Of a DNA stretch of 64,000 bases, positions 1 through 64,000 are shown in pieces (the first letter of the stretch is position 1; the number at the start of each line of letters is the position of its first letter). The notes below the pieces were generated by a model. The model did no database searches, was not told where the DNA came from, and saw nothing but the letters and a program-made list of their open reading frames with translations. Made by a program: the position numbers and the translations under genes. The DNA is from Akkermansia muciniphila. Lineage in GTDB: Bacteria; Verrucomicrobiota; Verrucomicrobiia; Verrucomicrobiales; DEV007. The stretch lies in the NCBI GenBank assembly GCA_945883495.1, contig CAMCXS010000001.1:62001-126000 (forward strand). The letters run 5' to 3'.

Positions 1-990
1 CCAAAGCGGCATCATCGCGGAACGCCAGTCTTGGCTGAAGGTCGTGCCATCGTCGGCCTGAAACTTCACTCCGTCCGGAAGACTTTCCGCCGCCAGCAAG
101 GCGCTCTTGCGCAATCCCTCCGCGAAGGCAGCGCGCCGCTCCGGATCACTCTCCATCTCCCACAATCCCCGCAGGGCGGAGACCGAGACACAGGAGGTCC
201 AATTGTGGGTCCTCGCGTAATCGAAGACCATCCCAGCTTGGCAAATCTCCAAGCGACTGCGATTTCCTTCCCCGCCGCGCTGCGTCAGCGACTCCAGGTA
301 ATCGGTTTGCCACCGGCTCTCTCCGGTGATCCGGTGCATCAGCTGGAGCACGAACAGCTGCCTCGGCGCGGACTCGAACGTGTAGCCGTTAAATCCGCCG
401 CGAAAGCCAAACGGAGCCTCCGCCGGCATCTTCCAGCCGGAAGCGATGATCGCCGTGGTCGTCGTCGTGAGGTGGCGGATGATGCGCTCGCGTTCTTCCG
501 GCGTGGCCAAGCCCGACTCCAGATAGCGCCACAACCCGAAATACCACGGCATCGTTTGATCATTCGATCCCATGGGAAAGTGGGAACGGCCATCCGTGCT
601 GACGCCACGGCCGACGAAACCGGGCACGTCGCTGATGGAATTCAGGAGCAGCAGCCCTTCCATGAGCCTCCTGGCCTTGGCAGCGTCGTCGTCCGACTTC
701 GTGGCCTTCCACCGGTTCAGCGCGCCGTCCAAGTAGAGTCCATTGAACATCGCGCCGTTTTCGATTGGCTGAAACCAGCCCAGGGCATTGGGCTTTCCCT
801 CCCGGCACTCTTCCGGCGTGGGTAACTGAATCGTGCCATCCAGATCCGTGAAATCGACGAGAACGCCGTGGCGATCCACGAAGCGACGCCAAATCTCCGC
901 GTGGGCTTGCTCCACCGCCGTGCCAGGGTCCACGGCCAAGGCGGCAGAGGTGCCCGAGAGAAGGATCAAAAAGCCAAGCCAGAAGCGCAT
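1..990 (-). CDS. Secreted protein of unknown function (3' part cut by window edge)
   Basis: The reading frame is open from an ATG at 990 to the edge, giving 330 residues with no stop, so the C-terminus lies outside the window. Residues 1-19 form a clear signal peptide (hydrophobic LGFLILL stretch, likely cleavage after ALA), so the product is exported. The mature part is rich in Trp, aromatic residues and helix-like segments, which vaguely suggests an alpha/alpha-toroid sugar-active fold, but I recognise no catalytic motif. An alternative ATG at 996 adds two residues. The start lies 8 bp after the stop of the upstream glyoxalase-fold gene, so it is probably the last visible gene of the minus-strand operon beginning with mazG. 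Function unknown. Confidence 0.75.
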   Translation of the reverse strand, partial: MRFWLGFLILLSGTSAALAVDPGTAVEQAHAEIWRRFVDRHGVLVDFTDLDGTIQLPTPEECREGKPNALGWFQPIENGAMFNGLYLDGALNRWKATKSDDDAAKARRLMEGLLLLNSISDVPGFVGRGVSTDGRSHFPMGSNDQTMPWYFGLWRYLESGLATPEERERIIRHLTTTTTAIIASGWKMPAEAPFGFRGGFNGYTFESAPRQLFVLQLMHRITGESRWQTDYLESLTQRGGEGNRSRLEICQAGMVFDYARTHNWTSCVSVSALRGLWEMESDPERRAAFAEGLRKSALLAAESLPDGVKFQADDGTTFSQDWRSAMMPLW

Positions 991-998
991 CACCATTT

Positions 999-1460
999 TC
1001 AATGCCAGCGTTGCAACTCCACGATGTTCCCCTCCGGGTCACACATGTAAATCAAGGTCAGCCGCCCCGCCCCGGGAATGTCCAGGGTCACGAGCTTCCC
1101 GAGATCGCGCCCGCCCTCACGGATCACCTCTTCCCGCTTGGCTTCCACATCCGGGACCTCAAAGGCCACATGGGCGAACCCGGGCCGGATCAGAGAGCTC
1201 GGCAGGGAAGGCTCTTGCTCGACATATTGAAAAATTTCCAGAGTGGGTCCGTGATCTCCATGACCGGGTAAGCGCAGATGACACCCCTTGGCATTCGCCG
1301 CCGGAATGCCCGTCAAGGCCTCGAACAAGGGGCCGCGATGGTCGCGTTCACTGCTGACGGGGACGCAATCGAAGACGCGGGTGTAGAACTCGACCATGCG
1401 CCGCCAGTCGTTCGCGATGAGGTTGGTGTGGGCGTAGCGGATCATCTGTTTAGCGGGCAA
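999..1460 (-). CDS. Glyoxalase/VOC-superfamily metalloprotein
   Basis: This 153-residue protein has two babbab halves of the vicinal-oxygen-chelate fold. The glyoxalase I metal ligands can be placed at H11 (YAHTNL), E75 (PTLEIF), H97 (FAHVAFEVPD) and E148 (GNIVELQ), so it is a plausible metal-dependent lyase, isomerase or dioxygenase. Glyoxalase I (methylglyoxal-glutathione isomerisation) is the closest named activity, but the substrate cannot be read from sequence. The first ATG overlaps the end of the small membrane protein gene by 11 bp. ATG at 1445 (MIRYAHTN) would remove the overlap and is equally possible. Confidence 0.85.
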   Translation of the reverse strand: MPAKQMIRYAHTNLIANDWRRMVEFYTRVFDCVPVSSERDHRGPLFEALTGIPAANAKGCHLRLPGHGDHGPTLEIFQYVEQEPSLPSSLIRPGFAHVAFEVPDVEAKREEVIREGGRDLGKLVTLDIPGAGRLTLIYMCDPEGNIVELQRWH

Positions 1461-1812
1461 AATGAGTGTAGTGAATCATGAGCAGGCCCGACAACACGAG
1501 TCCACCGCCGATCAACAAACCCGCTCCGGTGAGCACCGGCTGGAGGCAATCTCCGGGCCGCTTCCAAGCCAGCCAACCCGGGACGCCCAGGGCAACGAGT
1601 CCCGCCGCCGCTTGGCAGAGCACACGCGGCCATCCTGGCAAAAAGAGCCCGACGCCCAAAAGAACCAGCGGAACGACCACCCCGGGCAAAAACCAGCGTC
1701 CCTCCTCGGTCAACTCCGTGGCGATCAGGATCATCAATCCGGCCACGGCCACGAACACGGCGGCCACGGCGCCAAGTGAGAGAAAGAGTTCCGGAACGGT
1801 GATGAAATCCAT
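1450..1812 (-). CDS. Small four-helix membrane protein
   Basis: About 120 residues, almost entirely hydrophobic, with predicted membrane segments near 8-32, 43-60, 63-80 and 92-113. The only polar stretches are short loops (ATELTEEGRW, WKRPGDC). No family is recognised. The reading frame remains open upstream, but the ATG at 1812 (MDFITVPELF) is preferred because the preceding residues are basic and unlike a membrane protein start. It lies 40 bp after the C39-like lipoprotein gene and overlaps the glyoxalase-fold gene, so it is presumably co-transcribed. Confidence 0.65.
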   Translation of the reverse strand: MDFITVPELFLSLGAVAAVFVAVAGLMILIATELTEEGRWFLPGVVVPLVLLGVGLFLPGWPRVLCQAAAGLVALGVPGWLAWKRPGDCLQPVLTGAGLLIGGGLVLSGLLMIHYTHFAR

Positions 1813-1852
1813 GAGCTGAAACGCGGTGCGCTTGGAGTCTCGGCTTGCTCGC

Positions 1853-2521
1853 TTAATGCCGTTGCAAGCCCGCCGGCCGTTCCGAACAAACGAGAGCAGG
1901 ATACCCCATCGCTTTCCAAAACTGCACGAACTCCCCCTGGGAAATATCCACGTAGCCATACTGCGGGTCCATCAAGAGCACGCGGCTGGCCGATGCTCCC
2001 ATGACGACCACGTAATGCGCTTTGGTCTTGTCTCCCAGACCGGTCACCGTCCGGCGGTCCACGGTTTCAATCACCGGCACCGTGGCCCCAAAATAAGGCC
2101 CCTTCGGCAATTCGAGGGCCGCGATCACCGGACGCCCGGCGGCGACGTGTTCCAAAACCTGCTTGAGCGGCTCGCGCTCCATTCCCAAAGCGAAGGCGAG
2201 CAGCCCCTCCGCTTCAGCCACTTCCTTGAGTTGCAACAAGGGATATCCCTGCTTCGATGACGGCGGATGCCCCTTCACCAACCCAGGCTCCGTCACCGGA
2301 CTTGCCGGGTTCCAATAATGAATCACGCTGGCCAAGGCCGCCGCTCCACAGGATTTCTGCCCTGATTGTTTGGTCAACGGCACCTCGCAGTAGTTGTAAT
2401 CCGCATACCGCTGCGAGAATGCCGCATCCGTGGGCGAATCAGGAGACGAAGTGGCACAGCCGGTAGAAAAGAAAAGACCGGCGCTGATGAGGGCAGTGGC
2501 AAGAAGCGGAGGCGGATTCAC
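1853..2521 (-). CDS. C39-like cysteine peptidase lipoprotein
   Basis: A 222-residue lipoprotein. The GTG at 2521 overlaps the TGA of the upstream DUF1287 gene (GTGA). This start places a lipobox (STGC, Cys22) directly behind a hydrophobic segment, so it is preferred over an upstream ATG at 2587. Papain-like C39 signatures follow: a Gln-Cys region (QSGQKSCGAAAL, Cys58), His169 (KAHYVVVMG) and Asp185 (LLMDPQYGY). Family C39-like proteins cleave leader peptides or act as envelope hydrolases. No bacteriocin or exporter gene is nearby, so an envelope role at the inner face of a membrane is more likely. The physiological substrate is unknown. Confidence 0.8.
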   Translation of the reverse strand: MNPPPLLATALISAGLFFSTGCATSSPDSPTDAAFSQRYADYNYCEVPLTKQSGQKSCGAAALASVIHYWNPASPVTEPGLVKGHPPSSKQGYPLLQLKEVAEAEGLLAFALGMEREPLKQVLEHVAAGRPVIAALELPKGPYFGATVPVIETVDRRTVTGLGDKTKAHYVVVMGASASRVLLMDPQYGYVDISQGEFVQFWKAMGYPALVCSERPAGLQRH

Positions 2522-3144
2522 GGAGCGGGGTGATTCGGTCGGATCCCTTGACCGAAGCGATAATGCCCGAGGATCTTCCATTCGCAAAGCCGTTCTTCGT
2601 GCTTCGGTCCAGAACCGATGTTGTGGACGATCCAGGAGCTCCCCCGGGTCAACTCATTCGAGCCCGGGGGCGGAACGACGATCCCGATGTGGGTCAGTCC
2701 GCGGCCGTTTAAATCCCAGGCCACCAGATCCCCCGGCAAATAGTCTTCCGGCCGGTCCGTCACGGGCAAAGCGGCGCCGCGCCTTTGAAAATAGGTCTGC
2801 AAGTTCGGAACGCGCCGGTGGTCGATGTTCCGGTCGGTGCGCTGCAAGCCCCAAAGCTTCGGGTAGCGCGAAAAATGGGCCCGCATGTCCTCGTGGACCA
2901 AGACCTGAAGATCAATGCCGGCCGCCCGGTAGGCCCGGATGACTACGTCCGTGCAAACACCGCGATCCGCCGGGACATCTCCGCCAGGATAGGGAATCAC
3001 GAAATACGCCGGATCATAGCGCACCGCCTCCGAGGTCTGCTTGAGCGCCGCCGCCACCAACCCGCCGGCCAGCGGGTTCAGCGTCTCTGCGATCGCCCCA
3101 GTTGCAGCGATGAAAACCGCCAGCGTCAAAACGACCCGCATCAT
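2518..3144 (-). CDS. DUF1287 family exported protein (NlpC/P60-like fold)
   Basis: A 208-residue protein with a signal peptide (residues 1-19). It matches the DUF1287 (YijF-like) pattern: Cys64 in GVCTDVVIRAYR, the PNLQTYF element, GDLVAWDL, His152 in LTHIGIV and His174 in WIVHNIG. The Cys-His-His arrangement resembles NlpC/P60 and CHAP amidases, so a peptidoglycan-related hydrolase is a reasonable inference. The start ATG overlaps the mazG stop (ATGA), and the stop overlaps the lipoprotein start (GTGA), so translation of three genes is coupled. Confidence 0.85.
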   Translation of the reverse strand: MMRVVLTLAVFIAATGAIAETLNPLAGGLVAAALKQTSEAVRYDPAYFVIPYPGGDVPADRGVCTDVVIRAYRAAGIDLQVLVHEDMRAHFSRYPKLWGLQRTDRNIDHRRVPNLQTYFQRRGAALPVTDRPEDYLPGDLVAWDLNGRGLTHIGIVVPPPGSNELTRGSSWIVHNIGSGPKHEERLCEWKILGHYRFGQGIRPNHPAP

Positions 3145-3923
3145 GATTCGCCGGTTTTGACGGCATTCCAGGCCGCATCCATTTCCTCAAGACTCGCCTC
3201 CCGCAACGTTTTGCCATCACCGGCCAGTGCCGACTCCACCTGATGAAAGCGCTCCACGAACTTCTCGTTGGCCGCGCTCAGCAGCGTTTCGGCATCGAGC
3301 TTGTGATGCCGCGCCAAGTTCACCACGGAAAACAGCAGATCCCCGATTTCCTCCGCCACCCGCTCGCTGGCGCCCGAAGCAATCTCCGCCGCCACCTCGT
3401 CCAATTCCTCCCGCACCTTGTCCAGAACCGGCTCCGGCGAGGGCCAATCGAAGCCCACCTTAGCCGCTTTCTTCTGCAATTCCCGGGCGCGCAACAGAGC
3501 GGGAAAGCCACGCCCCACGTCCTCCAGATAACCGCGCACCTGACCGGTTTGCTCCTTCTCCGCCGCCTTGATTTGGTCCCACTGCTTCAGCACTTCCTCG
3601 CTCGTCCCCGCGCTCGCGTCCGCAAAGACGTGGGGATGCCGCCGGATGAGCTTGTCGGAGATCGCATTGCAGATGGAATCAAAGTCGAACGAGCCCGTCT
3701 CGGATCCCAGTTCCGCGTGAAAGACCACTTGGAGCAGCAGGTCGCCGAGTTCTTCCTCCATGTGCCGGATATCCCCGGACCGGATCGCGGCCACGGTTTC
3801 GTAGGCCTCCTCAATGAGGTGCGGGAGCAAGGAAAGATGCGTCTGTTCCTGATCCCAAGGGCAACCTCCCGGGGAACGGAGGGTGTGCATGATCTCGCGC
3901 AGCCGGGTGATCGGATCGTTCAT
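3141..3923 (-). CDS. mazG: Nucleoside triphosphate pyrophosphohydrolase MazG
   Basis: A 260-residue protein of the usual two-domain MazG length. It hydrolyses (d)NTPs to NMP and pyrophosphate, a house-cleaning role. The N-terminal GGCPWDQEQTH motif, the EExxE metal site at residues 38-42 and the EEELGDLLLQVVFHA helix are diagnostic. A second EEIGDLLFSVVNLARH motif marks the C-terminal domain. It is the promoter-proximal gene of a minus-strand operon that continues with DUF1287, C39-like and further genes. About 260 bp containing palindromic repeats separates it from the divergent maf gene. Confidence 0.95.
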   Translation of the reverse strand: MNDPITRLREIMHTLRSPGGCPWDQEQTHLSLLPHLIEEAYETVAAIRSGDIRHMEEELGDLLLQVVFHAELGSETGSFDFDSICNAISDKLIRRHPHVFADASAGTSEEVLKQWDQIKAAEKEQTGQVRGYLEDVGRGFPALLRARELQKKAAKVGFDWPSPEPVLDKVREELDEVAAEIASGASERVAEEIGDLLFSVVNLARHHKLDAETLLSAANEKFVERFHQVESALAGDGKTLREASLEEMDAAWNAVKTGES

Positions 3924-3987
3924 GGTGCCGGAAAAATCGCCACCCTGCCACGCGGCGCCCCGAGCGCACGCGAAAACGGCGCTCCAT

Positions 3988-4007
3988 CGGAATTCTTGGG
4001 AATTCCG
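3988..4007. repeat. Palindrome, 8-bp stem
   Basis: CGGAATTC and GAATTCCG form a perfect inverted repeat around a TTGG loop in the mazG-maf intergenic region. The same palindrome, in the opposite orientation, occurs at about 33471-33490 between rnpA and yidD. It is related in sequence to the three hairpins that follow directly at 4025-4133. Confidence 0.75.
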
Positions 4008-4024
4008 CTACTCAATCTCCCTCA

Positions 4025-4133
4025 ATCGTAGCGGAATCGCCCACGATTCCGCCTAGTTTGATCGTAGCGGAATCGCCCACGCATTCCGCCTAGTTTGATC
4101 GTAGCGGAATCGCCCACGATTCCGCCTAGAATG
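4025..4133. repeat. Three tandem palindromic repeats (36-37 bp units)
   Basis: Three near-identical units start at 4025, 4061 and 4098. Each carries GCGGAATCG, a CCCA loop and CGATTCCGC, a perfect 9-bp hairpin. The second unit has one inserted base in the right arm. The connecting sequence (CTAGTTTGATCGTA) is also conserved. They lie between the divergent mazG and maf genes and resemble REP-type or otherwise mobile palindromic units. A transcriptional role is possible but unsupported. Confidence 0.85.
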
Positions 4134-4182
4134 GCGAAAACTGCCCGGTTGACGCTCGGCGGACGATGCGCGTGGATGGGCC

Positions 4183-4758
4183 ATGCTGACGAGAAATGAC
4201 TTGGCCCTGGTCTTGGCCTCCAGCTCCCCGCGCCGACGGGATCTTCTGACCGAGGCAGGTTACGCGTTCCAGGTGGTCCCGGCGGATGTCGAGGAGATCG
4301 AGGACCCAACGCTCGATGTCGAAGAACTCGTCCGCCGCAATGCCGTTCTCAAAGCCCAAGCGATCGCCGGCCGGTTTCCTGAATCCATCGTCATCGGCTC
4401 GGACACGCTCGTCGCCTTGGACGGAGTCGCTCTCGGCAAGCCCAAAGATCTCGACGAGGCTTTCGGGATGCTCTCCCGGCTCGTCGGCCGCACCCACATC
4501 GTGCTCACGGGGGTCTGCTTGATTCGCGCCAGCGATGGGGTCGAGAAGCTGTTTGTCGAAGAAACTCGCGTCACCTTCCGGCCCCTTGGCCCCGACCAGA
4601 TCCGCCGCTATCTCGGCATGATCCATCCTCTCGACAAAGCCGGCTCCTACGCGGCTCAGGAGCATGGCGACTTCATCATCGAGCGCACCGAGGGCTCCTG
4701 GACCAACGTCGTCGGTCTGCCCATGGAAAAACTCGCCGCGGCCCTGGCCACGTTCTGA
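4183..4758 (+). CDS. maf: Maf-family nucleotide pyrophosphatase
   Basis: A 191-residue protein, the normal length for Maf/YhdE house-cleaning pyrophosphatases that hydrolyse non-canonical or pyrimidine nucleoside triphosphates. Visible motifs are SSPRRRDLL (residues 14-22), the catalytic Asp74 in IGSDTLVAL, GKPKD, and DKAGSYAAQEHG followed by NVVGLPM. The next gene starts with GTG one base after the TGA, so the acetyltransferase is probably co-translated. Confidence 0.93.
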   Translation: MLTRNDLALVLASSSPRRRDLLTEAGYAFQVVPADVEEIEDPTLDVEELVRRNAVLKAQAIAGRFPESIVIGSDTLVALDGVALGKPKDLDEAFGMLSRLVGRTHIVLTGVCLIRASDGVEKLFVEETRVTFRPLGPDQIRRYLGMIHPLDKAGSYAAQEHGDFIIERTEGSWTNVVGLPMEKLAAALATF

Positions 4759-4759
4759 G

Positions 4760-5320
4760 GTGTCCTCCGCCACGATCGATTTGCTCCCGGCCACGCCGGA
4801 GGACGCCGACGAGATCCGCGCTTTGGCCGAGTCCATCTGGTGGCGGGTCTATCCGGCCATCCTCGCCCCTGAGCAAATCCGGTTCATGCTGGATTGGATG
4901 TACGCCCCGCGGCAACTCCGCTCGGAAATCGCCAGTGGCCAAGTTCAATACCAGTTCTTCCTGCTTGGCGGAGAGCGCATCGGCTACTCCGCGCATCATG
5001 CCGGCCAGGAAAGCGGCGAAATCCACCTCTCCAAGTTCTATCTCGCGACCCAATACCACGGTCAAGGACTCGGCTCGGCGGCGCTGCAGGCGTTGATCGC
5101 TCAAGCCCGCTCCGAAGACGCCCGTTCCCTGACGCTTCGGGTCAATCGCCAAAACCACGCTGCCCTGCGCTGCTACCTCCGCAATGGATTCCACGTAATC
5201 CGGAATGTCCTCACCCACATCGGCGGAGGCTTCGTCATGGACGATCACTGGATGCGCCTGGATCTGCCGCTTACGGTTCCCGGTCCAAACGAGCCCGCGC
5301 CGCCTGCACCTCCGGCATGA
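4760..5320 (+). CDS. GNAT-family N-acetyltransferase
   Basis: A 186-residue acetyltransferase. The acetyl-CoA-binding motif A is QYHGQGLGSAA (about residues 98-108). It is followed by the conserved TLRVNRQNHAALRCYLRNGF motif B region, which supports acyl transfer from acetyl-CoA to an amine. The acceptor is unknown. The GTG at 4760, immediately after the maf stop, is chosen because upstream in-frame sequence overlaps maf. The 3' end overlaps the convergent gene 5271-6377 by 50 bp. Confidence 0.85.
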   Translation: MSSATIDLLPATPEDADEIRALAESIWWRVYPAILAPEQIRFMLDWMYAPRQLRSEIASGQVQYQFFLLGGERIGYSAHHAGQESGEIHLSKFYLATQYHGQGLGSAALQALIAQARSEDARSLTLRVNRQNHAALRCYLRNGFHVIRNVLTHIGGGFVMDDHWMRLDLPLTVPGPNEPAPPAPPA

Positions 5321-6377
5321 GGTCGAGAGTCGACTTCCGCATCGTGAACGAGGCGTCCGCCTGTCGCGCCTTCGTCAGCAACTCCATGGTCGATCCCGCC
5401 AGAAGGCGGCGCTTCGCATCCAAGCGCGCCTCCAACGCATCCCAAACTGGATGCACTTCCGGCGACAGGATGGCCCGTTGCCGGTTCAGCGCGGACGCAG
5501 CCTGAAACATTCCGTTCGAGTCCGTCAGTTTCATCACCGCCTGCGCGCTGTCCAGCAACCGCAATGACCCCAGCAAACTGAGATGAGCCGGCGTGCGCTT
5601 CTCGGCGATCGCCAACAACATGCGCGCCGAAGCGTGGCCCGGTTCCAGTTCGAGCACCTTGTGCAAACGCAATAGCACCGATTGGTGCCGCAAGTCATCC
5701 AGCCGGGGCCGGGCCCCAAGCACCGTCCGGACTTCCCCAAAAAGGCGGAGCGCCTCGTTCAGCAAACCATCCCGGCTCTCCGGTGCTGGCACTAGCCGCT
5801 TCGCCTCCTCCAGGTTGCTGACCGTGAAAATGTGCTGCGCCAACCAGGGACTGATCCCATCCGTTACCAACAGATCCACCAGATCTTCCCGGTTCGCGTC
5901 CGGTACCACCAAGAGGCTCGCGCCGCCACCCACCGATTCCCGGATCTTGCGAGCGAGGGAGTTCACCGCCAAAACCCGCGAGTCGTCCGGCGCATCCGGC
6001 AGCACTCCAGTCACCGCCACGCCAGGATCGCACTCGACCCCGTTCGCCAAAGCATCCAGGGCCAGGTTGATGGCGAGATCCGCACTCTCCATGTCCAACC
6101 GGTGCCAGCGCTGCCCAACGTGAACAATGACGCCCGTCCCGCCCCGGGCCGTCCGGGCCGAGGCCGTTCTGACACGTTCCGGGAGCCCAATCGTATTCGG
6201 CCCCGTCAGCCGGACCCGCCCGTTCGCATCCGGAGCGGCCGTCGCCTCCACGGACTCCAGCCGGAACTGCTGGGCCCCCTCGCCCGAATCGACAATCGCT
6301 AGCCCGCGGACAGTTGCCGCCTCCACGAATCCCGCCCAAGCCGTGGCCAGCCACAGAATCGTCACCCCGGTTCTCAT
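5271..6377 (-). CDS. Exported protein with a degenerate Lon (S16)-like domain
   Basis: A 368-residue protein with a signal peptide (1-20). Residues 90-195 align by eye with the Lon proteolytic domain: DMESADLAINLALDAL at the Lon DGPSAG serine motif (Ser98), DPGVAVTGVL, then VLAVNSLARKIRES where Lon has VLPVGGLKEK. The Lon catalytic lysine position appears to be Ala142, although Lys144 two residues on is kept, so proteolysis is doubtful. The C-terminal 170 residues are helical and unrecognised. The start overlaps the pyrD stop (ATGA), so it is translationally coupled to pyrD. The Lon relationship is my inference from pattern matching. Confidence 0.7.
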   Translation of the reverse strand: MRTGVTILWLATAWAGFVEAATVRGLAIVDSGEGAQQFRLESVEATAAPDANGRVRLTGPNTIGLPERVRTASARTARGGTGVIVHVGQRWHRLDMESADLAINLALDALANGVECDPGVAVTGVLPDAPDDSRVLAVNSLARKIRESVGGGASLLVVPDANREDLVDLLVTDGISPWLAQHIFTVSNLEEAKRLVPAPESRDGLLNEALRLFGEVRTVLGARPRLDDLRHQSVLLRLHKVLELEPGHASARMLLAIAEKRTPAHLSLLGSLRLLDSAQAVMKLTDSNGMFQAASALNRQRAILSPEVHPVWDALEARLDAKRRLLAGSTMELLTKARQADASFTMRKSTLDLMPEVQAARARLDREP

Positions 6378-7426
6378 CTCGTTTCCATCGTTTCCCGGAT
6401 GATCTCGCTCACCAGCCCCGGTCCGCGGTAAATCAACCCGGTGTAGACTTGCACCAAAGCGGCGCCCGACCGGAGCCGTTCTCTGGCGTCCGCGCCGCTC
6501 AAAATGCCGCCCACGGAAATCACCGGGATGGAAGCGGAGAGCTCACTGCGCCAGAGTCGCAAGCATTCCAACGATTTCGCAGCGAGCGGCCGTCCACTAA
6601 GCCCGCCCGCTTCTCCGGCCAGCGGGTGTCCCTGTACGGCGGAGCGATCGATGGTGGTGTTCGTCGCGATCACCGCATCCAACGGCAAGCGATTGATCAC
6701 GGCCGCCAAATCCGCCGTCTGCTCGGGACTCAAATCCGGCGCCACTTTCACGGCGATGGGCCGGTAAATTCCGTGCTCGGCTTGCAACAACCTCCGCTCC
6801 TCCAAAAGTCGATCGAAAAGGGCCGCGAACGCATTCACGGATTGCAGGTCCCGCAACCCCTTCGTATTCGGGGAGGAGAGATTCACCGCCACGTAGTCCG
6901 CGACCGGATAGAACGCCCGCAGGCCCGCCACATAATCCTCCACGGCCCGCTCGTTGGGCGTGTCGAAATTCTTCCCCAAGTTCACGCCCAAGACGCCCCG
7001 GAACGTGCGCCGCCGCTCCAAATGGCGGAGCATCGCCTCCAAGCCAGGGTTGTTGAAGCCCATCCGGTTGATCACCGCCTCCTCCCGGATCAACCGGAAG
7101 AGCCGGGGCGGTTCGTTCCCTGGTTGCGGCCGGGGCGTCACCGTTCCCACCTCAATGTGCCCGAAGCCGAGCGCGCCAAAGCCATCCACCGCTTCCCCAG
7201 TCTTGTCCATACCGGCGGCCAGCCCGATCCGGTTCGGGAAACGCAGCCCCATGACCGTGACTCCCCCTTCGTCGCCTTCGTAGGCGGGAGCCCGCAGCAG
7301 TCCAAGCCGCTCCGCCCAGCACAAGCCGTCCAACGTCACATGGTGCGCTTGTTCCGCGTCCATCCGGAACAAGAGCCCCCGTGCCAGCTTGTACGCGCCC
7401 TCCCACATACTCCCATCAACGGACAT
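6374..7426 (-). CDS. pyrD: Dihydroorotate dehydrogenase (quinone), class 2
   Basis: A 350-residue flavoprotein that oxidises dihydroorotate to orotate with a quinone acceptor, the fourth step of pyrimidine synthesis. Class 2 features are an N-terminal amphipathic helix region (residues 8-45) for membrane association, GLAAGMDKTGE, FNNPG, GVNLGKN and the catalytic serine loop VNLSSPNTKGLR (about 181-191). The FMN phosphate site ISVGGILSGADA and QVYTGLIYRGP follow. It is divergent from the PurC-like gene (62 bp apart) and coupled by ATGA to the downstream exported protein. Confidence 0.96.
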   Translation of the reverse strand: MSVDGSMWEGAYKLARGLLFRMDAEQAHHVTLDGLCWAERLGLLRAPAYEGDEGGVTVMGLRFPNRIGLAAGMDKTGEAVDGFGALGFGHIEVGTVTPRPQPGNEPPRLFRLIREEAVINRMGFNNPGLEAMLRHLERRRTFRGVLGVNLGKNFDTPNERAVEDYVAGLRAFYPVADYVAVNLSSPNTKGLRDLQSVNAFAALFDRLLEERRLLQAEHGIYRPIAVKVAPDLSPEQTADLAAVINRLPLDAVIATNTTIDRSAVQGHPLAGEAGGLSGRPLAAKSLECLRLWRSELSASIPVISVGGILSGADARERLRSGAALVQVYTGLIYRGPGLVSEIIRETMETR

Positions 7427-7488
7427 TTCGCCGCGCTGCCAACCAAAAACACTTGCAAACGCCCTCGCGCGCGAGTGGTTGCCCCTTC

Positions 7489-8790
7489 ATGCCGCTGCCT
7501 TCCAGCCTGCCTCTCGAACGTCTTGGCGAGCCTTTTTACGTCGGGTCGGTCCAACGCCTCTACCCCATCCCCGGGGACGACTCCCACATGGCCACGGAGA
7601 CCACCAGCCGGGGCAGCGTCTTCGACGTCGGCTCCATTTTCGAAATCCCCGGGAGCGACGTCTCCCGCGCGGTGTTCCGCCATGTCCTCTACTCGCGCAT
7701 GGCGGATCCGGGGCTATGGAACGCCGTCCGGGAATCGATCCGCGAGGCGCCGGGACTGGATGATTCCTACCGGGCCATGCTCCTCGGAGAAACGCTTGAC
7801 CGGCTTTGCCAGGAAGGCGCGACCACGCACCACGCCGGAATGATCGACGCCGTCACCGGACAAATCGTGAGCCACGGCCTGCCGCAAAACCCGAGCGCGG
7901 TCAACGTGGTCCGGCGTTACCGGATTCTCAAGCCGGAGCCGATTCGCATTCTCGGCCGCCTCTGCTACGACTATTCCATGATGCCGGGACAAGACGGCTA
8001 CGTGGTGCCGCTGGAGTTCATCGTCCGGTTCGGCATGACCTCGGCGTCCTCGGTGCTCCGCAAGTATGTGACGCTCCCGGAATCCGCCCGGCGCGCCTTC
8101 GAGACGGAACTCGGCGTGGACGGCCCGCTGCAAGCCTGGAAGATGCTGCCGCGGCCAGTGACTGATTGCACGACGAAACACGAGCCGGAAGACCGCGCCG
8201 TGAGCATTCAGGAAGCGCTCACGCTCAGCGGCTTGACCGGTCCGGAGTTCGCCCGCGCCCTGGAATCCGCCGCGCTCGGCGCCTGGGCGGTGCGCCATCT
8301 TCTGGAACCCACCGGCCTCCGTCTCTGGGACCTCAAATGGGAATTCGCCAAAGACGGCGACCGCATGGTCTTCGTCGATACGATCGATACCGACTCGATC
8401 CGCGCCACGCTTTCGCTCAGTTGGGAGGGCCACCCGGTGGCGGTGCATTGCAACAAGCAGTCGATGCGGGATTACTACCGGATCGCGCACCCGGAGTGGA
8501 TCAACGCAGTGAATCAATCCAAGGAAGCGGCGCGGTGTCTGGGCCGCAACTTCACGGACGTGCTCCGGGAAGGGCGCGAGCAGGGGCGATTTCCGGAAAC
8601 TCCGGTGGTGCCCGATGCGTTTCTCCAGTTGCAGGCTCGCAAACTGGAAATCATCCGGGATTGCCTGCTGCAAAAACTCTCAGGAGAAACGGCACGTCGT
8701 GACCTAGCCGAAACCGGCCTGGAAGAACTAAAATACTTTGATTCGCTAAGAAAAATCGGAGACTTTTTGCGGATCAATGATATGACGTGA
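7489..8790 (+). CDS. PurC-like (SAICAR synthetase fold) protein, long form
   Basis: A 433-residue protein. The ATG at 7489 is chosen because the upstream extension overlaps pyrD and is Arg/Pro-rich shadow sequence. SAICAR-synthetase landmarks are YVGSVQRLYPIPG (P-loop-like start), MATETTSRGSVFDVGSIFEIPG, VPLEFIVRFGMTSAS (PurC VEVVVR region) and LWDLKWEFAKDGDRMVFVDTID (PurC DTKFEFG...DE region). The active-site Arg and Asp/Glu residues appear substituted in places, and the protein is about 150 residues longer than typical PurC. It could be the purine enzyme or a divergent paralogue. It is coupled by a GTGA overlap to the C13 lipoprotein gene. Confidence 0.65.
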   Translation: MPLPSSLPLERLGEPFYVGSVQRLYPIPGDDSHMATETTSRGSVFDVGSIFEIPGSDVSRAVFRHVLYSRMADPGLWNAVRESIREAPGLDDSYRAMLLGETLDRLCQEGATTHHAGMIDAVTGQIVSHGLPQNPSAVNVVRRYRILKPEPIRILGRLCYDYSMMPGQDGYVVPLEFIVRFGMTSASSVLRKYVTLPESARRAFETELGVDGPLQAWKMLPRPVTDCTTKHEPEDRAVSIQEALTLSGLTGPEFARALESAALGAWAVRHLLEPTGLRLWDLKWEFAKDGDRMVFVDTIDTDSIRATLSLSWEGHPVAVHCNKQSMRDYYRIAHPEWINAVNQSKEAARCLGRNFTDVLREGREQGRFPETPVVPDAFLQLQARKLEIIRDCLLQKLSGETARRDLAETGLEELKYFDSLRKIGDFLRINDMT

Positions 8791-9728
8791 GTTTGCACGT
8801 GCGCGCTCTCTTGCTTCAACCCCGTTCGCTGCTCGTTCTCGCTTTGGCGCTGCTGACGGGGGCGTGCTCTACTCCCACGCCCCCTGGCCGGGGAGAATCC
8901 GTGACCGCGACCGTGCGCAACGGACCGTTCCCGGCCTACGAAACCAGCCCGCTGCCGCCCAAGACGAAAATTCTCCTCGTGGCAGGAGGTTCCACCCTGG
9001 CGAATTTCCTCCAAGAGGTGATCGACCAACGCGCCTTTTGGCTGAAATCCGGCTACCGGCCCTCCGAGATCGCCTGTTACTACGTCCGCCCGGACGCCCG
9101 GCACTACTTGGAAGACAAGGAGCAGTTCGACAAACTAGCCCTCCAAGCCCGCGGCTTTTACCAAGCCAAGCCCGCGCAAATTTACGCGCACCTTTCCCAG
9201 CTGGCCGCCGAATCGCCCCCGCACATCTACCTCTACACCACCTCGCATGGCGTCGCGCCATCCGACGACCTGGATGACTACGCTCTGGTTTACGACGCCG
9301 ATCCGCTCGAGTTCGGCACCCACCTTCACTCCTACGTAAAGCCCGCGGAACTCCGCAACGCCCTCAACCGCCTCCCGGCCTCCACCTCGAAGACCTTGGT
9401 CCTCCAGGGCTGTCACGCCGGTGGATTCATCGACGCCAAACAGGCGCCCTACCGCTCCCGCACCTTGCGGGATGTGCCTAAAATCTGCGTCCTCGCGGCC
9501 TCCCGCTACGATCGCACCAGTTTCGGCTGTGGCGCCACGGATGACTCGACTTACTACGGCTCCGCCTACCTCGCCGCGCTTCGCGAACAACGAGACAAGC
9601 GGATTCCCGACATCAATTTTGAGGACGTGGCCAACGCCGCGGTGGATCGAGTCGAATGGATGGAGCAGACCCATCATGTCCCGTTCGACAAGCGTTCGTT
9701 GCCGCAGTTCTACACGAATCGCCCTTGA
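8787..9728 (+). CDS. C13-family (legumain/caspase-fold) lipoprotein
   Basis: A 313-residue lipoprotein that starts at a GTG overlapping the previous stop. The lipobox is LTGAC (Cys27). Clan CD catalytic motifs are visible: a beta-strand followed by His154 (IYLYTTSHG) and a beta-strand followed by Cys209 (LVLQGCHAGGF). This is the dyad of C13 peptidases, which cleave after Asn/Asp or act as transpeptidases. The substrate is unknown. The envelope location and the dyad make it a candidate surface protease or sorting enzyme. About 140 bp separates it from the beta-propeller gene. Confidence 0.85.
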   Translation: MSLHVRALLLQPRSLLVLALALLTGACSTPTPPGRGESVTATVRNGPFPAYETSPLPPKTKILLVAGGSTLANFLQEVIDQRAFWLKSGYRPSEIACYYVRPDARHYLEDKEQFDKLALQARGFYQAKPAQIYAHLSQLAAESPPHIYLYTTSHGVAPSDDLDDYALVYDADPLEFGTHLHSYVKPAELRNALNRLPASTSKTLVLQGCHAGGFIDAKQAPYRSRTLRDVPKICVLAASRYDRTSFGCGATDDSTYYGSAYLAALREQRDKRIPDINFEDVANAAVDRVEWMEQTHHVPFDKRSLPQFYTNRP

Positions 9729-9751
9729 TTGCCCAATAGCGGGCGCCTGCG

Positions 9752-9775
9752 CACAATCTCTCAAAATATTGTGCA
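9752..9775. promoter_or_regulatory. Inverted repeat upstream of the beta-propeller gene
   Basis: GCACAAT and ATTGTGC form a perfect 7-bp inverted repeat with a 10-nt spacer. It lies just after the C13 lipoprotein gene and about 95 bp before the next start codon. It could be a regulator-binding site or the stem of a weak terminator. No T-tract follows directly. Confidence 0.4.
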
Positions 9776-9870
9776 TTGATGTCACGGTGGCGGATTCCGG
9801 GACAAATCACCGAAAACCTGCTTTCATTGAGCTGTTTTCACCACACCGTTTCGAAACCTCTCTCCCAGTT

Positions 9871-12800
9871 ATGCAACGTATCCGACTCCTCCCCATCCTC
9901 CTCTCGCTGAGTCTCTTCGCGGGAACTTTCGCGTTCGCAAATCCTTCGCCCGCTCCCGTGGTGCTGTCACACCGCAAGGTAGGGACGAATCTCACGGCAA
10001 GCTTCCCGGGCGCGACGACTCAACAGCTGGTCCTTGAAGCCAAAAGCGGAGCGGGCTGGAAACCGATTTCCGTGCAATACGGCGGCAAAGGCATCGTCAC
10101 GTGGTCCAGCCGGACCACCAACGCAGGCCAAGGCACCGTCAGCTTCGCGATTCCGGCGGGCTACTCCCTGAATCAACTGCGGATCACCGCCAGCCCGGCC
10201 AAGTTCCCGGTTTCCCGATTGCGGGGGCCCAAGAGCTTCGCGGGCACCTCTGCTCCAACGAATCGGGTGCTGAGTCCAGGGCTCGTTTCCAACGTGGGGG
10301 TATTAGCAAATGCCTCAACCTCGGAAGCGACCGATGCTCCTGCCCCGTTGACGGAGTCGGACATCTGGAAGCTTGCCGGCAACCGGCTCTATTTCTTTAA
10401 TCAGTATCGCGGCTTGCAGTTGTTCGACCTCACGGCCCCTGCCAATCCGATTCGGACCGGCGGTCTCCGGCTTCCCGCGCGGGGCGAACAGCTCTTCTTG
10501 CTAGACAACGCAGGAACGCATTTGGCCCTGCTCGGCCGGGAGAATACCGAGGATGGCTCCCAGGGGGTGGTCTACATCGTCGCGGCGAACGGCGGCGTCC
10601 CCTCGCTCGTGACGAAGCTCCGGATTTCCGGCGATGTGATCGACAGCCGTCTCTCTGGCTCTCGCCTCTACGTGACCACCTTTGACTGGGGCTGGTCAGA
10701 CAGCGGACTCGCTACCTTTTCTCCCCGGATCACCGTCTCGGGCTTTGATTTGGCCAACCCGCGTCAACCCGTCACCTTGCCCTCCCTGCCCTTGTCCGGC
10801 TACTGGCCGACCATGCAGGGCGACAGCCAAACGCTTCTCATCGCGGCGGGATCTCCGGACGATTGGGCGCAGTCCTCCCTGCATGTGATTGATATCGCTA
10901 CCCCCACCGGGGAACCGAAGTTGATCAAGACCCTCAAGACCAAAGGCACCGTGGCGGACAAGTTCAAGATGCGCGTCGCGAACGGCATCCTGACCGCCGT
11001 GAGCAACCGGTGGAACTGGAATCAAGAAGGCAACCGGAGTGCCACCTGGGTGGAAAACTTCGCTGCCCGGGACACCAGCACCGAGCCGCTAGCCCAATTG
11101 GAACTGGAAGAAGCTCGGGGCGAATCCCTCCATGCCACTCGGTTCGATGGACACAAGCTCTACGTCGTCACGTTTGAGCAGGTAGATCCACTCTTCGTCG
11201 TCGATCTCTCTAATCCCACCGCTCCGGCCGTCCTTGGCCACATCGAGATCCCCGGCTGGTCGACCTATATCGAGCCGTATGGCGACCGCCTTCTCGCGGT
11301 TGGGGTCGAAGACTGGAAAGTCACCGTCTCCGTGTTCGATGTCGCTGACCCGTCGAAGCCGTCGCTTGCCTCGCGGATTGCGCTGGGCGAGGGGCACAGT
11401 TGGAGCGAGGCGCATTACGATGAGCGGGCCGCCGGGTTCTTCCCGGACCAAGGCGTCATCTTGGTGCCTTACCAAACCTCCAGCAATCAAGGATGGCAAA
11501 GCGCCACCGCTGTCATCCAGCTTGACTCCAACGGACTGACCTGGAAGAGCTCCATCCAACACGAGTTCACCGCGCGCCGGGCGGCGTTCACCGGGAACCA
11601 CATCCTCTCCCTTTCGGGTCAAGAACTGATCGTGGCCGATGCCAAGGATCTCTCCAACCTGCAACAGACGACGCAGCTCTCCCTGGCCTGGCAGGTTGAT
11701 CGGGTGCTCCCCTTTGGCAGCGATCACCTCATCCAAATCGAGGATGGCGAAGAAAACACCGGATACTGGGGATGGGGGGTCCTGAGGGCTTGGTCCCCCG
11801 CGCAGAGCAGGCAAACCATGCTCCGCATTTCCTCCGCCACCGAGCCGGACGACTTGATCGAGGAAATCGATCTGGGCCCTGGGCGGGTCATCGGCGCCGT
11901 GGAACGCAACGGATTTCTTTACCTCGGGCAGTTCGTGCGCGGAAGCGGAAGCGATGCCACCGACATCATCCGGACTTGGGTTTTCGATAGCTCCAATGCG
12001 CCTGAACTGAAGGAGATTTCTCACACGGACTCACTCCTCACCGAGGGAGGTTCCCGTCTCAATCTCGAACAGGCCCAAGCTCTCTGGCCGGATGCATCCA
12101 CCCTGGTTTGGCATCTGCCGGCGTATGCGTTCTTCTACGGGGGTCCCATTCTAATTGACGATCCGCTGGTGCAGACCACCAGTCCGACGGTCCGACCGGC
12201 TTCCGTCTTGGAGACCGCCAATGTCACCACGGCCGTCCACGTGACCCAGGCGTCCTCCATCCTGGTGCCTTCCCTGCCCTGGCGTGGCACTTCGAGCGAC
12301 GTCGCCGCCCTACTCTGCCCCGTGAAAGTCGCCGATCCGAAGGCCCCCGCAGCGCTTCCGGCGGTGGCCATCAAGGGGGTGAACGGCGCGCCCGTCCGGT
12401 GCAGCAGCGGTCTTCCTTTCGGTTCGGCCGGCTTTCTGTTCGTCTCCTACCATGAAGATCCCAATCCAGCCAAGTCCGCCTCGGCGCGGGACGCCAAGTC
12501 TCAGGCCTGGCTTCAAGTCATCGACTTCCGGGCAGTCGACACCCCTGTGGTGCGCGACCGGGTCTCCATCCCTGGTGAACTCGCTTCCGTCTCGGACGTC
12601 GATCACCGAGGCGCGATTCTGATCACGGTGGATCCAGCGCGAAATGCGTTCCGGGCCTGCGCCTACGATGGAACCACCGCTTACCAGATGGACGTCTGGA
12701 ACAGCCAAGGCGAAATCAGCGCATTTGCCCCCGGCGAGGGCGCCCAAATCCTCCTGGGACGTTACCTCCAAAACGCCAATCAACTCTCCTCCCTCCGTTT

Positions 12801-13095
12801 CGAAACCAGCACGGGCAAGTTCCGCGTCACCGGCACGGAGAAACTGGCCCATGGGATCAACGAGATCGTGGTCCGATCTGGGCTCGTTCTCGCCAGCGAG
12901 TGGGGCAAAGTTTCCGCGCTCCCGCTCCTCACCGGCGGAACGTTCGGCCGCCCCTTGACGCTCGATACGGACCAGAACCTCTGGATCCAACTCGCTCGCG
13001 CCAGCGTCCGCCCGTCTGTCGGGGTGTGGTTGCCCGCCGGTGCCTACGGAGTGGAATTCCTTGCGATCCGCGCCCCCTCCAGCAGCGCTCGCTGA
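9871..13095 (+). CDS. Large secreted beta-propeller protein
   Basis: A 1074-residue protein starting at the ATG before a strong signal peptide (residues 1-23, ending AFA). The frame is open upstream to 9421, but that part overlaps the lipoprotein gene. Beginning with the motif SDIWKLAGNRLYFFNQYRG, repeated blocks of the type RLYFFN...LFDLTAPANP, KLYVVTFE...VVDLSNPTAP and RLLAVGV...VFDVADPSKP follow about every 50-100 residues. This matches the secreted beta-propeller domain family (Pfam Beta_propel type). No enzyme motif or anchor is seen, so it is probably a secreted binding or scaffold protein. Confidence 0.85.
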   Translation: MQRIRLLPILLSLSLFAGTFAFANPSPAPVVLSHRKVGTNLTASFPGATTQQLVLEAKSGAGWKPISVQYGGKGIVTWSSRTTNAGQGTVSFAIPAGYSLNQLRITASPAKFPVSRLRGPKSFAGTSAPTNRVLSPGLVSNVGVLANASTSEATDAPAPLTESDIWKLAGNRLYFFNQYRGLQLFDLTAPANPIRTGGLRLPARGEQLFLLDNAGTHLALLGRENTEDGSQGVVYIVAANGGVPSLVTKLRISGDVIDSRLSGSRLYVTTFDWGWSDSGLATFSPRITVSGFDLANPRQPVTLPSLPLSGYWPTMQGDSQTLLIAAGSPDDWAQSSLHVIDIATPTGEPKLIKTLKTKGTVADKFKMRVANGILTAVSNRWNWNQEGNRSATWVENFAARDTSTEPLAQLELEEARGESLHATRFDGHKLYVVTFEQVDPLFVVDLSNPTAPAVLGHIEIPGWSTYIEPYGDRLLAVGVEDWKVTVSVFDVADPSKPSLASRIALGEGHSWSEAHYDERAAGFFPDQGVILVPYQTSSNQGWQSATAVIQLDSNGLTWKSSIQHEFTARRAAFTGNHILSLSGQELIVADAKDLSNLQQTTQLSLAWQVDRVLPFGSDHLIQIEDGEENTGYWGWGVLRAWSPAQSRQTMLRISSATEPDDLIEEIDLGPGRVIGAVERNGFLYLGQFVRGSGSDATDIIRTWVFDSSNAPELKEISHTDSLLTEGGSRLNLEQAQALWPDASTLVWHLPAYAFFYGGPILIDDPLVQTTSPTVRPASVLETANVTTAVHVTQASSILVPSLPWRGTSSDVAALLCPVKVADPKAPAALPAVAIKGVNGAPVRCSSGLPFGSAGFLFVSYHEDPNPAKSASARDAKSQAWLQVIDFRAVDTPVVRDRVSIPGELASVSDVDHRGAILITVDPARNAFRACAYDGTTAYQMDVWNSQGEISAFAPGEGAQILLGRYLQNANQLSSLRFETSTGKFRVTGTEKLAHGINEIVVRSGLVLASEWGKVSALPLLTGGTFGRPLTLDTDQNLWIQLARASVRPSVGVWLPAGAYGVEFLAIRAPSSSAR

Positions 13096-13107
13096 GATTG
13101 AGCGCTT

Positions 13108-13179
13108 AGCGGAGCCCGAATGTGGCGCGCTCCGCTTCTGATCCGAGCTTCCGCGCAACTCGCTGAGCTGCGCGGAAGC
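13108..13179. terminator. Two strong stem-loops after the beta-propeller gene
   Basis: AGCGGAGC (13108-13115) pairs with GCTCCGCT (13129-13136). A second, stronger hairpin pairs 13147-13157 with 13169-13179, an 11-bp perfect stem around an 11-nt loop. They lie directly after the stop codon at 13095. No T-run follows, so factor-independent termination is uncertain, but they probably mark the transcript end. Confidence 0.5.
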
Positions 13180-13278
13180 GCCCAAATCGCAGATGCCGCG
13201 ACGCCGGTTCGCCCGTCCGTTTGATGGAAGCCATGGACTGGGATTTGCGGTCCCGCAAAATGCGGCCTCATTTCCCTC

Positions 13279-13977
13279 ATGCTCCTGCCCGAACTCCGCC
13301 ATCAAGTCCTCGCAGCCAACCTAATGCTGGAGAGCGAAGGTCTCGTCAAACTCACTTGGGGGAACGTCAGTGGCATCGACCGCGCATCGGGCCATTTCGT
13401 GATCAAACCCAGTGGCGTGGCCTACGCGGACCTCCGGGTGCAAGATCTCGTCGTCGTGGATCTCGATGGGCAGGTGGTAGAGGGCGATCTGAACCCCTCG
13501 TCCGATACCTCGACCCACCGCATTCTCTACCGCGAGTTCCCAAACATCGGAGGCATCTGTCACACCCACAGCGTTCACGCCGTGATGTTCTGCCAAGCCG
13601 GCCGTGAGCTGCCCTGCCTGGGAACCACCCACGCGGATCACTTTCACGGGACCGTGCCGCTGGTGCGTGAATTGACCGAAGCCGAGGTTGAGGAAGATTA
13701 CGAAGGCAACACCGGCCACGCCATCGCCGCCCGTTTCCGCGAATTGGGTATCTCCGCGGACGAAATGCCCGCCGCCCTGCAACGTTACCACGCCCCCTTC
13801 ACCTGGGGAAAGAACGCCCTCGACGCCGTGAAAAACAGCGTGGCCCTGGAAGTCTGCTGCCAAATGGCCCTCGGCGCCTACGCCCTCAATCCCCTAGCCC
13901 CGCCCCTCCCCGCGCATATTCTGCAGAAGCACTATCTGCGCAAGCACGGGCCGGGAGCGTACTACGGGCAAAAGTAA
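13279..13977 (+). CDS. araD: L-ribulose-5-phosphate 4-epimerase
   Basis: A 232-residue class II aldolase-fold enzyme that interconverts L-ribulose 5-phosphate and D-xylulose 5-phosphate. Length and residue numbering match the E. coli enzyme. Zinc and catalytic residues are seen as Asp76 (SSDTSTHR), His95 and His97 (CHTHS), Asp120 (TTHADHFHG) and His171 (YHAPFTWGK), and the C-terminus KHYLRKHGPGAYYGQK is conserved. No araA or araB is adjacent, so it may serve pentose or ascorbate-type metabolism encoded elsewhere. Confidence 0.93.
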   Translation: MLLPELRHQVLAANLMLESEGLVKLTWGNVSGIDRASGHFVIKPSGVAYADLRVQDLVVVDLDGQVVEGDLNPSSDTSTHRILYREFPNIGGICHTHSVHAVMFCQAGRELPCLGTTHADHFHGTVPLVRELTEAEVEEDYEGNTGHAIAARFRELGISADEMPAALQRYHAPFTWGKNALDAVKNSVALEVCCQMALGAYALNPLAPPLPAHILQKHYLRKHGPGAYYGQK

Positions 13978-14152
13978 AGTATCCAGGACTTCCGTCCGGG
14001 AATTCACGGCAAAACCTGGTCTGATCTCCCGGCCGATTGTCCGCAAGGCGGGCTAGCCCAGGCCATGGTCCATTTCTTGTGAGGGCGGTTCCCCCCTGAA
14101 AAAAGCCGGTTTTGCAAACATCCCGGTCGATTCAGAGCCCTTCCCGGCGGGT

Positions 14153-14240
14153 CTTGGAGTCTTGGAGTCTTGGAGTCTTGGAGTCTTGGAGTCTTGGAGT
14201 CTTGGAGTCTTGGAGTCTTGGAGTCTTGGAGTCTTGGAGT
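14153..14240. repeat. 11-copy perfect 8-bp tandem repeat (CTTGGAGT)
   Basis: The octamer CTTGGAGT is repeated 11 times without error over 88 bp. It is followed directly by two copies of CCACCACT (14241-14256) and a partial third that reaches the stop of the phosphodiesterase gene at 14265. A period of 8 is not a multiple of 3, so open frames through it are artefacts. Copy number is likely variable through polymerase slippage. Confidence 0.95.
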
Positions 14241-14264
14241 CCACCACTCCACCACTCCACTACC

Positions 14265-15674
14265 TCAAACCCTCACTCCCAACAACTTCCGCCGAATCAC
14301 CTCGAAGACCTGAGTCGAGTGCAACGGGACATCGGTTGTTCCCTCTCCAAACCGGCCCGCGAGCACAGGCCAATCTTCCTCTTCCACCGGGCGGCAACCG
14401 TGGGAGCCGCGCACCAAGGAGGCGTCTAGCGGGATCACGTCCATGAGCATCCGGAAGCCGAGTTTCTTCTGTACCAGCCGGAAGAGGATCTTGGCTTTGC
14501 TGATGGCCTCGGGGGATTCCAAAAACAGCTCCACCGGATCGTAGCCCGGTTTGCGGTGGATATCGACGGTGCGGGCGTAGTCGGGCGCCTTCTTGTCGTC
14601 TTCCCAAAAGTAATAGGTGAACCAACTCCGCTCGTCGGCGATGGCCACGAGATCGCCAGAGCGCGGGTGATCCAAGCCGTAGCGAGCTTGCTCGCGGCGG
14701 TCCAGCACTTCAGCAATGCCCCGGGTCTCCCGAAGCAAATCGGCGACCCGTCCCAGAAGCGCCGGATTTTGCACATAGACATGGGCCACCTGGTGATCGG
14801 CAATAGCGAAGGCGTCGCAAGCGCCGAGCTCCAAAGTGTCGGTCCCCAACTCATCCTTAATCTCGAGCCACCCTTGTTTGCGGAAGAGGCGGTTCAGGTG
14901 AATCGGCCGATCCACTGGAGTGATTCCGTACTCTGAAACGAGCAACACCTCGACACCCCGCGCCTCCAGGGCATCAATGAGATCGCCAGTGACATCATCG
15001 ATGGCGGCCAAATCAGCATCGATCGCGGAATGCCGCGGCCCGAGCTTCTGCAAATTGTAATCGAGGTGCGGCAGGTAAACGAGGTTCAGATCCGGCGCGT
15101 GATGCTCCTCGATCCACTGGGCGGACTTCGCGATCCATCGGCTCGACTCAATCCCCGAGGCCGGCCCCCAAAACTGGCGGAATGGAAACGGACCGAGGTC
15201 TTCCTTGACCCGGTCCCGGAGTTCGAGAGGTGAAGCGGTGATATCGAAGATCTTGCCGCCATCCGACCGGTAAATGGGCCGGGGCGTGATCGAGTAATCG
15301 ACGGAGGAGAACATGTTGTTCCACCAGAAAAGGCGGGCGACGCGAAGACTAGGCCGGGTTTGGCGGACCACTTCCCAGACTTTGGGACCGCGCACGAGGT
15401 GATCCGATTGTTTCCAGAACAGGTGTTCCGCGCGTTCCCGGTCGTACCAACCATTGGCCACGATCCCGTGATGATTCGGCATCTGGCCGGTTAAGAACGA
15501 GGCCTGAACCGTCGAGGTGACGGCGGGGATGACTGGTTCCAGGACGCGGTGGCAATGGTCTGCCCTTTCCACGAACGCGCGCAAGCGGGGCAAGCGGTCT
15601 CCGCGGAGAAATCGACGCGTCAGTCCGACGACATTGAGAACGGCGAGACGGGGAGCGGCGGCGTTCTGAGCCAT
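14265..15674 (-). CDS. Alkaline-phosphatase-superfamily phosphodiesterase/pyrophosphatase-like protein
   Basis: A 469-residue protein starting at the ATG at 15674, which fits the family better than the ATG at 15905 because the extra 77 residues run into the LsrF leader. Type I phosphodiesterase/nucleotide pyrophosphatase features are VIPAVTSTVQASFLTG (nucleophile Thr region, about 49-63), GQMPNHHGIVANGW, YLPHLDYNLQKLGP, VLLVSEYGI and a late RGSHG motif. The first metal-binding Asp of the family (IDG) is replaced by Val16 (NVVGL), and the usual D-H pair is EY in SEYGI. Catalysis may therefore be altered. It is divergent from the LsrF-type gene. Confidence 0.8.
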   Translation of the reverse strand: MAQNAAAPRLAVLNVVGLTRRFLRGDRLPRLRAFVERADHCHRVLEPVIPAVTSTVQASFLTGQMPNHHGIVANGWYDRERAEHLFWKQSDHLVRGPKVWEVVRQTRPSLRVARLFWWNNMFSSVDYSITPRPIYRSDGGKIFDITASPLELRDRVKEDLGPFPFRQFWGPASGIESSRWIAKSAQWIEEHHAPDLNLVYLPHLDYNLQKLGPRHSAIDADLAAIDDVTGDLIDALEARGVEVLLVSEYGITPVDRPIHLNRLFRKQGWLEIKDELGTDTLELGACDAFAIADHQVAHVYVQNPALLGRVADLLRETRGIAEVLDRREQARYGLDHPRSGDLVAIADERSWFTYYFWEDDKKAPDYARTVDIHRKPGYDPVELFLESPEAISKAKILFRLVQKKLGFRMLMDVIPLDASLVRGSHGCRPVEEEDWPVLAGRFGEGTTDVPLHSTQVFEVIRRKLLGVRV

Positions 15675-15803
15675 GGTGGAGCCTGAAGCAGGAGCCCCTA
15701 TCAGGCAACCCAAATGTGCACGCGGTGCAACCCGTCCTTGACCCAGCCCCTGGAACGATCCAAAAGTGCAAAGGTTTTTACCTCTAACCAAGAACACCCA
15801 GAC

Positions 15804-16778
15804 ATGGCTGACATTGACGGAACCAAGCAGGAAAAGAAGGAGAAGGAATATTTCACCCACATCCCCCAAGAGGCTCCTGGCTTCTTCCTCAAGGGGTCCC
15901 ATCAATACGACTGGGGCATGAAAAACCGCCTATCCAAGGTTTTCAACCCGAAGAACGGCCGCACCATCATGCTCGCGTTTGACCACGGCTACTTCCAAGG
16001 TCCCACGACCGGCTTGGAGCGCGTCGATCAAACCATCCTCCCGTTGGAGCCCTACTGTGACTGCCTCATGCTCACCCGCGGCATCCAGCGCTCCGTCATC
16101 CCGGCCTCCACGCAAAAGGCGATCGCCCTGCGCGCTTCCGGTGGAACCTCCATGGTGAGCCCGATGGAAGAATGGGAAGGGGAAAGCGGCGAAGGCGATT
16201 CCAAGCGCGCCTTCAAACTGCAGCGCCCCGGCTTTGAGCCCCTCTCCAACGAGAGCCTCGCCTGCAGCATGGAAGAAGCGATCCGCCTCAACGCGTCCGT
16301 CCTCGCCGTCCAAGTCTTCATCGGCAGCGCCTACGAGCGCCAGTCCTTGAAAAACCTCACCGACCTCGTCGATGAAGCCAATCGCTACGGCATCGCGGTC
16401 ATGGGCGTCGTCGCCGTTGGCCGCGCCATGGCCCGCAACGCCCAATACTTCCGCCTCGCCACCCGGATCATGGCGGAACTCGGCGCCCATATCGTCAAAT
16501 GCTACCACACCGACGAAGACTTCGAGACCATCACCAGCTGCTGTCCGGTCCCGATCGTGATCGCCGGCGGCAAGAAGCGCCCGGAACTCGACGCCCTCAA
16601 GATGGCCTACGACGCCTGTGAACAAGGCGCCTCTGGCGTGGATATGGGCCGGAATATCTTCCAATCGGACGCCCCCGTCGCCATGATGAAGGCCGTTCGC
16701 GGCGTCGTTCATGAAGGTCTCAAGCCCGACGAGGCGTATCAGCTTTACCAAGACCTGAAGGCCAGCCCGGCGTTCTGA
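15804..16778 (+). CDS. LsrF-type class I aldolase/thiolase
   Basis: A 324-residue TIM-barrel protein very close to E. coli Lsr[66 protein letters not shown]. The Schiff-base lysine is Lys232 in [10 protein letters not shown]. Residues about 117-148 are an acidic insertion that E. coli LsrF lacks. In enterobacteria LsrF acts in AI-2 breakdown, but no lsrK, lsrR or transporter genes are present here, so a related aldolase step in sugar-phosphate metabolism is equally likely. The start is the ATG at 15804; upstream in-frame sequence is Cys/Arg-rich leader. It forms a pair with the isomerase 18 bp downstream. Confidence 0.85.
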
Positions 16779-16795
16779 GCGAATCTGAAACTCTG

Positions 16796-17950
<1,155 letters not shown>

Positions 17951-17962
17951 AAAGAGCGTGAG

Positions 17963-18041
17963 AGGCGGAGAGCTTGGGAGCGTGAGAAGGGCCTGATCGG
18001 CCTGAATGGCGGCTCGACTCTCCGCCTTGCTTCAAGGAAGC
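17963..18041. terminator. Bidirectional stem-loop between convergent genes
   Basis: AGGCGGAGAG (17963-17972) pairs perfectly with CTCTCCGCCT (18018-18027). A GGCC/GGCC element lies inside the loop, and a small GCTTC-AAG-GAAGC hairpin follows at 18029-18041. The position between the isomerase gene and the convergent nagA gene suggests a shared transcription end. Confidence 0.45.
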
Positions 18042-18046
18042 GGCAG

Positions 18047-18955
18047 CTAGAGCAGGTCTAGCGCCGCCCTCGGGTTCACGTCAACCAGCCGCCGGATCTC
18101 CGCGGAGGATAGTCCGATTTCCTCCGCGAGAATCTGCTCCACTTTAGGCATCGTGGCCGTGGATCCGACGAAGTGATCTCCGCCAGGGCTCCGGGCGATC
18201 CCGTCCGCACCGATCTCCAGCTCCCATCCGGCCAGCCGATAACGCCCGGGACCAAGGCGCGCGGCGGAAATGGCGTCGGTTACACCGATCGCGCGTTCCA
18301 GGCCGGTGCAGCGCAGATAATTCTTCAAGGTGAAGGCCGGAACGTGAACGCCGTCCGGGATGAAACAGCACCAGATCCGGTCGGAGACGCTGAGAAAGCG
18401 CTGGATCACGTTGTCATGCCGGTGCATTTGCAGCGGACATGCATTCCCGAGATGCGTCACCATGGAGAGCCCGCAATCGATCGCCTCTTCGATCTGCTCC
18501 AAGCTCGGATTGCAGTGACCGGCGGAGACAACGATTCCTTGGTCCGCCAAATACGAAGTCACTCTCCCGCCTGAATCTTGTTCCGGAGCCAGAGTGATCA
18601 GGCGCACCAGACCTTCCCCAGCTTCCAAGATTTCCGATGCCGCGTCTTGCGAGGCGGGTCGCACGGCGGCCAACGGATGCGCGCCGCGATAGCCATTCTC
18701 CGGACTGATGAACGGCCCTTCGATGTGAAATCCGCGGACCACGCGCGCCACCACCTCGTCTTCTTGCCGCCAACGGACGATCCGTTGCAACCGTCGGCAA
18801 ATCGTCGCGATTTCTTCGGTGATGAACGTCACCAGAATGCCGTCGCAACCATCTTCTTCCAGCGCCAGACAAGCGCCGTGGAGGGCTTCCAAAGTGAGAT
18901 CGTCCGAGTTGAAATCGGCGCCGTTGTACCCGTTGACCTGGAGGTCGAAGCTCAT
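18047..18955 (-). CDS. nagA: N-acetylglucosamine-6-phosphate deacetylase, short form
   Basis: A 302-residue amidohydrolase that deacetylates GlcNAc-6-phosphate. The metal and catalytic residues are in place: Glu79 (FHIEGPFIS), His147 (SAGHCNPS), His168 (VTHLGNA) and Asp227 (GVTDAIS). The protein begins directly at the barrel ([12 protein letters not shown]), so the N-terminal part of the small beta-domain found in the roughly 380-residue enzymes is missing. The start overlaps the nagB stop by ATGA, so the pair is coupled in the order nagB-nagA and converts GlcNAc-6-P to fructose-6-P. Confidence 0.88.
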
Positions 18956-19695
18956 GGCTTGGACAGCAACGACGCCGCCGGTTCATCCAGGAAGATCCGG
19001 CAATCCCGATGCTCTTGGAGGATCGAAGCGGGCACGTCCGGCGTGATCGGACCTTCCAAACTCTCTTTCACCGCCTTGGCTTTGCGCGCGTCCGGCACCG
19101 TGCAGATGATGGTGTTCGCCCGCAAAATCTCGCGGACGGACATCGAAATTGCTTTCTTCGGGACGGAGTCCAGATCAGGGAACCAACCTTCCCCAAGCTG
19201 TTGCCGGCGGCAGGCTTCGTCCAAATCGACGACGAGATACGGCGTCCGGGTCTCGAAGTTCGCCGGCGGGTCGTTGAAGGCCAGGTGGGCGTTCTCGCCA
19301 ATCCCGACGAAGGCGACATCGACGGTCCGTGCCGAGAGCGATTCTCCCACCCGGGCGCATTCCGCCGCCACATCGCGCTCCCCGTTGAGAAAGTGAAAAT
19401 GCCGCAGCGGCAACGGCAGCTGGCTCACGAACCGCTTCCAGAGATACTGCCGGAACGAGGCGGGATGGGAAATCGGGAGACCGACATATTCATCCAGGTG
19501 GAAGCCGGTGACCTTGCTCCAATCGATCCCCTCCTCCGCGATCAAGGCTTCGAGCATTTCAAATTGGGAAGCGCCCGTGGCTACGATGATCGTGGCGCGG
19601 CGGCGTTCGGCGATGGCTTGACGGATCCGTTCCGCGCCAGCTTTGGCCGCGGCTCGTCCCATCTCCACTTTGGCTGGAAAAATCGATACCTCCAT
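18952..19695 (-). CDS. nagB: Glucosamine-6-phosphate deaminase
   Basis: A 247-residue protein that converts glucosamine-6-P to fructose-6-P and ammonia. Motifs are [12 protein letters not shown] (phosphate loop), [10 protein letters not shown] with the catalytic Asp68, [14 protein letters not shown] with His137 and acid 142 (Asp where many family members have Glu), and [20 protein letters not shown]. The ATG at 19695 is preferred to 19758, which would place an Arg-rich stretch in front. About 60 bp downstream of the Gfo/Idh/MocA gene, so possibly part of the same transcript. Confidence 0.9.
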
Positions 19696-19754
19696 GTCGT
19701 TTGTTCCCTGTTCCCTAGCAGCCGGGAGGCGGGTCCGGCAAGCGGCTTTCCGCC

Positions 19755-21044
19755 TCAAACCTTGGGTTCCCAGCCGGGACGGTATTCCCGGCCCCAGAAC
19801 TTCATGGCTGCGTCCTGCCTCGGACGGCCAGTTTCAGCATCAATGTCCAATATCAGTCCGCTTCGATACGCGATGTTCCCCAGATGACACCAGAGCGTCG
19901 ATTTCTGGCCTTCGGCGATCTCGGAGTTGAGTGGGACGTTGTTGCGGATGGCATCGGCCAAGTTTTGGAAGTGCGCCACGTCGGAGCCCGGACCGGTCTT
20001 GGATTCGAGCTGTTTTCCGGTGAGATCGTAAATGGAATACCCACTGCTCGTGAAGTGCATCGCCCCGCCGTCGCCAGCGAAACTCGCAAAGGCTGGTGCC
20101 TCCGGCTTGCGCGGGTGACACGAGCTTTGTTCCCAGTGGGCTCCGGTTTCTCCGAGATCGAAAATGGCGACTCCGGTGTCGGGGGTCTCCTGGTCGTCCT
20201 TGAAGTGGTAACGCCCGCCGAGGAACGTCACCCGCTTTGGAATTCCAGCTTTCAGGCCCCAGCGGACGATATCGAGGCTGTGAATGCCATTGTTCGCCAG
20301 TTCGCCACCGCCGAAATGCCAGTGCCAGTGCCAATTGTAATGCACCAGATTGTCCTTGAAGGGATACTCCGGGACCGGGCCTTGCCACAAGGCGTAGTCA
20401 AGCTCCGCCGGAATGGCCGCGGGTTTGCCGATGCCGATCGTTTTGCGTCCTGAAAAGTAATAACTGCGTCCCGACCGCACCGGTCCGATCACGCCCTCTT
20501 GGAGCCGCTGAATTCCTTCGATAATGGTGGGGAAACTGCGGCGCTGATTGCCCATCTGGACCTTCCGATCATGTTTGCGCGCGGCGGCCACCATCAGCTC
20601 GGCTTCCTGGGCGTTGTGGCTGCCTGGCTTTTCGACGTAGACATGCTTGCCCGCCTGGCAAGCCAGGATCGTGGCCGGAGCGTGCCAGTAATTGGGCGCG
20701 GCGATCGAAATGACATCGACCTCGGCATCGCCAAGAATTTCCCGGAAATCCTTCACGAACTTCGCCGGACGCTCTTGGCCGCCTCGTTGCACCACCCGGG
20801 CGGCCTCTTCGCCACGAGCGGAATCGACGTCGCAGAGATACGCGATTTCCACGCCGGGCACCGCCAGCCATCCGCTGATGTGCGCTTTGCCCCGGCCCAG
20901 CCCCATGATGCCCACGCGCAACTTGTTCGACGGAGCCTCTTGTCCGCGGCTTGGAGTGATCGCCAATGCGGTGGCCCCCATGGCGGCGGTCCGGGCAAAG
21001 GTGCGGCGAGAGGTGGAGGAATTCGGGTCAGGAGTCGGAGTCAT
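19755..21044 (-). CDS. Tat-exported Gfo/Idh/MocA family oxidoreductase
   Basis: A 429-residue protein with an N-terminal twin-arginine signal ([10 protein letters not shown], Arg13-Arg14), so it is exported folded. The NAD(P)-binding Rossmann domain carries [12 protein letters not shown] and the family-typical [10 protein letters not shown]. The substrate domain contains [20 protein letters not shown], a His-rich stretch common in exported PVC-bacterial members. Such proteins are usually assigned to sugar oxidation or glycoside modification. It is divergent from the DUF1080 protein, a partner commonly linked to 3-keto-sugar chemistry, which supports a shared role. Confidence 0.9.
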
Positions 21045-21142
21045 CGCGAAACGGGTTGAGCCTTACACGCACCGTTCCCGCCGGATTTGTCTCCCTCTAG
21101 TTTGACTTGCCAAGGCCCCGCACCTGTCGTGACTGTGACGTC

Positions 21143-21730
21143 ATGCGATTTGTCCCCTTGTTTGTCCTCTTCGCGCTGGCTTCCGTCCGCGCCGAAGCCC
21201 CCCAACCCCAGCCAATCTTCACCGGCACCGATCTCACTGGTTGGAACGTGCCCGAGGGAAATGACGCCAGTGGCTGGTACAAAGCCGAGGGCGGCATCCT
21301 CAAAATCCAAAGCGACCCGACGCAGAAAGGCTCCATCCTGTGGACGGAGAAAACCTATCGCGACTTCGTCATCACGTTCGACTTCAAGTTCGGCGCCGGA
21401 ACCGTCGACAGCGGGATTCACATCCGCAACAACGACCAAATTCAGATCGGCATTTCCGGATCGCTGAAACGCGACATGACCGGCTCGCCCTACGTCGGCA
21501 AGTATCCCGTGGAGGCCACCGGAGTCGCCGAGCTCTTGAAGCAGGACGATTGGAACTCCATGAAAATCGAAGCGCGCGGGCTGCGCTACCTCGTCTGGCT
21601 GAACGGCCAGCAGGTCCTCGATTACACCTCGGAGACTGGAATTCCCGAAGGACCGATCGGCATCCAACTGCACGCGGGCAAGGACATGGCGATCGACTAC
21701 CGCGAGATCAAAGTGGCCGAGCTGCCTTAA
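21143..21730 (+). CDS. Exported DUF1080 (3-keto-disaccharide hydrolase-like) protein
   Basis: A 195-residue protein with a signal peptide (MRFVPLFVLFALASVRA). It is a single lectin-like jelly-roll domain of the DUF1080 family, with the markers IFTGTDLTGW, GILKIQSDPTQKG, YRDFVITFDFKF, GIHIRNN, WNSMKIEARG and GPIGIQLH. Related proteins hydrolyse 3-keto glycosides. The ATG at 21143 gives a clean signal peptide, unlike the upstream ATG at 21107. Its 3' end overlaps the convergent oxidoreductase gene by 23 bp. Confidence 0.88.
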   Translation: MRFVPLFVLFALASVRAEAPQPQPIFTGTDLTGWNVPEGNDASGWYKAEGGILKIQSDPTQKGSILWTEKTYRDFVITFDFKFGAGTVDSGIHIRNNDQIQIGISGSLKRDMTGSPYVGKYPVEATGVAELLKQDDWNSMKIEARGLRYLVWLNGQQVLDYTSETGIPEGPIGIQLHAGKDMAIDYREIKVAELP

Positions 21731-23156
21731 TACCGAAACGCCGCAACGCCGAGCGCGCCGCGTGATACCCGCACATCCCGTGAACTCCGCCTCCGGGCGG
21801 GGTGGACGCGGAACAGATGAAGATATCCCGCGCCGGGGTGGAGTAGGGATCCAGCCGCGCCACCGGACGGGCGTAAAGCTGCGCCAAATCCTGGACGCCA
21901 CCGGCGATGTCGCCGCCCACGTAATTCGGGTTGTACGCCTCCATGGCCGCCGGATTCGTGACGTGACGGGCCAAAATCAAATCGCGGAAGCCAGGAGCAA
22001 AACGCTCGATTTGGCTCTCGATCCGCGCGAGCGCATCCTCGTTCGATCCGTTCGGGACGTGGGCATATCCCCAACCCGTGTGTTTCCCTGCCGGGGCGCG
22101 CGTAAGATCGACCACACTTTGTTGAGCGACGATGAGGAACGGCCGGTCCGAGATTTTCCCCTGCCAGGCGAATCGCTCGCTCTCGGCGATCTCCCCAAAC
22201 GTGGGCCCAATGTGCAAACAAGCCGTCCGGCGTGCGGCTTCGTTGCTCCAGGGAATCGGCCCGGAAAGCGCCCAATCCACCTTGAACGCGGCGGGTCCGT
22301 GCCGGAAGCGGCGCAAGCCAGCCCGGTAGTTTTCTGGGAGCCGGTCCCCGCAAATCGATTCCATCACCTTGGGAGAGGTGTCAAAGAGGTAAACCCGAGC
22401 GCGGGGCAAATCCTCCAACTTCCGCACCGGAGTATCGCAAATCACCCGTCCGCCCAGTGCCTCCAGGATGCTCACCAGCGCATCGGCGATCGCTTGGGAA
22501 CCGCGTTCCGCCACGGGCCAACCAACGGCGTGGGCGCTGATCGCCAACATCATGGCAAACGCGGCGGTCCCCGGAGCTTCCAGCGGCAAAATCGAGTGCG
22601 CTCCGTGCCCAGCCAGCAGCGCCCGAGCCTCTGGCGTCCGGAAAGAGAGCTTGGCGAGCTGATCCGCCGAAAGCAAGGCCCGCAAGCCAAACCGTATCAG
22701 CGAGAACGGATGCTTGGGAATTTGCAGCGGACCCAGCAACGTCTCATACAGGTGCGGCGCGGAATCCACCAACGGCTCCATCAGCCCCATGTAGGCCTTG
22801 CGATCCCGGCCAAGCCGTTCCGCCGTGGCACGCACACTCCGCTCCTGCACGATCGCGCCGCCGCCATCAAGCGGTTGGACAAGGGGAAACTCGGGGTGAA
22901 TCCAGCGGACGCCATGGGCCGCCAAATCAAGGGATTGAAGAAACGGCGAGGCCATCCCCAGCGGATGAATCGCGGAACAGACATCGTGCCGGAAACCCGG
23001 TAGTGTCAGCTCCGCCGTCCGCAGCCCGCCGCCCGGCGTGGAGCGTCCTTCCACCACGGACACCTCCAGCCCCTGCCGCGCCAACGTAATGGCGGCCGCC
23101 AGGCCATTTGGGCCCGAACCGATTACCACGGCATCGACTGCGCTTCGGGCGGGCAT
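21708..23156 (-). CDS. FAD-dependent oxidoreductase, phytoene desaturase-like
   Basis: A 482-residue flavoprotein. The FAD-binding N-terminus reads VVIGSGPNGLAAAITLAR, with the acidic end VVEG and GGGLRTAELTLPGF. The C-terminal FAD motif is IFICSASTPPGGGVHGMCGYHAA. The overall organisation matches NAD(P)/FAD oxidoreductases annotated as phytoene desaturase or COG1233. No carotenoid genes (crtB, crtE) are adjacent, so the substrate is unknown. It ends 9 bp before the DUF3500 gene in transcription order. Confidence 0.85.
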   Translation of the reverse strand: MPARSAVDAVVIGSGPNGLAAAITLARQGLEVSVVEGRSTPGGGLRTAELTLPGFRHDVCSAIHPLGMASPFLQSLDLAAHGVRWIHPEFPLVQPLDGGGAIVQERSVRATAERLGRDRKAYMGLMEPLVDSAPHLYETLLGPLQIPKHPFSLIRFGLRALLSADQLAKLSFRTPEARALLAGHGAHSILPLEAPGTAAFAMMLAISAHAVGWPVAERGSQAIADALVSILEALGGRVICDTPVRKLEDLPRARVYLFDTSPKVMESICGDRLPENYRAGLRRFRHGPAAFKVDWALSGPIPWSNEAARRTACLHIGPTFGEIAESERFAWQGKISDRPFLIVAQQSVVDLTRAPAGKHTGWGYAHVPNGSNEDALARIESQIERFAPGFRDLILARHVTNPAAMEAYNPNYVGGDIAGGVQDLAQLYARPVARLDPYSTPARDIFICSASTPPGGGVHGMCGYHAARSALRRFGIKAARPL

Positions 23157-23165
23157 GCGATCGCG

Positions 23166-24152
23166 TCAGGCCGCCTCCTCGGGAACTTCGGGATCGGCGA
23201 TGTGAACCCACGTGTGCACATGCGGCTTGCCCCGGAAATGCCAGACCAAGCCGGGCCCTTCCAATTGCCAGGTGTCGTAAACCCCGTCCTCACCGATGTC
23301 GTGCGCCTTGTAAAACGCCAGCGTGTGCTTCTCCAAGCCCACCTTGTTGATCAGCGCCATCGATTCCGCGACGTCCTGGGGCCGGAAAGGCATCAGCAGA
23401 TCCTCGAGCACTTTGAGGACGTGCGCTTTTTGATCCGCGCTGAGGTCCGCCACGGGAATTCCCTCAAGCCCCACTCCATCCCGGCGCAACGCCACTGTCG
23501 CATTCCCTTTCTCGGAACGCGGCTGGGTCAGGAGCGCTTTTTCCCGCTGCTTGCCATCAAGCATCGCAAAGACCTCGTTGGCCCGCTTGGCCTGGAACCA
23601 GTAGACGTTCCCCGGGTGATCCGGCTTCTCGTTGAACCCCTGTGCCGAGTGCCCGTAGAAGATCGGGCCACCGAATGCCTTGCCGGCCACGCTGTCCCCA
23701 TCGCAACGCCGGGTCACGTGCCGGGAAGTGAGAACGAACTCGAACTTGCCCGTCCCGGGCTCGCCAAAAAGCGCGATCGAGCTGTCGCCGAACCCACCCG
23801 CACCGTTGTCGTGCTCCACCTGCTTCATGACCTCGCCGCGAAAGGCGTCGCTGTGCAAGTTCAGAAAAATCTCGCGGACCATCTGCTGTTGGTCGGCGTT
23901 CAGGAAGTCCCGGATGATCGGCTCGGTGACGTGCCAATTGTTGTCCACCTTGCGCCGCAGCGGGTGGTCGAACGGAAAGCAGAGATCCTTGCGCTGCTCC
24001 TCAGTCAGGGAGCCGTAGAGCGTGGTGACCAAGCTCTCGCTGACCGGCATCGCGTTCGCCTGCGCGTTCGGCAACACGCCCGGAATCGTGAGCGCGCCGG
24101 TGGCGGCCATGGCGTTGCGCAGAAAGCGGCGGCGGCTGAAATGGGGGTTCAT
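23166..24152 (-). CDS. Tat-exported DUF3500 family protein
   Basis: A 328-residue protein with a twin-arginine signal (FSRRRFLRNAMAATGAL). The remainder matches DUF3500: SLTEEQRKDLCFPFDHPLR, FLNLHSDAF, FEFVLTSRHVTRRCDGD, FGGPIFYGH and GPGLVWHFRGKPHVHTWVHI at the C-terminus. Its biochemical function is unknown. The conserved His and Asp residues in RHVTRRCDGD and HVHTWVHI suggest a metal site. It starts only 55 bp from the rhodanese gene end and 10 bp before the FAD oxidoreductase gene, so the run is probably co-transcribed. Confidence 0.88.
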   Translation of the reverse strand: MNPHFSRRRFLRNAMAATGALTIPGVLPNAQANAMPVSESLVTTLYGSLTEEQRKDLCFPFDHPLRRKVDNNWHVTEPIIRDFLNADQQQMVREIFLNLHSDAFRGEVMKQVEHDNGAGGFGDSSIALFGEPGTGKFEFVLTSRHVTRRCDGDSVAGKAFGGPIFYGHSAQGFNEKPDHPGNVYWFQAKRANEVFAMLDGKQREKALLTQPRSEKGNATVALRRDGVGLEGIPVADLSADQKAHVLKVLEDLLMPFRPQDVAESMALINKVGLEKHTLAFYKAHDIGEDGVYDTWQLEGPGLVWHFRGKPHVHTWVHIADPEVPEEAA

Positions 24153-24207
24153 CGGAGCAAACTAGCACACCGGGCGAGCGCCTGGAAATCGCAAAGCTTC
24201 CCTCCGT

Positions 24208-24564
24208 TCAGTAGCGCGGCACGTTGGGGTCGATCTCCACCGACCAAGCCTCGATCCCGCCTCGCAAGCTGAAGACGTTGGCCCGCCCTTTGGAACGCAG
24301 GAAACCCGCCGCCTGGGCGGACCGCATCCCGTGATGACAGTAGACCACCACCGGGACTTCGGGGGCAGGCAGCGCGGGCTCGATCGCCGCCACGAACCGG
24401 CTCAACGGCACCAGAACGTCACCCGGAATATGGCAGTAAGCGTGTTCCTCCGCCTCCCGGCAATCGATGAGCACGAATGACGGCGCCCCATCTTGACGGA
24501 CCGCATCGACAAACACCGGTTCGACCTCCAAACCCGCTTCGGGCGCCGGAAACGTCAACTTCAC
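24208..24564 (-). CDS. Single-domain rhodanese
   Basis: A 118-residue protein with the rhodanese fold: FVLIDCREAEEHAYCHIPGDV, the active-site loop VVYCHHGMRSAQAAGFL with Cys76, and NVFSLRGGIEAW. It transfers sulfane sulfur or acts as a related thiol protein. There is no signal peptide, so it is cytoplasmic. The GTG at 24564 overlaps the TGA of the L,D-transpeptidase gene (GTGA), a coupling that fixes the start. Confidence 0.9.
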   Translation of the reverse strand: MKLTFPAPEAGLEVEPVFVDAVRQDGAPSFVLIDCREAEEHAYCHIPGDVLVPLSRFVAAIEPALPAPEVPVVVYCHHGMRSAQAAGFLRSKGRANVFSLRGGIEAWSVEIDPNVPRY

Positions 24565-25205
24565 GGCCGGACCGTCACGGGGGTGCCGGCATCGACATTC
24601 CGGAAGAACGTCGCCGCCATGTGAGTCGGCATCCGCACGCAACCGTGGGAAGCGGCAAATCCCGGCAAATAGCCGCCATGCATCCCGACACCGCCAGCGA
24701 AGCGCATGAAGTAGGGCATGGGCGAGCCCTCGAACCGTGATCCTGGAGGCTTTTTGTCTTTGGTCACATCGATGTCCTTCTGGGCGATCTCGCCGTTCGG
24801 CCACACGTAATTTCCGTAGAGATTGGATCGGTGATCCTTGTTCCTTTGGATGATTTTAAAATCTCCTTGAGGTGTGTCGAAGCCGTCCCGGCCGCTGGAG
24901 ACCTTGGAAACGCCGACCAATTGGTTCCCCTTGTAGAAGTAGGCGCGCTGATCGGAGACATCGATGATGATCCGCGCCGGGCCGGAAACGCTATCCCCCT
25001 CCCAATACGAAACGCTGTCCTCGATGGGGCTATCCTCGGTCTTCTTCGCCCCCAGAGCGGAGGGAGGCGCCACGGAATAGGGAACATACGCCGCGGGCTT
25101 GCTCGACGGGTTGCTGCAGCTGGAGACGGCGAATGACGCAGCCAAAAGGCCCATCAGGCCCATAATCCGGAGCATCGAGTTGGAGACGTGGCGAGGTTCG
25201 ATCAT
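24561..25205 (-). CDS. L,D-transpeptidase lipoprotein (YkuD domain)
   Basis: A 214-residue lipoprotein with lipobox VSSC (Cys30). The YkuD domain contains ARIIIDVSDQRAYFY, TPQGDFKI and the catalytic HGGYLPGFAASHGCVRM block with His176, His187 and Cys189. Such enzymes form 3-3 peptidoglycan cross-links or attach proteins to the wall. ATG at 25205 is used; ATG at 25175 would also leave a usable signal. Divergent from the FmdB-like gene, with 165 bp between them. Confidence 0.93.
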   Translation of the reverse strand: MIEPRHVSNSMLRIMGLMGLLAASFAVSSCSNPSSKPAAYVPYSVAPPSALGAKKTEDSPIEDSVSYWEGDSVSGPARIIIDVSDQRAYFYKGNQLVGVSKVSSGRDGFDTPQGDFKIIQRNKDHRSNLYGNYVWPNGEIAQKDIDVTKDKKPPGSRFEGSPMPYFMRFAGGVGMHGGYLPGFAASHGCVRMPTHMAATFFRNVDAGTPVTVRP

Positions 25206-25370
25206 GGCAATAGCGCGCCGCAGGCCGGACTCGTTGGACGCCAGCGCCCGCGCACTATGGCGAAAAATTTTATTCCGACAACCCGAAAAGCGACTTGAGT
25301 CCGTCTACGCGCAAAGCCGGTTGCGCTCCGCACGGATCCAGGCAACGGTGGGCGGTTTCCAAACACTCTC

Positions 25371-25715
25371 ATGCCCACCTACGAGTACGAATGCGAGACT
25401 TGTGGACACCACTTCGAGGTGTTCCAATCGATGAAGGACGCCAAGCTCACCGATTGCCCACAGGATAGCTGCGAGGGCCACGTGCGCCGCCTGTTGGGGA
25501 CCGGCGCGGGTGTCATTTTCAAGGGAAGCGGGTTCTACGAGACCGATTACCGGAGTGAATCCTACAAAGCCGGAGCCAAAAAGGCCGAGGAGAGCGCCAA
25601 GGCTTCTAGCGATACCGGTGGCGGCAGCACCGCCAAATCCGCTGACAGCAAGCCATCCACGTCTCCCTCCGCCGCTCCGGCCGCTCCCGCGAAGAGCGAC
25701 ACCGCCAAAGCGTGA
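25371..25715 (+). CDS. FmdB-type zinc-ribbon protein
   Basis: A 114-residue protein. The N-terminal half is a typical FmdB/CxxC_CxxC-SSSS zinc ribbon with MPTYEYECETCGHHFE, zinc ligands Cys8, Cys11, Cys29 and Cys34, and the following GTGAGVIFKGSGFYETDY. The C-terminal 45 residues are low-complexity Ala/Ser/Lys/Pro. Family members are annotated as regulators, but direct evidence is weak. Confidence 0.9.
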   Translation: MPTYEYECETCGHHFEVFQSMKDAKLTDCPQDSCEGHVRRLLGTGAGVIFKGSGFYETDYRSESYKAGAKKAEESAKASSDTGGGSTAKSADSKPSTSPSAAPAAPAKSDTAKA

Positions 25716-25761
25716 CTGCGTCCTTGAATCTTCCGGTGAAGCCGGGTTACAACTGAACCAG

Positions 25762-26520
25762 ATGTATCAGAAACGCGTCGTCAAAAAGGTCGCCAAGAAA
25801 AAGGCCGCCGGAGCCCGGGGGAAAGTGGCGGCCAAACCCGCGATCGAGAAGGATTACTTTGGCAGCAAGCCCAAGCCGAAGCAGGGCGCGATGTCCGGTT
25901 ACCGGCCTGCCGCAAGCGAGACGCCAGGTCTGGGCATTGGTGCGTTGTTCTTGTTTCTCTTCGCGGTGGGGCTTCTCGGAGTGGTGGCGGTCTGTTTCAT
26001 GCCTCCGGATCTCAGTGGCATCTCGGGTTATCCTGTGGGGGACAAGCCCGCCGCCCCTGGAAACCTGCTCCGCAAGCTGGATGATGCCATCTCCGCCGGC
26101 TACATCGACAAAAAGGAGTCGACGCTCTCCTTCTCCGAAGAAGACATCAACGCCTACATCAACCAACGCCTGAAAAAACTGCAAACCGGGCCGTTCGCGG
26201 CCTCTTTGCAGATGCACGGCCTTTTCTGCGATCTCCAGCCGGACACCGCCAACATTTATGTGATCCGCTCCATCTTCGGCAAACCTCTCGTCATCTACAC
26301 GTCGTGGGCGTTTGAAGGGGATCCCGAAGACCAGAAATTCACCTGCCTGGAGAGTGGCATCGGAGCCATCAAGATGAAGGGCCCCAGCCTGCAACCGGTC
26401 ACCGCGCCCTTCTTCCGTCTCCGGGACACCTGCCTCCGCGAGCGTGGCGCCCTGCAAGATCGAATCATCGACCGCTTGCGCATTGAGGACGGCAAGCTGG
26501 TGGTTCACGTCCAGCCCTAG
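25762..26520 (+). CDS. Single-pass membrane protein of unknown function
   Basis: A 252-residue protein. Residues 1-45 are strongly basic with Lys/Ala repeats. One membrane helix lies at 57-79 (IGALFLFLFAVGLLGVVAV), followed by an extracytoplasmic region of about 170 residues with SFSEEDINAYINQRLKKLQ. The ATG at 25762 follows the FmdB-like gene by 46 bp. No family is recognised. The last base is shared with the open frame of the next gene. Confidence 0.75.
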   Translation: MYQKRVVKKVAKKKAAGARGKVAAKPAIEKDYFGSKPKPKQGAMSGYRPAASETPGLGIGALFLFLFAVGLLGVVAVCFMPPDLSGISGYPVGDKPAAPGNLLRKLDDAISAGYIDKKESTLSFSEEDINAYINQRLKKLQTGPFAASLQMHGLFCDLQPDTANIYVIRSIFGKPLVIYTSWAFEGDPEDQKFTCLESGIGAIKMKGPSLQPVTAPFFRLRDTCLRERGALQDRIIDRLRIEDGKLVVHVQP

Positions 26521-26615
26521 TGGTCCGCCCAGCCTGGCTGCCGGCTCGTTCCGGACCTGGAATTCAGTTCAATCATCACTGGAGTTCGCCGTCGAATTTG
26601 CGTTACACTCCGTCG

Positions 26616-28037
26616 ATGATCCGGCATTTTCCCCTGTCCGTCGCCGTCATCATGTCCGGGCTATCCTGGACGCTCGCTCAAGACCAGCCGGCGGGGAAAG
26701 TTGTTCCAGAAAGCATCCAAAACGCGATCAGCGAATCCGGTCAGTTCACTGTCTACGGAGGCAATTCAACCCAACGCGGGGAGTTCGCGGCGCGTTGTGA
26801 GTCCCTCAGCCGCGACGTGGCTAATGTGACGGGCCGCGACAAGTCGGCATGGGTTCATCCTTATGTGATCGAACTGACCGTGGCCGACAGTCCTCAAGTC
26901 GTTCAGCGTCGCGCCTCGGCCCGCGTGTTTGTCCTGGAACCTAGCGGCTACCGATTGCAGCTTTACCTCCTGATCGACGAAGACTTCAAACTGTCTGAGT
27001 TTCAACAGGAATTCATCAAGCTGCTCCTGATCGAGCGCATGTTGCAAACCAATCGTCCCAACGCAAATCTCGATCGATTGCCCAACTGGGTCCTCGCCGG
27101 GGTCGCGGATCTGGTGGAATACCGGCGGGCTGGCCGGCCCTCGGATGTCTTCAACGCCCTCATGGAGGCCCGTCAGATCCCGCCCGTTTCGGAGGTCCTC
27201 AGCGCCTCCCTCAGTGACTACTCGGATAGTGTTTCCCGCGGCATTTACCGGGCCTGCTCGGCGGCTCTGGTTCAATCGTTGTTGGATCAGGCGAATGGTC
27301 CTGCACGATTTCAAGCCCTGCTGGAGGATTTGGCCCACTCCAAGGCCCCGGTGGATGAGCTGTTGCGCACCCATTTTCCGGCTCTCGATCAAGATTCCGC
27401 CGCGGTGGCGAAATGGTGGACGCTTCAGTTAGCCGCCATGAGCGAGCGCTCCGCGTATGATCTCCTCTCTCCGCGGGAAACCGAGCGGCTTTTGGAGCAG
27501 TCGTTGCTCATCGATTTGACCTCCGTAACGGACGAAGCCCTTGCGAAAAACTCCCAACCTTCTTCCAACCGCCTCCTCAAACTCCCCAAACGATCTTCGG
27601 GGAAGCCGCCTGTCAAAACCGAGTTTTCCACTGGGACAATCACCCAGTTCCCCGAGTTCATCAAAGATTCACGGGCTCCGGTAGCGCTCAAACAATGCGA
27701 AGAACGCCTCACGAAACTCTCCGCACGTTGTTTCCCGCTTTACCGGCCCATCCTCACCTCCTATGGGAAAACCATCGCCATCCTCATTTCCGGCAAAACG
27801 GATGGAGCCGCCGCGGAGCTCGAAACCCTCGGGATACGCCGTCAAGAGCTCCTTACTTTAATGGGCGGGGTGACCGATTATATGAATTGGTACTCCACCA
27901 CCCAGGTCAAAGAAGCCTCCAATGACTTCAATGGCTTCGCAGAAGCGCTGAAGACGCTGAAACGGTTGGAATCCCGGAAGCGGCAGGACCCGATCACCGA
28001 ATACCTGGACGCCATGGAGCAAGAACTCGCCCCTTGA
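26616..28037 (+). CDS. Exported protein resembling an inactive peptidase-MA-type protein
   Basis: A 473-residue protein. The ATG at 26616 gives a signal peptide (MIRHFPLSVAVIMSGLSWTLA). The block EFIKLLLIERMLQTN...LPNWVLAGVADLVEY has the layout of gluzincin peptidase-MA proteins, where HExxH precedes LPxWLxEGLA, but neither HExxH nor the Glu is present. It may be an inactive relative or a binding protein. The C-terminal 200 residues are helical and unrecognised. Its stop overlaps in-frame sequence upstream of the Minf_1886 gene. Confidence 0.7.
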   Translation: MIRHFPLSVAVIMSGLSWTLAQDQPAGKVVPESIQNAISESGQFTVYGGNSTQRGEFAARCESLSRDVANVTGRDKSAWVHPYVIELTVADSPQVVQRRASARVFVLEPSGYRLQLYLLIDEDFKLSEFQQEFIKLLLIERMLQTNRPNANLDRLPNWVLAGVADLVEYRRAGRPSDVFNALMEARQIPPVSEVLSASLSDYSDSVSRGIYRACSAALVQSLLDQANGPARFQALLEDLAHSKAPVDELLRTHFPALDQDSAAVAKWWTLQLAAMSERSAYDLLSPRETERLLEQSLLIDLTSVTDEALAKNSQPSSNRLLKLPKRSSGKPPVKTEFSTGTITQFPEFIKDSRAPVALKQCEERLTKLSARCFPLYRPILTSYGKTIAILISGKTDGAAAELETLGIRRQELLTLMGGVTDYMNWYSTTQVKEASNDFNGFAEALKTLKRLESRKRQDPITEYLDAMEQELAP

Positions 28038-28132
28038 ACCAGGCGGCAGGGGCGAACGGAACCACAAGCAGGTTGCGCACCGGCCCCTCCCGCATACCTT
28101 GGGCCCGTCCGCGCCTCCCCAGATCAAAGCCA

Positions 28133-28549
28133 ATGCACGAGAAGATCGGCTTCGAAGAAGCAATAGACCGGATTATCCTGAGCGATGGACGCTTCCACCG
28201 GGACGCGTACCTTTTTGTCCGTGAGGTTCTCGATCTCACCGTGGAGAAGCTCGGCCGCGCCAATGCCGGACGAGGCAACAGCCACGTCAACGGGCGCGAA
28301 TTGCTTCTCGGCTTCCGCGATCACGCCTTGGAACAATTCGGCCCCATGGTCCCGTCCGTGCTTGATTCTTGGGCGGTTTCCAGTTGCAGCGACGTCGGCG
28401 AAATCGTCTTTCGCTTGATCGATTCCGGCGTCTTCGGAAAGTCGGAGACCGACCGGCGAGAGGACTTTAACGACGTTTTCGACTTCGAGGAGGCTTTCGT
28501 GCGGCCTTTCCTTTGCGAGCCCGGCAGCAACGTCGCGCAAAACTGCTGA
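28133..28549 (+). CDS. Minf_1886 family conserved protein
   Basis: A 138-residue protein, start ATG at 28133 (MHEKIGFEEAIDRI). It matches the small Minf_1886 family of Verrucomicrobiota and Planctomycetota: GRFHRDAYLFVREVLDLT, the GRELLLGFRDHALEQFGPM core and VGEIVFRLIDSGVFGKSETD. The function is not known. It is cytoplasmic and has no signal. It lies 95 bp after the preceding gene and shortly before the M16 peptidase gene. It is one of the better taxonomic clues in the window. Confidence 0.88.
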   Translation: MHEKIGFEEAIDRIILSDGRFHRDAYLFVREVLDLTVEKLGRANAGRGNSHVNGRELLLGFRDHALEQFGPMVPSVLDSWAVSSCSDVGEIVFRLIDSGVFGKSETDRREDFNDVFDFEEAFVRPFLCEPGSNVAQNC

Positions 28550-28621
28550 CCGGCTGGATTCTTCGCCATCCGCCACGTCCTGGTGCCCCTCCCGTGGCGG
28601 CCAATCGTCTCTTTTCTTCCC

Positions 28622-31168
28622 GTGATTCATTCCATCAACCTCCCCGCGCATCAGCCGCGGATTCTCAGCTTGGAAAATGGCTTCCAAGCTCTCCTCAAGC
28701 CCGATCCGGCCGCCCCGATTGTCAGTCTTCAGGTTTGGGTCCGCACCGGAAGTATCCATGAGGACGCTTGGCTCGGCGCCGGCTTGTCCCACCTTCTGGA
28801 GCACATGCTCTTCAATGGCACGGAACGCCGCGGCCCCCGCCAAGTCTCCGAGGACGTTCAAGCCGCCGGTGCCTACATCAACGCCTACACCTCGTTCGAC
28901 CGCACCGTGTATTGGATCGAAACGCCGCCGGAATCGACCGCCGATTGCCTCGACATCCTCGCGGACATGACCCTCCACTCGACGCTTCCGGAGGACGAAT
29001 TCCGCAAGGAACTCGACGTCATTCGCCGCGAAATGGCCATGGGCGAGGACTCCCCGGGCAGCGTCGTCAGCAAGCTCCTCTTCGCCACCGCCTTCCAAAA
29101 GCATCCCTGCCGGCATCCAATCATTGGACATCGCCAGGTCTTCGACCAGCTTTCGCACGACGATCTGACCGCATTTTACCGTCGGCATTATGTGCCCAAC
29201 AACATGTTCTTGGTGGCCGCCGGTCCCTTTGAGGAAGAGGACATGGCCTTGCGCATTGAAGCCCTGTTCGGCGCCGTGCCCCGTGCCCCGCGCGGCCCCG
29301 TGATGCTTCCCTTGGAACCACGCCAGCAAGGCCAACGAGTCGTCTTCCAACAGGGCAGCACCCAGCAAACCCATCTCCGGCTCGCCTGGCATGCCCCGCA
29401 CGTCACCGATCCCAACGCGGGCGCCTTGGATCTGGTCGCCTCCATCCTCGGTTCCGGTCACAGCTCCCGCCTCTACCAAAGGCTCCGCGAAGAGCAGCAT
29501 CTGGTGCAATCCATCGGCGCCTATTATTATGCCATGGGCGACCTTGGCCTTTTCATCGTCGGCGCGGAAGTCGATCCCGACAAAGTCGAAGCCGCGCAGG
29601 AAGGCATCCTCCAAGAGATCGAGCGGATTCGGGAAGGCGGCGTCACCGAAGCGGAGCGTTCCAAGGCGCTCAACTCCGCACTCTCTGAAGCGCTGGATTC
29701 CCTGACCACCACCCGCGGCGTCGCTTCCGATATCGGTTCCAGCTGGATGCTCACCGGCAGCCCGGAGTTTACACGGGTCTTCATCAACGGCATTCAGGAC
29801 ACCACCGTGGACCAACTGCGGCACGTCTGCCGCACCTTCCTCGATCCCGCGCACGCCACCATCGTGGCTCTGGCGCCGAAGACGGATCGCAGCGGGCCGT
29901 TGATTCACGTCCCCACGGCGGCGGCCCGGGATACCGAGAAGCGCACGCTCAGCAACGGCCTGACCTTGCTCCTGAAGCAGGACGACCGGCTCCCTCTCGT
30001 CTCCGTCCGGACCGCCTCGCGCGGTGGTTCCTTGGTCGAACCAGAGGGTGTCCCCGGCGTCACCCGGCTCTTCTCGCGGCTCCTCGCCAAGGACACCACG
30101 CAAATGTCCGCTGCCCAGATCACCGACCAGATCGAGTCCGCTGGCGGAAGTTTCAGCAACTTCTCGGGCGGCAACAGCTTCGGCTTAGAGGCGGATGCCA
30201 TGGCCCCGGATTGGGAGTTGGCGCTGCAAACCGTTGCCGCCGGCTTGACGATTCCCGCCTTCCTCGCTCCGGTGCTCGATAAGGAAAAACAGGCGCAACT
30301 GGCCTCGATCCGCTCCGATCAGGATCGCCCCATGACGATCGCTTCGAGCCTCATGCGCCAAGCCTTGTTCGCGGGGCACCCCTACCAGTTTCCCTTGTCC
30401 GGCACCGAAGCAAGCGTCACGGCCGTGACCCGGGATCACTTGCTCAGCCTGCACCAAACTTGCGTGACCGCCGCGAACACCGTCATCTCCGTCTACGGTG
30501 ATATCGATCCCGATGCCGTCGCCGCCCGCGCCGAAACCCTCTTCGCCCCCCTGCCCCATGGCGAGCGGCTCTTCTCGACTCCGGTCCTGGCCCCCGGGAT
30601 TTCCGAGACGGTGCGCCTGGAGCAAACCTACGCCAAGGAGCAGGCCGTCGTCCTTTTCGCCTTCCCCACGTCTGGCCTCTACGATCCCGATTCTCTGGCG
30701 TTGGAACTGTTGAGCGATGCGTGCAGCGATATGAGCTCCCGATTCTTCAACCGCATCCGGGAGGACCTGGGCGCGGCCTACAGCGTCGGAGCCAGCCGTT
30801 TGCTTGGGGTTGCGGGAGGCTGTTTTTACTTCTACGCCGCCACCTCCGCGGAGATGGCCAACCAAGTGGAAGACGCGCTCCGGGGAGAAATCGATTTCCT
30901 GGCCCGGAACGGTTTGGAATCCGCCGAGTTCGTCCGCGCCAAACGTTCTTGGCACGGCAGCCACAAGAACCGCCTGCAAAGCACCGCCGGCCAAGCGGGG
31001 ATCCACTGCCTGGATGAAGTCCAAGGCTTCGGCTGGAACCACGCAAACCTCCAGCCCGGCCTGATGGACGCCCTCGACGGCGACCGGCTCCGCGAAACGG
31101 CGCAACGCCACTTCCTCGACCGGCCACACGTGGTCATCCGGCTCTTGCCAGAAGCGCAGCCATCCTGA
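28622..31168 (+). CDS. M16 family zinc peptidase (fused two-half form)
   Basis: An 848-residue pitrilysin-family protein. The N-terminal half holds the inverted zinc motif HLLEHMLFNGT (His57, Glu60, His61) and a downstream acidic helix (ELDVIRREMAMGED) for the third ligand. The second half, from about 425 (LSNGLTLLLKQDDRLPLVSVRT), repeats the fold without the HxxEH motif, as is normal for fused M16 proteins. No signal peptide is seen. Start choice is uncertain: GTG at 28622 fits homologous N-termini, and GTG at 28583 would add 13 residues. Confidence 0.9.
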   Translation: MIHSINLPAHQPRILSLENGFQALLKPDPAAPIVSLQVWVRTGSIHEDAWLGAGLSHLLEHMLFNGTERRGPRQVSEDVQAAGAYINAYTSFDRTVYWIETPPESTADCLDILADMTLHSTLPEDEFRKELDVIRREMAMGEDSPGSVVSKLLFATAFQKHPCRHPIIGHRQVFDQLSHDDLTAFYRRHYVPNNMFLVAAGPFEEEDMALRIEALFGAVPRAPRGPVMLPLEPRQQGQRVVFQQGSTQQTHLRLAWHAPHVTDPNAGALDLVASILGSGHSSRLYQRLREEQHLVQSIGAYYYAMGDLGLFIVGAEVDPDKVEAAQEGILQEIERIREGGVTEAERSKALNSALSEALDSLTTTRGVASDIGSSWMLTGSPEFTRVFINGIQDTTVDQLRHVCRTFLDPAHATIVALAPKTDRSGPLIHVPTAAARDTEKRTLSNGLTLLLKQDDRLPLVSVRTASRGGSLVEPEGVPGVTRLFSRLLAKDTTQMSAAQITDQIESAGGSFSNFSGGNSFGLEADAMAPDWELALQTVAAGLTIPAFLAPVLDKEKQAQLASIRSDQDRPMTIASSLMRQALFAGHPYQFPLSGTEASVTAVTRDHLLSLHQTCVTAANTVISVYGDIDPDAVAARAETLFAPLPHGERLFSTPVLAPGISETVRLEQTYAKEQAVVLFAFPTSGLYDPDSLALELLSDACSDMSSRFFNRIREDLGAAYSVGASRLLGVAGGCFYFYAATSAEMANQVEDALRGEIDFLARNGLESAEFVRAKRSWHGSHKNRLQSTAGQAGIHCLDEVQGFGWNHANLQPGLMDALDGDRLRETAQRHFLDRPHVVIRLLPEAQPS

Positions 31169-31197
31169 GCTGGTCGAAATTCGCGGGGAATGGCCGT

Positions 31198-31475
31198 CCG
31201 GACGGGGAAACAGGCTCCCGCCGTCGCCGGAATCTCCACCGGACGGGGAGAACACGCTCCCTTCGTTGCGGAGACCTGCGCCGGACGATGGAAACGAGTT
31301 CCCGACATTTCGAGAACCTCCACCGGGCGTCAGGAACACGTCCCCGCCACTTCAGAAACCTGCAACGGACGCGGGGGACGAGTTCCCGCCACTTCAGGAA
31401 ACCCGCAACGAACGGGGGAACCAGTTCCCGCCATTTCAGCAACCACTTCCGGACGTGGGGAACCCGATTCCGCCG
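31198..31475. repeat. 42-bp imperfect tandem repeat with internal palindrome, about 6.5 copies
   Basis: Units beginning CCGGAC (or variants) start at 31198, 31239, 31281, 31323, 31365, 31408 and 31449, a period of 41-43 bp. Each holds a palindromic core. It is perfect GGGAAC-CA-GTTCCC at 31416-31429, GGGAG/CTCCC in the second unit, and one or two mismatches in others. The array fills most of the 454-bp gap between the M16 gene and the convergent glycosyltransferase gene. I see no gene in this gap; open frames through the array give only repetitive peptides. Confidence 0.85.
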
Positions 31476-31622
31476 GATGATGCTCTTGGGATCGTCGCTC
31501 AGGCTCGTTCCGAGGTCTCGATCAGACGGCAGGGCCAGTTCAGGTTCTCCGCTGGCGATGACCGGCGGACGGGCCAAGCCTAAAAACTATCTTCCTTTCA
31601 AGGCTAAGGCGAAGCCGGAGCC

Positions 31623-32744
31623 TCAGCGCGGCGGATCGCATCGCACCGGTTGGTCAGCCGCCTCCCCCATAAATTTCCGCACTTGCCGCGCCACGGTGGC
31701 AAAACTGAGCAAATCCAGCGCCCGCTGCCGCGAGGCTTCGATCGCAGCGCCAAGAGCAGCATCGTCCGTGAGGAACCTCTCCAAACGCTCTTCCGCGTCC
31801 GCCTCGGTCAAGGTCGGATAACTTTCGTTCTGAAAGGCAATCCGCTCCACGGCGCTGTTGCCCCCCACGCAAACCGTCCGGCATAACAAAGCATCCCCGG
31901 CCACCTGACCCGGCACGCCGCCTCGATCCAATTGGAAGACAACACGATGCCGGGATATCTGCCGCATGTATTCGGTGTACGGCAATCGGCACTCGATGAT
32001 CCGGAACTGGTCCGCCGGAATTCCCGCACCCAAAGCACGTAGCATCCGCCGCCCGCGCGATTTCTCGGAATTGATGACCGTGACATGGGTCCCGGTGCGC
32101 TTCGCCACCCGCAACGCCATGGTCACCGCTGCCAAATGATTGCGCGAGGCCGTGAACAGCTCACGCGTCCCGAGGAAAACTCCCCGCCGCTCTGAGAGGT
32201 CACAGGAGAAATCCCATTCGGGTAGATCGACCGGATACGGGGTCGGAATGCCCAAAATCCGCGGTTCTTCAATGGCCAGTGGAAGCGGAGGCGGTGCCAT
32301 GGTGGGCGTCACCACGGCGTCGCAGAGCGCCAAAACCTCGGCATAGAGGCCCCAAAGCCTGGGATCTTCCAATTGCGCGGCGATTTGGAAGGAACTGCAC
32401 TCCTTCCAGGCCACCCAAACGTGGATCCCTTCCTGTTTGAGCCGCTGCACCGCATCCAGACAGGGCCGCAGCCTCCGGCGCAACAGAACCAAACAATGTC
32501 CAAACCGGCGTCCCGCCAACACCTGCTCCACGGAATCGCAGAACGCCCCTTGCGTGGCCGCCGCGAACGCGTGAAAATTCACTGGCGGATGGCCCCCGGC
32601 ATTCGGCGCCCCGGCGCCCGACGCGTAGTCGATCATCGGGTCGCGACCGCCTGGATTGAGGACGGCGAGGGCCGGACCCGAGGGCGTAGAGGAAGCTCCG
32701 TGCACTTTCGGACCGATCCTAGTGTCGATCTGGAAAACTGTCAA
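31623..32744 (-). CDS. Glycosyltransferase-like protein
   Basis: A 373-residue protein if started at the TTG at 32744. ATG at 32636 (MIDYASGAG) is the alternative; the frame stays open further upstream only as antisense to rpmH and rnpA. The sequence looks like a GT-B-type protein: CLVLLRRRLRPCLDAVQRL, VFLGTRELFTASRNHL, THVTVINSEKSRG and the nucleotide-sugar end FQLDRGGVPGQVAGDALLCRT...GGNSAVER. The acceptor is unknown. It is divergent from rpmH and convergent with the M16 gene. Confidence 0.65.
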   Translation of the reverse strand: MTVFQIDTRIGPKVHGASSTPSGPALAVLNPGGRDPMIDYASGAGAPNAGGHPPVNFHAFAAATQGAFCDSVEQVLAGRRFGHCLVLLRRRLRPCLDAVQRLKQEGIHVWVAWKECSSFQIAAQLEDPRLWGLYAEVLALCDAVVTPTMAPPPLPLAIEEPRILGIPTPYPVDLPEWDFSCDLSERRGVFLGTRELFTASRNHLAAVTMALRVAKRTGTHVTVINSEKSRGRRMLRALGAGIPADQFRIIECRLPYTEYMRQISRHRVVFQLDRGGVPGQVAGDALLCRTVCVGGNSAVERIAFQNESYPTLTEADAEERLERFLTDDAALGAAIEASRQRALDLLSFATVARQVRKFMGEAADQPVRCDPPR

Positions 32745-32755
32745 AGGAACGGCGG

Positions 32756-32783
32756 TTGACAACTTCCTCCACTGCGGTATGGT
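32756..32783 (+). promoter_or_regulatory. Sigma70-type promoter for rpmH
   Basis: TTGACA (32756-32761), a 16-bp spacer and TATGGT (32778-32783) lie about 65 bp before the rpmH ATG. This is the best promoter match seen in the window and fits strong expression of the ribosomal protein and RNase P protein genes. Confidence 0.7.
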
Positions 32784-32849
32784 CACGGCCCTTTGTCTCC
32801 CGGGCCAAGCCCAGCGGGCCTCGGGAATCTCAAACCAGAACAGCAGGAC

Positions 32850-33029
32850 ATGAGCAAACGGACGTACCAACCCTCCAAGCGCTGCCGCCGGAGCCAATTC
32901 GGTTTTCGCACCCGCATGGCCACCAAAGCAGGCCGCGACCTGCTGCGCCGCCGTCGTCAGAAGGGCCGCAAGCGTCTCGTGCCGAAGGGCGTTGAGATCC
33001 CTTACCGCCGTCACTGCCACCAGGACTGA
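32850..33029 (+). CDS. rpmH: 50S ribosomal protein L34
   Basis: A 59-residue very basic protein starting [14 protein letters not shown] with [26 protein letters not shown], the L34 signature. It is longer than the usual 44-50 residues through a C-terminal tail ([16 protein letters not shown]). A CAGCAGGA sequence upstream may serve as ribosome-binding site. It heads the conserved rpmH-rnpA-yidD-yidC cluster with its own promoter at 32756. Confidence 0.96.
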
Positions 33030-33063
33030 TCGCTCCGGCGCCTTGCGCCCGTGATCCACGGCC

Positions 33064-33417
33064 ATGCGCCTGTCCCGCCAAAAGCGGTTGACCCGTAGCG
33101 CGGATTTCCGCCGGGTCAGGGAACGTGGCCGCAGCCAAGCAGGCAGATTCCTCATCCTCGGGGTGCTCCCGGAGGAAACAGAGCCGGCCATCAAGGTCGG
33201 CTTTATTACGACCAAACGTCTCGGCCCCGCCGTGACGCGCAATCTCGTCCGGCGTCGCCTGCGTTCCGTCGTCACGGAAATTGGCGACGAAATCACGTCC
33301 GGTCACCTCATCGTCACCGTAGCCCGGCCGCTCGCCGCCACCGCTTCTCGCGAGGCGCTGCTGAAAGAATGGAAATGGCTCGCCCGCCGCGCTGGCATTC
33401 TGCGGACTCCGGGTTGA
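33064..33417 (+). CDS. rnpA: Ribonuclease P protein component
   Basis: A 117-residue basic protein that assists the RNA subunit in tRNA 5' maturation. It has the N-terminal LTRSADFRRVRERGR motif, VGFITTKRLGPAVTRNLVRRRLR (the RNR RNA-binding helix) and HLIVTVARPLA. It starts 34 bp after rpmH. Palindromic repeats follow before yidD. Confidence 0.95.
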   Translation: MRLSRQKRLTRSADFRRVRERGRSQAGRFLILGVLPEETEPAIKVGFITTKRLGPAVTRNLVRRRLRSVVTEIGDEITSGHLIVTVARPLAATASREALLKEWKWLARRAGILRTPG

Positions 33418-33423
33418 TGGTAA

Positions 33424-33490
33424 TTTCATCTCCCTCGTCGCGGAATTCCCAAGTCTCATCTCCCTCGTCGCGGAATTCCCAAGAATTCCG
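33424..33490. repeat. Tandem 30-bp repeat ending in a palindrome
   Basis: Two copies of a 30-bp unit (33424-33453 and 33454-33483) containing CATCTCCCTCGTCGCGGAATT differ only at the first bases. The second runs into CCCAAGAATTCCG, which completes the palindrome seen, inverted, at 3988-4007. It lies between rnpA and yidD, 7 bp after the rnpA stop. Confidence 0.8.
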
Positions 33491-33513
33491 AATTCGTCCA
33501 CGATCATTTCCGT

Positions 33514-33786
33514 ATGCGCTGGTTCATCTGTGCCCTGATCCGGCTATATCAGATCTTGATTTCGCCCCCGCTTCACTTTTTGTTGGGTCCTCTCGCGGGG
33601 TGCCGGTTCACGCCGAGTTGCTCGGAATACACCTTGCAAGCCGTGCGCCTGCACGGGGCATTTCGCGGAGGGTGGATGGGAATTCGCCGGATCGCGCGTT
33701 GCAATCCTTGGGGAGGTTGCGGACACGATCCCGTCCCGGCGGCAAGCGATCCGGAAGCTTCCGCGCTGGACAAACCCGCAGCCTAG
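33514..33786 (+). CDS. yidD: YidD membrane protein insertion efficiency factor
   Basis: A 90-residue protein with the invariant YidD pattern: [52 protein letters not shown]. It is membrane-associated through an amphipathic helix and assists YidC-dependent insertion. Its place between rnpA and yidC is conserved across bacteria. Confidence 0.96.
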
Positions 33787-33850
33787 GGGAGACTGCCCGC
33801 CTCTTTTCGCGGGAGCCAAAGAAAGAAAACCACATTGATTTGATTGAAGC

Positions 33851-35788
33851 ATGGATCGGACTGGATGGATTGGGGTAACCACCTGCGCGGTGTTGTTGGT
33901 CTTGTGGTACACGTTCGTGCTGCCAAAGACGCTCACGCCCGCGCCTGAAGCGGCACCGGCAGCCGCCACCGCCACCGCTTCCGCGGAGACCGGAGACGGA
34001 CAAGCAGCCCCGGCGGTGCCACCCACGATCGGAGCCGCGAACAAACCGGCAGATCCCGGCAAAGCGCTCGATCTCACCACGGATCGCGCCACGTTCACTG
34101 TTGTTTCGCGCGGCGGCGGCATTTCCACCGCCGCCCTGAAGGACTACAAACGCGCCATGGACAGCGATGCCCCGCTCGTCCTCAACAGCCCGAACCGCAG
34201 CACCGGCCTCACCCATCCCATCGGCACCCTTGGCACCGGCTCTGGAGAATTCGAAGACGTCCTTTACAGTGCCGAGCAGCAACCTGAAGGCGTCGTCCTC
34301 ACCGGCACCCACGAGAACGGACTCAAGGTCGTCAAGCGCTTCACCACCGTTGCCCCTTCGGAAAAACTAAAGGGTAGTCCCAAAGATCCAAGCGGACACC
34401 TCGTCTCCTTCCAACTCCGCTTGGAGAACACCGGCAAGGAACCCCTCCCGATCGGAAACTATTCCGTCTACGGCGGAGCTATCGCCACCACCCACACCCG
34501 GGGCCAGATGGATACCGGTTTCTTTTGGAAGCAGGGGAATTTCATCTTCAAGCGGGTCGACTGGCTCAAGGGCTTCCTCCTGCGTCCCGACCGGGAGTCC
34601 TACGAGAAGGAAGTCAAGCACCTCGATTGGGCCGGGGTAAAGAGCGAGTATTTCATTATGATCACCCGCCCCCTGGAGCATCGCCCCGGGAAAATTTGGG
34701 CCCAGCGCTTCGGCACCATCGTCGAGGGCGAGGAGGAGCAGTCGCTCAAAATGCAAATAAAGGGCATCGAGTGTGCCCTGGGCCTGCCGGAAAGCACCTT
34801 GCAACCCGGTGAGAGCCGCGTCTTCGACTACGAAATCTACATGGGGCCGAAGAAGTTCAGCCTCATCGCCGAACTCCCCGACGGTCAACGCTCCGCCATG
34901 GGTTACGACAAGGTCCCCATGATGGAGACGCTCTTCGGCTGGATCATCAAGCCTCTCGCCCAGGTCTTCGTCACTCTGCTCACCGCGTTCAACGGCTGGT
35001 TCGGAAACTACGGCATCGCCGTGCTCCTCCTCACCGTTTGCGTCCGCGCGATCATGTGGCCGCTTCACGCCAAAGCCCACGCCACCTCCAAGCAGATGGC
35101 CCAGCTCACCCCCATGCTCAACGAGCTGCGGGCCAAGTACGAGAACGACCCGCAGAAAATGCAGCAGGAGCAAATGAAGCTCTGGGCGGAATACGGGATC
35201 AACCCGATGGGCGGATGTCTCCCGGCGCTCGTGCAGATGCCGATCTTCATCGCGTATTTCCGGATGCTTTCCTCGGCGGTGGAGCTGCGCCACGAGCCCT
35301 TCGTGGCCTGGATCAAGGATTTGTCGATGCCCGACACGATCGTCACGATCAACGGCTTCGACGTGAACCTTCTCCCCGTCCTGATGGCGGCCACGAGCTA
35401 TGTCCAGTTCGCCATGATGCCCAAGACCGGGGATAAGAACCAGCGGATGATCTTCATGATGTTCCCGCTGATGTTTCTCTACTTCTGTTATACCTACGCA
35501 TCGGCGCTGGCCCTGTATTGGACTTGGTCCAACATCATCAGCATCGTCCAGACCTACGTCCTCAACAAGCGTCCCGTCCCTCCGCTAAAGAAGCTAGGGA
35601 AGCGCAAGTCCACTTGGATGGAGCGCCTCCAGCAGCAAGCCGAAGCCGCACAACGCGCCCAAGCTTCTGGCCGCCCAGCTCCCGCTGCTGGTCCAAGCCT
35701 GGCAGGTCCGGCCTCTTCCTCAAATTATGGAGAAAAAGGGCCCCGCAAGCAAAAGCCCAAGGCAAACCGCCGCAAGCGGCGTCCGTAA
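33851..35788 (+). CDS. yidC: Membrane protein insertase YidC
   Basis: A 645-residue Oxa1/YidC/Alb3 insertase. It has an N-terminal anchor (residues 5-22), an Ala/Pro-rich linker, and a large periplasmic P1 domain at about 75-360, as in Gram-negative YidC. The conserved core follows from about 370: NYGIAVLLLTVCVRAIMWPLHAKAHATSKQM, the coiled hairpin LRAKYENDPQKMQQEQMKLW, and GGCLPALVQMPIFIAYFRML with Arg in the first core helix. The C-terminus is basic and may bind ribosomes. Confidence 0.96.
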   Translation: MDRTGWIGVTTCAVLLVLWYTFVLPKTLTPAPEAAPAAATATASAETGDGQAAPAVPPTIGAANKPADPGKALDLTTDRATFTVVSRGGGISTAALKDYKRAMDSDAPLVLNSPNRSTGLTHPIGTLGTGSGEFEDVLYSAEQQPEGVVLTGTHENGLKVVKRFTTVAPSEKLKGSPKDPSGHLVSFQLRLENTGKEPLPIGNYSVYGGAIATTHTRGQMDTGFFWKQGNFIFKRVDWLKGFLLRPDRESYEKEVKHLDWAGVKSEYFIMITRPLEHRPGKIWAQRFGTIVEGEEEQSLKMQIKGIECALGLPESTLQPGESRVFDYEIYMGPKKFSLIAELPDGQRSAMGYDKVPMMETLFGWIIKPLAQVFVTLLTAFNGWFGNYGIAVLLLTVCVRAIMWPLHAKAHATSKQMAQLTPMLNELRAKYENDPQKMQQEQMKLWAEYGINPMGGCLPALVQMPIFIAYFRMLSSAVELRHEPFVAWIKDLSMPDTIVTINGFDVNLLPVLMAATSYVQFAMMPKTGDKNQRMIFMMFPLMFLYFCYTYASALALYWTWSNIISIVQTYVLNKRPVPPLKKLGKRKSTWMERLQQQAEAAQRAQASGRPAPAAGPSLAGPASSSNYGEKGPRKQKPKANRRKRRP

Positions 35789-35890
35789 TCGATTTGCCAT
35801 CTGAGTCGCAAGACACCGCCTCCGTGGTCAGAACGACCAGTGGATGCACTTGCTCAAGCCCGATCCGGGCGATTCAAAATTTGGCGGCAA

Positions 35891-36802
35891 TCACTCTCCA
35901 TTCCTAGCCTTAGCCAGCCAGCGCACCGCGTTCTCCACCACGCGCAGAGGCTCGGCTTGTTTGAAAATGGGATAGGTCTCATGCCCCGGGCGGAAGTAGA
36001 ACACGCGGCCTTGGCCCACGTTCCAGACGCAGCCGCTCCGGAAGTGTTCGCCCTTCTCCCACTTTTCTTCGAAGACGACCTGGTCAGGCATTGGCACGTG
36101 ATTTGGCTCGCCATACATTTCCGTGCTGGGGATGTCCCACTGCGCTGGCAACCCAGCCGCGATGGGGTGCTCTGGCAACAAGGTCGTGACATGAGACGGG
36201 GCACCGTCATTGCGATACGAGGGGAAGACGCAGGACGGTAGCGTCAGCTTCCACAGACCAGCTTCCACCTGCTCTACGAAGGGCGTGAGCCGCGCATCCG
36301 CCTTCACCCCTTTGTAATACGGCTGCTCGTTGAGGAACTCCCACTTCGCCGAGCCCCGCTCCGCCTCAGGAAGCTGCGCGATGGCGTCCGCTTTGGCCCG
36401 TTCCTGCATCAGGCGCACGAACGGCTTGGCCCAATGCGCGGAGTGCAAGGCGACGAGTGCCAACCTGCCCTCCATGACCCGCCGGACCACGGCCTCGGCA
36501 CGGGCATCGTCCTGTTCCTTGACCCGCCGGTGACACCAAAAGACGAGGACATCCGTCGCTTCCAGGGCAGCGTCGCTCAATCCTTGCTCGAAATCATCAA
36601 GCTTAGCGGTCTTCACCGCCAACCCCGGCCGGACGGCCAAGTGCCCGGCGATAGCCTCCCCGAGAAACGTCTCGCCGTAGCCTTGCCTCTGCTCGGGCTG
36701 CTGCTCGTCCCACACCAGGACGCGGACGGGGTCGGCGGCCTGAGTGGAGCTGATCAAGGGCGAGAATAGGAGGAGGAGGACTGGGAGCGGCGGGAACTTC
36801 AT
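35891..36802 (-). CDS. Exported ThuA-like protein
   Basis: A 303-residue protein with a signal peptide (cleavage near AQAAD). ThuA/class I glutamine amidotransferase-like features are VRVLVWDEQQPEQ, DVLVFWCHRRV, LVALHSAHW, TEMYGEPNHVP and GRVFYFRPGHETYPIF. ThuA proteins are linked to trehalose or keto-sugar metabolism, and exported members accompany Gfo/Idh/MocA and DUF1080 proteins in PVC bacteria, both of which are present in this window. The enzymatic role is not established. Confidence 0.88.
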   Translation of the reverse strand: MKFPPLPVLLLLFSPLISSTQAADPVRVLVWDEQQPEQRQGYGETFLGEAIAGHLAVRPGLAVKTAKLDDFEQGLSDAALEATDVLVFWCHRRVKEQDDARAEAVVRRVMEGRLALVALHSAHWAKPFVRLMQERAKADAIAQLPEAERGSAKWEFLNEQPYYKGVKADARLTPFVEQVEAGLWKLTLPSCVFPSYRNDGAPSHVTTLLPEHPIAAGLPAQWDIPSTEMYGEPNHVPMPDQVVFEEKWEKGEHFRSGCVWNVGQGRVFYFRPGHETYPIFKQAEPLRVVENAVRWLAKARNGE

Positions 36803-36987
36803 GGGTTTGGTTGTGGAGATGAAGTGGTCGGACGGGTCGGACCAATCTTCATGCCGTCAGTGCTTGCTTTGGGTATTCAGCTTCTTTACGTGGTCTACAC
36901 CTCATCATCATTTCAGTACTCATTCACACACGTCAAGCCGGATTTCTTTTTTCGTGAATCTCTCGCGCAACCACGCCACCCTTCTTG

Positions 36988-37857
36988 ATGATACGCTACT
37001 CTTCCCCGGCCTCGGGACGCCTTCTTCTTCTGTTGATCGCGGTCGCGCTCGTATCGATCGTTTGGCTTGAGCCCTCGCTGACCCTGCGGGCGGCGTCGGC
37101 CCCGGGATCGGTGAGTTCGCCCCCGGCCAGGCCCGTGCATTGGAGCTATGAGGGCGAAGACGGACCTGCTCATTGGGGCGGCTTAAGTCCCGCCTATTCC
37201 CGTTGCGCTGAGGGCAAGATGCAGTCGCCCATTGACCTGATCCCGAGCCAGGAAAGCAACGCGATTCCCCTGATCTTCGATTACAAGCGGAGCTCATTGC
37301 GGATCGCTCACCACGAGCATGTGGTCGATCTCATCGACAACGGTCACACGATCCAAGTCACGGTGGATCGGGGCAGCACGTTGACGACGCGGCGCGCTGT
37401 GTATCACTTGGCGCAGTTTCACTTTCATTCTCCGAGTGAGCATACGGTCGATGGCAAGGCGTTTCCGTTGGAGGCTCATTTCGTGCATCAAAGCGAGAGC
37501 GGAAACTTCGCCGTGGTTGGGGTGCTCTTTGAGGAGGGCGCGCCGAATCCCAATTTGGAGTCCATCATCGCACATTTTCCGGCGGCCAAGGGGGAAACCC
37601 GGCATGAGCCCTCCGTGGAATTGGATCTGGGCATTCATCTTCCCGTGAGCCCTTTGGTTTACAGCTACCGCGGTTCCTTCACCACGCCTCCTTGCACGGA
37701 GAATGTGGAATGGTTTGTCCTCAAAGCCGCTGCGTCCGCCAGCCGGGAACAGCTTGCGGCCTTTGCGACGCGTTTGCAGGGGAACAATCGTCCGGTGCAA
37801 TCGCCGCAGGGCCGGAAGGCGGAGTTTACCCGCATCCGGGAGCGAGTTGCGGAGTGA
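36988..37857 (+). CDS. Exported alpha-type carbonic anhydrase
   Basis: A 289-residue protein with a signal anchor or signal peptide at 11-35. The alpha-CA fold is unmistakable: HWSYEGEDGPAHWGGL, CAEGKMQSPIDL, the zinc ligands His145 and His147 (QFHFHSPSEH) and His164 (EAHFVHQ), and YRGSFTTPPCTENVEWFVL. It interconverts CO2 and bicarbonate in the periplasm. A TTG directly precedes the ATG, which I take as start. Confidence 0.94.
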   Translation: MIRYSSPASGRLLLLLIAVALVSIVWLEPSLTLRAASAPGSVSSPPARPVHWSYEGEDGPAHWGGLSPAYSRCAEGKMQSPIDLIPSQESNAIPLIFDYKRSSLRIAHHEHVVDLIDNGHTIQVTVDRGSTLTTRRAVYHLAQFHFHSPSEHTVDGKAFPLEAHFVHQSESGNFAVVGVLFEEGAPNPNLESIIAHFPAAKGETRHEPSVELDLGIHLPVSPLVYSYRGSFTTPPCTENVEWFVLKAAASASREQLAAFATRLQGNNRPVQSPQGRKAEFTRIRERVAE

Positions 37858-37967
37858 CTGCTAGCGGCTTGCTCATTTGACGCGCGGCACCTCCCTGCCT
37901 CTCCCCATCCCTCCCCTCTTGACGAACTCCCTGTTCAGGGCTCCTATCTGGGTTCCTTTTTCAGGCA

Positions 37968-38723
37968 ATGAGCGAATCGCTTTCAGGCAAGACAGCTTTC
38001 ATCACCGGCGGTGCACGCGGCATCGGACGTGCCACCGCCCTCAAGCTGGCTCGGGCCGGGTGCGATGTCGCGATCGTCTACTTTAACAGCCACCAGGAAG
38101 CCGAAGAGGTTTGCCAAGCGATCCGCGACCTGGGTCGCCGGGCCTTGGCCGTGCAGGCGGATGTCAGCGATCCCGCCAGCCTCGCGGAAGCGTTTGGCGA
38201 GTTCCGCAAGCAGTTCGACAAGGTCGATATCGTGGTCAGCAATGCGGCGATCGGCGTGTTGCGCCCCGCGTTGGAGATGACGTTGAAGCATTGGCGCCGT
38301 TGCATGGAGACGAACGCCCTGGCGCTCAATACGCTGGCCCAACAGGCCGTGCCGATCATGCCGGAAGGCGGGGTCTTCATCGGGCTTTCCAGCATGGGCT
38401 CGGTGCGGGCGATCCCTCATTACTCGTTCATCGGCGCTTCAAAAGCAGCTTTAGAGTCGCTGGCCCGGGCCTTGGCCCAAGAGCTCGGCTCCCGCGGCAT
38501 CCGCGTGAACATCGTCAGCGCGGGCGTGGTCGATACCGACGCCCTCAAGCACTTCCCGAACCGCGAAAATCTCCTCGCGGAATCCGCGCAACGCACGCCG
38601 ATTCCCACCCCGCTCACCCCGGAGCACGTGGCGGACGCGATTTACCTTCTTTGCCTGCCGGAGGCCGCTCTGATCACCGGACACACCCTCGTCGTCGACG
38701 GCGGGTATTGCATTTCAGGATAG
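37968..38723 (+). CDS. fabL: FabL-type enoyl-[ACP] reductase (SDR)
   Basis: A 251-residue short-chain dehydrogenase. Cofactor motif ITGGARGIGRA, NAAIGVLRP, and the catalytic YxxxxxxK in YSFIGASKAALE. The block DTDALKHFPNRENLL is close to Bacillus FabL, which separates it from FabG-type ketoreductases and indicates NADPH-dependent reduction of trans-2-enoyl-ACP. It is the first gene of the eight-gene fatty-acid-type operon and ends one base before the fabG start. An alternative ketoreductase role cannot be fully excluded. Confidence 0.82.
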   Translation: MSESLSGKTAFITGGARGIGRATALKLARAGCDVAIVYFNSHQEAEEVCQAIRDLGRRALAVQADVSDPASLAEAFGEFRKQFDKVDIVVSNAAIGVLRPALEMTLKHWRRCMETNALALNTLAQQAVPIMPEGGVFIGLSSMGSVRAIPHYSFIGASKAALESLARALAQELGSRGIRVNIVSAGVVDTDALKHFPNRENLLAESAQRTPIPTPLTPEHVADAIYLLCLPEAALITGHTLVVDGGYCISG

Positions 38724-38724
38724 G

Positions 38725-39489
38725 ATGACAGCCCCCACCCTCACAGATTCAGGCTTGGCCGGCGGAGTGGCCATCGTCACCGGCGGCAGCCGGGGCATTG
38801 GACGCGCCATCGTGGAAACCTTGGCCGCGGCCGGCATGGACGTCGCGTTTACGTATCGGGAGAACGCCGCCGCCGCGCAGGAAGTGATCGCGGCGGGACC
38901 AGAAGGCAAAATTACGGCCGCCCAGGTGGACGTGAAGGACTCGGCAGCCTGCCAAGCGTTCGTGGAATCGGTCGCCGATCGCTCCGGGAAGATCGACGTC
39001 CTGGTGAACAACGCCGGGGTGATCCGGGACAATCTCATGGTGGCGTTGAGCGATGACGACATCCGCGAGGTGTTGCAGACCAACGTGGAAGGGACGTTCA
39101 ACATGTGCCGCGCGGTGGTGCCCTTCATGATGTCCAAACGCCGGGGCAGCATCATCAACCTCAGCTCCGTGTCCGGGGAAAAAGGGGGACGCGGCCAGAC
39201 GAATTACGCCGCCAGCAAGGGAGCGATCAACGGCTTCACTCGGTCCCTGGCCTGCGAAGTGGCGGCCCGCAACGTGCGCGTCAACGCGGTGGCCCCGGGC
39301 GTCATCGAAACCGAGATGTCCCAAACCGTCCGCGATCTGGCGGGCGATCAAATCACTTCGCGCATTCTCCTCAAGCGCTACGGCAAGCCGGAGCACATCG
39401 CCCATGCCGTTTGGTTTCTCGCCTCCCGCTACGCGGAGTACATCACCGGTCAGATCCTCTCCGTCGACGGTGGATTCAAAATGGAGTGA
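38725..39489 (+). CDS. fabG: 3-oxoacyl-[ACP] reductase
   Basis: A 254-residue SDR with TGGSRGIGRAIVE, NNAGVIRDNLMVALSDDDI, the SSVSGEKGG serine, YAASKGA (Tyr/Lys) and PGVIETEMSQTV, all typical of FabG. It reduces 3-oxoacyl-ACP with NADPH. Because a separate enoyl reductase precedes it and an ACP, dehydratase and ketosynthases follow, it supplies the first reduction in a complete elongation cycle encoded by this operon. Confidence 0.92.
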   Translation: MTAPTLTDSGLAGGVAIVTGGSRGIGRAIVETLAAAGMDVAFTYRENAAAAQEVIAAGPEGKITAAQVDVKDSAACQAFVESVADRSGKIDVLVNNAGVIRDNLMVALSDDDIREVLQTNVEGTFNMCRAVVPFMMSKRRGSIINLSSVSGEKGGRGQTNYAASKGAINGFTRSLACEVAARNVRVNAVAPGVIETEMSQTVRDLAGDQITSRILLKRYGKPEHIAHAVWFLASRYAEYITGQILSVDGGFKME

Positions 39490-39507
39490 ACTCTGATTCT
39501 GATTGAT

Positions 39508-39933
39508 ATGAGCAACGTGAACATCACCAAGGAAGAAATCGACGCGATCCTGCCCAAGGTCGCCGAAATCATTGCCGACGCGCTCGGGTGCGATCTGGAG
39601 GAAGTGCAGCCAACCGCCTCGCTGATCACGGATTTGGGCGGCGAATCGATCGACTTCCTCGACATCGTTTTCCGCTTGGAACGCGAGTTCAAAGTGAAGA
39701 TCCCTCGCGGCAAAATCGTGGAGGACGCTCGTGGCCCGCTGGCCGAAGCCGAATTTGAAAAAGGTGGCGTCGTCACCCCAGAAGGCGAAACCCGCCTCCG
39801 CGAGTTCCTCAGTGAAGTCCCGGCGGATCGCCTCAAGTCGCCCATCAAATCGGCCGAGATTCCCAAGCTGTTCACGGTGGAAACCTTTGCCAAGATGATC
39901 ATCCGCGAACAACGCGCGGCCAGCGGCGCCTGA
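39508..39933 (+). CDS. Acyl carrier protein with large insertion
   Basis: A 141-residue acyl carrier protein. The phosphopantetheine site is Ser47 in DLGGESIDFLDIVFRLE, with Glu-Ser-Ile where common ACPs have Asp-Ser-Leu. Helix II continues normally, then about 50 additional residues (roughly 68-118) separate it from the final helix (FTVETFAKMI). Canonical ACPs have about 78 residues, so this is a specialised carrier. Its stop shares one base with the start of the dehydratase gene. The fused holo-ACP synthase three genes downstream is its likely activator. Confidence 0.88.
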   Translation: MSNVNITKEEIDAILPKVAEIIADALGCDLEEVQPTASLITDLGGESIDFLDIVFRLEREFKVKIPRGKIVEDARGPLAEAEFEKGGVVTPEGETRLREFLSEVPADRLKSPIKSAEIPKLFTVETFAKMIIREQRAASGA

Positions 39934-40769
39934 TGGATCATCGTTATCGCGCCTTTTCGTTCGTCGATCGCATCTCCGTTCTGGAGCCCGGCGTCCGCGT
40001 CTCCGGCTCCTGGCGGATTCCGTCCAGCTTGCCCGGGTTTCCGCTCTCCTTGGTCGCGGAAGCCGCCGGCCAGCTCGCAGCTTGGTCCGCCATGGCGGCC
40101 ATCGATTTCTCGCATCGTCCGGTCGCGGGCATCGCCGGACGGGTGGAACTCCTCGGTGAAGCGCTTCCTGGCCAGACCTTGGAGCTTTCCGCCGAGTTGG
40201 AAACCGCCGATCAAGAAGCGGTGGCGTATGGCGGAGTCGCCTCCATCGATGGCACGCCGATCCTCCGATTGCACCACTGCGTCGGCCCGATGATGCCGGC
40301 CGAGGAATTCGATGATCCGGCGGCGATGCGGGAACGCTTGGCGTTGCTTTGCGGTCCCGGCGCCGAACCTGGAGCGTTCCGTGCCGTCCCTGAGTTCACG
40401 TTGGACGACCTCGCGGTGGAAGCGGGCGCCGTGGCCCGGGCGAAGTTGCAGGTTCCGGCCGAGGCGGCATTTTTCGGCGATCATTTCCCACGCCGGCCCG
40501 TCTTTCCCGGAACGCTTTTGATGAACATGAACCTGAAACTGGTCGATGCCCTCGCCCGCTCCGTGGCCGTGGAAGGCGGACCTTGGGTGGCCCGCGCCGT
40601 CGTCGATATGAAACTGCGTTCGTTCATCGCTCCCGGCACCGCGCTCGATTTGGAAGCGAAAGTCTTGGAACATTCCGGCGACCAATTGCTGGTTTCCGTA
40701 CAAACAAAGGCGAGCGGCCGGCTCCAAGGCGCGGCGCGTGTGGAACTAGCCCCAGGAACAGCGAAATGA
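39933..40769 (+). CDS. Double-hotdog FabZ-like 3-hydroxyacyl-ACP dehydratase
   Basis: A 278-residue protein with two hotdog domains. The C-terminal half has the FabZ histidine motif FFGDHFPRRPVFPGTLL (His184) but lacks the following EAMAQ-type helix. The N-terminal half has SLPGFPLSLVAEAAGQLAA, the Glu/Gln helix (Glu43, Gln47), but lacks the histidine. FabZ active sites combine His from one subunit with Glu from the other, so this fusion could keep one complete site per chain. It dehydrates the hydroxyacyl intermediate, or may have lost activity. ATGA overlap with the next gene. Confidence 0.8.
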   Translation: MDHRYRAFSFVDRISVLEPGVRVSGSWRIPSSLPGFPLSLVAEAAGQLAAWSAMAAIDFSHRPVAGIAGRVELLGEALPGQTLELSAELETADQEAVAYGGVASIDGTPILRLHHCVGPMMPAEEFDDPAAMRERLALLCGPGAEPGAFRAVPEFTLDDLAVEAGAVARAKLQVPAEAAFFGDHFPRRPVFPGTLLMNMNLKLVDALARSVAVEGGPWVARAVVDMKLRSFIAPGTALDLEAKVLEHSGDQLLVSVQTKASGRLQGAARVELAPGTAK

Positions 40770-42052
40770 GCACGAATGGAAGGACGAGAATCGCGATCAC
40801 CGGGATTGGCCTGGTGACGCCGGTGGGGAACGACCGCGAATCGACTTGGCAGGCGCTGCAAGAAGGCCGGCCCGGGCCGGGACCGATCACGACGTTCGAC
40901 GCCAGCGGCTTCACCACCCGGATCGGTTCCGAGGTGAAGGGCTTTGACTTCGACAGCGTCGCTCCCCGCAAACTCCTCAAGCAAGCGTCGCGCTGTCACC
41001 GCTTCGCTTTGGCGGCCGCGGAGGAAGCATTCTCGGAAGCGGGGATCCGCCCCGAATCCGCTACGGGCGAGCGTTGGGGCGTTTCCGTGGGCGCCGGAAT
41101 GATGAGTATTTCGCTCAAGGAACTCGATGTGGTGCATCGGCATTGCGCCCCAGACGGCTCCTTCGATGCCACCAAGATGGCGTCGCCGAACTATCCCGCC
41201 GATCCCGTTTACTTCTGCCGGACCCAGTGCAACGCCGGGTTGGGCCTGCTTGCCAATCACTTCGGGATTCGCGGGTACAGCACCGCCGTCCACACCGCGT
41301 GTGCCTCGGGCGGACAAGCGATCGGCACCGCGCTCAAGGTGATGCGCCGTGGGCTCGTTGACAAAATGCTCGTGGGCGGGTTCGACTCGATGCTCAATCC
41401 GATCGGGCTCTCCAGTTTCTGCCTGCTCGGCGCGCTTTCAACGGACAACGACGAGCCGTGGCGCGCGAGCCGTCCGTTTGACGTGAGCCGCAACGGGTTT
41501 GTCCTCGGCGAGGGCGCCGGCTTTTTGGTGTTGGAACGTTGGGACGACGCCGTGAAACGCGGGGCGAACATTTACGCGGAACTGGCCGGGGACGGAAACT
41601 CCCTGAGTTGTTACCGGATCACCGATTCCCCGCCGGATGGCGACGGGCCAATCCAGGCGATCCGGCAATCGCTAGCCAGCGCCGGGTTGCAGCCCGAGGA
41701 CATCGATTACGTGAACGCCCACGGCACCTCGACCCAGATGAACGACCAGAGCGAGTGCGCCGCGTTGAAAGTCGTCATGGGCGATCATCTACCCAACGTT
41801 TCGGTCAGTTCCACCAAAGGTTGCATGGGCCACCTCATCGCCGCCGCCGGAGCCGTGGAAGCCGCGGTTTGTGCCTTGGCCATCCGGGACGGCATCGCTC
41901 CCGTGAGCGCGAATTTCCAAACGGCGGACCCGGGCAGCGAAGCGGTGAACATCGTGGCCGGGAAATCGCGTCCCACCCGCATCCGCGCCGCCATTTCCAA
42001 TTCGTTGGGCTTCGGCGGTTCCAACAGTTGCCTCACCTTCCGCCAACCTTGA
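40766..42052 (+). CDS. Beta-ketoacyl-ACP synthase II-type (first of two)
   Basis: A 428-residue thiolase-fold condensing enzyme. The Cys-His-His triad is complete: Cys179 (HTACASGGQ), His319 (NAHGTSTQMND) and His356 (KGCMGHLIAAAG). The FabF-type FDVSRNGFVLGEGAG motif is present. The start overlaps the dehydratase stop (ATGA). It elongates acyl-ACP with malonyl-ACP. With the second synthase it may handle different chain lengths, or the two may form a heterodimer. Confidence 0.9.
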   Translation: MSTNGRTRIAITGIGLVTPVGNDRESTWQALQEGRPGPGPITTFDASGFTTRIGSEVKGFDFDSVAPRKLLKQASRCHRFALAAAEEAFSEAGIRPESATGERWGVSVGAGMMSISLKELDVVHRHCAPDGSFDATKMASPNYPADPVYFCRTQCNAGLGLLANHFGIRGYSTAVHTACASGGQAIGTALKVMRRGLVDKMLVGGFDSMLNPIGLSSFCLLGALSTDNDEPWRASRPFDVSRNGFVLGEGAGFLVLERWDDAVKRGANIYAELAGDGNSLSCYRITDSPPDGDGPIQAIRQSLASAGLQPEDIDYVNAHGTSTQMNDQSECAALKVVMGDHLPNVSVSSTKGCMGHLIAAAGAVEAAVCALAIRDGIAPVSANFQTADPGSEAVNIVAGKSRPTRIRAAISNSLGFGGSNSCLTFRQP

Positions 42053-42065
42053 TTCGAACGACTCG

Positions 42066-43352
42066 ATGAGCACGTCTCCACGCATTGCCATCACCGGTTC
42101 GGGCGCGGTTTGCGGCGCCGGACTCAATCCCGCGGCGATTTTCGACGCCATTTTGGAAGGACGTTCCGCCGTGGCTCCCATCGCCTACTGGGACGCCTCC
42201 GGTTGGCCCATCCAAGTGGCCGCCCAACTCACCGGCGTGAAGGACCAGGTCCTCGTCGATGACCGCAAGCTCCACAAATCGATCTCCCGCACCGACCTGT
42301 TCGGGATTTACGCCGGGGATGAAGCGATCAAGTCCTCCGGCCTGCGCGCCTTCCGGGACGGCTTGCCCGAGGGCGAAATTCCGGAATTCAACGACCGTTC
42401 CGGCCTCGTCGTCGGCTCCGGTGGCGGTTCGTATCAGGTCAATTACGACTTCTTCCCGCTCCTCAGTTCGTCCGCGGGGGACATGGTGAAGTTCGGCCAA
42501 GAGCTCGCCTCCTCGGTGCACCCGATGTGGCTCTTGCGGATTCTCCCGAACAACGTGCTTTGCCACGTCGGCATCCGGAACAACTTCAAGGGTACCAACG
42601 CCTGCATCACCAACCAATGTGCAAGCGGCGCGCTCGCTTTGGCCGAGGCTGTGGCGTCCCTGCGGATCGGCGAAGCGGACCGGATCATCGCGGTAGGCCA
42701 CGATGCCCCGATTGAGCCCGAAGCCGTGCTCGGGTATCACCACCTTGGACTGCTCTCGGCGGATTCCGTGCGCTCGTTCGACGCGGAGCGAACCGGGACG
42801 ATCTTCGGAGAGGGAGCCGCCGCGGTCGCGCTGGAACCGCTCGAAGCCGCGAAGGCCCGTCAGGCCACGATCCTCGGAGAATTCCTCGGCTCCGGCGCGG
42901 TGAGCGAAGCCTCGGGCATCGTCCACTTGCAACCGGATGGGGATGGCCCCGCCCGTGCCATTGCCCTGGCTCTGGCCGACGCCGGGATTGCACCCAAAGA
43001 TGTCGGCATGATCGTGGCGCATGGAAACGGCACGCCGAACTCCGACGCCTCGGAAGCCGCCGCGATTTTGCGGGTGTTTGGCGACAACCCGCCTCCGGTG
43101 ACCGCCTTCAAGTGGGCCATCGGGCACACGCTCGCCGCCGCCGGCACGCTCGATGCCGTTTTGGCGCTGGAAGCTTTGCATCGCAACGTGGTGCCCGGCA
43201 TCCCCACGCTAAACCAAGTCGATCCCGAATTCGCCGCCCTGCCCGTTTCGCGCGAGCCACGGGAACCTCGGAGCGGCATCGCCCTGATCATTTGCCGGGG
43301 CTTTGGCGGCATGAACGTCGCGCTCGTGATCCGCCGGAGCACCGATTCATGA
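42066..43352 (+). CDS. Beta-ketoacyl-ACP synthase-type (second of two)
   Basis: Also 428 residues, but distinctly diverged from its neighbour. The triad Cys185 (ITNQCASGAL), His319 (VAHGNGTPNSD) and His354 (KWAIGHTLAAAG) is intact, so it is not a chain-length factor with a lost cysteine. FDAERTGTIFGEGAAAV replaces the FabF-typical segment. It follows the first synthase by 13 bp and overlaps the fused synthase/acyltransferase gene by ATGA. Confidence 0.88.
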   Translation: MSTSPRIAITGSGAVCGAGLNPAAIFDAILEGRSAVAPIAYWDASGWPIQVAAQLTGVKDQVLVDDRKLHKSISRTDLFGIYAGDEAIKSSGLRAFRDGLPEGEIPEFNDRSGLVVGSGGGSYQVNYDFFPLLSSSAGDMVKFGQELASSVHPMWLLRILPNNVLCHVGIRNNFKGTNACITNQCASGALALAEAVASLRIGEADRIIAVGHDAPIEPEAVLGYHHLGLLSADSVRSFDAERTGTIFGEGAAAVALEPLEAAKARQATILGEFLGSGAVSEASGIVHLQPDGDGPARAIALALADAGIAPKDVGMIVAHGNGTPNSDASEAAAILRVFGDNPPPVTAFKWAIGHTLAAAGTLDAVLALEALHRNVVPGIPTLNQVDPEFAALPVSREPREPRSGIALIICRGFGGMNVALVIRRSTDS

Positions 43353-44581
43353 CTCCCGAAGCGCCGCCAGGAACGCGGTGCGGGATCGATACAGTAGAGA
43401 TTCCGCGCATTGAAAAACTGCTCCGGGCCACGCCGCCGGAGGATCTCGACAAGCTGTTCAGCGCCCAGGAACTGGCGGACGCCGGGGCCGGGGCTGGCCG
43501 CATCGGAAGCCTGGCCGCCCGCTTCGCCGCCAAGGAAGCCTGCTGCAAACTCTTCCCCCGGGAAACCGCGTTGGGGCACATCGGGCCTGCCGATTTTTCG
43601 GTGCGCTCGGATGGTTACGGAGCTCCACACATCGAGGCCAGTCCGGCGGCTCGCGTCGCGATGAATCGGGCGTTTGTTTCGGACATCCGCCTCTCGCTGA
43701 CGCATACCGAGAATTCGGCATCGGCCGTAGCCGTGGCGGAGAAGCGGAAGTTCAACCCGCCCTGGTTCGGCAAGCTGGTTTACCACCTTCTGCCGTTGCG
43801 TCGCGGCGTCGTTCTGAAGAACCTGCGTCGCGTGTTCGGCGAGGTGCTGGAAGAACCGGAGATCGCGCAATTGGCCCAAGGCTACTACGGGCATTTTGTC
43901 CGCTGCCTGACGGAGTTCTTCCTCCGAAAACGCAGCATCCGGATCGAAGGCATGGAGACCGCCGCCGCCGCTTTGGCTCAGGGCAAGGGGATGCTTTTGC
44001 TCACCGGGCACTTCGGAAACTGGGAGGTCGCCACCGTCGATGGCATTCGCCAGTTCACCGAATTCAAAGGGCTCTTCCACTTCGTCCGCAAACCGCTGAA
44101 ACCGGAGTTCTTCAATCGCTTCGTCACGTGGCGGTTCCATCAGGCCGGGTTTGGAACCATCCCGAGCCGCGGCTCGCTCGACGCCATCTTGGAGCTGCTC
44201 GGCAAGGGCCAGATCGTGGTCTTCATCTACGACCAGCACGCCACCCAGCGCGATGGCGTCCCGGCGGATTTCCTTGGATCCCCGGCGAACACCTTTCGCA
44301 GCCTTCCCATCATCGCCATGTCCACGGGCGCCCCGGTCGTTCCCGCCACGAGTTGGCGCGAACCGGATGGAACCCACGTCTTGCGTTTTGAGGAACCGGT
44401 CTCCGTCGTCGAGCACGAGAAAACCGAGGAAGCCGTCCGCCTCACCGCCACTGCCTTCAACAAAGCGCTTGAGGAAGCGCTCCTCCGCCATCCAGAGCAA
44501 TGGATCTGGATGCACCAACGCTGGAAGGAAATCTTCCCGCCCAAGCGCAAGCGGAAAAAGAAACCCAAAACGTCCGCGTAA
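43349..44581 (+). CDS. Fusion of holo-ACP synthase (AcpS) and LpxL/HtrB-type acyltransferase
   Basis: A 410-residue single open frame with two recognisable enzymes. Residues 10-132 are an AcpS-type phosphopantetheinyl transferase: GIDTVEIPRIEKLL (metal Asp14), RFAAKEACCKLFPRE (metal Glu) and RLSLTHTENSASAVAV. Residues 140-410 are an LpxL/HtrB/lysophospholipid acyltransferase: LLLTGHFGNWEVA with the HxxxxE motif at His221, then GKGQIVVFIYDQHA, FLGSPANTFRSLPIIAM and HPEQWIWMHQRWK. The protein would activate the operon's ACP and also transfer its acyl chain. ATGA overlap with the preceding gene. No frameshift or stop lies in the linker. Confidence 0.9.
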   Translation: MTPEAPPGTRCGIDTVEIPRIEKLLRATPPEDLDKLFSAQELADAGAGAGRIGSLAARFAAKEACCKLFPRETALGHIGPADFSVRSDGYGAPHIEASPAARVAMNRAFVSDIRLSLTHTENSASAVAVAEKRKFNPPWFGKLVYHLLPLRRGVVLKNLRRVFGEVLEEPEIAQLAQGYYGHFVRCLTEFFLRKRSIRIEGMETAAAALAQGKGMLLLTGHFGNWEVATVDGIRQFTEFKGLFHFVRKPLKPEFFNRFVTWRFHQAGFGTIPSRGSLDAILELLGKGQIVVFIYDQHATQRDGVPADFLGSPANTFRSLPIIAMSTGAPVVPATSWREPDGTHVLRFEEPVSVVEHEKTEEAVRLTATAFNKALEEALLRHPEQWIWMHQRWKEIFPPKRKRKKKPKTSA

Positions 44582-44589
44582 CCCCGCTC

Positions 44590-46086
44590 ATGTCCGCGCG
44601 CACCCCGCTGTTCCGCCGTTTACGCCGTCTCCTCCGCACCGGCCTTTCTTCAAATCCCGGGTGGCAAGAGCACGTTTCCAGACGGCGGTTTCTCCAAGCA
44701 GCCGCCATGGGCATCGGATCCGCCGCGGTGCTCCGTCCTGGATGGGCGGCTCCGGCTGGTCCAGTGGCCATCGTCGGCGGTGGAGTGGCAGGTCTCACGG
44801 CGGCCTACCGGTTGCCATCACGGGACGTGCCTGTCGAACTGTTCGAAGCCGCCCCTCGGCTCGGCGGCAGGATGTTCACGAAACGGGACTTCAACTCGGA
44901 CAATATGTTCGTCGAGCTTGGCGGGGAATTGATCGATACCCAGCACACGGCCATCATGGATTTGGCCAAGGAACTCGGACTGAAACTGCAAAACCTCCTC
45001 GAAGGCGAAACCGGGCACGACTTCCTCTGGTTCGAAGGCCGGGCGCGTTCCGACGAAGAATTGCTCGCCGGGCTCCGGCCAGTGATCGCCCGCGTCGCTG
45101 AGGACGCCGCCAAATTGTACGACAACGACGACGCCTTCACTCCGTTCGCCCGGCAGCTGGATCAGATTTCCCTCTCCGGTTATCTCGCGGAAATCCCCGG
45201 CGTGGAGCGTTGGATCATCGATTTCCTGCTCGCGGCCTACGAACCCGAATACGGCCTCGACGCCGCGCAGCTTTCCTGCCTGAACCTCGTCGACTTCATC
45301 GACCACGATTTGTCGGATGGCTTCAGCGTTTTTGGCGAGAGCGATGAAGCCTGGCGCATCCATGGCGGCAACGGACAACTCCCAGAAGCCTTGGCCGCGC
45401 GGCTGCAAGGACGCGTGCCCATGCACACCGGGAAACGCCTCAACCGGATCGCGCTCCACGAGGGCAAGGTTCAATTGACGTTCCACGGCGAGGACGCGCC
45501 TCGGGAGTTTGCCAAAGTCATCCTCACCCTGCCGTTCACCCAGTTGCGCAAAGTGGACGGGATTTTCGATCTGCCGCTCTCCGAAGAAAAGGCCAAAGCC
45601 ATCCGCGAACTCGGCTACGGCCAAAACGTCAAGGTCATGCGCGGCTTCACCAGCCGCATTTGGAGAGAACAAGGCGGCAACGGCTCCGCGTTCGCCAAGC
45701 TCGCGACCTTTCAGAATATCTGGGAGACCAGCCGGGGCCAGAAGGGCGACAGCGGAATTCTCACCAATCTCCTTGGCGGCCGCCGCGCCATCGACTTCCG
45801 GCTGCAAGCCGACGAACGCGATCTCAAGGACATCGATACCGTTTTCCCCGGCAGCGCGGAAGCCTACGACGGCCACAACGCCGTTATGAACTGGCCCAAA
45901 CTGCCGACGCACCAAGGAAGCTACAGCTGTCCGCTCCCCGGCCAATACACCTGGATTCAAGCCGCCGCCGCCGCCCCGGAATGCGGAGGACGGCTCCTCT
46001 TCGCCGGGGAGCATACCAGCGCGGATTTCTGCGGCTTCATGAACGGCGCCGTCGAGTCAGGGAATCGGGTCTCCACTGAGGTCTAA
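44590..46086 (+). CDS. Tat-exported flavin amine oxidase-like protein
   Basis: A 498-residue protein with twin-arginine signal SRRRFLQAAAMG (about 30-41). The FAD domain begins VAIVGGGVAGLTAAYRL, followed by RLGGRMFTKRDF, and the C-terminal RLLFAGEHTSADFCGFMNGAVESG completes the monoamine-oxidase signature. It is the last gene of the fatty-acid-type operon, 8 bp after the fusion gene. It presumably acts in the periplasm on the amine or double bonds of the operon's product, but the substrate is unknown. Confidence 0.85.
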   Translation: MSARTPLFRRLRRLLRTGLSSNPGWQEHVSRRRFLQAAAMGIGSAAVLRPGWAAPAGPVAIVGGGVAGLTAAYRLPSRDVPVELFEAAPRLGGRMFTKRDFNSDNMFVELGGELIDTQHTAIMDLAKELGLKLQNLLEGETGHDFLWFEGRARSDEELLAGLRPVIARVAEDAAKLYDNDDAFTPFARQLDQISLSGYLAEIPGVERWIIDFLLAAYEPEYGLDAAQLSCLNLVDFIDHDLSDGFSVFGESDEAWRIHGGNGQLPEALAARLQGRVPMHTGKRLNRIALHEGKVQLTFHGEDAPREFAKVILTLPFTQLRKVDGIFDLPLSEEKAKAIRELGYGQNVKVMRGFTSRIWREQGGNGSAFAKLATFQNIWETSRGQKGDSGILTNLLGGRRAIDFRLQADERDLKDIDTVFPGSAEAYDGHNAVMNWPKLPTHQGSYSCPLPGQYTWIQAAAAAPECGGRLLFAGEHTSADFCGFMNGAVESGNRVSTEV

Positions 46087-46187
46087 AGCGAGGCCGGACT
46101 GGCACGCAAATTGCGCCAACATTGCGCAAATTTTTCGTCACGCGGCGTCCCTATCTTAGCGACGCCATTGCGTCCTAGTATTGCCTC

Positions 46188-49106
46188 ATGCACCTCTCCC
46201 GGTCTCACCTCCCCGCCGCCAGCGCCGTTCTGCTGGCGCTTGCCGCATTCTCGACTGCGGCGCAACGCAACTTCGGAATCCCCAAGCGCCCCGATTTCAA
46301 GGCTTACCAGGGCACCGTTTTCCCCAAGGATGCTCCCATTCTGGCGGGCGCCTGGTCCGTGCAACCCGCGTTCCCGGGCCTGAGCTTCCAGAATCCCATG
46401 GGCTTGACCGCCGTGCCCGGCACGAACGACCTCCTCGTCTGGGAACGCGAAGGCCGCCTCTGGCGCTTCGCCAACGATCCCGCCACCACCGAAAAACGCC
46501 TCGTGATCGATCTTTCCGAAGAATGCCAGGGCTGGCACGATAGCGGGCTCCTCGGCGTCGCACCGCATCCGGCGTTCGCGGAGAATGGCTTCCTCTTCGT
46601 CTATTACACCGCCGTGCCGCCCGGCCAAGTGGGCGGCAGCGCCGAGCGACAACCGGCCACCGAAATGCCAAACCGCGATCGCTTAGTCCGCTACACCTGC
46701 GATCCCGGCGGCTCCGCCGATCCCGCCAGCGCCATGGTCTTCATCGACCAAATCGCCGAAACCGTCTGGCACGAAGGAGGAGGACTCTTCTTCGGTCCCA
46801 AAGACGGCTTCCTTTACCTCTCGGTTGGCGACGATGCCCGTGCCGGGAAGAACCAAAAACTCGATGGCGGATTTTTCAGCGGCGTGCTCCGGATCGATGT
46901 CGATTGCCGCGGTGGCAAGATCAGCCACCCGCCAGTGCGCAAGCCGTTGCCGGAAGGGAGCGTGGCCGAGCACTACTTCATCCCCAACGAAAACCCCTTC
47001 GTCGGCCGGCCGGATGCGTTGGAGGAATTCTTCGCCCTCGGCTTGCGCAATCCGCACCGCATGACCGCGGATCCGGTGACGGGAAGGATGTTCATCGGAG
47101 ATGTGGGTGAAGGCGCGCACGAGGAACTGAACGTGATTGAGCCAACGGATCCGGGAGGCTTGAACTTCCAATGGAATCTGCAAGAAGGCGCTCCCACGAA
47201 GTCGATCAAAGTTCCGATCGGCGTCAGCAAGGGACCGCTCCTCAGCTATCGCCACCTGGAGGGCCGCGCCATCATCGCGGGTTACGTTTACCGGGGTAAG
47301 GAGTTCGCCCGCGACTTGGGCGGCAAATTCATCTTCGGGGACAACGTCACCGGCACGGTCTGGTATCTCGACGAATCGACAACTCCGGCCAGCAAACACA
47401 TCCTCTGCACGGTTCCTGACGGCCCAGGTCCCAACGCGGGGGCGAACTATTGCGGATTGTCATCGTTCGGCGTCGATGCCCAGGGTGAAATCTACCTCTG
47501 TCAGATGTCGAGCACGGCGGGGGCCATTCTGAAGCTCTCCCGTCAAGGGCCACCGCCGGTCGCGCTGCCGAAGAAGCTTTCGGAAACCAAGCTCTTCGCC
47601 AGCCTCGGCAAACTCACGCCTTCCGCGGCTTTGATCCCCTACGAAGTAAACAGCCCGCTCTGGTCCGACGGCGCCTCCAAGCAACGCTGGATGGCGATCC
47701 CTTCCACGGCGCGCATCGGATTTCAGGCCAGTGGCGAGTGGGCGTTCCCGGAAGGCAGCGTTTTCGTGAAGCACTTTGAACTGCCCAAAACCGGTGCCGA
47801 CGGGAAGCCTCTGGCCAGCACCCGCCTGGAAACCCGCGTCCTCGTCCGGGACGCCAACGGCTATGTCTACGGCGCGAGCTATCGTTGGCGGGCCGACCAC
47901 AGCGATGCCGATCTCGTACAAACCGGGCAAAGCGTTGATGTCGTGGTGGCCACCGGCATGAAGGGCAAGCCGGACAAAATGCAGAACTGGTTCTTTCCCG
48001 GCCGCCAGGATTGCCTCACCTGCCACACACGGGCGAGCGGCGGCGTGCTCGGAGTCAATACCCGGCAGTTGAATCGCCCCTACCGCTATCCGTCCGGCGT
48101 GACGGACAACCAGCTCCGCACGCTGGCCGCCATCCAGTTGTTCGAGGGCGCTCCCGAGGAAGCAACGTTGGCGGACCTGGGCCGCCTGGCGCCAGCCGAT
48201 GACCTTGATGAGCCGGTCGAAGTCCGCGCCCGCAGCTACCTCGATTCGAACTGTTCGCATTGCCATCGCCCCGGTGGCGTCCATGCCTTTTGGGATGCGC
48301 GTTACGAAACTGCGCTGCACGAAACCGGGATCGTCAACGGGCTGGTAAACAACACGCTGGGCCAAAACGGGGCCAAGGTCGTCGCGCCCGGCGATTGGAC
48401 CCGCTCCATCCTCTTCAAACGGATCAGCGTGGCTGGGCAACCGCATTCCATGCCGCCGCTCGCGAAGCAGCGCGTCGACAAAACCGGGATCGGCCTCATC
48501 GCGGAATGGATCGCCAGCATGGACGATGAAGAGGACGAGCCGCTCCCGGGCGGATGGCAGCTCGCCGAAATCGGCTCCCAAGGCGGCCCCGCTCAAGCCG
48601 GCTGGCGCAAGGGAACCTTCTACTTAAGCGCGCAGAATCACGACTTATGGGAAAACGCGGACAGCGCGATCATGGTTCATGCCTCGCCCATGGAATCCGG
48701 CCAAATCACCGCGCGCGTCCTCAGCCTGACGCCCACCGATGCCTGGACCAAGGCCGGCGTCATTCTCCGCTCTGAGACGACGGCGGACGCCGCTTCCGCC
48801 ATCATGGTGGTCACTCCTGGCCAAGGCAGCGCGTTCCAGTATCGCGAGACCGCCGCCGCATTTACTCAGCATTCCACCGGGCCTTCGGTGACCGCGCCGC
48901 ATTGGGTGCGCCTCGCCTGGAAAGATGGCGCCGTCATCGCCAGCATGTCCACGAACGGCCAAACCTGGAACGAAACCGGCCGCGCCCTGATCGCCTTCCC
49001 CGGCCCAGTCTTGCCCGGCCTCTGCCTCTCCGGCCACCAATCCCAAGCCGTGGCCTCCGCCGGGTTCGATCAGGTGAAAGTTGAGCCCTATCCAGGGAAT
49101 CCGTAA
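46188..49106 (+). CDS. Secreted sugar dehydrogenase-like/di-haem cytochrome fusion
   Basis: A 972-residue exported protein (signal residues 1-24). Residues about 45-445 form a soluble glucose/sorbosone-dehydrogenase-type propeller (FQNPMGLTAVPGTNDLLVWEREG, GLLGVAPHPAF, FALGLRNPHRMT, FIGDVGEGAHEE), a family that may use PQQ. Residues about 455-780 resemble the SO2930 type cytochrome with haem sites CLTCH (about 609) and CSHCH (about 688) and a late Met-containing SMPPL. The C-terminal 180 residues are a DUF1349/concanavalin-like domain. Electrons could pass from sugar oxidation directly to haem. Oxidase partner not seen. Confidence 0.85.
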   Translation: MHLSRSHLPAASAVLLALAAFSTAAQRNFGIPKRPDFKAYQGTVFPKDAPILAGAWSVQPAFPGLSFQNPMGLTAVPGTNDLLVWEREGRLWRFANDPATTEKRLVIDLSEECQGWHDSGLLGVAPHPAFAENGFLFVYYTAVPPGQVGGSAERQPATEMPNRDRLVRYTCDPGGSADPASAMVFIDQIAETVWHEGGGLFFGPKDGFLYLSVGDDARAGKNQKLDGGFFSGVLRIDVDCRGGKISHPPVRKPLPEGSVAEHYFIPNENPFVGRPDALEEFFALGLRNPHRMTADPVTGRMFIGDVGEGAHEELNVIEPTDPGGLNFQWNLQEGAPTKSIKVPIGVSKGPLLSYRHLEGRAIIAGYVYRGKEFARDLGGKFIFGDNVTGTVWYLDESTTPASKHILCTVPDGPGPNAGANYCGLSSFGVDAQGEIYLCQMSSTAGAILKLSRQGPPPVALPKKLSETKLFASLGKLTPSAALIPYEVNSPLWSDGASKQRWMAIPSTARIGFQASGEWAFPEGSVFVKHFELPKTGADGKPLASTRLETRVLVRDANGYVYGASYRWRADHSDADLVQTGQSVDVVVATGMKGKPDKMQNWFFPGRQDCLTCHTRASGGVLGVNTRQLNRPYRYPSGVTDNQLRTLAAIQLFEGAPEEATLADLGRLAPADDLDEPVEVRARSYLDSNCSHCHRPGGVHAFWDARYETALHETGIVNGLVNNTLGQNGAKVVAPGDWTRSILFKRISVAGQPHSMPPLAKQRVDKTGIGLIAEWIASMDDEEDEPLPGGWQLAEIGSQGGPAQAGWRKGTFYLSAQNHDLWENADSAIMVHASPMESGQITARVLSLTPTDAWTKAGVILRSETTADAASAIMVVTPGQGSAFQYRETAAAFTQHSTGPSVTAPHWVRLAWKDGAVIASMSTNGQTWNETGRALIAFPGPVLPGLCLSGHQSQAVASAGFDQVKVEPYPGNP

Positions 49107-49145
49107 CCTTGGTCCCGCCAATCTGGTAAGCGCGACGCGGCGAAC

Positions 49146-50627
49146 TCAAACATTCACGATGAACGCCCGCATCCGATCGTAAAGCTGCGCGGCCAAGCTG
49201 CGTTGGGTGCGGGCGGCGAGGGCTTCTTCGTGGCCGATGCGTGCTTGCTCCAGGGACAAATGGCGGGCGGCGACAACTTCGGAGATCTTGAGAGCCAGCT
49301 CGCTGCGGCTGCGGAAGAGTTCTTCCATGAGCTCCTTGGTGATCTCCAAGGTGAAGACTTGGGTGGCGGCCCGGACGGTGGCGGATCTGGCCTCCCCGGT
49401 GAGAAGGGACATTTCTCCGAAGCACTCGCCCGGTTCGATGCGCGAGATCAGAGTTGACTCGCCGTTGTCCTGGGTGCGCCAAATCTCCAACAAGCCTTGT
49501 AAGACAATGAACATGGAATCCCCGTGTTCGCCCTGCCGGATCAGGGTTTCGCCCGATTTCCAGAGATGCTGGCGGCCTCGCGCGATGACTTGCTCCAGCT
49601 CCTTCTCGTTTAGCGGGGATAGAATCTCCACGAGGTGGAGGACTTTGCGCATACTGGCGGCCAAACGAGTCTCGGTGCCGACTTGGAGTCCTTCTGGCTT
49701 CGGTTCTTGGAAGTATTCCAGCTTGCGGTAGGCCGGGGTGATATCCGCGAGGCGGAGATGCCGGAGAATGCTGCCATGGATCAGGTCCGCCGCGGCACTG
49801 GGAGAAATCCCTTCCCAGGGCTTGATCCAATAGCGAATCGAATACTCGACGCCGTTCTCCCCCAGTCCAGAGATGACCACCTGCGGGCCCGGCTGTTGGA
49901 CAAAGCCGTTGGCCCCCGCCACCGCGCTGGCCGCCGCCAGGAGAATCCGTTTGGCCTCCTCCGTGGCCACTGCGTAATCGATAATCACCGGGATCTCGAA
50001 GCGGTTCACGCGATCCGTCCTCCAATAATTGATCACCGTGGAGTTTCCAATCTCCCGGTTTGGGATGACGAGGTAGTTGTTGCGGTCGTTCCGTAGATGG
50101 GTGGAACGCCAGTTGATTTCGACCACCTCACCGGTCTGCTGCCCACCTTCCACGTCATAAATCGTGACCCAATCCCCAATCTGGAACGGCGGTTCCAGGT
50201 TGATCGCCAAGCCCGTGGCGATGTCCGAAACCAGGCCGCGCACTCCGAACGCCGCCGCGACACCTAGGGCGCTGAGAGCGGTGACAAACGCGAGGATGCT
50301 TTCATCGAACACCACCCGCACGATGAGCAAGACGCCGATGAAAAGGATGACCAAATCCGAAACTTGCTTGAGCAGCACCGGGGTGGGCCGTCCCAAGGCG
50401 TGGCGGACGATCCCGTCCCAAAGCACATGCCGGATCAGAGCATTGAGGAACCAAACGCCGGCCAGCCAGGCGAGCACGTCGATCGCCATGCCTACGCCGA
50501 GTTCCCATCCCTCGACCGCTGCCGGAGACGGAATCACCCGGCGGAGGAGCTCGGCTTGTTGGTCACGGAGAACGAGGACACCGGCCAAAGCAAGGGCGGT
50601 CAGAATGATGTGCAAGGCGCGGCGCAT
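49146..50627 (-). CDS. MscS-family channel with cyclic-nucleotide-binding domain
   Basis: A 493-residue protein. Membrane segments lie near 5-22, 43-65, 87-110 and the pore helix ALSALGVAAAFGVRGLVSDIATGLAI. The MscS beta-domain follows with PFQIGDWVTI...GEVVEINWRSTHLR and VIPNREIGNSTVINY. The C-terminal 150 residues are a cNMP domain: GETLIRQGEHGDSMFIVLQG, then PGECFGEMSLLTGEARSATVRA. That layout is the cyclic-nucleotide-gated bCNG type, so gating by a nucleotide is plausible, although such members may lack tension gating. ATG at 50627 is used; a GTG farther upstream is possible. Confidence 0.88.
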   Translation of the reverse strand: MRRALHIILTALALAGVLVLRDQQAELLRRVIPSPAAVEGWELGVGMAIDVLAWLAGVWFLNALIRHVLWDGIVRHALGRPTPVLLKQVSDLVILFIGVLLIVRVVFDESILAFVTALSALGVAAAFGVRGLVSDIATGLAINLEPPFQIGDWVTIYDVEGGQQTGEVVEINWRSTHLRNDRNNYLVIPNREIGNSTVINYWRTDRVNRFEIPVIIDYAVATEEAKRILLAAASAVAGANGFVQQPGPQVVISGLGENGVEYSIRYWIKPWEGISPSAAADLIHGSILRHLRLADITPAYRKLEYFQEPKPEGLQVGTETRLAASMRKVLHLVEILSPLNEKELEQVIARGRQHLWKSGETLIRQGEHGDSMFIVLQGLLEIWRTQDNGESTLISRIEPGECFGEMSLLTGEARSATVRAATQVFTLEITKELMEELFRSRSELALKISEVVAARHLSLEQARIGHEEALAARTQRSLAAQLYDRMRAFIVNV

Positions 50628-50691
50628 GAAGCGAGTCGGAAAATGCGCCTTCACCCGAACAAGCAAAGGCAGTCGCGCAACTGAAATCCTG

Positions 50692-50925
50692 TTACGATTC
50701 CGGCCCTTCCGGCGCGATGATCCGCGGGTTCGCGAGATCGTAGGTGGAAAACTCAAGATAGATCTTCTCCCCCACCGCCAACTCGGGCGGATGGTTCCGC
50801 AGCGTTTTGTCGAGATGCGCATCCGTGCGGTAGCCATTGGGCATGACAACGGAGCAACGGTGCCCCGGGAGCAGAGCTTCGATGCGCCCCCAGGCACGCA
50901 ACGGCTGGCGTGGGATTCGTTCCAT
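50692..50925 (-). CDS. IF-1-like S1-fold protein
   Basis: A 77-residue protein. The OB-fold pattern matches translation initiation factor IF-1: WGRIEALLPGHRCSVVMPNGY, then TDAHLDKTLRN, LAVGEKIYLEFSTYDLANPRIIAP, compared with IF-1 GxVxExLPNxxFxVxLENGH and TPYDLxxGRI. The start MERIPRQPL and tail PEGPES differ from canonical IF-1 of about 72 residues, so this is probably a paralogue rather than the main infA. It is a stand-alone gene upstream of the MscS gene and divergent from the H-box protein gene. Confidence 0.8.
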   Translation of the reverse strand: MERIPRQPLRAWGRIEALLPGHRCSVVMPNGYRTDAHLDKTLRNHPPELAVGEKIYLEFSTYDLANPRIIAPEGPES

Positions 50926-51018
50926 GGAATTGAATTTGAGTTTCGTGAGGATCGGGTTTGCGCCTGGGGCCCACTGAGATACGTTTCGGGCGTTTTCGCA
51001 ATCCTCTTTCCAGCTCCC

Positions 51019-51381
51019 ATGAGTGCGTCCATCCTCCCCGCCTTGCAGCAACTGAGCAGCCAGATGCGCCAACTCGGTGAACATCTGCCCCCGTACACGA
51101 ACGTTCTGGACCCCGACAACGTCGCCTACGTCCGGGACACTTCGGCCGCCCTCATCAAGGTGCTCGACGGCTTGGCCGCGCAGCCCGGTAATCCTCTCCA
51201 AGACCGCGAGGTCCGGCATGACCTCCGCAACCAAGTCGCCGTCGTCAAAGGCTTCGCCGATCTCATGATGATGGATCTCACGCCCTCGCATGCCGTCGCG
51301 CCAGCGTTGAAACAGCTCGGCGTCCTCGCGGATCAATTCGTCTCCCACCTTGATTCAGTCAAGGAGACCTCTGCTGGGTGA
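51019..51381 (+). CDS. Stand-alone histidine-kinase H-box protein
   Basis: A 120-residue protein without signal or membrane segment. The only recognisable element is EVRHDLRNQVAVVKGFADLMM, an H-box of the type found in sensor kinase DHp helices (phosphorylatable His67, followed by the DLRN motif). No ATPase domain is attached and no ATP-binding motif is present. It could be a phosphotransfer partner or a DHp-like dimer. No kinase or response regulator gene is adjacent. Function uncertain. Confidence 0.7.
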   Translation: MSASILPALQQLSSQMRQLGEHLPPYTNVLDPDNVAYVRDTSAALIKVLDGLAAQPGNPLQDREVRHDLRNQVAVVKGFADLMMMDLTPSHAVAPALKQLGVLADQFVSHLDSVKETSAG

Positions 51382-51470
51382 CTTCTTGACGGCGCCCTCC
51401 ATCCTTGGCGACTGCATAACTCCCTTTCGCCCTGCCAGAGCCCGCGGCTGCCGGGCTTCACTTGCAAAGA

Positions 51471-51484
51471 TTCTCCTTGGAGAA
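51471..51484. promoter_or_regulatory. 14-bp palindrome upstream of DUF4878 lipoprotein gene
   Basis: TTCTCC-TT-GGAGAA is a perfect palindrome 65 bp before the ATG at 51549, preceded by a small GCCCG/CGGGC inverted repeat. It could be an operator or a weak terminator of the H-box gene. Confidence 0.3.
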
Positions 51485-51548
51485 CGCCGGGGAAGCGAGA
51501 TAGGCTGGACGCTGGTTTGCGAATCCCCATCCACGATTTCAATTCATC

Positions 51549-51986
51549 ATGCAACAGCGCTTCCTGATCCATTCCGCCGTCGCCTTGCTCACCTTTGCCT
51601 TTGCCTTCACGGCGTGTGACAAGCTCCCGAGCCCTGGCGGTACGTCCCCAGTTCCGGTGGCGAAGACTCCAGGCGAGACGGTCCAGGCCTTTTACCTGGC
51701 CCTCAATGAAGGGAAATATTCCGAGGCAAAAGCCATGCTGAGCGAAGAGGCGCTTGAGGCGTTGAAGGCTTCCTCGGAAAAGACGGAGGGTGGCCTCAAA
51801 GAGCTCGCCAACGCCGCCACGAAGAACGGGACGATCTCGGCCGTCGAGCTCGCCGGAGAGGACATCCAGGGGGAGAAGGCCACCGTTATCGTCCACCTCC
51901 GCTTCAAGGACGGCACCGCCGAAGAGAACACAAAGAATGGACTCCGCAAAGTAAACGGAGCTTGGCTCCTCACCGGCGGAGAGTGA
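51549..51986 (+). CDS. DUF4878-like lipoprotein
   Basis: A 145-residue lipoprotein (lipobox FTAC, Cys23). The mature part is a small cystatin/NTF2-like domain of the DUF4878 type: TPGETVQAFYLALNEGKYSEAKAMLSEEA and a C-terminal NGLRKVNGAWLL. Such domains are common in envelope lipoproteins with unknown ligands. It ends 319 bp before aroC. Confidence 0.8.
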   Translation: MQQRFLIHSAVALLTFAFAFTACDKLPSPGGTSPVPVAKTPGETVQAFYLALNEGKYSEAKAMLSEEALEALKASSEKTEGGLKELANAATKNGTISAVELAGEDIQGEKATVIVHLRFKDGTAEENTKNGLRKVNGAWLLTGGE

Positions 51987-52305
51987 AGCCGGGTCGAGGT
52001 AAAACAAACCTTGGATGTCTGCGCATCTTTCAAGCAGTCAACTCCCCGATCCTGGTTGGCGCTGAGGGGCCGTGGCTCGATGATCCTGAATGCGGGAATG
52101 GCGTGACCTCTCGCTGAGGACAGACACACGGGGCCAACTCTACCTCGTAGCGGCTGCGCTTCGCTGCCGTTTTCTTTTGCGTCGTCTCTGGCCGCCCGAT
52201 GGAACCAGGCGGGGGAAGCCCCGCCTCTACAAGTGCGCGAGGTCGTGGTCGTGGCAATTCCACCTTGCACATCCAGCCACTTCTTCGTTTGGTGGTCCCT
52301 AGTTT
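51987..52305. other. Non-coding interval with hairpins
   Basis: No convincing gene is seen in this interval before aroC. It holds a stem-loop with a T-rich tail (52151-52179, listed separately) and a perfect hairpin AGGCGGGG-GAAG-CCCCGCCT at 52207-52226, an arrangement typical of short interspersed bacterial palindromes. Open frames here use unusual residues and lack ribosome-binding sites. Confidence 0.6.
52151..52179 (+). terminator. Probable terminator before aroC
   Basis: CGGCTGCG-CTT-CGCTGCCG pairs with one T:T mismatch and is followed by TTTTTCTTTT. It is the best intrinsic-terminator-like structure in the window and would end transcription of the DUF4878 lipoprotein gene. Confidence 0.55.
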
Positions 52306-53397
52306 ATGGGAAGCTCTTTTGGCCATCTGTTCCGCATCTCCACTTGGGGCGAGTCCCACGGGGGCGGTGTCGGCGTCGTCATCGACGGCTGTCCGCCCAA
52401 TCTTGACCTGACCGAAGCCGATATCCAGGTCGATCTCGACCGGCGGCGCCCCGGCCAAAGCAAGATCGTGACGCCGCGCAAGGAGGCGGACCGCTGCGAA
52501 ATCAAATCCGGAACCTTCCAAGGAAAAACCCTCGGCACCCCGATCGCCATCGTGGTCCCCAATGAGGATCAACGCCCTGAGGCCTACACGGAAATGGCCA
52601 CCGCCTACCGGCCCTCCCACGCGGACTACACCTACGACGCCAAGTACGGCCTCCGCAATTGGCAAGGTGGCGGCCGGGCGTCCGCGCGGGAGACGATCGG
52701 ACGAGTCGCCGCCGCGGCCGTCGCCAAGAAAGTGCTCAAAAAGTTGGCCCCGGATCTGGAGATCGTCGCCTACGTCAAGAGCATCAAAGACATCGTCGGC
52801 CAGGTCGATCCCGAGACCGTCCAGTTCGAGACGGTGGAATCGAACATCGTCCGTTGCGGCGATCCCTCCGTGGTCGATGCCATGATCGAGCTGATCCAGG
52901 CGGTTCGCTCCGAGGGGAACTCCGTCGGCGGCGTGGTGGAATGTGTGGCCCGCGGGGTGCCCGCCGGTTGGGGGGAGCCGGTTTTTGACAAGTTGGAGGC
53001 GGACCTCGCCAAAGCGATGATGAGCCTCCCGGCGACCAAGGGATTTGAGATCGGCTCTGGGTTCTCCGGGACGACGATGACCGGATTGGAACACAACGAC
53101 GAGTTTTACATGGAAGGCGACCGGGTCCGCACCCGCACGAACCGGTCTGGCGGGATTCAGGGCGGCATTTCCAACGGAGAAACGATCTTTTTCCGGGTCG
53201 CCTTCAAGCCGACGGCCACGCTGTTGCGCTCTCAAGCGACAGTCTCCAGCGAGAAGAAAGAGACGGAGCTGGCCGCCCGGGGCCGTCACGATCCTTGCGT
53301 CCTGCCTCGCGCGGTGCCCATGGTGGAAGCAATGACGGCGCTGGTGCTTTGTGACCACGCCTTGCGGCAAGAAGTGGTCCGCTTGCCGGGACACTAA
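52306..53397 (+). CDS. aroC: Chorismate synthase
   Basis: A 363-residue FMN-dependent enzyme that makes chorismate from 5-enolpyruvylshikimate-3-phosphate. Motifs are [29 protein letters not shown] at the N-terminus (shown here only in part: WGESHG), [32 protein letters not shown]-type region, GFEIGSGF and [14 protein letters not shown]. Length and order are standard. The next gene starts 18 bp later. Confidence 0.97.
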
Positions 53398-53415
53398 ATC
53401 GAACGCTCCTGGTCC

Positions 53416-54327
53416 ATGGAAACCTACCTCGGCGAAGACACCCTGCTGGTTGTGATGGCGGCGATGTTCGTCATCTTCGTCGCGATCCGCGCCTGGCATC
53501 ATGGGGCCTTGGAGATGGTTTGGACACTGCTCTCTTGGGCCGGTGGGGCCTCCACGGCGGCCCTGGCCTTTCGCCACGGGCCCGAGCTGCTGATGACCTT
53601 CGGAGGAACGGAGTTCGATGCCGGTCAAAAAATGATCGCGAGTTTCCTGTTTTCGATTGGCACCTTCGCCGCCGTCCGGGGCTTGATCATCTGGCTCATC
53701 CGGCGGGTCTTTGGGCCAGAAAGCCAATTGGGCGGATGGATGTATGGCGGCACGGGCTCCATCCTCAGTCTGCTCCCGAGTTTGACCTTTTTGATCCTCA
53801 TCTCCCTGCTCATCCGGGGGACGGGGACGATGTTTGAATTGGCATCCATCGACCGCATGTCCGCCGCGGGCAGCTTAGCGGAACGCTCCAAGAGCGCCGG
53901 AGCTCCGGGGCCCACGAAATGGCGCAACGGCCTGGAAGCCTTGCCAGGTCTTGCAGCGGTTCTTGACACCTTTGATCCGGTGGCGACTCCCGCGCGGCGC
54001 AACCTGGCGGCGATTGTGCTGGCCAGTCACAGCGAGAACATGCGGGTTCATTTGCGGAGCTCCCCGATCACCGAACTCGCCGCGAAGCACCCGATCACCC
54101 TGGAACTCGTGGATCACTCGCCGGATCTCACGGAGCTGATCTCGGGCACCAAAGGAGAATTCAAGTACTACCGGCTCTTGCGGCACCCAAAACTCAACCA
54201 AGCCTTGGCGGACACCGAATTGCGGAATTCACTGGCACAAATGGACGTCGCGGACGAAATCAGAGCGCTGGTCACTGGCCGGTCGACGCCCCCTCGCAAA
54301 AAATGGCTCGAAAAGATTTTCTCGTAA
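53416..54327 (+). CDS. CvpA-like membrane protein
   Basis: A 303-residue protein. The first 140 residues hold four membrane helices (near 11-30, 38-57, 75-97 and 112-134), with the Gly-rich loop GGWMYGGTGSILSLL before the last helix, a layout seen in CvpA/colicin V production proteins. The C-terminal 160 residues are soluble and unrecognised. Its end overlaps gatB by 25 bp, so expression is linked. Confidence 0.7.
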   Translation: METYLGEDTLLVVMAAMFVIFVAIRAWHHGALEMVWTLLSWAGGASTAALAFRHGPELLMTFGGTEFDAGQKMIASFLFSIGTFAAVRGLIIWLIRRVFGPESQLGGWMYGGTGSILSLLPSLTFLILISLLIRGTGTMFELASIDRMSAAGSLAERSKSAGAPGPTKWRNGLEALPGLAAVLDTFDPVATPARRNLAAIVLASHSENMRVHLRSSPITELAAKHPITLELVDHSPDLTELISGTKGEFKYYRLLRHPKLNQALADTELRNSLAQMDVADEIRALVTGRSTPPRKKWLEKIFS

Positions 54328-55760
54328 CCATCGGATTGGAAGTTCACGTGCAGCTGAAGACGCGGACCAAGATGTTCTGCGGCTGTGCGGTGGCCTTTGG
54401 AGAAGAACCGAACACCCTTTGCTGCCCGGTTTGCCTCGGTTTGCCGGGAGCGTTGCCGGTGCTCAACAAGCGGGCCATCGAAATGACATTGCTGGCCGGC
54501 CGCATGCTCGGATGCTCCACCCCGGAGATTTCCAAATGGGACCGGAAGAATTATTTCTACCCGGACATGCCGAAGAATTACCAGATCTCGCAGTTTGATC
54601 TGCCGCTCTGTCTCGGCGGAGGCGTGCCACTCTACGAACTGGCCTATCCCAAGGATCATCAGAAATCCATTACCAATCCCGGGAAGGTGGTCGGCTTGAC
54701 CCGGATTCACCTGGAAGAGGACGTCGCCAAAAGCACGCACCTCCCCAAATCGACCCTGATAGACTTCAACCGCGCCGGCACGCCGCTCATGGAGATCGTC
54801 TCCGAACCGGAAATTGAGTCGCCCGAAGAAGCGGTGGCCTACCTCAACTCGCTCCGGCAGATCCTCCTCTACGGGGATGTCAGCGATGCGGATATGGAAA
54901 AGGGACAGATGCGTTGCGACGTGAATGTCTCGGTGCGCCCAAAAGATCAAAAGAAGCTCGGCACCAAGATCGAGCTGAAGAACCTCAATTCCGTCAGCGC
55001 GGTCCGCCGGGCATTGCATTACGAGATCGACCGCCAAATCGGCGAGTTAGAGGAAGGCAACCGCATCGTCCAAGCCACTTGGCGTTGGAACGACGACGCC
55101 GGACAAACCGAGTGGATGCGGAACAAGGAAGATTCTCAGGATTACCGCTACTTCCCAGATCCCGACCTGCTCCCAGTGCGCACCGAGGCGATGCTCGCGG
55201 TGTTGGACGTGCCGGAACTGCCCCACCAAAAGCAGGATCGCTTCGTCCGGGATTTCGGCGTCACCTCGTACGACGGCGGCGTGCTCTCGGCGGACCGTGC
55301 CCTGGCGAATTACTTTGAGGAATCCGCTACCGGCACGGCTTACGGGAAAAAGCTCGCGAACTGGGTCATCAACAACCTGCTGAGCGCCCTCAAAGAAGCC
55401 GATTTGTCTCTCGAGGAATCCCCCGTCCGGCCGGCCCAACTGCGCGCTTTGGTGCAACTCATCGAGGACGGAAAGATCACCAACAATCAGGCCAAGGAAG
55501 TCTTCGCCCGCGTTTTCACCGAACCACAGCACGTAGATCTCGCCGCGCTCGCAATTTCCATGGGTTTCGAACCCGCCAGCGCCGGAGAGGTCGAAACCTT
55601 CGTGGATCAAGTGATCGCCGCCAACCCAGGACCCGTGGCCGAGATCAAGTCCGGGAATTCCAAGGCCATCAACGCCCTGCTCGGCCAAGTGATGAAACTC
55701 TCCGGCGGCAAGGGTGATCCCAAGGTCATCCGGCAGTTGCTCGAACAGAAAACGGGTTGA
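54303..55760 (+). CDS. gatB: Asp-tRNA(Asn)/Glu-tRNA(Gln) amidotransferase subunit B
   Basis: A 485-residue GatB. It transamidates mischarged Glu-tRNA-Gln and Asp-tRNA-Asn together with GatA and GatC. Motifs include IGLEVHVQLKTRTKMFCGC, CPVCLGLPGALPVLN, KWDRKNYFYPDMPKNYQISQ, TRIHLEEDVAKS, DFNRAGTPLMEIVSEP and the C-terminal YqeY-like tail ending KVIRQLLEQK. gatA and gatC are not in this window. Confidence 0.97.
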   Translation: MARKDFLVTIGLEVHVQLKTRTKMFCGCAVAFGEEPNTLCCPVCLGLPGALPVLNKRAIEMTLLAGRMLGCSTPEISKWDRKNYFYPDMPKNYQISQFDLPLCLGGGVPLYELAYPKDHQKSITNPGKVVGLTRIHLEEDVAKSTHLPKSTLIDFNRAGTPLMEIVSEPEIESPEEAVAYLNSLRQILLYGDVSDADMEKGQMRCDVNVSVRPKDQKKLGTKIELKNLNSVSAVRRALHYEIDRQIGELEEGNRIVQATWRWNDDAGQTEWMRNKEDSQDYRYFPDPDLLPVRTEAMLAVLDVPELPHQKQDRFVRDFGVTSYDGGVLSADRALANYFEESATGTAYGKKLANWVINNLLSALKEADLSLEESPVRPAQLRALVQLIEDGKITNNQAKEVFARVFTEPQHVDLAALAISMGFEPASAGEVETFVDQVIAANPGPVAEIKSGNSKAINALLGQVMKLSGGKGDPKVIRQLLEQKTG

Positions 55761-55763
55761 TCC

Positions 55764-56171
55764 ATGCCTCGCGCCGCTTCCATCGCCCTTCGCCTCTGCG
55801 TGGTCGCGTGCCTTTCGCTGCTCGCTCCAGGCGCATTGGCGGCCCCGGCGGACAACGTCAAGGCGCCCCCGGCCAAAAAGGGAGGCATCTCCGTGCTCGT
55901 CGCCACCTTGGGCCCCAAACTGATCGTTCAGCGGGTCATCGCTGGCGGCCCCGCGGACCAAGCGGGCGTTCTGCCAATGGACGAGATCGTGCAAATCGAG
56001 CAAGACTGGATCAGCGGCATGTCCACGACCATCGCCATTTCCCACCTGCGGGGCGAACCCGGCACCCCGGTGCAGATTTTTGTCCGCCGCCAAAACCGCC
56101 CGGACCTGCTCAAATTCACCATCGTCCGTCAACCCTTGCCCGAGCAACCTCCCGCGGCCCCCGAGCCGTAA
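55764..56171 (+). CDS. Small exported PDZ-domain protein
   Basis: A 135-residue protein with a signal peptide (cleavage near ALAAP). Residues 45-120 form one PDZ domain: LIVQRVIAGGPADQAGVLPMDEIVQIEQ and HLRGEPGTPVQIFVRRQN. No protease domain is attached, so it probably binds partner C-termini in the periplasm. It starts 3 bp after the gatB stop. Confidence 0.85.
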   Translation: MPRAASIALRLCVVACLSLLAPGALAAPADNVKAPPAKKGGISVLVATLGPKLIVQRVIAGGPADQAGVLPMDEIVQIEQDWISGMSTTIAISHLRGEPGTPVQIFVRRQNRPDLLKFTIVRQPLPEQPPAAPEP

Positions 56172-56212
56172 CGATTACGTCCGCTGGCTCGGCTCCGGCG
56201 TAAAGCAACCCG

Positions 56213-57244
56213 ATGTTCTTACATTCCCTGGCCAGTGCCTTCCCGCCGTATTCGTTCACGCAACGGGAGTGCTGGGAAGGGATGAAGGACTCGGCCCCAG
56301 CGCTCGCTCTCAAGGATTCCTCGCGCAGCTTGCTTCAAAAGATCCTGTTGGGGAATTCCGGCATCGAGCGGCGCCACTTCTGCCTCCCGAATCCGCCCGA
56401 GTTGTTCTCCCGGGATGCCAGTTCGTTGAATCATGAGTTCGAGCGCAACGCCCCGCGCGTCGCTGCCGAAGCCCTCACGACCGCACTCCACCAAGCCGAA
56501 AGCCGACCCGCCGATCTCGACGCCATCTTCATTTGCACCTGCACCGGATACCTTTGCCCCGGCGTTTCCAGCCACGTGGCGGAGCAGACCGGCATGCGGC
56601 GGGATGCCTACTTGCAAGACTTGGCCGGCCTCGGCTGCGGCGCGGCGGTCCCGGCGTTGCGCAGCGCCGCGAACTTCCTCGCGGCCCATCCTTCCGCAAC
56701 CGTGGCGGTGATCGCCGTGGAGATTTGTTCGGCAGCGTTCTATGTGGATGACGACGCCGGGGTGCTCATCAGCCTCTGCCTGTTTGGTGATGGAGCCAAC
56801 GCCTCGATTTGGTCTGGCACCCCGCCCTGCGATCGCCCAGCCTACCGGGCCGGAGATTTCCGCACCGCGCATTTTCCCGAGAACCGGGAGTTGATCCGCT
56901 TCGTCAACGATGACGGGAAGCTGAAAAACAAGCTCCATCGCTCCGTCCCGGCACTCGCGGCCCGCGCCGTGGCGGATTTGTATCGGCAATCTGGCGACGA
57001 TCCGGGCCACATCTTGGCCCACCCCGGCGGGCGCGACGTCATCGACGCCATTGAACGCGAGCTCGGCTGCCCGCCGTTGACCGAAAGCCGCGAGGTTCTC
57101 CGGGAGTTTGGGAACCTCAGCAGCCCTTCGGTCATGATCGCTTTGGAAAAGCACCTGGCCTCAGGCAATGTCGCGGACCGGATTTGGCTGACGGCCTTTG
57201 GAGCTGGCTTCTCTTGCCACAGTGCGCAGCTCGTTCGTATCTGA
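56213..57244 (+). CDS. Type III polyketide synthase (chalcone/stilbene synthase-like)
   Basis: A 343-residue condensing enzyme. The type III PKS triad is complete: Cys142 (DLAGLGCGAAV), His270 (HILAHPGGRDV) and Asn301 (REFGNLSSPSV). CTCTGYLCPGVS and ICSAAFYVDD also match the family. Such enzymes extend acyl-CoA starters with malonyl-CoA to give resorcinols, pyrones or related products. It is followed 6 bp later by an FAD oxidoreductase, a common tailoring partner. No acyl-CoA starter gene is adjacent. Confidence 0.9.
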   Translation: MFLHSLASAFPPYSFTQRECWEGMKDSAPALALKDSSRSLLQKILLGNSGIERRHFCLPNPPELFSRDASSLNHEFERNAPRVAAEALTTALHQAESRPADLDAIFICTCTGYLCPGVSSHVAEQTGMRRDAYLQDLAGLGCGAAVPALRSAANFLAAHPSATVAVIAVEICSAAFYVDDDAGVLISLCLFGDGANASIWSGTPPCDRPAYRAGDFRTAHFPENRELIRFVNDDGKLKNKLHRSVPALAARAVADLYRQSGDDPGHILAHPGGRDVIDAIERELGCPPLTESREVLREFGNLSSPSVMIALEKHLASGNVADRIWLTAFGAGFSCHSAQLVRI

Positions 57245-57250
57245 TTTGTC

Positions 57251-58291
57251 GTGAATCGCGAGATCACCATCGCAGGCGGTGGCCTTTCGGGTTTGGCGCT
57301 CGGCATTGCATTGCGGCGGCGGAGCATTCCCGTGGTCATTCTCGAGGCGGGGAGCTACCCGCGGCACCGGGTCTGCGGAGAATTTCTCTGCGGGGTGCAA
57401 CCGGAAACCTTGGAAACGCTCGGGATCGCCGATCTCCTCGAAGGCGCTCCTGAATTGACCGAGGCGATTTGGTTCCGCGACGGAAAACGGGTGGTCGAGC
57501 ATGGTCTCCCCATTCCCGGTCGAGGCCTGAGTCGGCACCGCTTGGATCACCAACTGGCGATTCGCTTCCGGGACCTGGGCGGCACTCTCCGCGAACGGGA
57601 ACGGCTGCCGCCGGAACGATGGACCGAGCCCGGCACCGTCGTGGCCACCGGCCGGGAACCGGATCCGAACAGCGATCTGATCGGGTTGAAACGTCACCTG
57701 CGGGATCTTCCGCTCCAAGCCGGGTTGGAAATGCACTGTGCTCGTGGTGGTTACATCGGACTCTGTCCCGTGGAAGATGGGCAAGTCAACGCCTCGGCCC
57801 TCTTCCGCCTCCGACCGGAACTCAAAGGGCCGCGGGAGAGCCTTCAACGGCAGTATCTAGTGGCCTGCGGCTTCCACGAACTCGTCGAACGGATGGATCA
57901 AGCCACGCCAGAGCCAGACTCATTCGCCGCCGTCAGCGCCATTCCACCCGGCAGGCTTCCGCGCCGCCAGCCAAACACCGGGCCCCGGATCTGCGGCATC
58001 GGCGATCGCTTCGGGATGATCGGTCCATTCACCGGAAACGGGATGTCGATGGCCTTGGAGAGCGCGGTGCTGGCCGCTCCAGCGCTCGTGGATTACAGCC
58101 GAGGCGTGCTCGATTGGGAACGTGCGATCGGCGCGGTGCAACGGCGGCAGGTCGGACAGTTTTCCAAGCGTCTCCTGCTTTCCGCCGCCCTGCACCGGGC
58201 GCTCTTCCATCCCGTGGCGTTGCCTATGCTGACCAAGATGGGCCGGACTGGATTGCTGCCGATGCGCTTTCTGTTCCGGCAGCTGCGCTGA
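57251..58291 (+). CDS. FAD-dependent oxidoreductase (geranylgeranyl reductase-like)
   Basis: A 346-residue flavoprotein, start GTG at 57251. FAD motifs are ITIAGGGLSGLALGIALRRR with acidic end ILEAGSYPRHRVCGEFLCG, and GIGDRFGMIGPFTGNGMSMALESA near 250. The CGEF motif places it near geranylgeranyl reductase and squalene-epoxidase-like monooxygenases. Directly behind the type III PKS it probably oxidises or hydroxylates the polyketide, though that is inference. It ends 2 bp from a convergent gene. Confidence 0.85.
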   Translation: MNREITIAGGGLSGLALGIALRRRSIPVVILEAGSYPRHRVCGEFLCGVQPETLETLGIADLLEGAPELTEAIWFRDGKRVVEHGLPIPGRGLSRHRLDHQLAIRFRDLGGTLRERERLPPERWTEPGTVVATGREPDPNSDLIGLKRHLRDLPLQAGLEMHCARGGYIGLCPVEDGQVNASALFRLRPELKGPRESLQRQYLVACGFHELVERMDQATPEPDSFAAVSAIPPGRLPRRQPNTGPRICGIGDRFGMIGPFTGNGMSMALESAVLAAPALVDYSRGVLDWERAIGAVQRRQVGQFSKRLLLSAALHRALFHPVALPMLTKMGRTGLLPMRFLFRQLR

Positions 58292-58293
58292 AC

Positions 58294-58758
58294 TCAAGAA
58301 CCAGATCCAGCCAGTAGCCGGTCCAAGATCTCCTTAGCCAGAGCCTTCTGCTCCAGTTTATCGAGCTCACTTCCAGAATAACTGACTTCAGCCAGTTGTT
58401 TTCCGCCCGTATCCCGCAGCGAAAACCTGAGATACGAGAGGAAGTCGATTCGCCCTTGGCCCTGCTGCTTGGTGTCACCGACGTGGGCCAAATTGAGGAT
58501 GAGCGCATCGGAACGGAGCGTTTCCCCTGGTGCCAAATTCAGCTTCACGGCCATGCCCCGGCGCGCCAATTCCTGACCGAGTACCTGCACCATGGAATGG
58601 TTCGCCAGCCAGGCGTTCCCAAACTCAAAAAATACCAGCTCACGGCCAGCGATGGACGCCCCGGGAGCCACGGTGACGGCCGGCCTAGGCGAATGGCATG
58701 AGACGGTCAGAATCGAGACCGCCAGCAGACAAATCCATCGGGGAATCATGGCCGCCAT
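58294..58758 (-). CDS. Lipoprotein of unknown function
   Basis: A 154-residue lipoprotein, start ATG at 58758 (MAAMIPRW), lipobox LTVSC (Cys21). The mature part has RELVFFEFGNAWLANHSMVQVLGQELARRG and GRIDFLSYLRFSLRD, alternating strands and helices that I do not recognise. A longer frame begins at 58806 but would place a charged stretch before the signal. It follows the protease gene on the minus strand. Confidence 0.75.
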   Translation of the reverse strand: MAAMIPRWICLLAVSILTVSCHSPRPAVTVAPGASIAGRELVFFEFGNAWLANHSMVQVLGQELARRGMAVKLNLAPGETLRSDALILNLAHVGDTKQQGQGRIDFLSYLRFSLRDTGGKQLAEVSYSGSELDKLEQKALAKEILDRLLAGSGS

Positions 58759-58805
58759 TTTGTCAGGCTTGCCGCAAACCTCCAACAAATCCTCGTGAAA
58801 AGTCA

Positions 58806-59654
58806 TCAGGGCCGCACCGCGAGAATCGCCGGACGGCTGCTCTGCACCACCGCCAAATCCCGGCGGAACAGCACCGGATCAGCGATGTAGGTCTGGTTCC
58901 CAAAACTGGCCGCACCAAATTCACTGTCTACCGCCACGATCACGCCCGCCAATTCCCAGCGCCGTTCCCGAGGGTTGAAATGAAACGCCGCGCCACCGGA
59001 ATCCCCCGGAGCTGCTTGGCATTGGTTGCTCGCGCTAAACCTCGTCGCGAATCCATAGCTCTCAAACTCGTGCGTCAGCATCGGTGCCGAGTAGATTTCT
59101 TGGATCGCATTCAACCCCCAGCGCACCCGGTAATCGTCGCCCCAAGCGAAGCCCGGTTTCTCCGATTTCCCGTCGCGCTTCCAACTCGCCCCCCCGCCGA
59201 TCAGCAGCAGCTCGCGACCCCGGCGGGGCGGCAAGGTCGCCAACGGGATCGTCGGCAGTTTGGCCAGCGGATCGCTCTCCAAAAGCTGGATCCGGAACAG
59301 ACAGAGATCCGCCGTGGATCCGTCCCGATTGCGAAAGAATTTCACCGATTCGGGCACCACCGGATAAATCCCGCCATCGCAGCTCCGGAAACTCCCCGCG
59401 CCGACGTGCGCCGCCGTCAGCACATAGCCGCCGCCCAAATAAACGCCCGTGGATCGCTCGATCTGCCCCACATGCTTCCAGTACGGGAAGCTGACTTGAT
59501 ACCCCGACCGGCGCAGCGCTTCGTGCAAGGCGGGCTCGCTCGAGGAAGCCTCGAGATCCCCTGGTGCGATCAAGGCGAAAGCAGACGATTGGACCACGGA
59601 AAACAAGACGGGAACCAGCAGGCAACGCAAGGAGAAGCGAGGAGCGGAACTCAT
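58806..59654 (-). CDS. Exported trypsin-like serine protease
   Basis: A 282-residue protein with a signal peptide (residues 1-27). The chymotrypsin-fold triad is visible: His83 (GGYVLTAAHVG), Asp116 (STADLCLFRI) and Ser219 (AAPGDSGGAAF). Disulfide-forming cysteines are few. It is the S1 family form seen in bacteria, acting in the periplasm or outside the cell. ATG at 59684 would add ten residues. It is divergent from the haem-membrane protein across an AT-rich gap. Confidence 0.88.
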   Translation of the reverse strand: MSSAPRFSLRCLLVPVLFSVVQSSAFALIAPGDLEASSSEPALHEALRRSGYQVSFPYWKHVGQIERSTGVYLGGGYVLTAAHVGAGSFRSCDGGIYPVVPESVKFFRNRDGSTADLCLFRIQLLESDPLAKLPTIPLATLPPRRGRELLLIGGGASWKRDGKSEKPGFAWGDDYRVRWGLNAIQEIYSAPMLTHEFESYGFATRFSASNQCQAAPGDSGGAAFHFNPRERRWELAGVIVAVDSEFGAASFGNQTYIADPVLFRRDLAVVQSSRPAILAVRP

Positions 59655-59705
59655 AAGCGGGAATTTGGACGAGCTTTCGCGCATTTGATTCGCAGAGGAG
59701 CTAAA

Positions 59706-59733
59706 TTATGCAAATTCTAAAATTTTGCAATAA
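59706..59733. promoter_or_regulatory. AT-rich inverted repeat between divergent genes
   Basis: TTATGCAAA and TTTGCAATAA form an inverted repeat with one bulged base around TTCTAAAA. It sits in the unusually AT-rich stretch between the protease gene (minus) and the haem-membrane protein gene (plus), the likely divergent promoter region. It may be an operator. Confidence 0.4.
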
Positions 59734-59811
59734 TTACGTACGATTTCTCGTGCAAACTTTCCTTCCCGACGGTTCCGCTTGCCCGGCGGGCACTTCCTGC
59801 TATCCGGAGGG

Positions 59812-60480
59812 ATGGCTCTGGGCAAACCGAATTGGCGGGCTACCGCCGTCGTTATGGGGACTTGCCTGATCTATGCCATTCTCCGGTGTCATATCGCCCA
59901 AGGGGTTTCCTGGGCGCACTTGCCGCTCTGGACGACGAACAAGGCAATGGCTTTGGGCGGGATGGTGATGATTTGCCTTTCCTACATCTCCAGCCGGCTT
60001 CCCAACCCTCGCAGCTGGCCCCGGTACTTCGGCTTCTCCGGGTTTGGCCTCAGCGCGATTCACACGTTGGCGTCGCTGTTGCTCTTTTCGCCAGCGAACT
60101 ACCCGGAGCTTTTTGAACAAGGCACCGGTCGTCCGAACTGGACAGGCGAAACCAGCCTCCTCTTCGGCTGCCTCTGCTTGGCGTGTTACGCACTCGCCGC
60201 ATTTGTTTCGGTGCCCGGCATCAAGTCAACGATCACTCCGCAGTCCTGGCTGCGTTGGCAATGGCTCGGCGCCTGGGGACTTTACCTGGCGCTCGGCCAC
60301 ATCGTGATCCTGGGCGTCCGGGAAGGCGCCGGAGAAGCCTTCAGCACTTGGTTCCACCCTCCGCGTTGGCCTCGGCTCGGGGTTGTCCCACTCCCCTCCT
60401 TTGCGCTACTGGCGACGGTGCTGATTCTACTGACCATCCCCTACCGGCACCTCCGGACCAGACGGCGCCTGAACCGTTAG
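59812..60480 (+). CDS. Ferric-reductase-like transmembrane protein
   Basis: A 222-residue protein with about six membrane helices and conserved His residues (HIAQGVSWAH, IHTLASLLLF, GHIVILGV) at positions suited to bind haem, as in ferric reductase/MsrQ-type domains. LPLWTTNKAMALGGMVMICLSYISSRLPN resembles that family in part. The ATG at 59812 lies right behind GGAGGG, which is closer than usual; a TTG upstream at 59779 is possible. The electron partner is not encoded next to it. Confidence 0.65.
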   Translation: MALGKPNWRATAVVMGTCLIYAILRCHIAQGVSWAHLPLWTTNKAMALGGMVMICLSYISSRLPNPRSWPRYFGFSGFGLSAIHTLASLLLFSPANYPELFEQGTGRPNWTGETSLLFGCLCLACYALAAFVSVPGIKSTITPQSWLRWQWLGAWGLYLALGHIVILGVREGAGEAFSTWFHPPRWPRLGVVPLPSFALLATVLILLTIPYRHLRTRRRLNR

Positions 60481-60712
60481 CTCTAGGTTGTTTGCCGCTG
60501 GCCCGGAGATCGGCTCACCGGGAAAAGACGACGGCGGGGTGGTGCTTGGCACGGGCGGACTGAGGCTAGAATCGAATTCTGAGCACGGAAACGCTTGATT
60601 CCGATTCAAATGGCGGAGGATCCGGTCATCGATCTCAAGGGGAATCCTGACGAGGTATTTTCGTAAGGGCGCGAGGCAGCGGAGACAACTGTGTTTTGCG
60701 GAGAGGCCCCAT

Positions 60713-62608
60713 TCACTCGGCCGCCGCCCGGATCGTCTCCAGCTCGTCCCACCGGGCGTAAAGCGTCGCGATCTCCGTCCGGAGCACTTCCAGTTCATCG
60801 TGAACCTTGGCGGCCTCGGCGGCGCGTTCCCGGTAGAACGCCGGGTCTGCCAAGAGCTTTTCCAACTCCTCGGCCCCCGTCTCTTTTTCGAAAATCAGCG
60901 GCTCGATGGCATCCAACTCCCGAGTCTCTTTGAACGTTAGCTTGCGCGGCCGCTCCGCCTTGCGCTTCTCGGCCTTGGCTTCGGCAGCGACCGGCGCGGG
61001 CTTGGCTGGGGCCAGTCGGGCCAAACGCTCCTTCCGCTTTTCAACGTAGTAGCTGTAATTCCCCTCCTGCACCTCGACCCGCCCCTCGCCTTCGAACGCG
61101 ATGATGCGGTCCGCCACGCGATCGAGGAAAAACCGGTCGTGACTGACCACGACGACGACGCCTTCAAAGCCAAGGATCGCCTCTTCGAGAACGCGCAATG
61201 TCGCCAAATCAAGGTCGTTGGTGGGCTCGTCGAGGATCAGGAAATTCCCGCCATGCCGCATGAGTTTGGCGAGCATGACCCGGTTGCGCTCCCCGCCGGA
61301 CAAGGTGTCAATCCGCGCATGGAGCTGCTCATCGAAGAAGAGGAAGCGCTTCAGATAGGTGACGATGTGCAGCTTCTCGCCGCCAAATAGCACGAAATCC
61401 GAACCGGCACCGACTTCCTCGACCAGGCTGCGGTTCGGATCGAGCGCGAGACGGTTCTGGTCGGCGTAGTTGAACTGCACGCGGTCGCCGATCACCACGG
61501 TGCCTTCGTCCGGCTTCAGTTTGCCCATGAGGGCTCGGAGCATCGTCGTTTTGCCGAGCCCGTTGCGGCCGATGATGCCGGTGCAGGTGCCGGCCTCGAA
61601 TTGAAGATTAAGGCCGGAGAAGAGACGTTTGCCGCCCAAAGTCATCCCCAAACCTTCCGCGTTGACAGTGACATTCCCCAGCTTCGGCGCTGGAGGAATG
61701 ATCAGTTGCATATCGAGTTCCTTGGCCGGGCCTTCCTGCGCGGCGAGTTCGTGATACCGGTCGAGCCGCTTCTGTTCCTTGGTGCGGCGCGCCTGAACTC
61801 CCGCGCGAACCCACTCCAACTCCTGGCGGAGGAAGCGCTGCCGGCGCGCATCGGTGCTCGCCTCGATCGCTTGCCGCTCCGCTTTGGCCGCCAGGTAATC
61901 TTGATACCGCCCCTGATGCGAGAAAAACCGGCCGCCATCCAATTCCGCGATGCGCGTGGCCACCCGGTCCAGGAAATAGCGGTCGTGGGTCACGAAGACG
62001 CAAGCGCCGCGATATTGCTGCAAAAAGCCCTCCAACCACTCGATCGATTCCGTGTCCAGGTGGTTCGTCGGTTCGTCGAGCAAGAGCAGGTCCGGTTCCC
62101 CGACGATGGCGCGGCAAAGGGCGACCCGGCGCTTTTCTCCCCCAGAAAGCCCGGCCACGGGTTTGTCCGCCGGAGGCGTGTTGAGCGCCTTCATGGTGGT
62201 CTCGATCCGCGCATCAAGACTCCAGCCGTGCAAGGCTTCGATCCGGTTTTGCGCCTCAACGAGCCGGGCACCGGAGAGATCCCCGCTTTCGAATTGCTCA
62301 ATCCAATCGAGGATGTGCCGGGCCCCGCCGCGCACATTTTCGAGCACGGTGGCGGAGTCATCGAGCTCAAAGTCCTGAGGCAAGTAGCCGATGATCACCC
62401 CGCTCCGCAGGGAAACGGTTCCGCGATCGGGTTCCTCGATCCGCGCGAGGATTTTGAGGAAACTGGATTTGCCGCAGCCATTACGTCCGACAATTCCGAG
62501 TTTGTCGCCCGCGTGGCAAGTGAGCGCCGCGCCGTCGAGCACGACATGACGGCTGTAGCGGAGGTGCAGGTCTTGGCAGGAGGCGAGAACTTCTCCGGGG
62601 TCGGCCAT
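60713..62608 (-). CDS. uup: ABC-F family ATPase (Uup-type)
   Basis: A 631-residue cytoplasmic protein with two ABC domains: first Walker A GIVGRNGCGKSS, signature LSGGEKRRVALCRA, Walker B LLLLDEPTNHLD; second GIIGRNGLGKTT, LSGGERNRVMLAKL and LILDEPTNDLD. The inter-domain region carries the ABC-F basic linker (RRTKEQKRLDRYHEL). The C-terminal coiled-coil of about 90 residues matches Uup. ABC-F proteins act on ribosomes or nucleic acids rather than in transport. It follows the tRNA gene. Confidence 0.9.
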   Translation of the reverse strand: MADPGEVLASCQDLHLRYSRHVVLDGAALTCHAGDKLGIVGRNGCGKSSFLKILARIEEPDRGTVSLRSGVIIGYLPQDFELDDSATVLENVRGGARHILDWIEQFESGDLSGARLVEAQNRIEALHGWSLDARIETTMKALNTPPADKPVAGLSGGEKRRVALCRAIVGEPDLLLLDEPTNHLDTESIEWLEGFLQQYRGACVFVTHDRYFLDRVATRIAELDGGRFFSHQGRYQDYLAAKAERQAIEASTDARRQRFLRQELEWVRAGVQARRTKEQKRLDRYHELAAQEGPAKELDMQLIIPPAPKLGNVTVNAEGLGMTLGGKRLFSGLNLQFEAGTCTGIIGRNGLGKTTMLRALMGKLKPDEGTVVIGDRVQFNYADQNRLALDPNRSLVEEVGAGSDFVLFGGEKLHIVTYLKRFLFFDEQLHARIDTLSGGERNRVMLAKLMRHGGNFLILDEPTNDLDLATLRVLEEAILGFEGVVVVVSHDRFFLDRVADRIIAFEGEGRVEVQEGNYSYYVEKRKERLARLAPAKPAPVAAEAKAEKRKAERPRKLTFKETRELDAIEPLIFEKETGAEELEKLLADPAFYRERAAEAAKVHDELEVLRTEIATLYARWDELETIRAAAE

Positions 62609-62657
62609 GTCTCGCTGGGGGCTTCAGGAACCTTACTCTCTCTACACACGAACCGAA

Positions 62658-62731
62658 CGGAGCGGACGGGGCTCGAACCCGCGACCTCCAACGTGACAGG
62701 CTGGCGCTCTAACCGACTGAGCTACCGCTCC
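62658..62731 (-). tRNA. tRNA-Asp (GTC)
   Basis: On the minus strand the sequence starts GGAGCGGTAGCTCAGTCGGT and ends in CCGCTCCG. The cloverleaf closes: acceptor stem GGAGCGG/CCGCTCC, D-arm AGCTCAGTCGGTTAGAG, anticodon arm CAGC-CTGTCAC-GTTG with anticodon GTC, and T-arm GCGGG-TTCGAGC-CCCGT. The 3' CCA is not encoded. Gene length 74 nt. Very close to the E. coli tRNA-Asp. Confidence 0.97.
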
Positions 62732-62770
62732 AATAAGCATCCGTTCAGATGCTCTCAAGTTCGGGCGGCG

Positions 62771-62799
62771 AGAGTATCCGCTTCCGCAACCGCACGCAA
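62771..62799 (-). promoter_or_regulatory. Possible promoter of the tRNA-Asp gene
   Basis: On the minus strand TTGCGT (62799-62794), a 17-bp spacer and TACTCT (62776-62771) would start transcription about 33 bp before the tRNA. The match to the consensus is moderate. Confidence 0.35.
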
Positions 62800-62875
62800 C
62801 AAATTTATGCATTTTCTTTGCGTTCCTCCGGTCACCGGCTATTTATGACCCCCCGCCACTGAGGCGGCCCGAGTT

Positions 62876-63352
62876 ATGTCCTCCATTAGTCCCATCATCG
62901 ACAAGATCGAACGTGAGCAGATGAAGTCCAACCTTCCCGAGTTTGGGCCGGGGGATTCCGTCAAGGTCCATACGCGGGTCGTCGAAGGCGGCAAGGAGCG
63001 GATCCAGATCTTCCAAGGTTTGGTGCTCGCCCGCCGTGGCACCGGCTTGAACCAAGCGTTCACCGTCCGCAAGATTTCCGATGGCGAAGGCGTCGAACGC
63101 GTCTTCCCGTTGCATTCCCCGAAAGTCGCCGAAATCGAAGTCGTCAGCCGTGGTGGCGTCCGCCGCGCCAAGCTGAACTACCTTCGAAGCCGCGTCGGGA
63201 AAGCCGCCAGCTCCGTCCGCCCCGCCAAGAGCGGTTGGAAGACCAAGGCCAAGCTGAAAATCGAAGAAGCCGCCGCCGAAGCCAAGGAAGCCTCCGGTTC
63301 CAAGCGCCAAGAGCGCCGCAAGGCCAAGCGCGAGGCTCAAGCCAAGGGCTGA
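62876..63352 (+). CDS. rplS: 50S ribosomal protein L19
   Basis: A 158-residue protein at the 30S-50S interface. L19 signatures are [23 protein letters not shown] (residues about 25-47), [36 protein letters not shown] and AKLNYLR. It is longer than the usual 115 residues because of a Lys/Ala/Glu-rich C-terminal tail of about 40 residues. rnhB starts 31 bp downstream, a common arrangement. Confidence 0.96.
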
Positions 63353-63383
63353 TCTATCCCCTCACTCTCCGGCCTCGCGTCCC

Positions 63384-64000
63384 GTGCCCAGTCTCGTTTG
63401 GGAGAACAGACTTCGGGCACAGGGCCATGAGTATATCGCTGGAATCGATGAAGTCGGCCGCGGACCTTGGGCTGGCCCCTTGGTGGCGGCCGCTGTCGTT
63501 CTCCCCCCACGTTTCCGCCTCCGGGGGTTGGACGATTCCAAGAAACTCTCCCCAGAAGAGCGCGAACGCCTCTTCGACCGGTTGGTGAACCACCCGTCCG
63601 TGGTCTTTCATTGGGCGGTCGTTCCATCGGAAGAAATCGATGGATTGGGCCTCCAGCACGCGAATCACGCCGCGATGCGCCGCGCCTTCGAAGGACTTTC
63701 CATGAAAGCCAGCATCGCCCTCATCGACGGACGCCCCCTCCCCAATTTTCCGGTCCGTCATGAAGCAATTGTCCAAGGTGACTCCATCAGCCTTTCCATC
63801 GCCGCCGCCAGCGTGATCGCCAAAGTGCATCGCGACCGGCTCATGACGGAGTTTGCCGCAATCTTTCCGGAATACGGGTTTGAGAAACACAAGGGCTATG
63901 GCACCCGGTTTCACTCGCAGCAGCTTCGCCAACATGGACCTTGCCCGATTCATCGCCGCTCCTTTCGGCCCGTCGCTGAAATCGCCTTGTCGTTTGTGGC
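63384..64000 (+). CDS. rnhB: Ribonuclease HII (3' end outside window)
   Basis: 205 residues are visible to the window edge, starting at GTG 63384. RNase HII removes ribonucleotides and RNA from RNA-DNA hybrids. The carboxylate site is present: Asp22 and Glu23 (GIDEVGRGPWAGP), Asp115 (ALIDGRPLP) and Asp133 (VQGDSISLSIAAASVIAKV). FEKHKGYGT and a C-terminal HRRSFRPV complete the signature. An ATG at 63427 lies in another frame and is not the start. Confidence 0.94.
   Translation, partial: MPSLVWENRLRAQGHEYIAGIDEVGRGPWAGPLVAAAVVLPPRFRLRGLDDSKKLSPEERERLFDRLVNHPSVVFHWAVVPSEEIDGLGLQHANHAAMRRAFEGLSMKASIALIDGRPLPNFPVRHEAIVQGDSISLSIAAASVIAKVHRDRLMTEFAAIFPEYGFEKHKGYGTRFHSQQLRQHGPCPIHRRSFRPVAEIALSFV

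Follow-up and report, generated by a model that had tools for sequence, protein, structure and literature searches.

The locus and its genes

The DNA stretch of 64,000 nucleotides analysed here, referred to as the window, carries on its forward strand a compact operon of genes for fatty acid synthesis that ends with a gene encoding a two-domain protein. The operon opens with a FabL-type enoyl-ACP reductase (37968-38723, +), whose score of 319 bits lies just below the cut-off of 328 of the NCBIfam FabL model, and continues with a FabG-type 3-oxoacyl-ACP reductase (38725-39489, +) recognized by profile matches. It is followed by an acyl carrier protein (ACP) of 141 amino acids (39508-39933, +), with the serine motif GESIDFLD and a C-terminal extension past the ACP domain, by a dehydratase of 278 amino acids (39933-40769, +) with a FabA/FabZ match in its C-terminal half, and by two ketosynthases (KS), one FabF-like (40766-42052, +) and one divergent (42066-43352, +), both possessing the Cys-His-His triad. 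The extension of the ACP comprises about 70 residues after the carrier domain, and the counterpart from Legionella is similarly long (a 137-amino-acid frame). The last gene (43349-44581, +) consists of a single frame of 410 codons devoid of any internal stop. Since its ATG overlaps the stop of the preceding ketosynthase gene as ATGA, it is probably translated within the operon.

The order FabL, FabG, ACP, dehydratase, KS, KS, fusion is collinear in four phyla, with the fusion always in the last position. The pairing of the fusion with the adjacent ACP proposed in an earlier sequence-only reading of this DNA thus holds beyond the window, as the ACP, the two ketosynthases and the fusion are kept together in all four. 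The fusion is immediately followed, in eight betaproteobacterial loci, by a gene for an LpxO-family hydroxylase, an assignment scored on the copy of locus L058 (444.7 bits versus an NCBIfam LpxO cut-off of 500). Upstream of FabL, many loci of Verrucomicrobiota and betaproteobacteria contain genes for a condensation-domain protein, a lipase-like protein and a PEMT/ICMT-like protein. This trio, whose lipase-like member has no Pfam match, occurs in L043 (1398-4372), L045, L046, L058, L074 and others, distributed over two phyla; the three genes are not adjacent to the window's own operon.

Other genes surround the operon of the window. An alpha-type (eukaryotic-type) carbonic anhydrase (36985-37857, +) lies immediately upstream. 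A flavin amine oxidoreductase (44590-46086, +) with an apparent twin-arginine signal, SRRRFLQAAAMGIG, starts 8 bases past the stop of the fusion; it adjoins the fusion within the same genus only and was rejected as a core member of the operon. Further downstream, a secreted-looking protein of 972 amino acids (46188-49106, +) combines a glucose/sorbosone dehydrogenase domain with long extra regions.

Domain architecture and family membership

The 410-amino-acid fusion protein associates an AcpS-type phosphopantetheinyl transferase (PPTase) with an LpxL/PatA-type acyltransferase, as indicated by its frame, Pfam matches, homologues, AlphaFold2 model and structure matches. The AcpS domain covers residues 1-132 (43349-43744, +; about 7-132 as strict domain limits) and is delineated by Pfam, conservation, phylogeny and structure matches. 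The LABLAT acyltransferase domain covers residues 139-397 (43763-44539, +), is recognized by Pfam, phylogeny and structure matches, and lacks the N-terminal membrane helix of LpxL and LpxM. Its catalytic motif HFGNWE, from H221 to E226 (44009-44026, +), is identified from the sequence and from its conservation in homologues. Residues 11-96 match ACPS (PF01648) with 35.4 bits against a Pfam gathering score of 25, and residues 141-393 match Lip_A_acyltrans (PF03279) with 116.8 bits against 22.3. The residues expected of both families are present, namely the metal-binding D14 and E63 and the catalytic K67 and H119 in the AcpS half, and the HxxxxE motif (H221/E226) in the acyltransferase half. One frame joining an AcpS domain, with its metal Asp and Glu, to an HxxxxE acyltransferase had been claimed from the sequence, with exact coordinates, and is borne out. 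The combination was also correctly presented as unusual. Our literature searches for the ACPS and acyltransferase domain pair found no paper describing such a fusion.

With respect to narrower families, the AcpS half scores 39.5 against the curated cut-off of 59.8 of the holo-ACP synthase equivalog TIGR00516, and 48.9 against the 45.35 of the broader NCBIfam PPTase domain model TIGR00556, which it passes. The acyltransferase half remains far below the curated cut-offs of LpxL/HtrB proper (TIGR02207; 72.8 versus 297.8) and of LpxXL (NF005120; 89.1 versus 273, a model for which the rhizobial-type LpxXL reaches 498), and the NCBIfam PIM acyltransferase is among its better matches. Similarly, the operon ACP scores 46.4 against the curated 83 of AcpXL (NF005079), compared to 188 for the rhizobial-type AcpXL. 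The fusion is accordingly a member of PF01648 and PF03279, both of them broad families, and falls, by curated scores, outside TIGR00516, TIGR02207 and NF005120. The names LpxXL for the fusion and AcpXL for its ACP were rejected because these cut-offs are missed; by analogy, the system may work like AcpXL/LpxXL without being a member of it.

Conservation and predicted structure

Homologues with both domains in one frame, 62 distinct sequences in total, occur in Verrucomicrobiota, betaproteobacteria, Methylomirabilota and Binatota, and at every locus where an AcpS domain stands beside the acyltransferase the two share the same frame. Neither a frameshift nor a split into separate genes, the outcome that the sequence-only reading had named as its own refutation, was found, and the fusion is a real protein architecture. 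Across these 62 sequences, the AcpS half shows no variation at D14, R20, R58, K62, E63, K67 and H119, nor does the acyltransferase motif at H221, and E226 is 98% conserved. Within the genus, dN/dS ranges from 0.066 to 0.114 in the AcpS half and from 0.061 to 0.103 in the acyltransferase half; since these ranges are alike, both halves are similarly constrained, under equally strong purifying selection.

The AlphaFold2 model of the single chain, built from a 61-sequence alignment, has a pLDDT of 89.5 and a pTM of 0.85. In VIA comparisons of this model, residues 6-132 match solved AcpS structures with Z up to 17.4, and residues 146-397 match both PatA (Z 26.2) and LpxM (Z 26.0). The match to LpxM begins at its residue 39, past the N-terminal membrane helix, so that the AcpS domain occupies the place of this helix. 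The profile match likewise begins at position 42, with the membrane helix of LpxL/HtrB absent, and the acyltransferase half of the fusion belongs to a distinct sub-group without that helix. The stand-alone acyltransferases of Legionella also start near the point where the LpxM helix ends.

One part of the AcpS half departs from its family. Where the CoA loop of AcpS has GTG, the fused family has PRE, so that the specificity or the activity of this half may differ from that of other AcpS. At residues 68-74 of the window's protein, the fused AcpS domains share a family-specific motif, LFPRE(T)ALG, in place of the GTG CoA-loop motif.

Evolutionary history

In a maximum-likelihood tree of the acyltransferase domain, the fused members and the unfused members of the Legionella type form one group (support 100/99), separate from the rhizobial LpxXL and from the other LABLATs of the window's own genome. 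Two unfused members from Verrucomicrobiota, at loci L087 and L089, are nested among the fused ones. The L089 protein keeps an AcpS-like N-terminal stretch, GSDAAEIARMERLMRDA, joined to its acyltransferase, and the AcpS domain has for that reason been regarded as secondarily lost there. At L089:2150-2280, a remnant of the AcpS N-terminus stays fused to the acyltransferase, most of the domain having apparently been removed by an internal deletion. The AcpS half was lost at least twice. As L087, L089 and the Legionella relatives do without it, this half is not strictly required in some hosts. At the base, relative to Legionella, the node that bears on which of the two states is older has a support of 85/64, and either the fused or the unfused form may be ancestral.

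The AcpS domains of the fusions group into a single clade (100/100) that excludes the stand-alone AcpS, that of the host itself (G000 C4) among them, and their ancestry is separate from that of their hosts' stand-alone enzymes. Because at least one further PF01648 enzyme is found in 11 of the 12 fused genomes searched, the AcpS domain of the fusion is, as a rule, an additional and dedicated copy. For most betaproteobacterial genomes with the fusion, the remaining PF01648 matches fell short of an AcpS assignment and probably represent Sfp-type enzymes.

Distribution

Within the family of the window, full-length matches occur in 28 genomes, three from genus g1 at 87-100% and 25 from genus g2 at 48-59%, and fragments in two more; the fusion is limited to 2 of the 18 genera. 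A scan of bacterial genomes revealed further full-length fusions in Verrucomicrobiota, betaproteobacterial assemblies, Methylomirabilota and Binatota, nearly all carriers being metagenome assemblies. The fusion was counted in 6 of 399 genomes of the betaproteobacterial (Burkholderiales-type) order, in 6 of 95 in Methylomirabilota and in 1 of 198 in Binatota. A phylum-wide sample of 388 Verrucomicrobiota genomes (E ≤ 1e-40) gave the window's own genome as the only match, and the plasmid search retrieved generic LpxL-type matches only, with no fused copy. A fusion already catalogued as common was the other outcome that the sequence-only reading had named as its refutation, and the patchy distribution seen here speaks against it.

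In Methylomirabilota, open frames of up to 855 amino acids pointed to another kind of fusion, which was rejected after inspection of the sequences. These frames correspond to stand-alone LABLATs with a membrane helix, none of them within the operon described here, and owe their length to high-GC read-through.

Proposed function and alternative readings

The operon is proposed to encode a dedicated type II fatty acid synthase, with the fusion as its terminal enzyme, endowed with two functions. The AcpS half would attach 4'-phosphopantetheine from CoA onto the operon's own 141-amino-acid ACP, on which the two ketosynthases, FabG, the FabZ-like dehydratase and FabL would build up a long acyl chain and reduce it completely. 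The LpxL/PatA-type half would then take the finished chain from acyl-ACP and esterify a membrane lipid, most likely lipid A, a step modelled on AcpXL/LpxXL in rhizobia. The same polypeptide, as the sequence-only reading suggested, would activate the ACP and later unload it. We infer both activities, the ACP as their common substrate, the chain length and the lipid A acceptor; taken together, a dedicated synthase whose ACP is primed by the fusion, and whose long saturated chain is transferred by it, most likely to lipid A, is the probable reading.

Lipid A is favoured as the acceptor on account of the acyltransferase family, the LpxO neighbour, the Legionella operon and the rhizobial gene order. 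The operon shows the succession ACP, dehydratase, KS, KS, acyltransferase with a dedicated ACP, as in the systems that attach very long chain fatty acids to lipid A, and the hosts have the genes of lipid A makers: LpxC and LpxK are each present in 13 of 14 host genomes, and the window's own genome has both. The low AcpXL/LpxXL scores and a PatA match as good as that of LpxM leave doubts on this point. The PatA match lends some credit to the idea that the operon makes a long acyl chain for another lipid, e.g., a glycolipid, an aminolipid or some other specialised lipid, with an acceptor that is PatA-like rather than LpxL-like. PatA acylates a mannolipid, the PIM acyltransferase model points the same way, the hosts already hold other LABLAT genes, and the condensation-domain, lipase-like and PEMT/ICMT-like methyltransferase genes upstream in many loci give a hint of another tailored lipid. 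However, the LpxO-family hydroxylase immediately downstream in eight loci, the homologous operon of Legionella, whose lipid A has very long chains, and a gene order similar to that of the acpXL-lpxXL cluster all argue for lipid A, and such a different acceptor appears unlikely.

It may also be asked whether the AcpS half still transfers phosphopantetheine, or has become an ACP-docking or trimerisation module keeping the acyltransferase near acyl-ACP. The PRE sequence in place of the AcpS-typical GTG of the CoA-binding loop, the other PF01648 enzyme in nearly all hosts searched, and the relatives of the Legionella, L087 and L089 types that work without this half would agree with such a loss. 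The seven residues invariant across 62 sequences, a selective constraint equal to that of the acyltransferase half and the score above the NCBIfam PPTase cut-off speak against it, and render a purely structural role rather improbable.

Aryl polyene pathways also use an ACP, two ketosynthases, a dehydratase, a PPTase and an LpxL-type acyltransferase. Despite this similar set of parts, a type II polyketide pathway of this kind is very improbable here: the FabL-type enoyl reductase of the conserved operon predicts a saturated chain, the Cys-His-His triad in both ketosynthases implies that neither is of the chain-length-factor type, and the conserved operon showed no starter-acid ligase or ammonia lyase. 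Finally, the union of two separate genes by a frameshift or an assembly error has nothing counted in its favour and is practically eliminated by the in-frame homologues from different assemblies.

Beyond the preferred reading of a dedicated lipid A synthase, a bolder picture can be put forward tentatively, with more doubt than confidence. Enzymes of the AcpS family form homotrimers whose active sites lie where the subunits meet. A trimerising AcpS half and a single dedicated ACP would yield a three-headed membrane acyltransferase, in which one protein both primes and discharges the ACP and thereby insulates a very-long-chain lipid A pathway from housekeeping synthesis, and the whole module would have been passed on together among four or more phyla.

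Significance

If the preferred reading is true, one polypeptide governs both ends of the working cycle of the acyl carrier protein, a form of control for which the literature searched offers no example among type II synthases. It would also point to very-long-chain lipid A in Verrucomicrobiota, Methylomirabilota, Binatota and betaproteobacteria; no report of such a lipid A was found in the literature on Verrucomicrobiota. A dedicated, fused PPTase would moreover offer a simple test of how cells separate parallel fatty acid synthases, and the question is made testable by natural experiments such as Legionella, whose enzyme is unfused and whose one PPTase is of the Sfp type, and L089, with its AcpS remnant.

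Comparison with known systems

The rhizobial cluster acpXL-fabZXL-fabF2XL-fabF1XL-adh2XL-lpxXL resembles the operon in its dedicated ACP and in the order ACP, dehydratase, KS, KS, reductase, LpxL-family acyltransferase, a gene order associated with the very long chain fatty acid of lipid A (PMC11901934). The corresponding order, ending with LpxXL, was seen again in loci L134-L139. In contrast to the operon of the window, the rhizobial cluster has no AcpS domain and an alcohol-dehydrogenase-type enzyme instead of FabL and FabG, and its LpxXL is only about 26% identical.

The closest homologues occur in Legionella, and also in Tatlockia, where an operon of the same order, FabL-ACP-dehydratase-KS-KS-acyltransferase, shares about 42% identity with the window at the acyltransferase, about 53% at KS1 and about 60% at FabL, but has a stand-alone acyltransferase and no FabG within the operon. 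AcpS is absent from Legionella, whose one PPTase is of the Sfp type (PMC5126622), in keeping with an acyltransferase that is not fused. Its lipid A carries 27-oxo-octacosanoic acid, a C28 oxo-fatty acid, among chains of C27-C28 (PMC7867332). The Legionella operon may make these long chains; no experiment linking the two was found in the literature searched. The operon is common to Legionella species (L094-L116), and its genes are candidates for the 27-oxo-octacosanoic chain.

With respect to the separate halves, the PPT domain of fungal type I fatty acid synthase is likewise an AcpS-type domain within a fatty-acid enzyme (Z about 16-17) but resides in a megasynthase with its own ACP and without a lipid acyltransferase partner. 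LpxM from Acinetobacter (5kn7) and PatA from Mycobacterium (5f2t) share the fold and the HxxxxE motif of the C-terminal half, LpxM differing by the N-terminal membrane helix that the AcpS domain replaces. Stand-alone AcpS, finally, possess the same fold, metal Asp and Glu, Lys and His, whereas they form a separate clade, retain GTG where the fusion has PRE, and are not fused.
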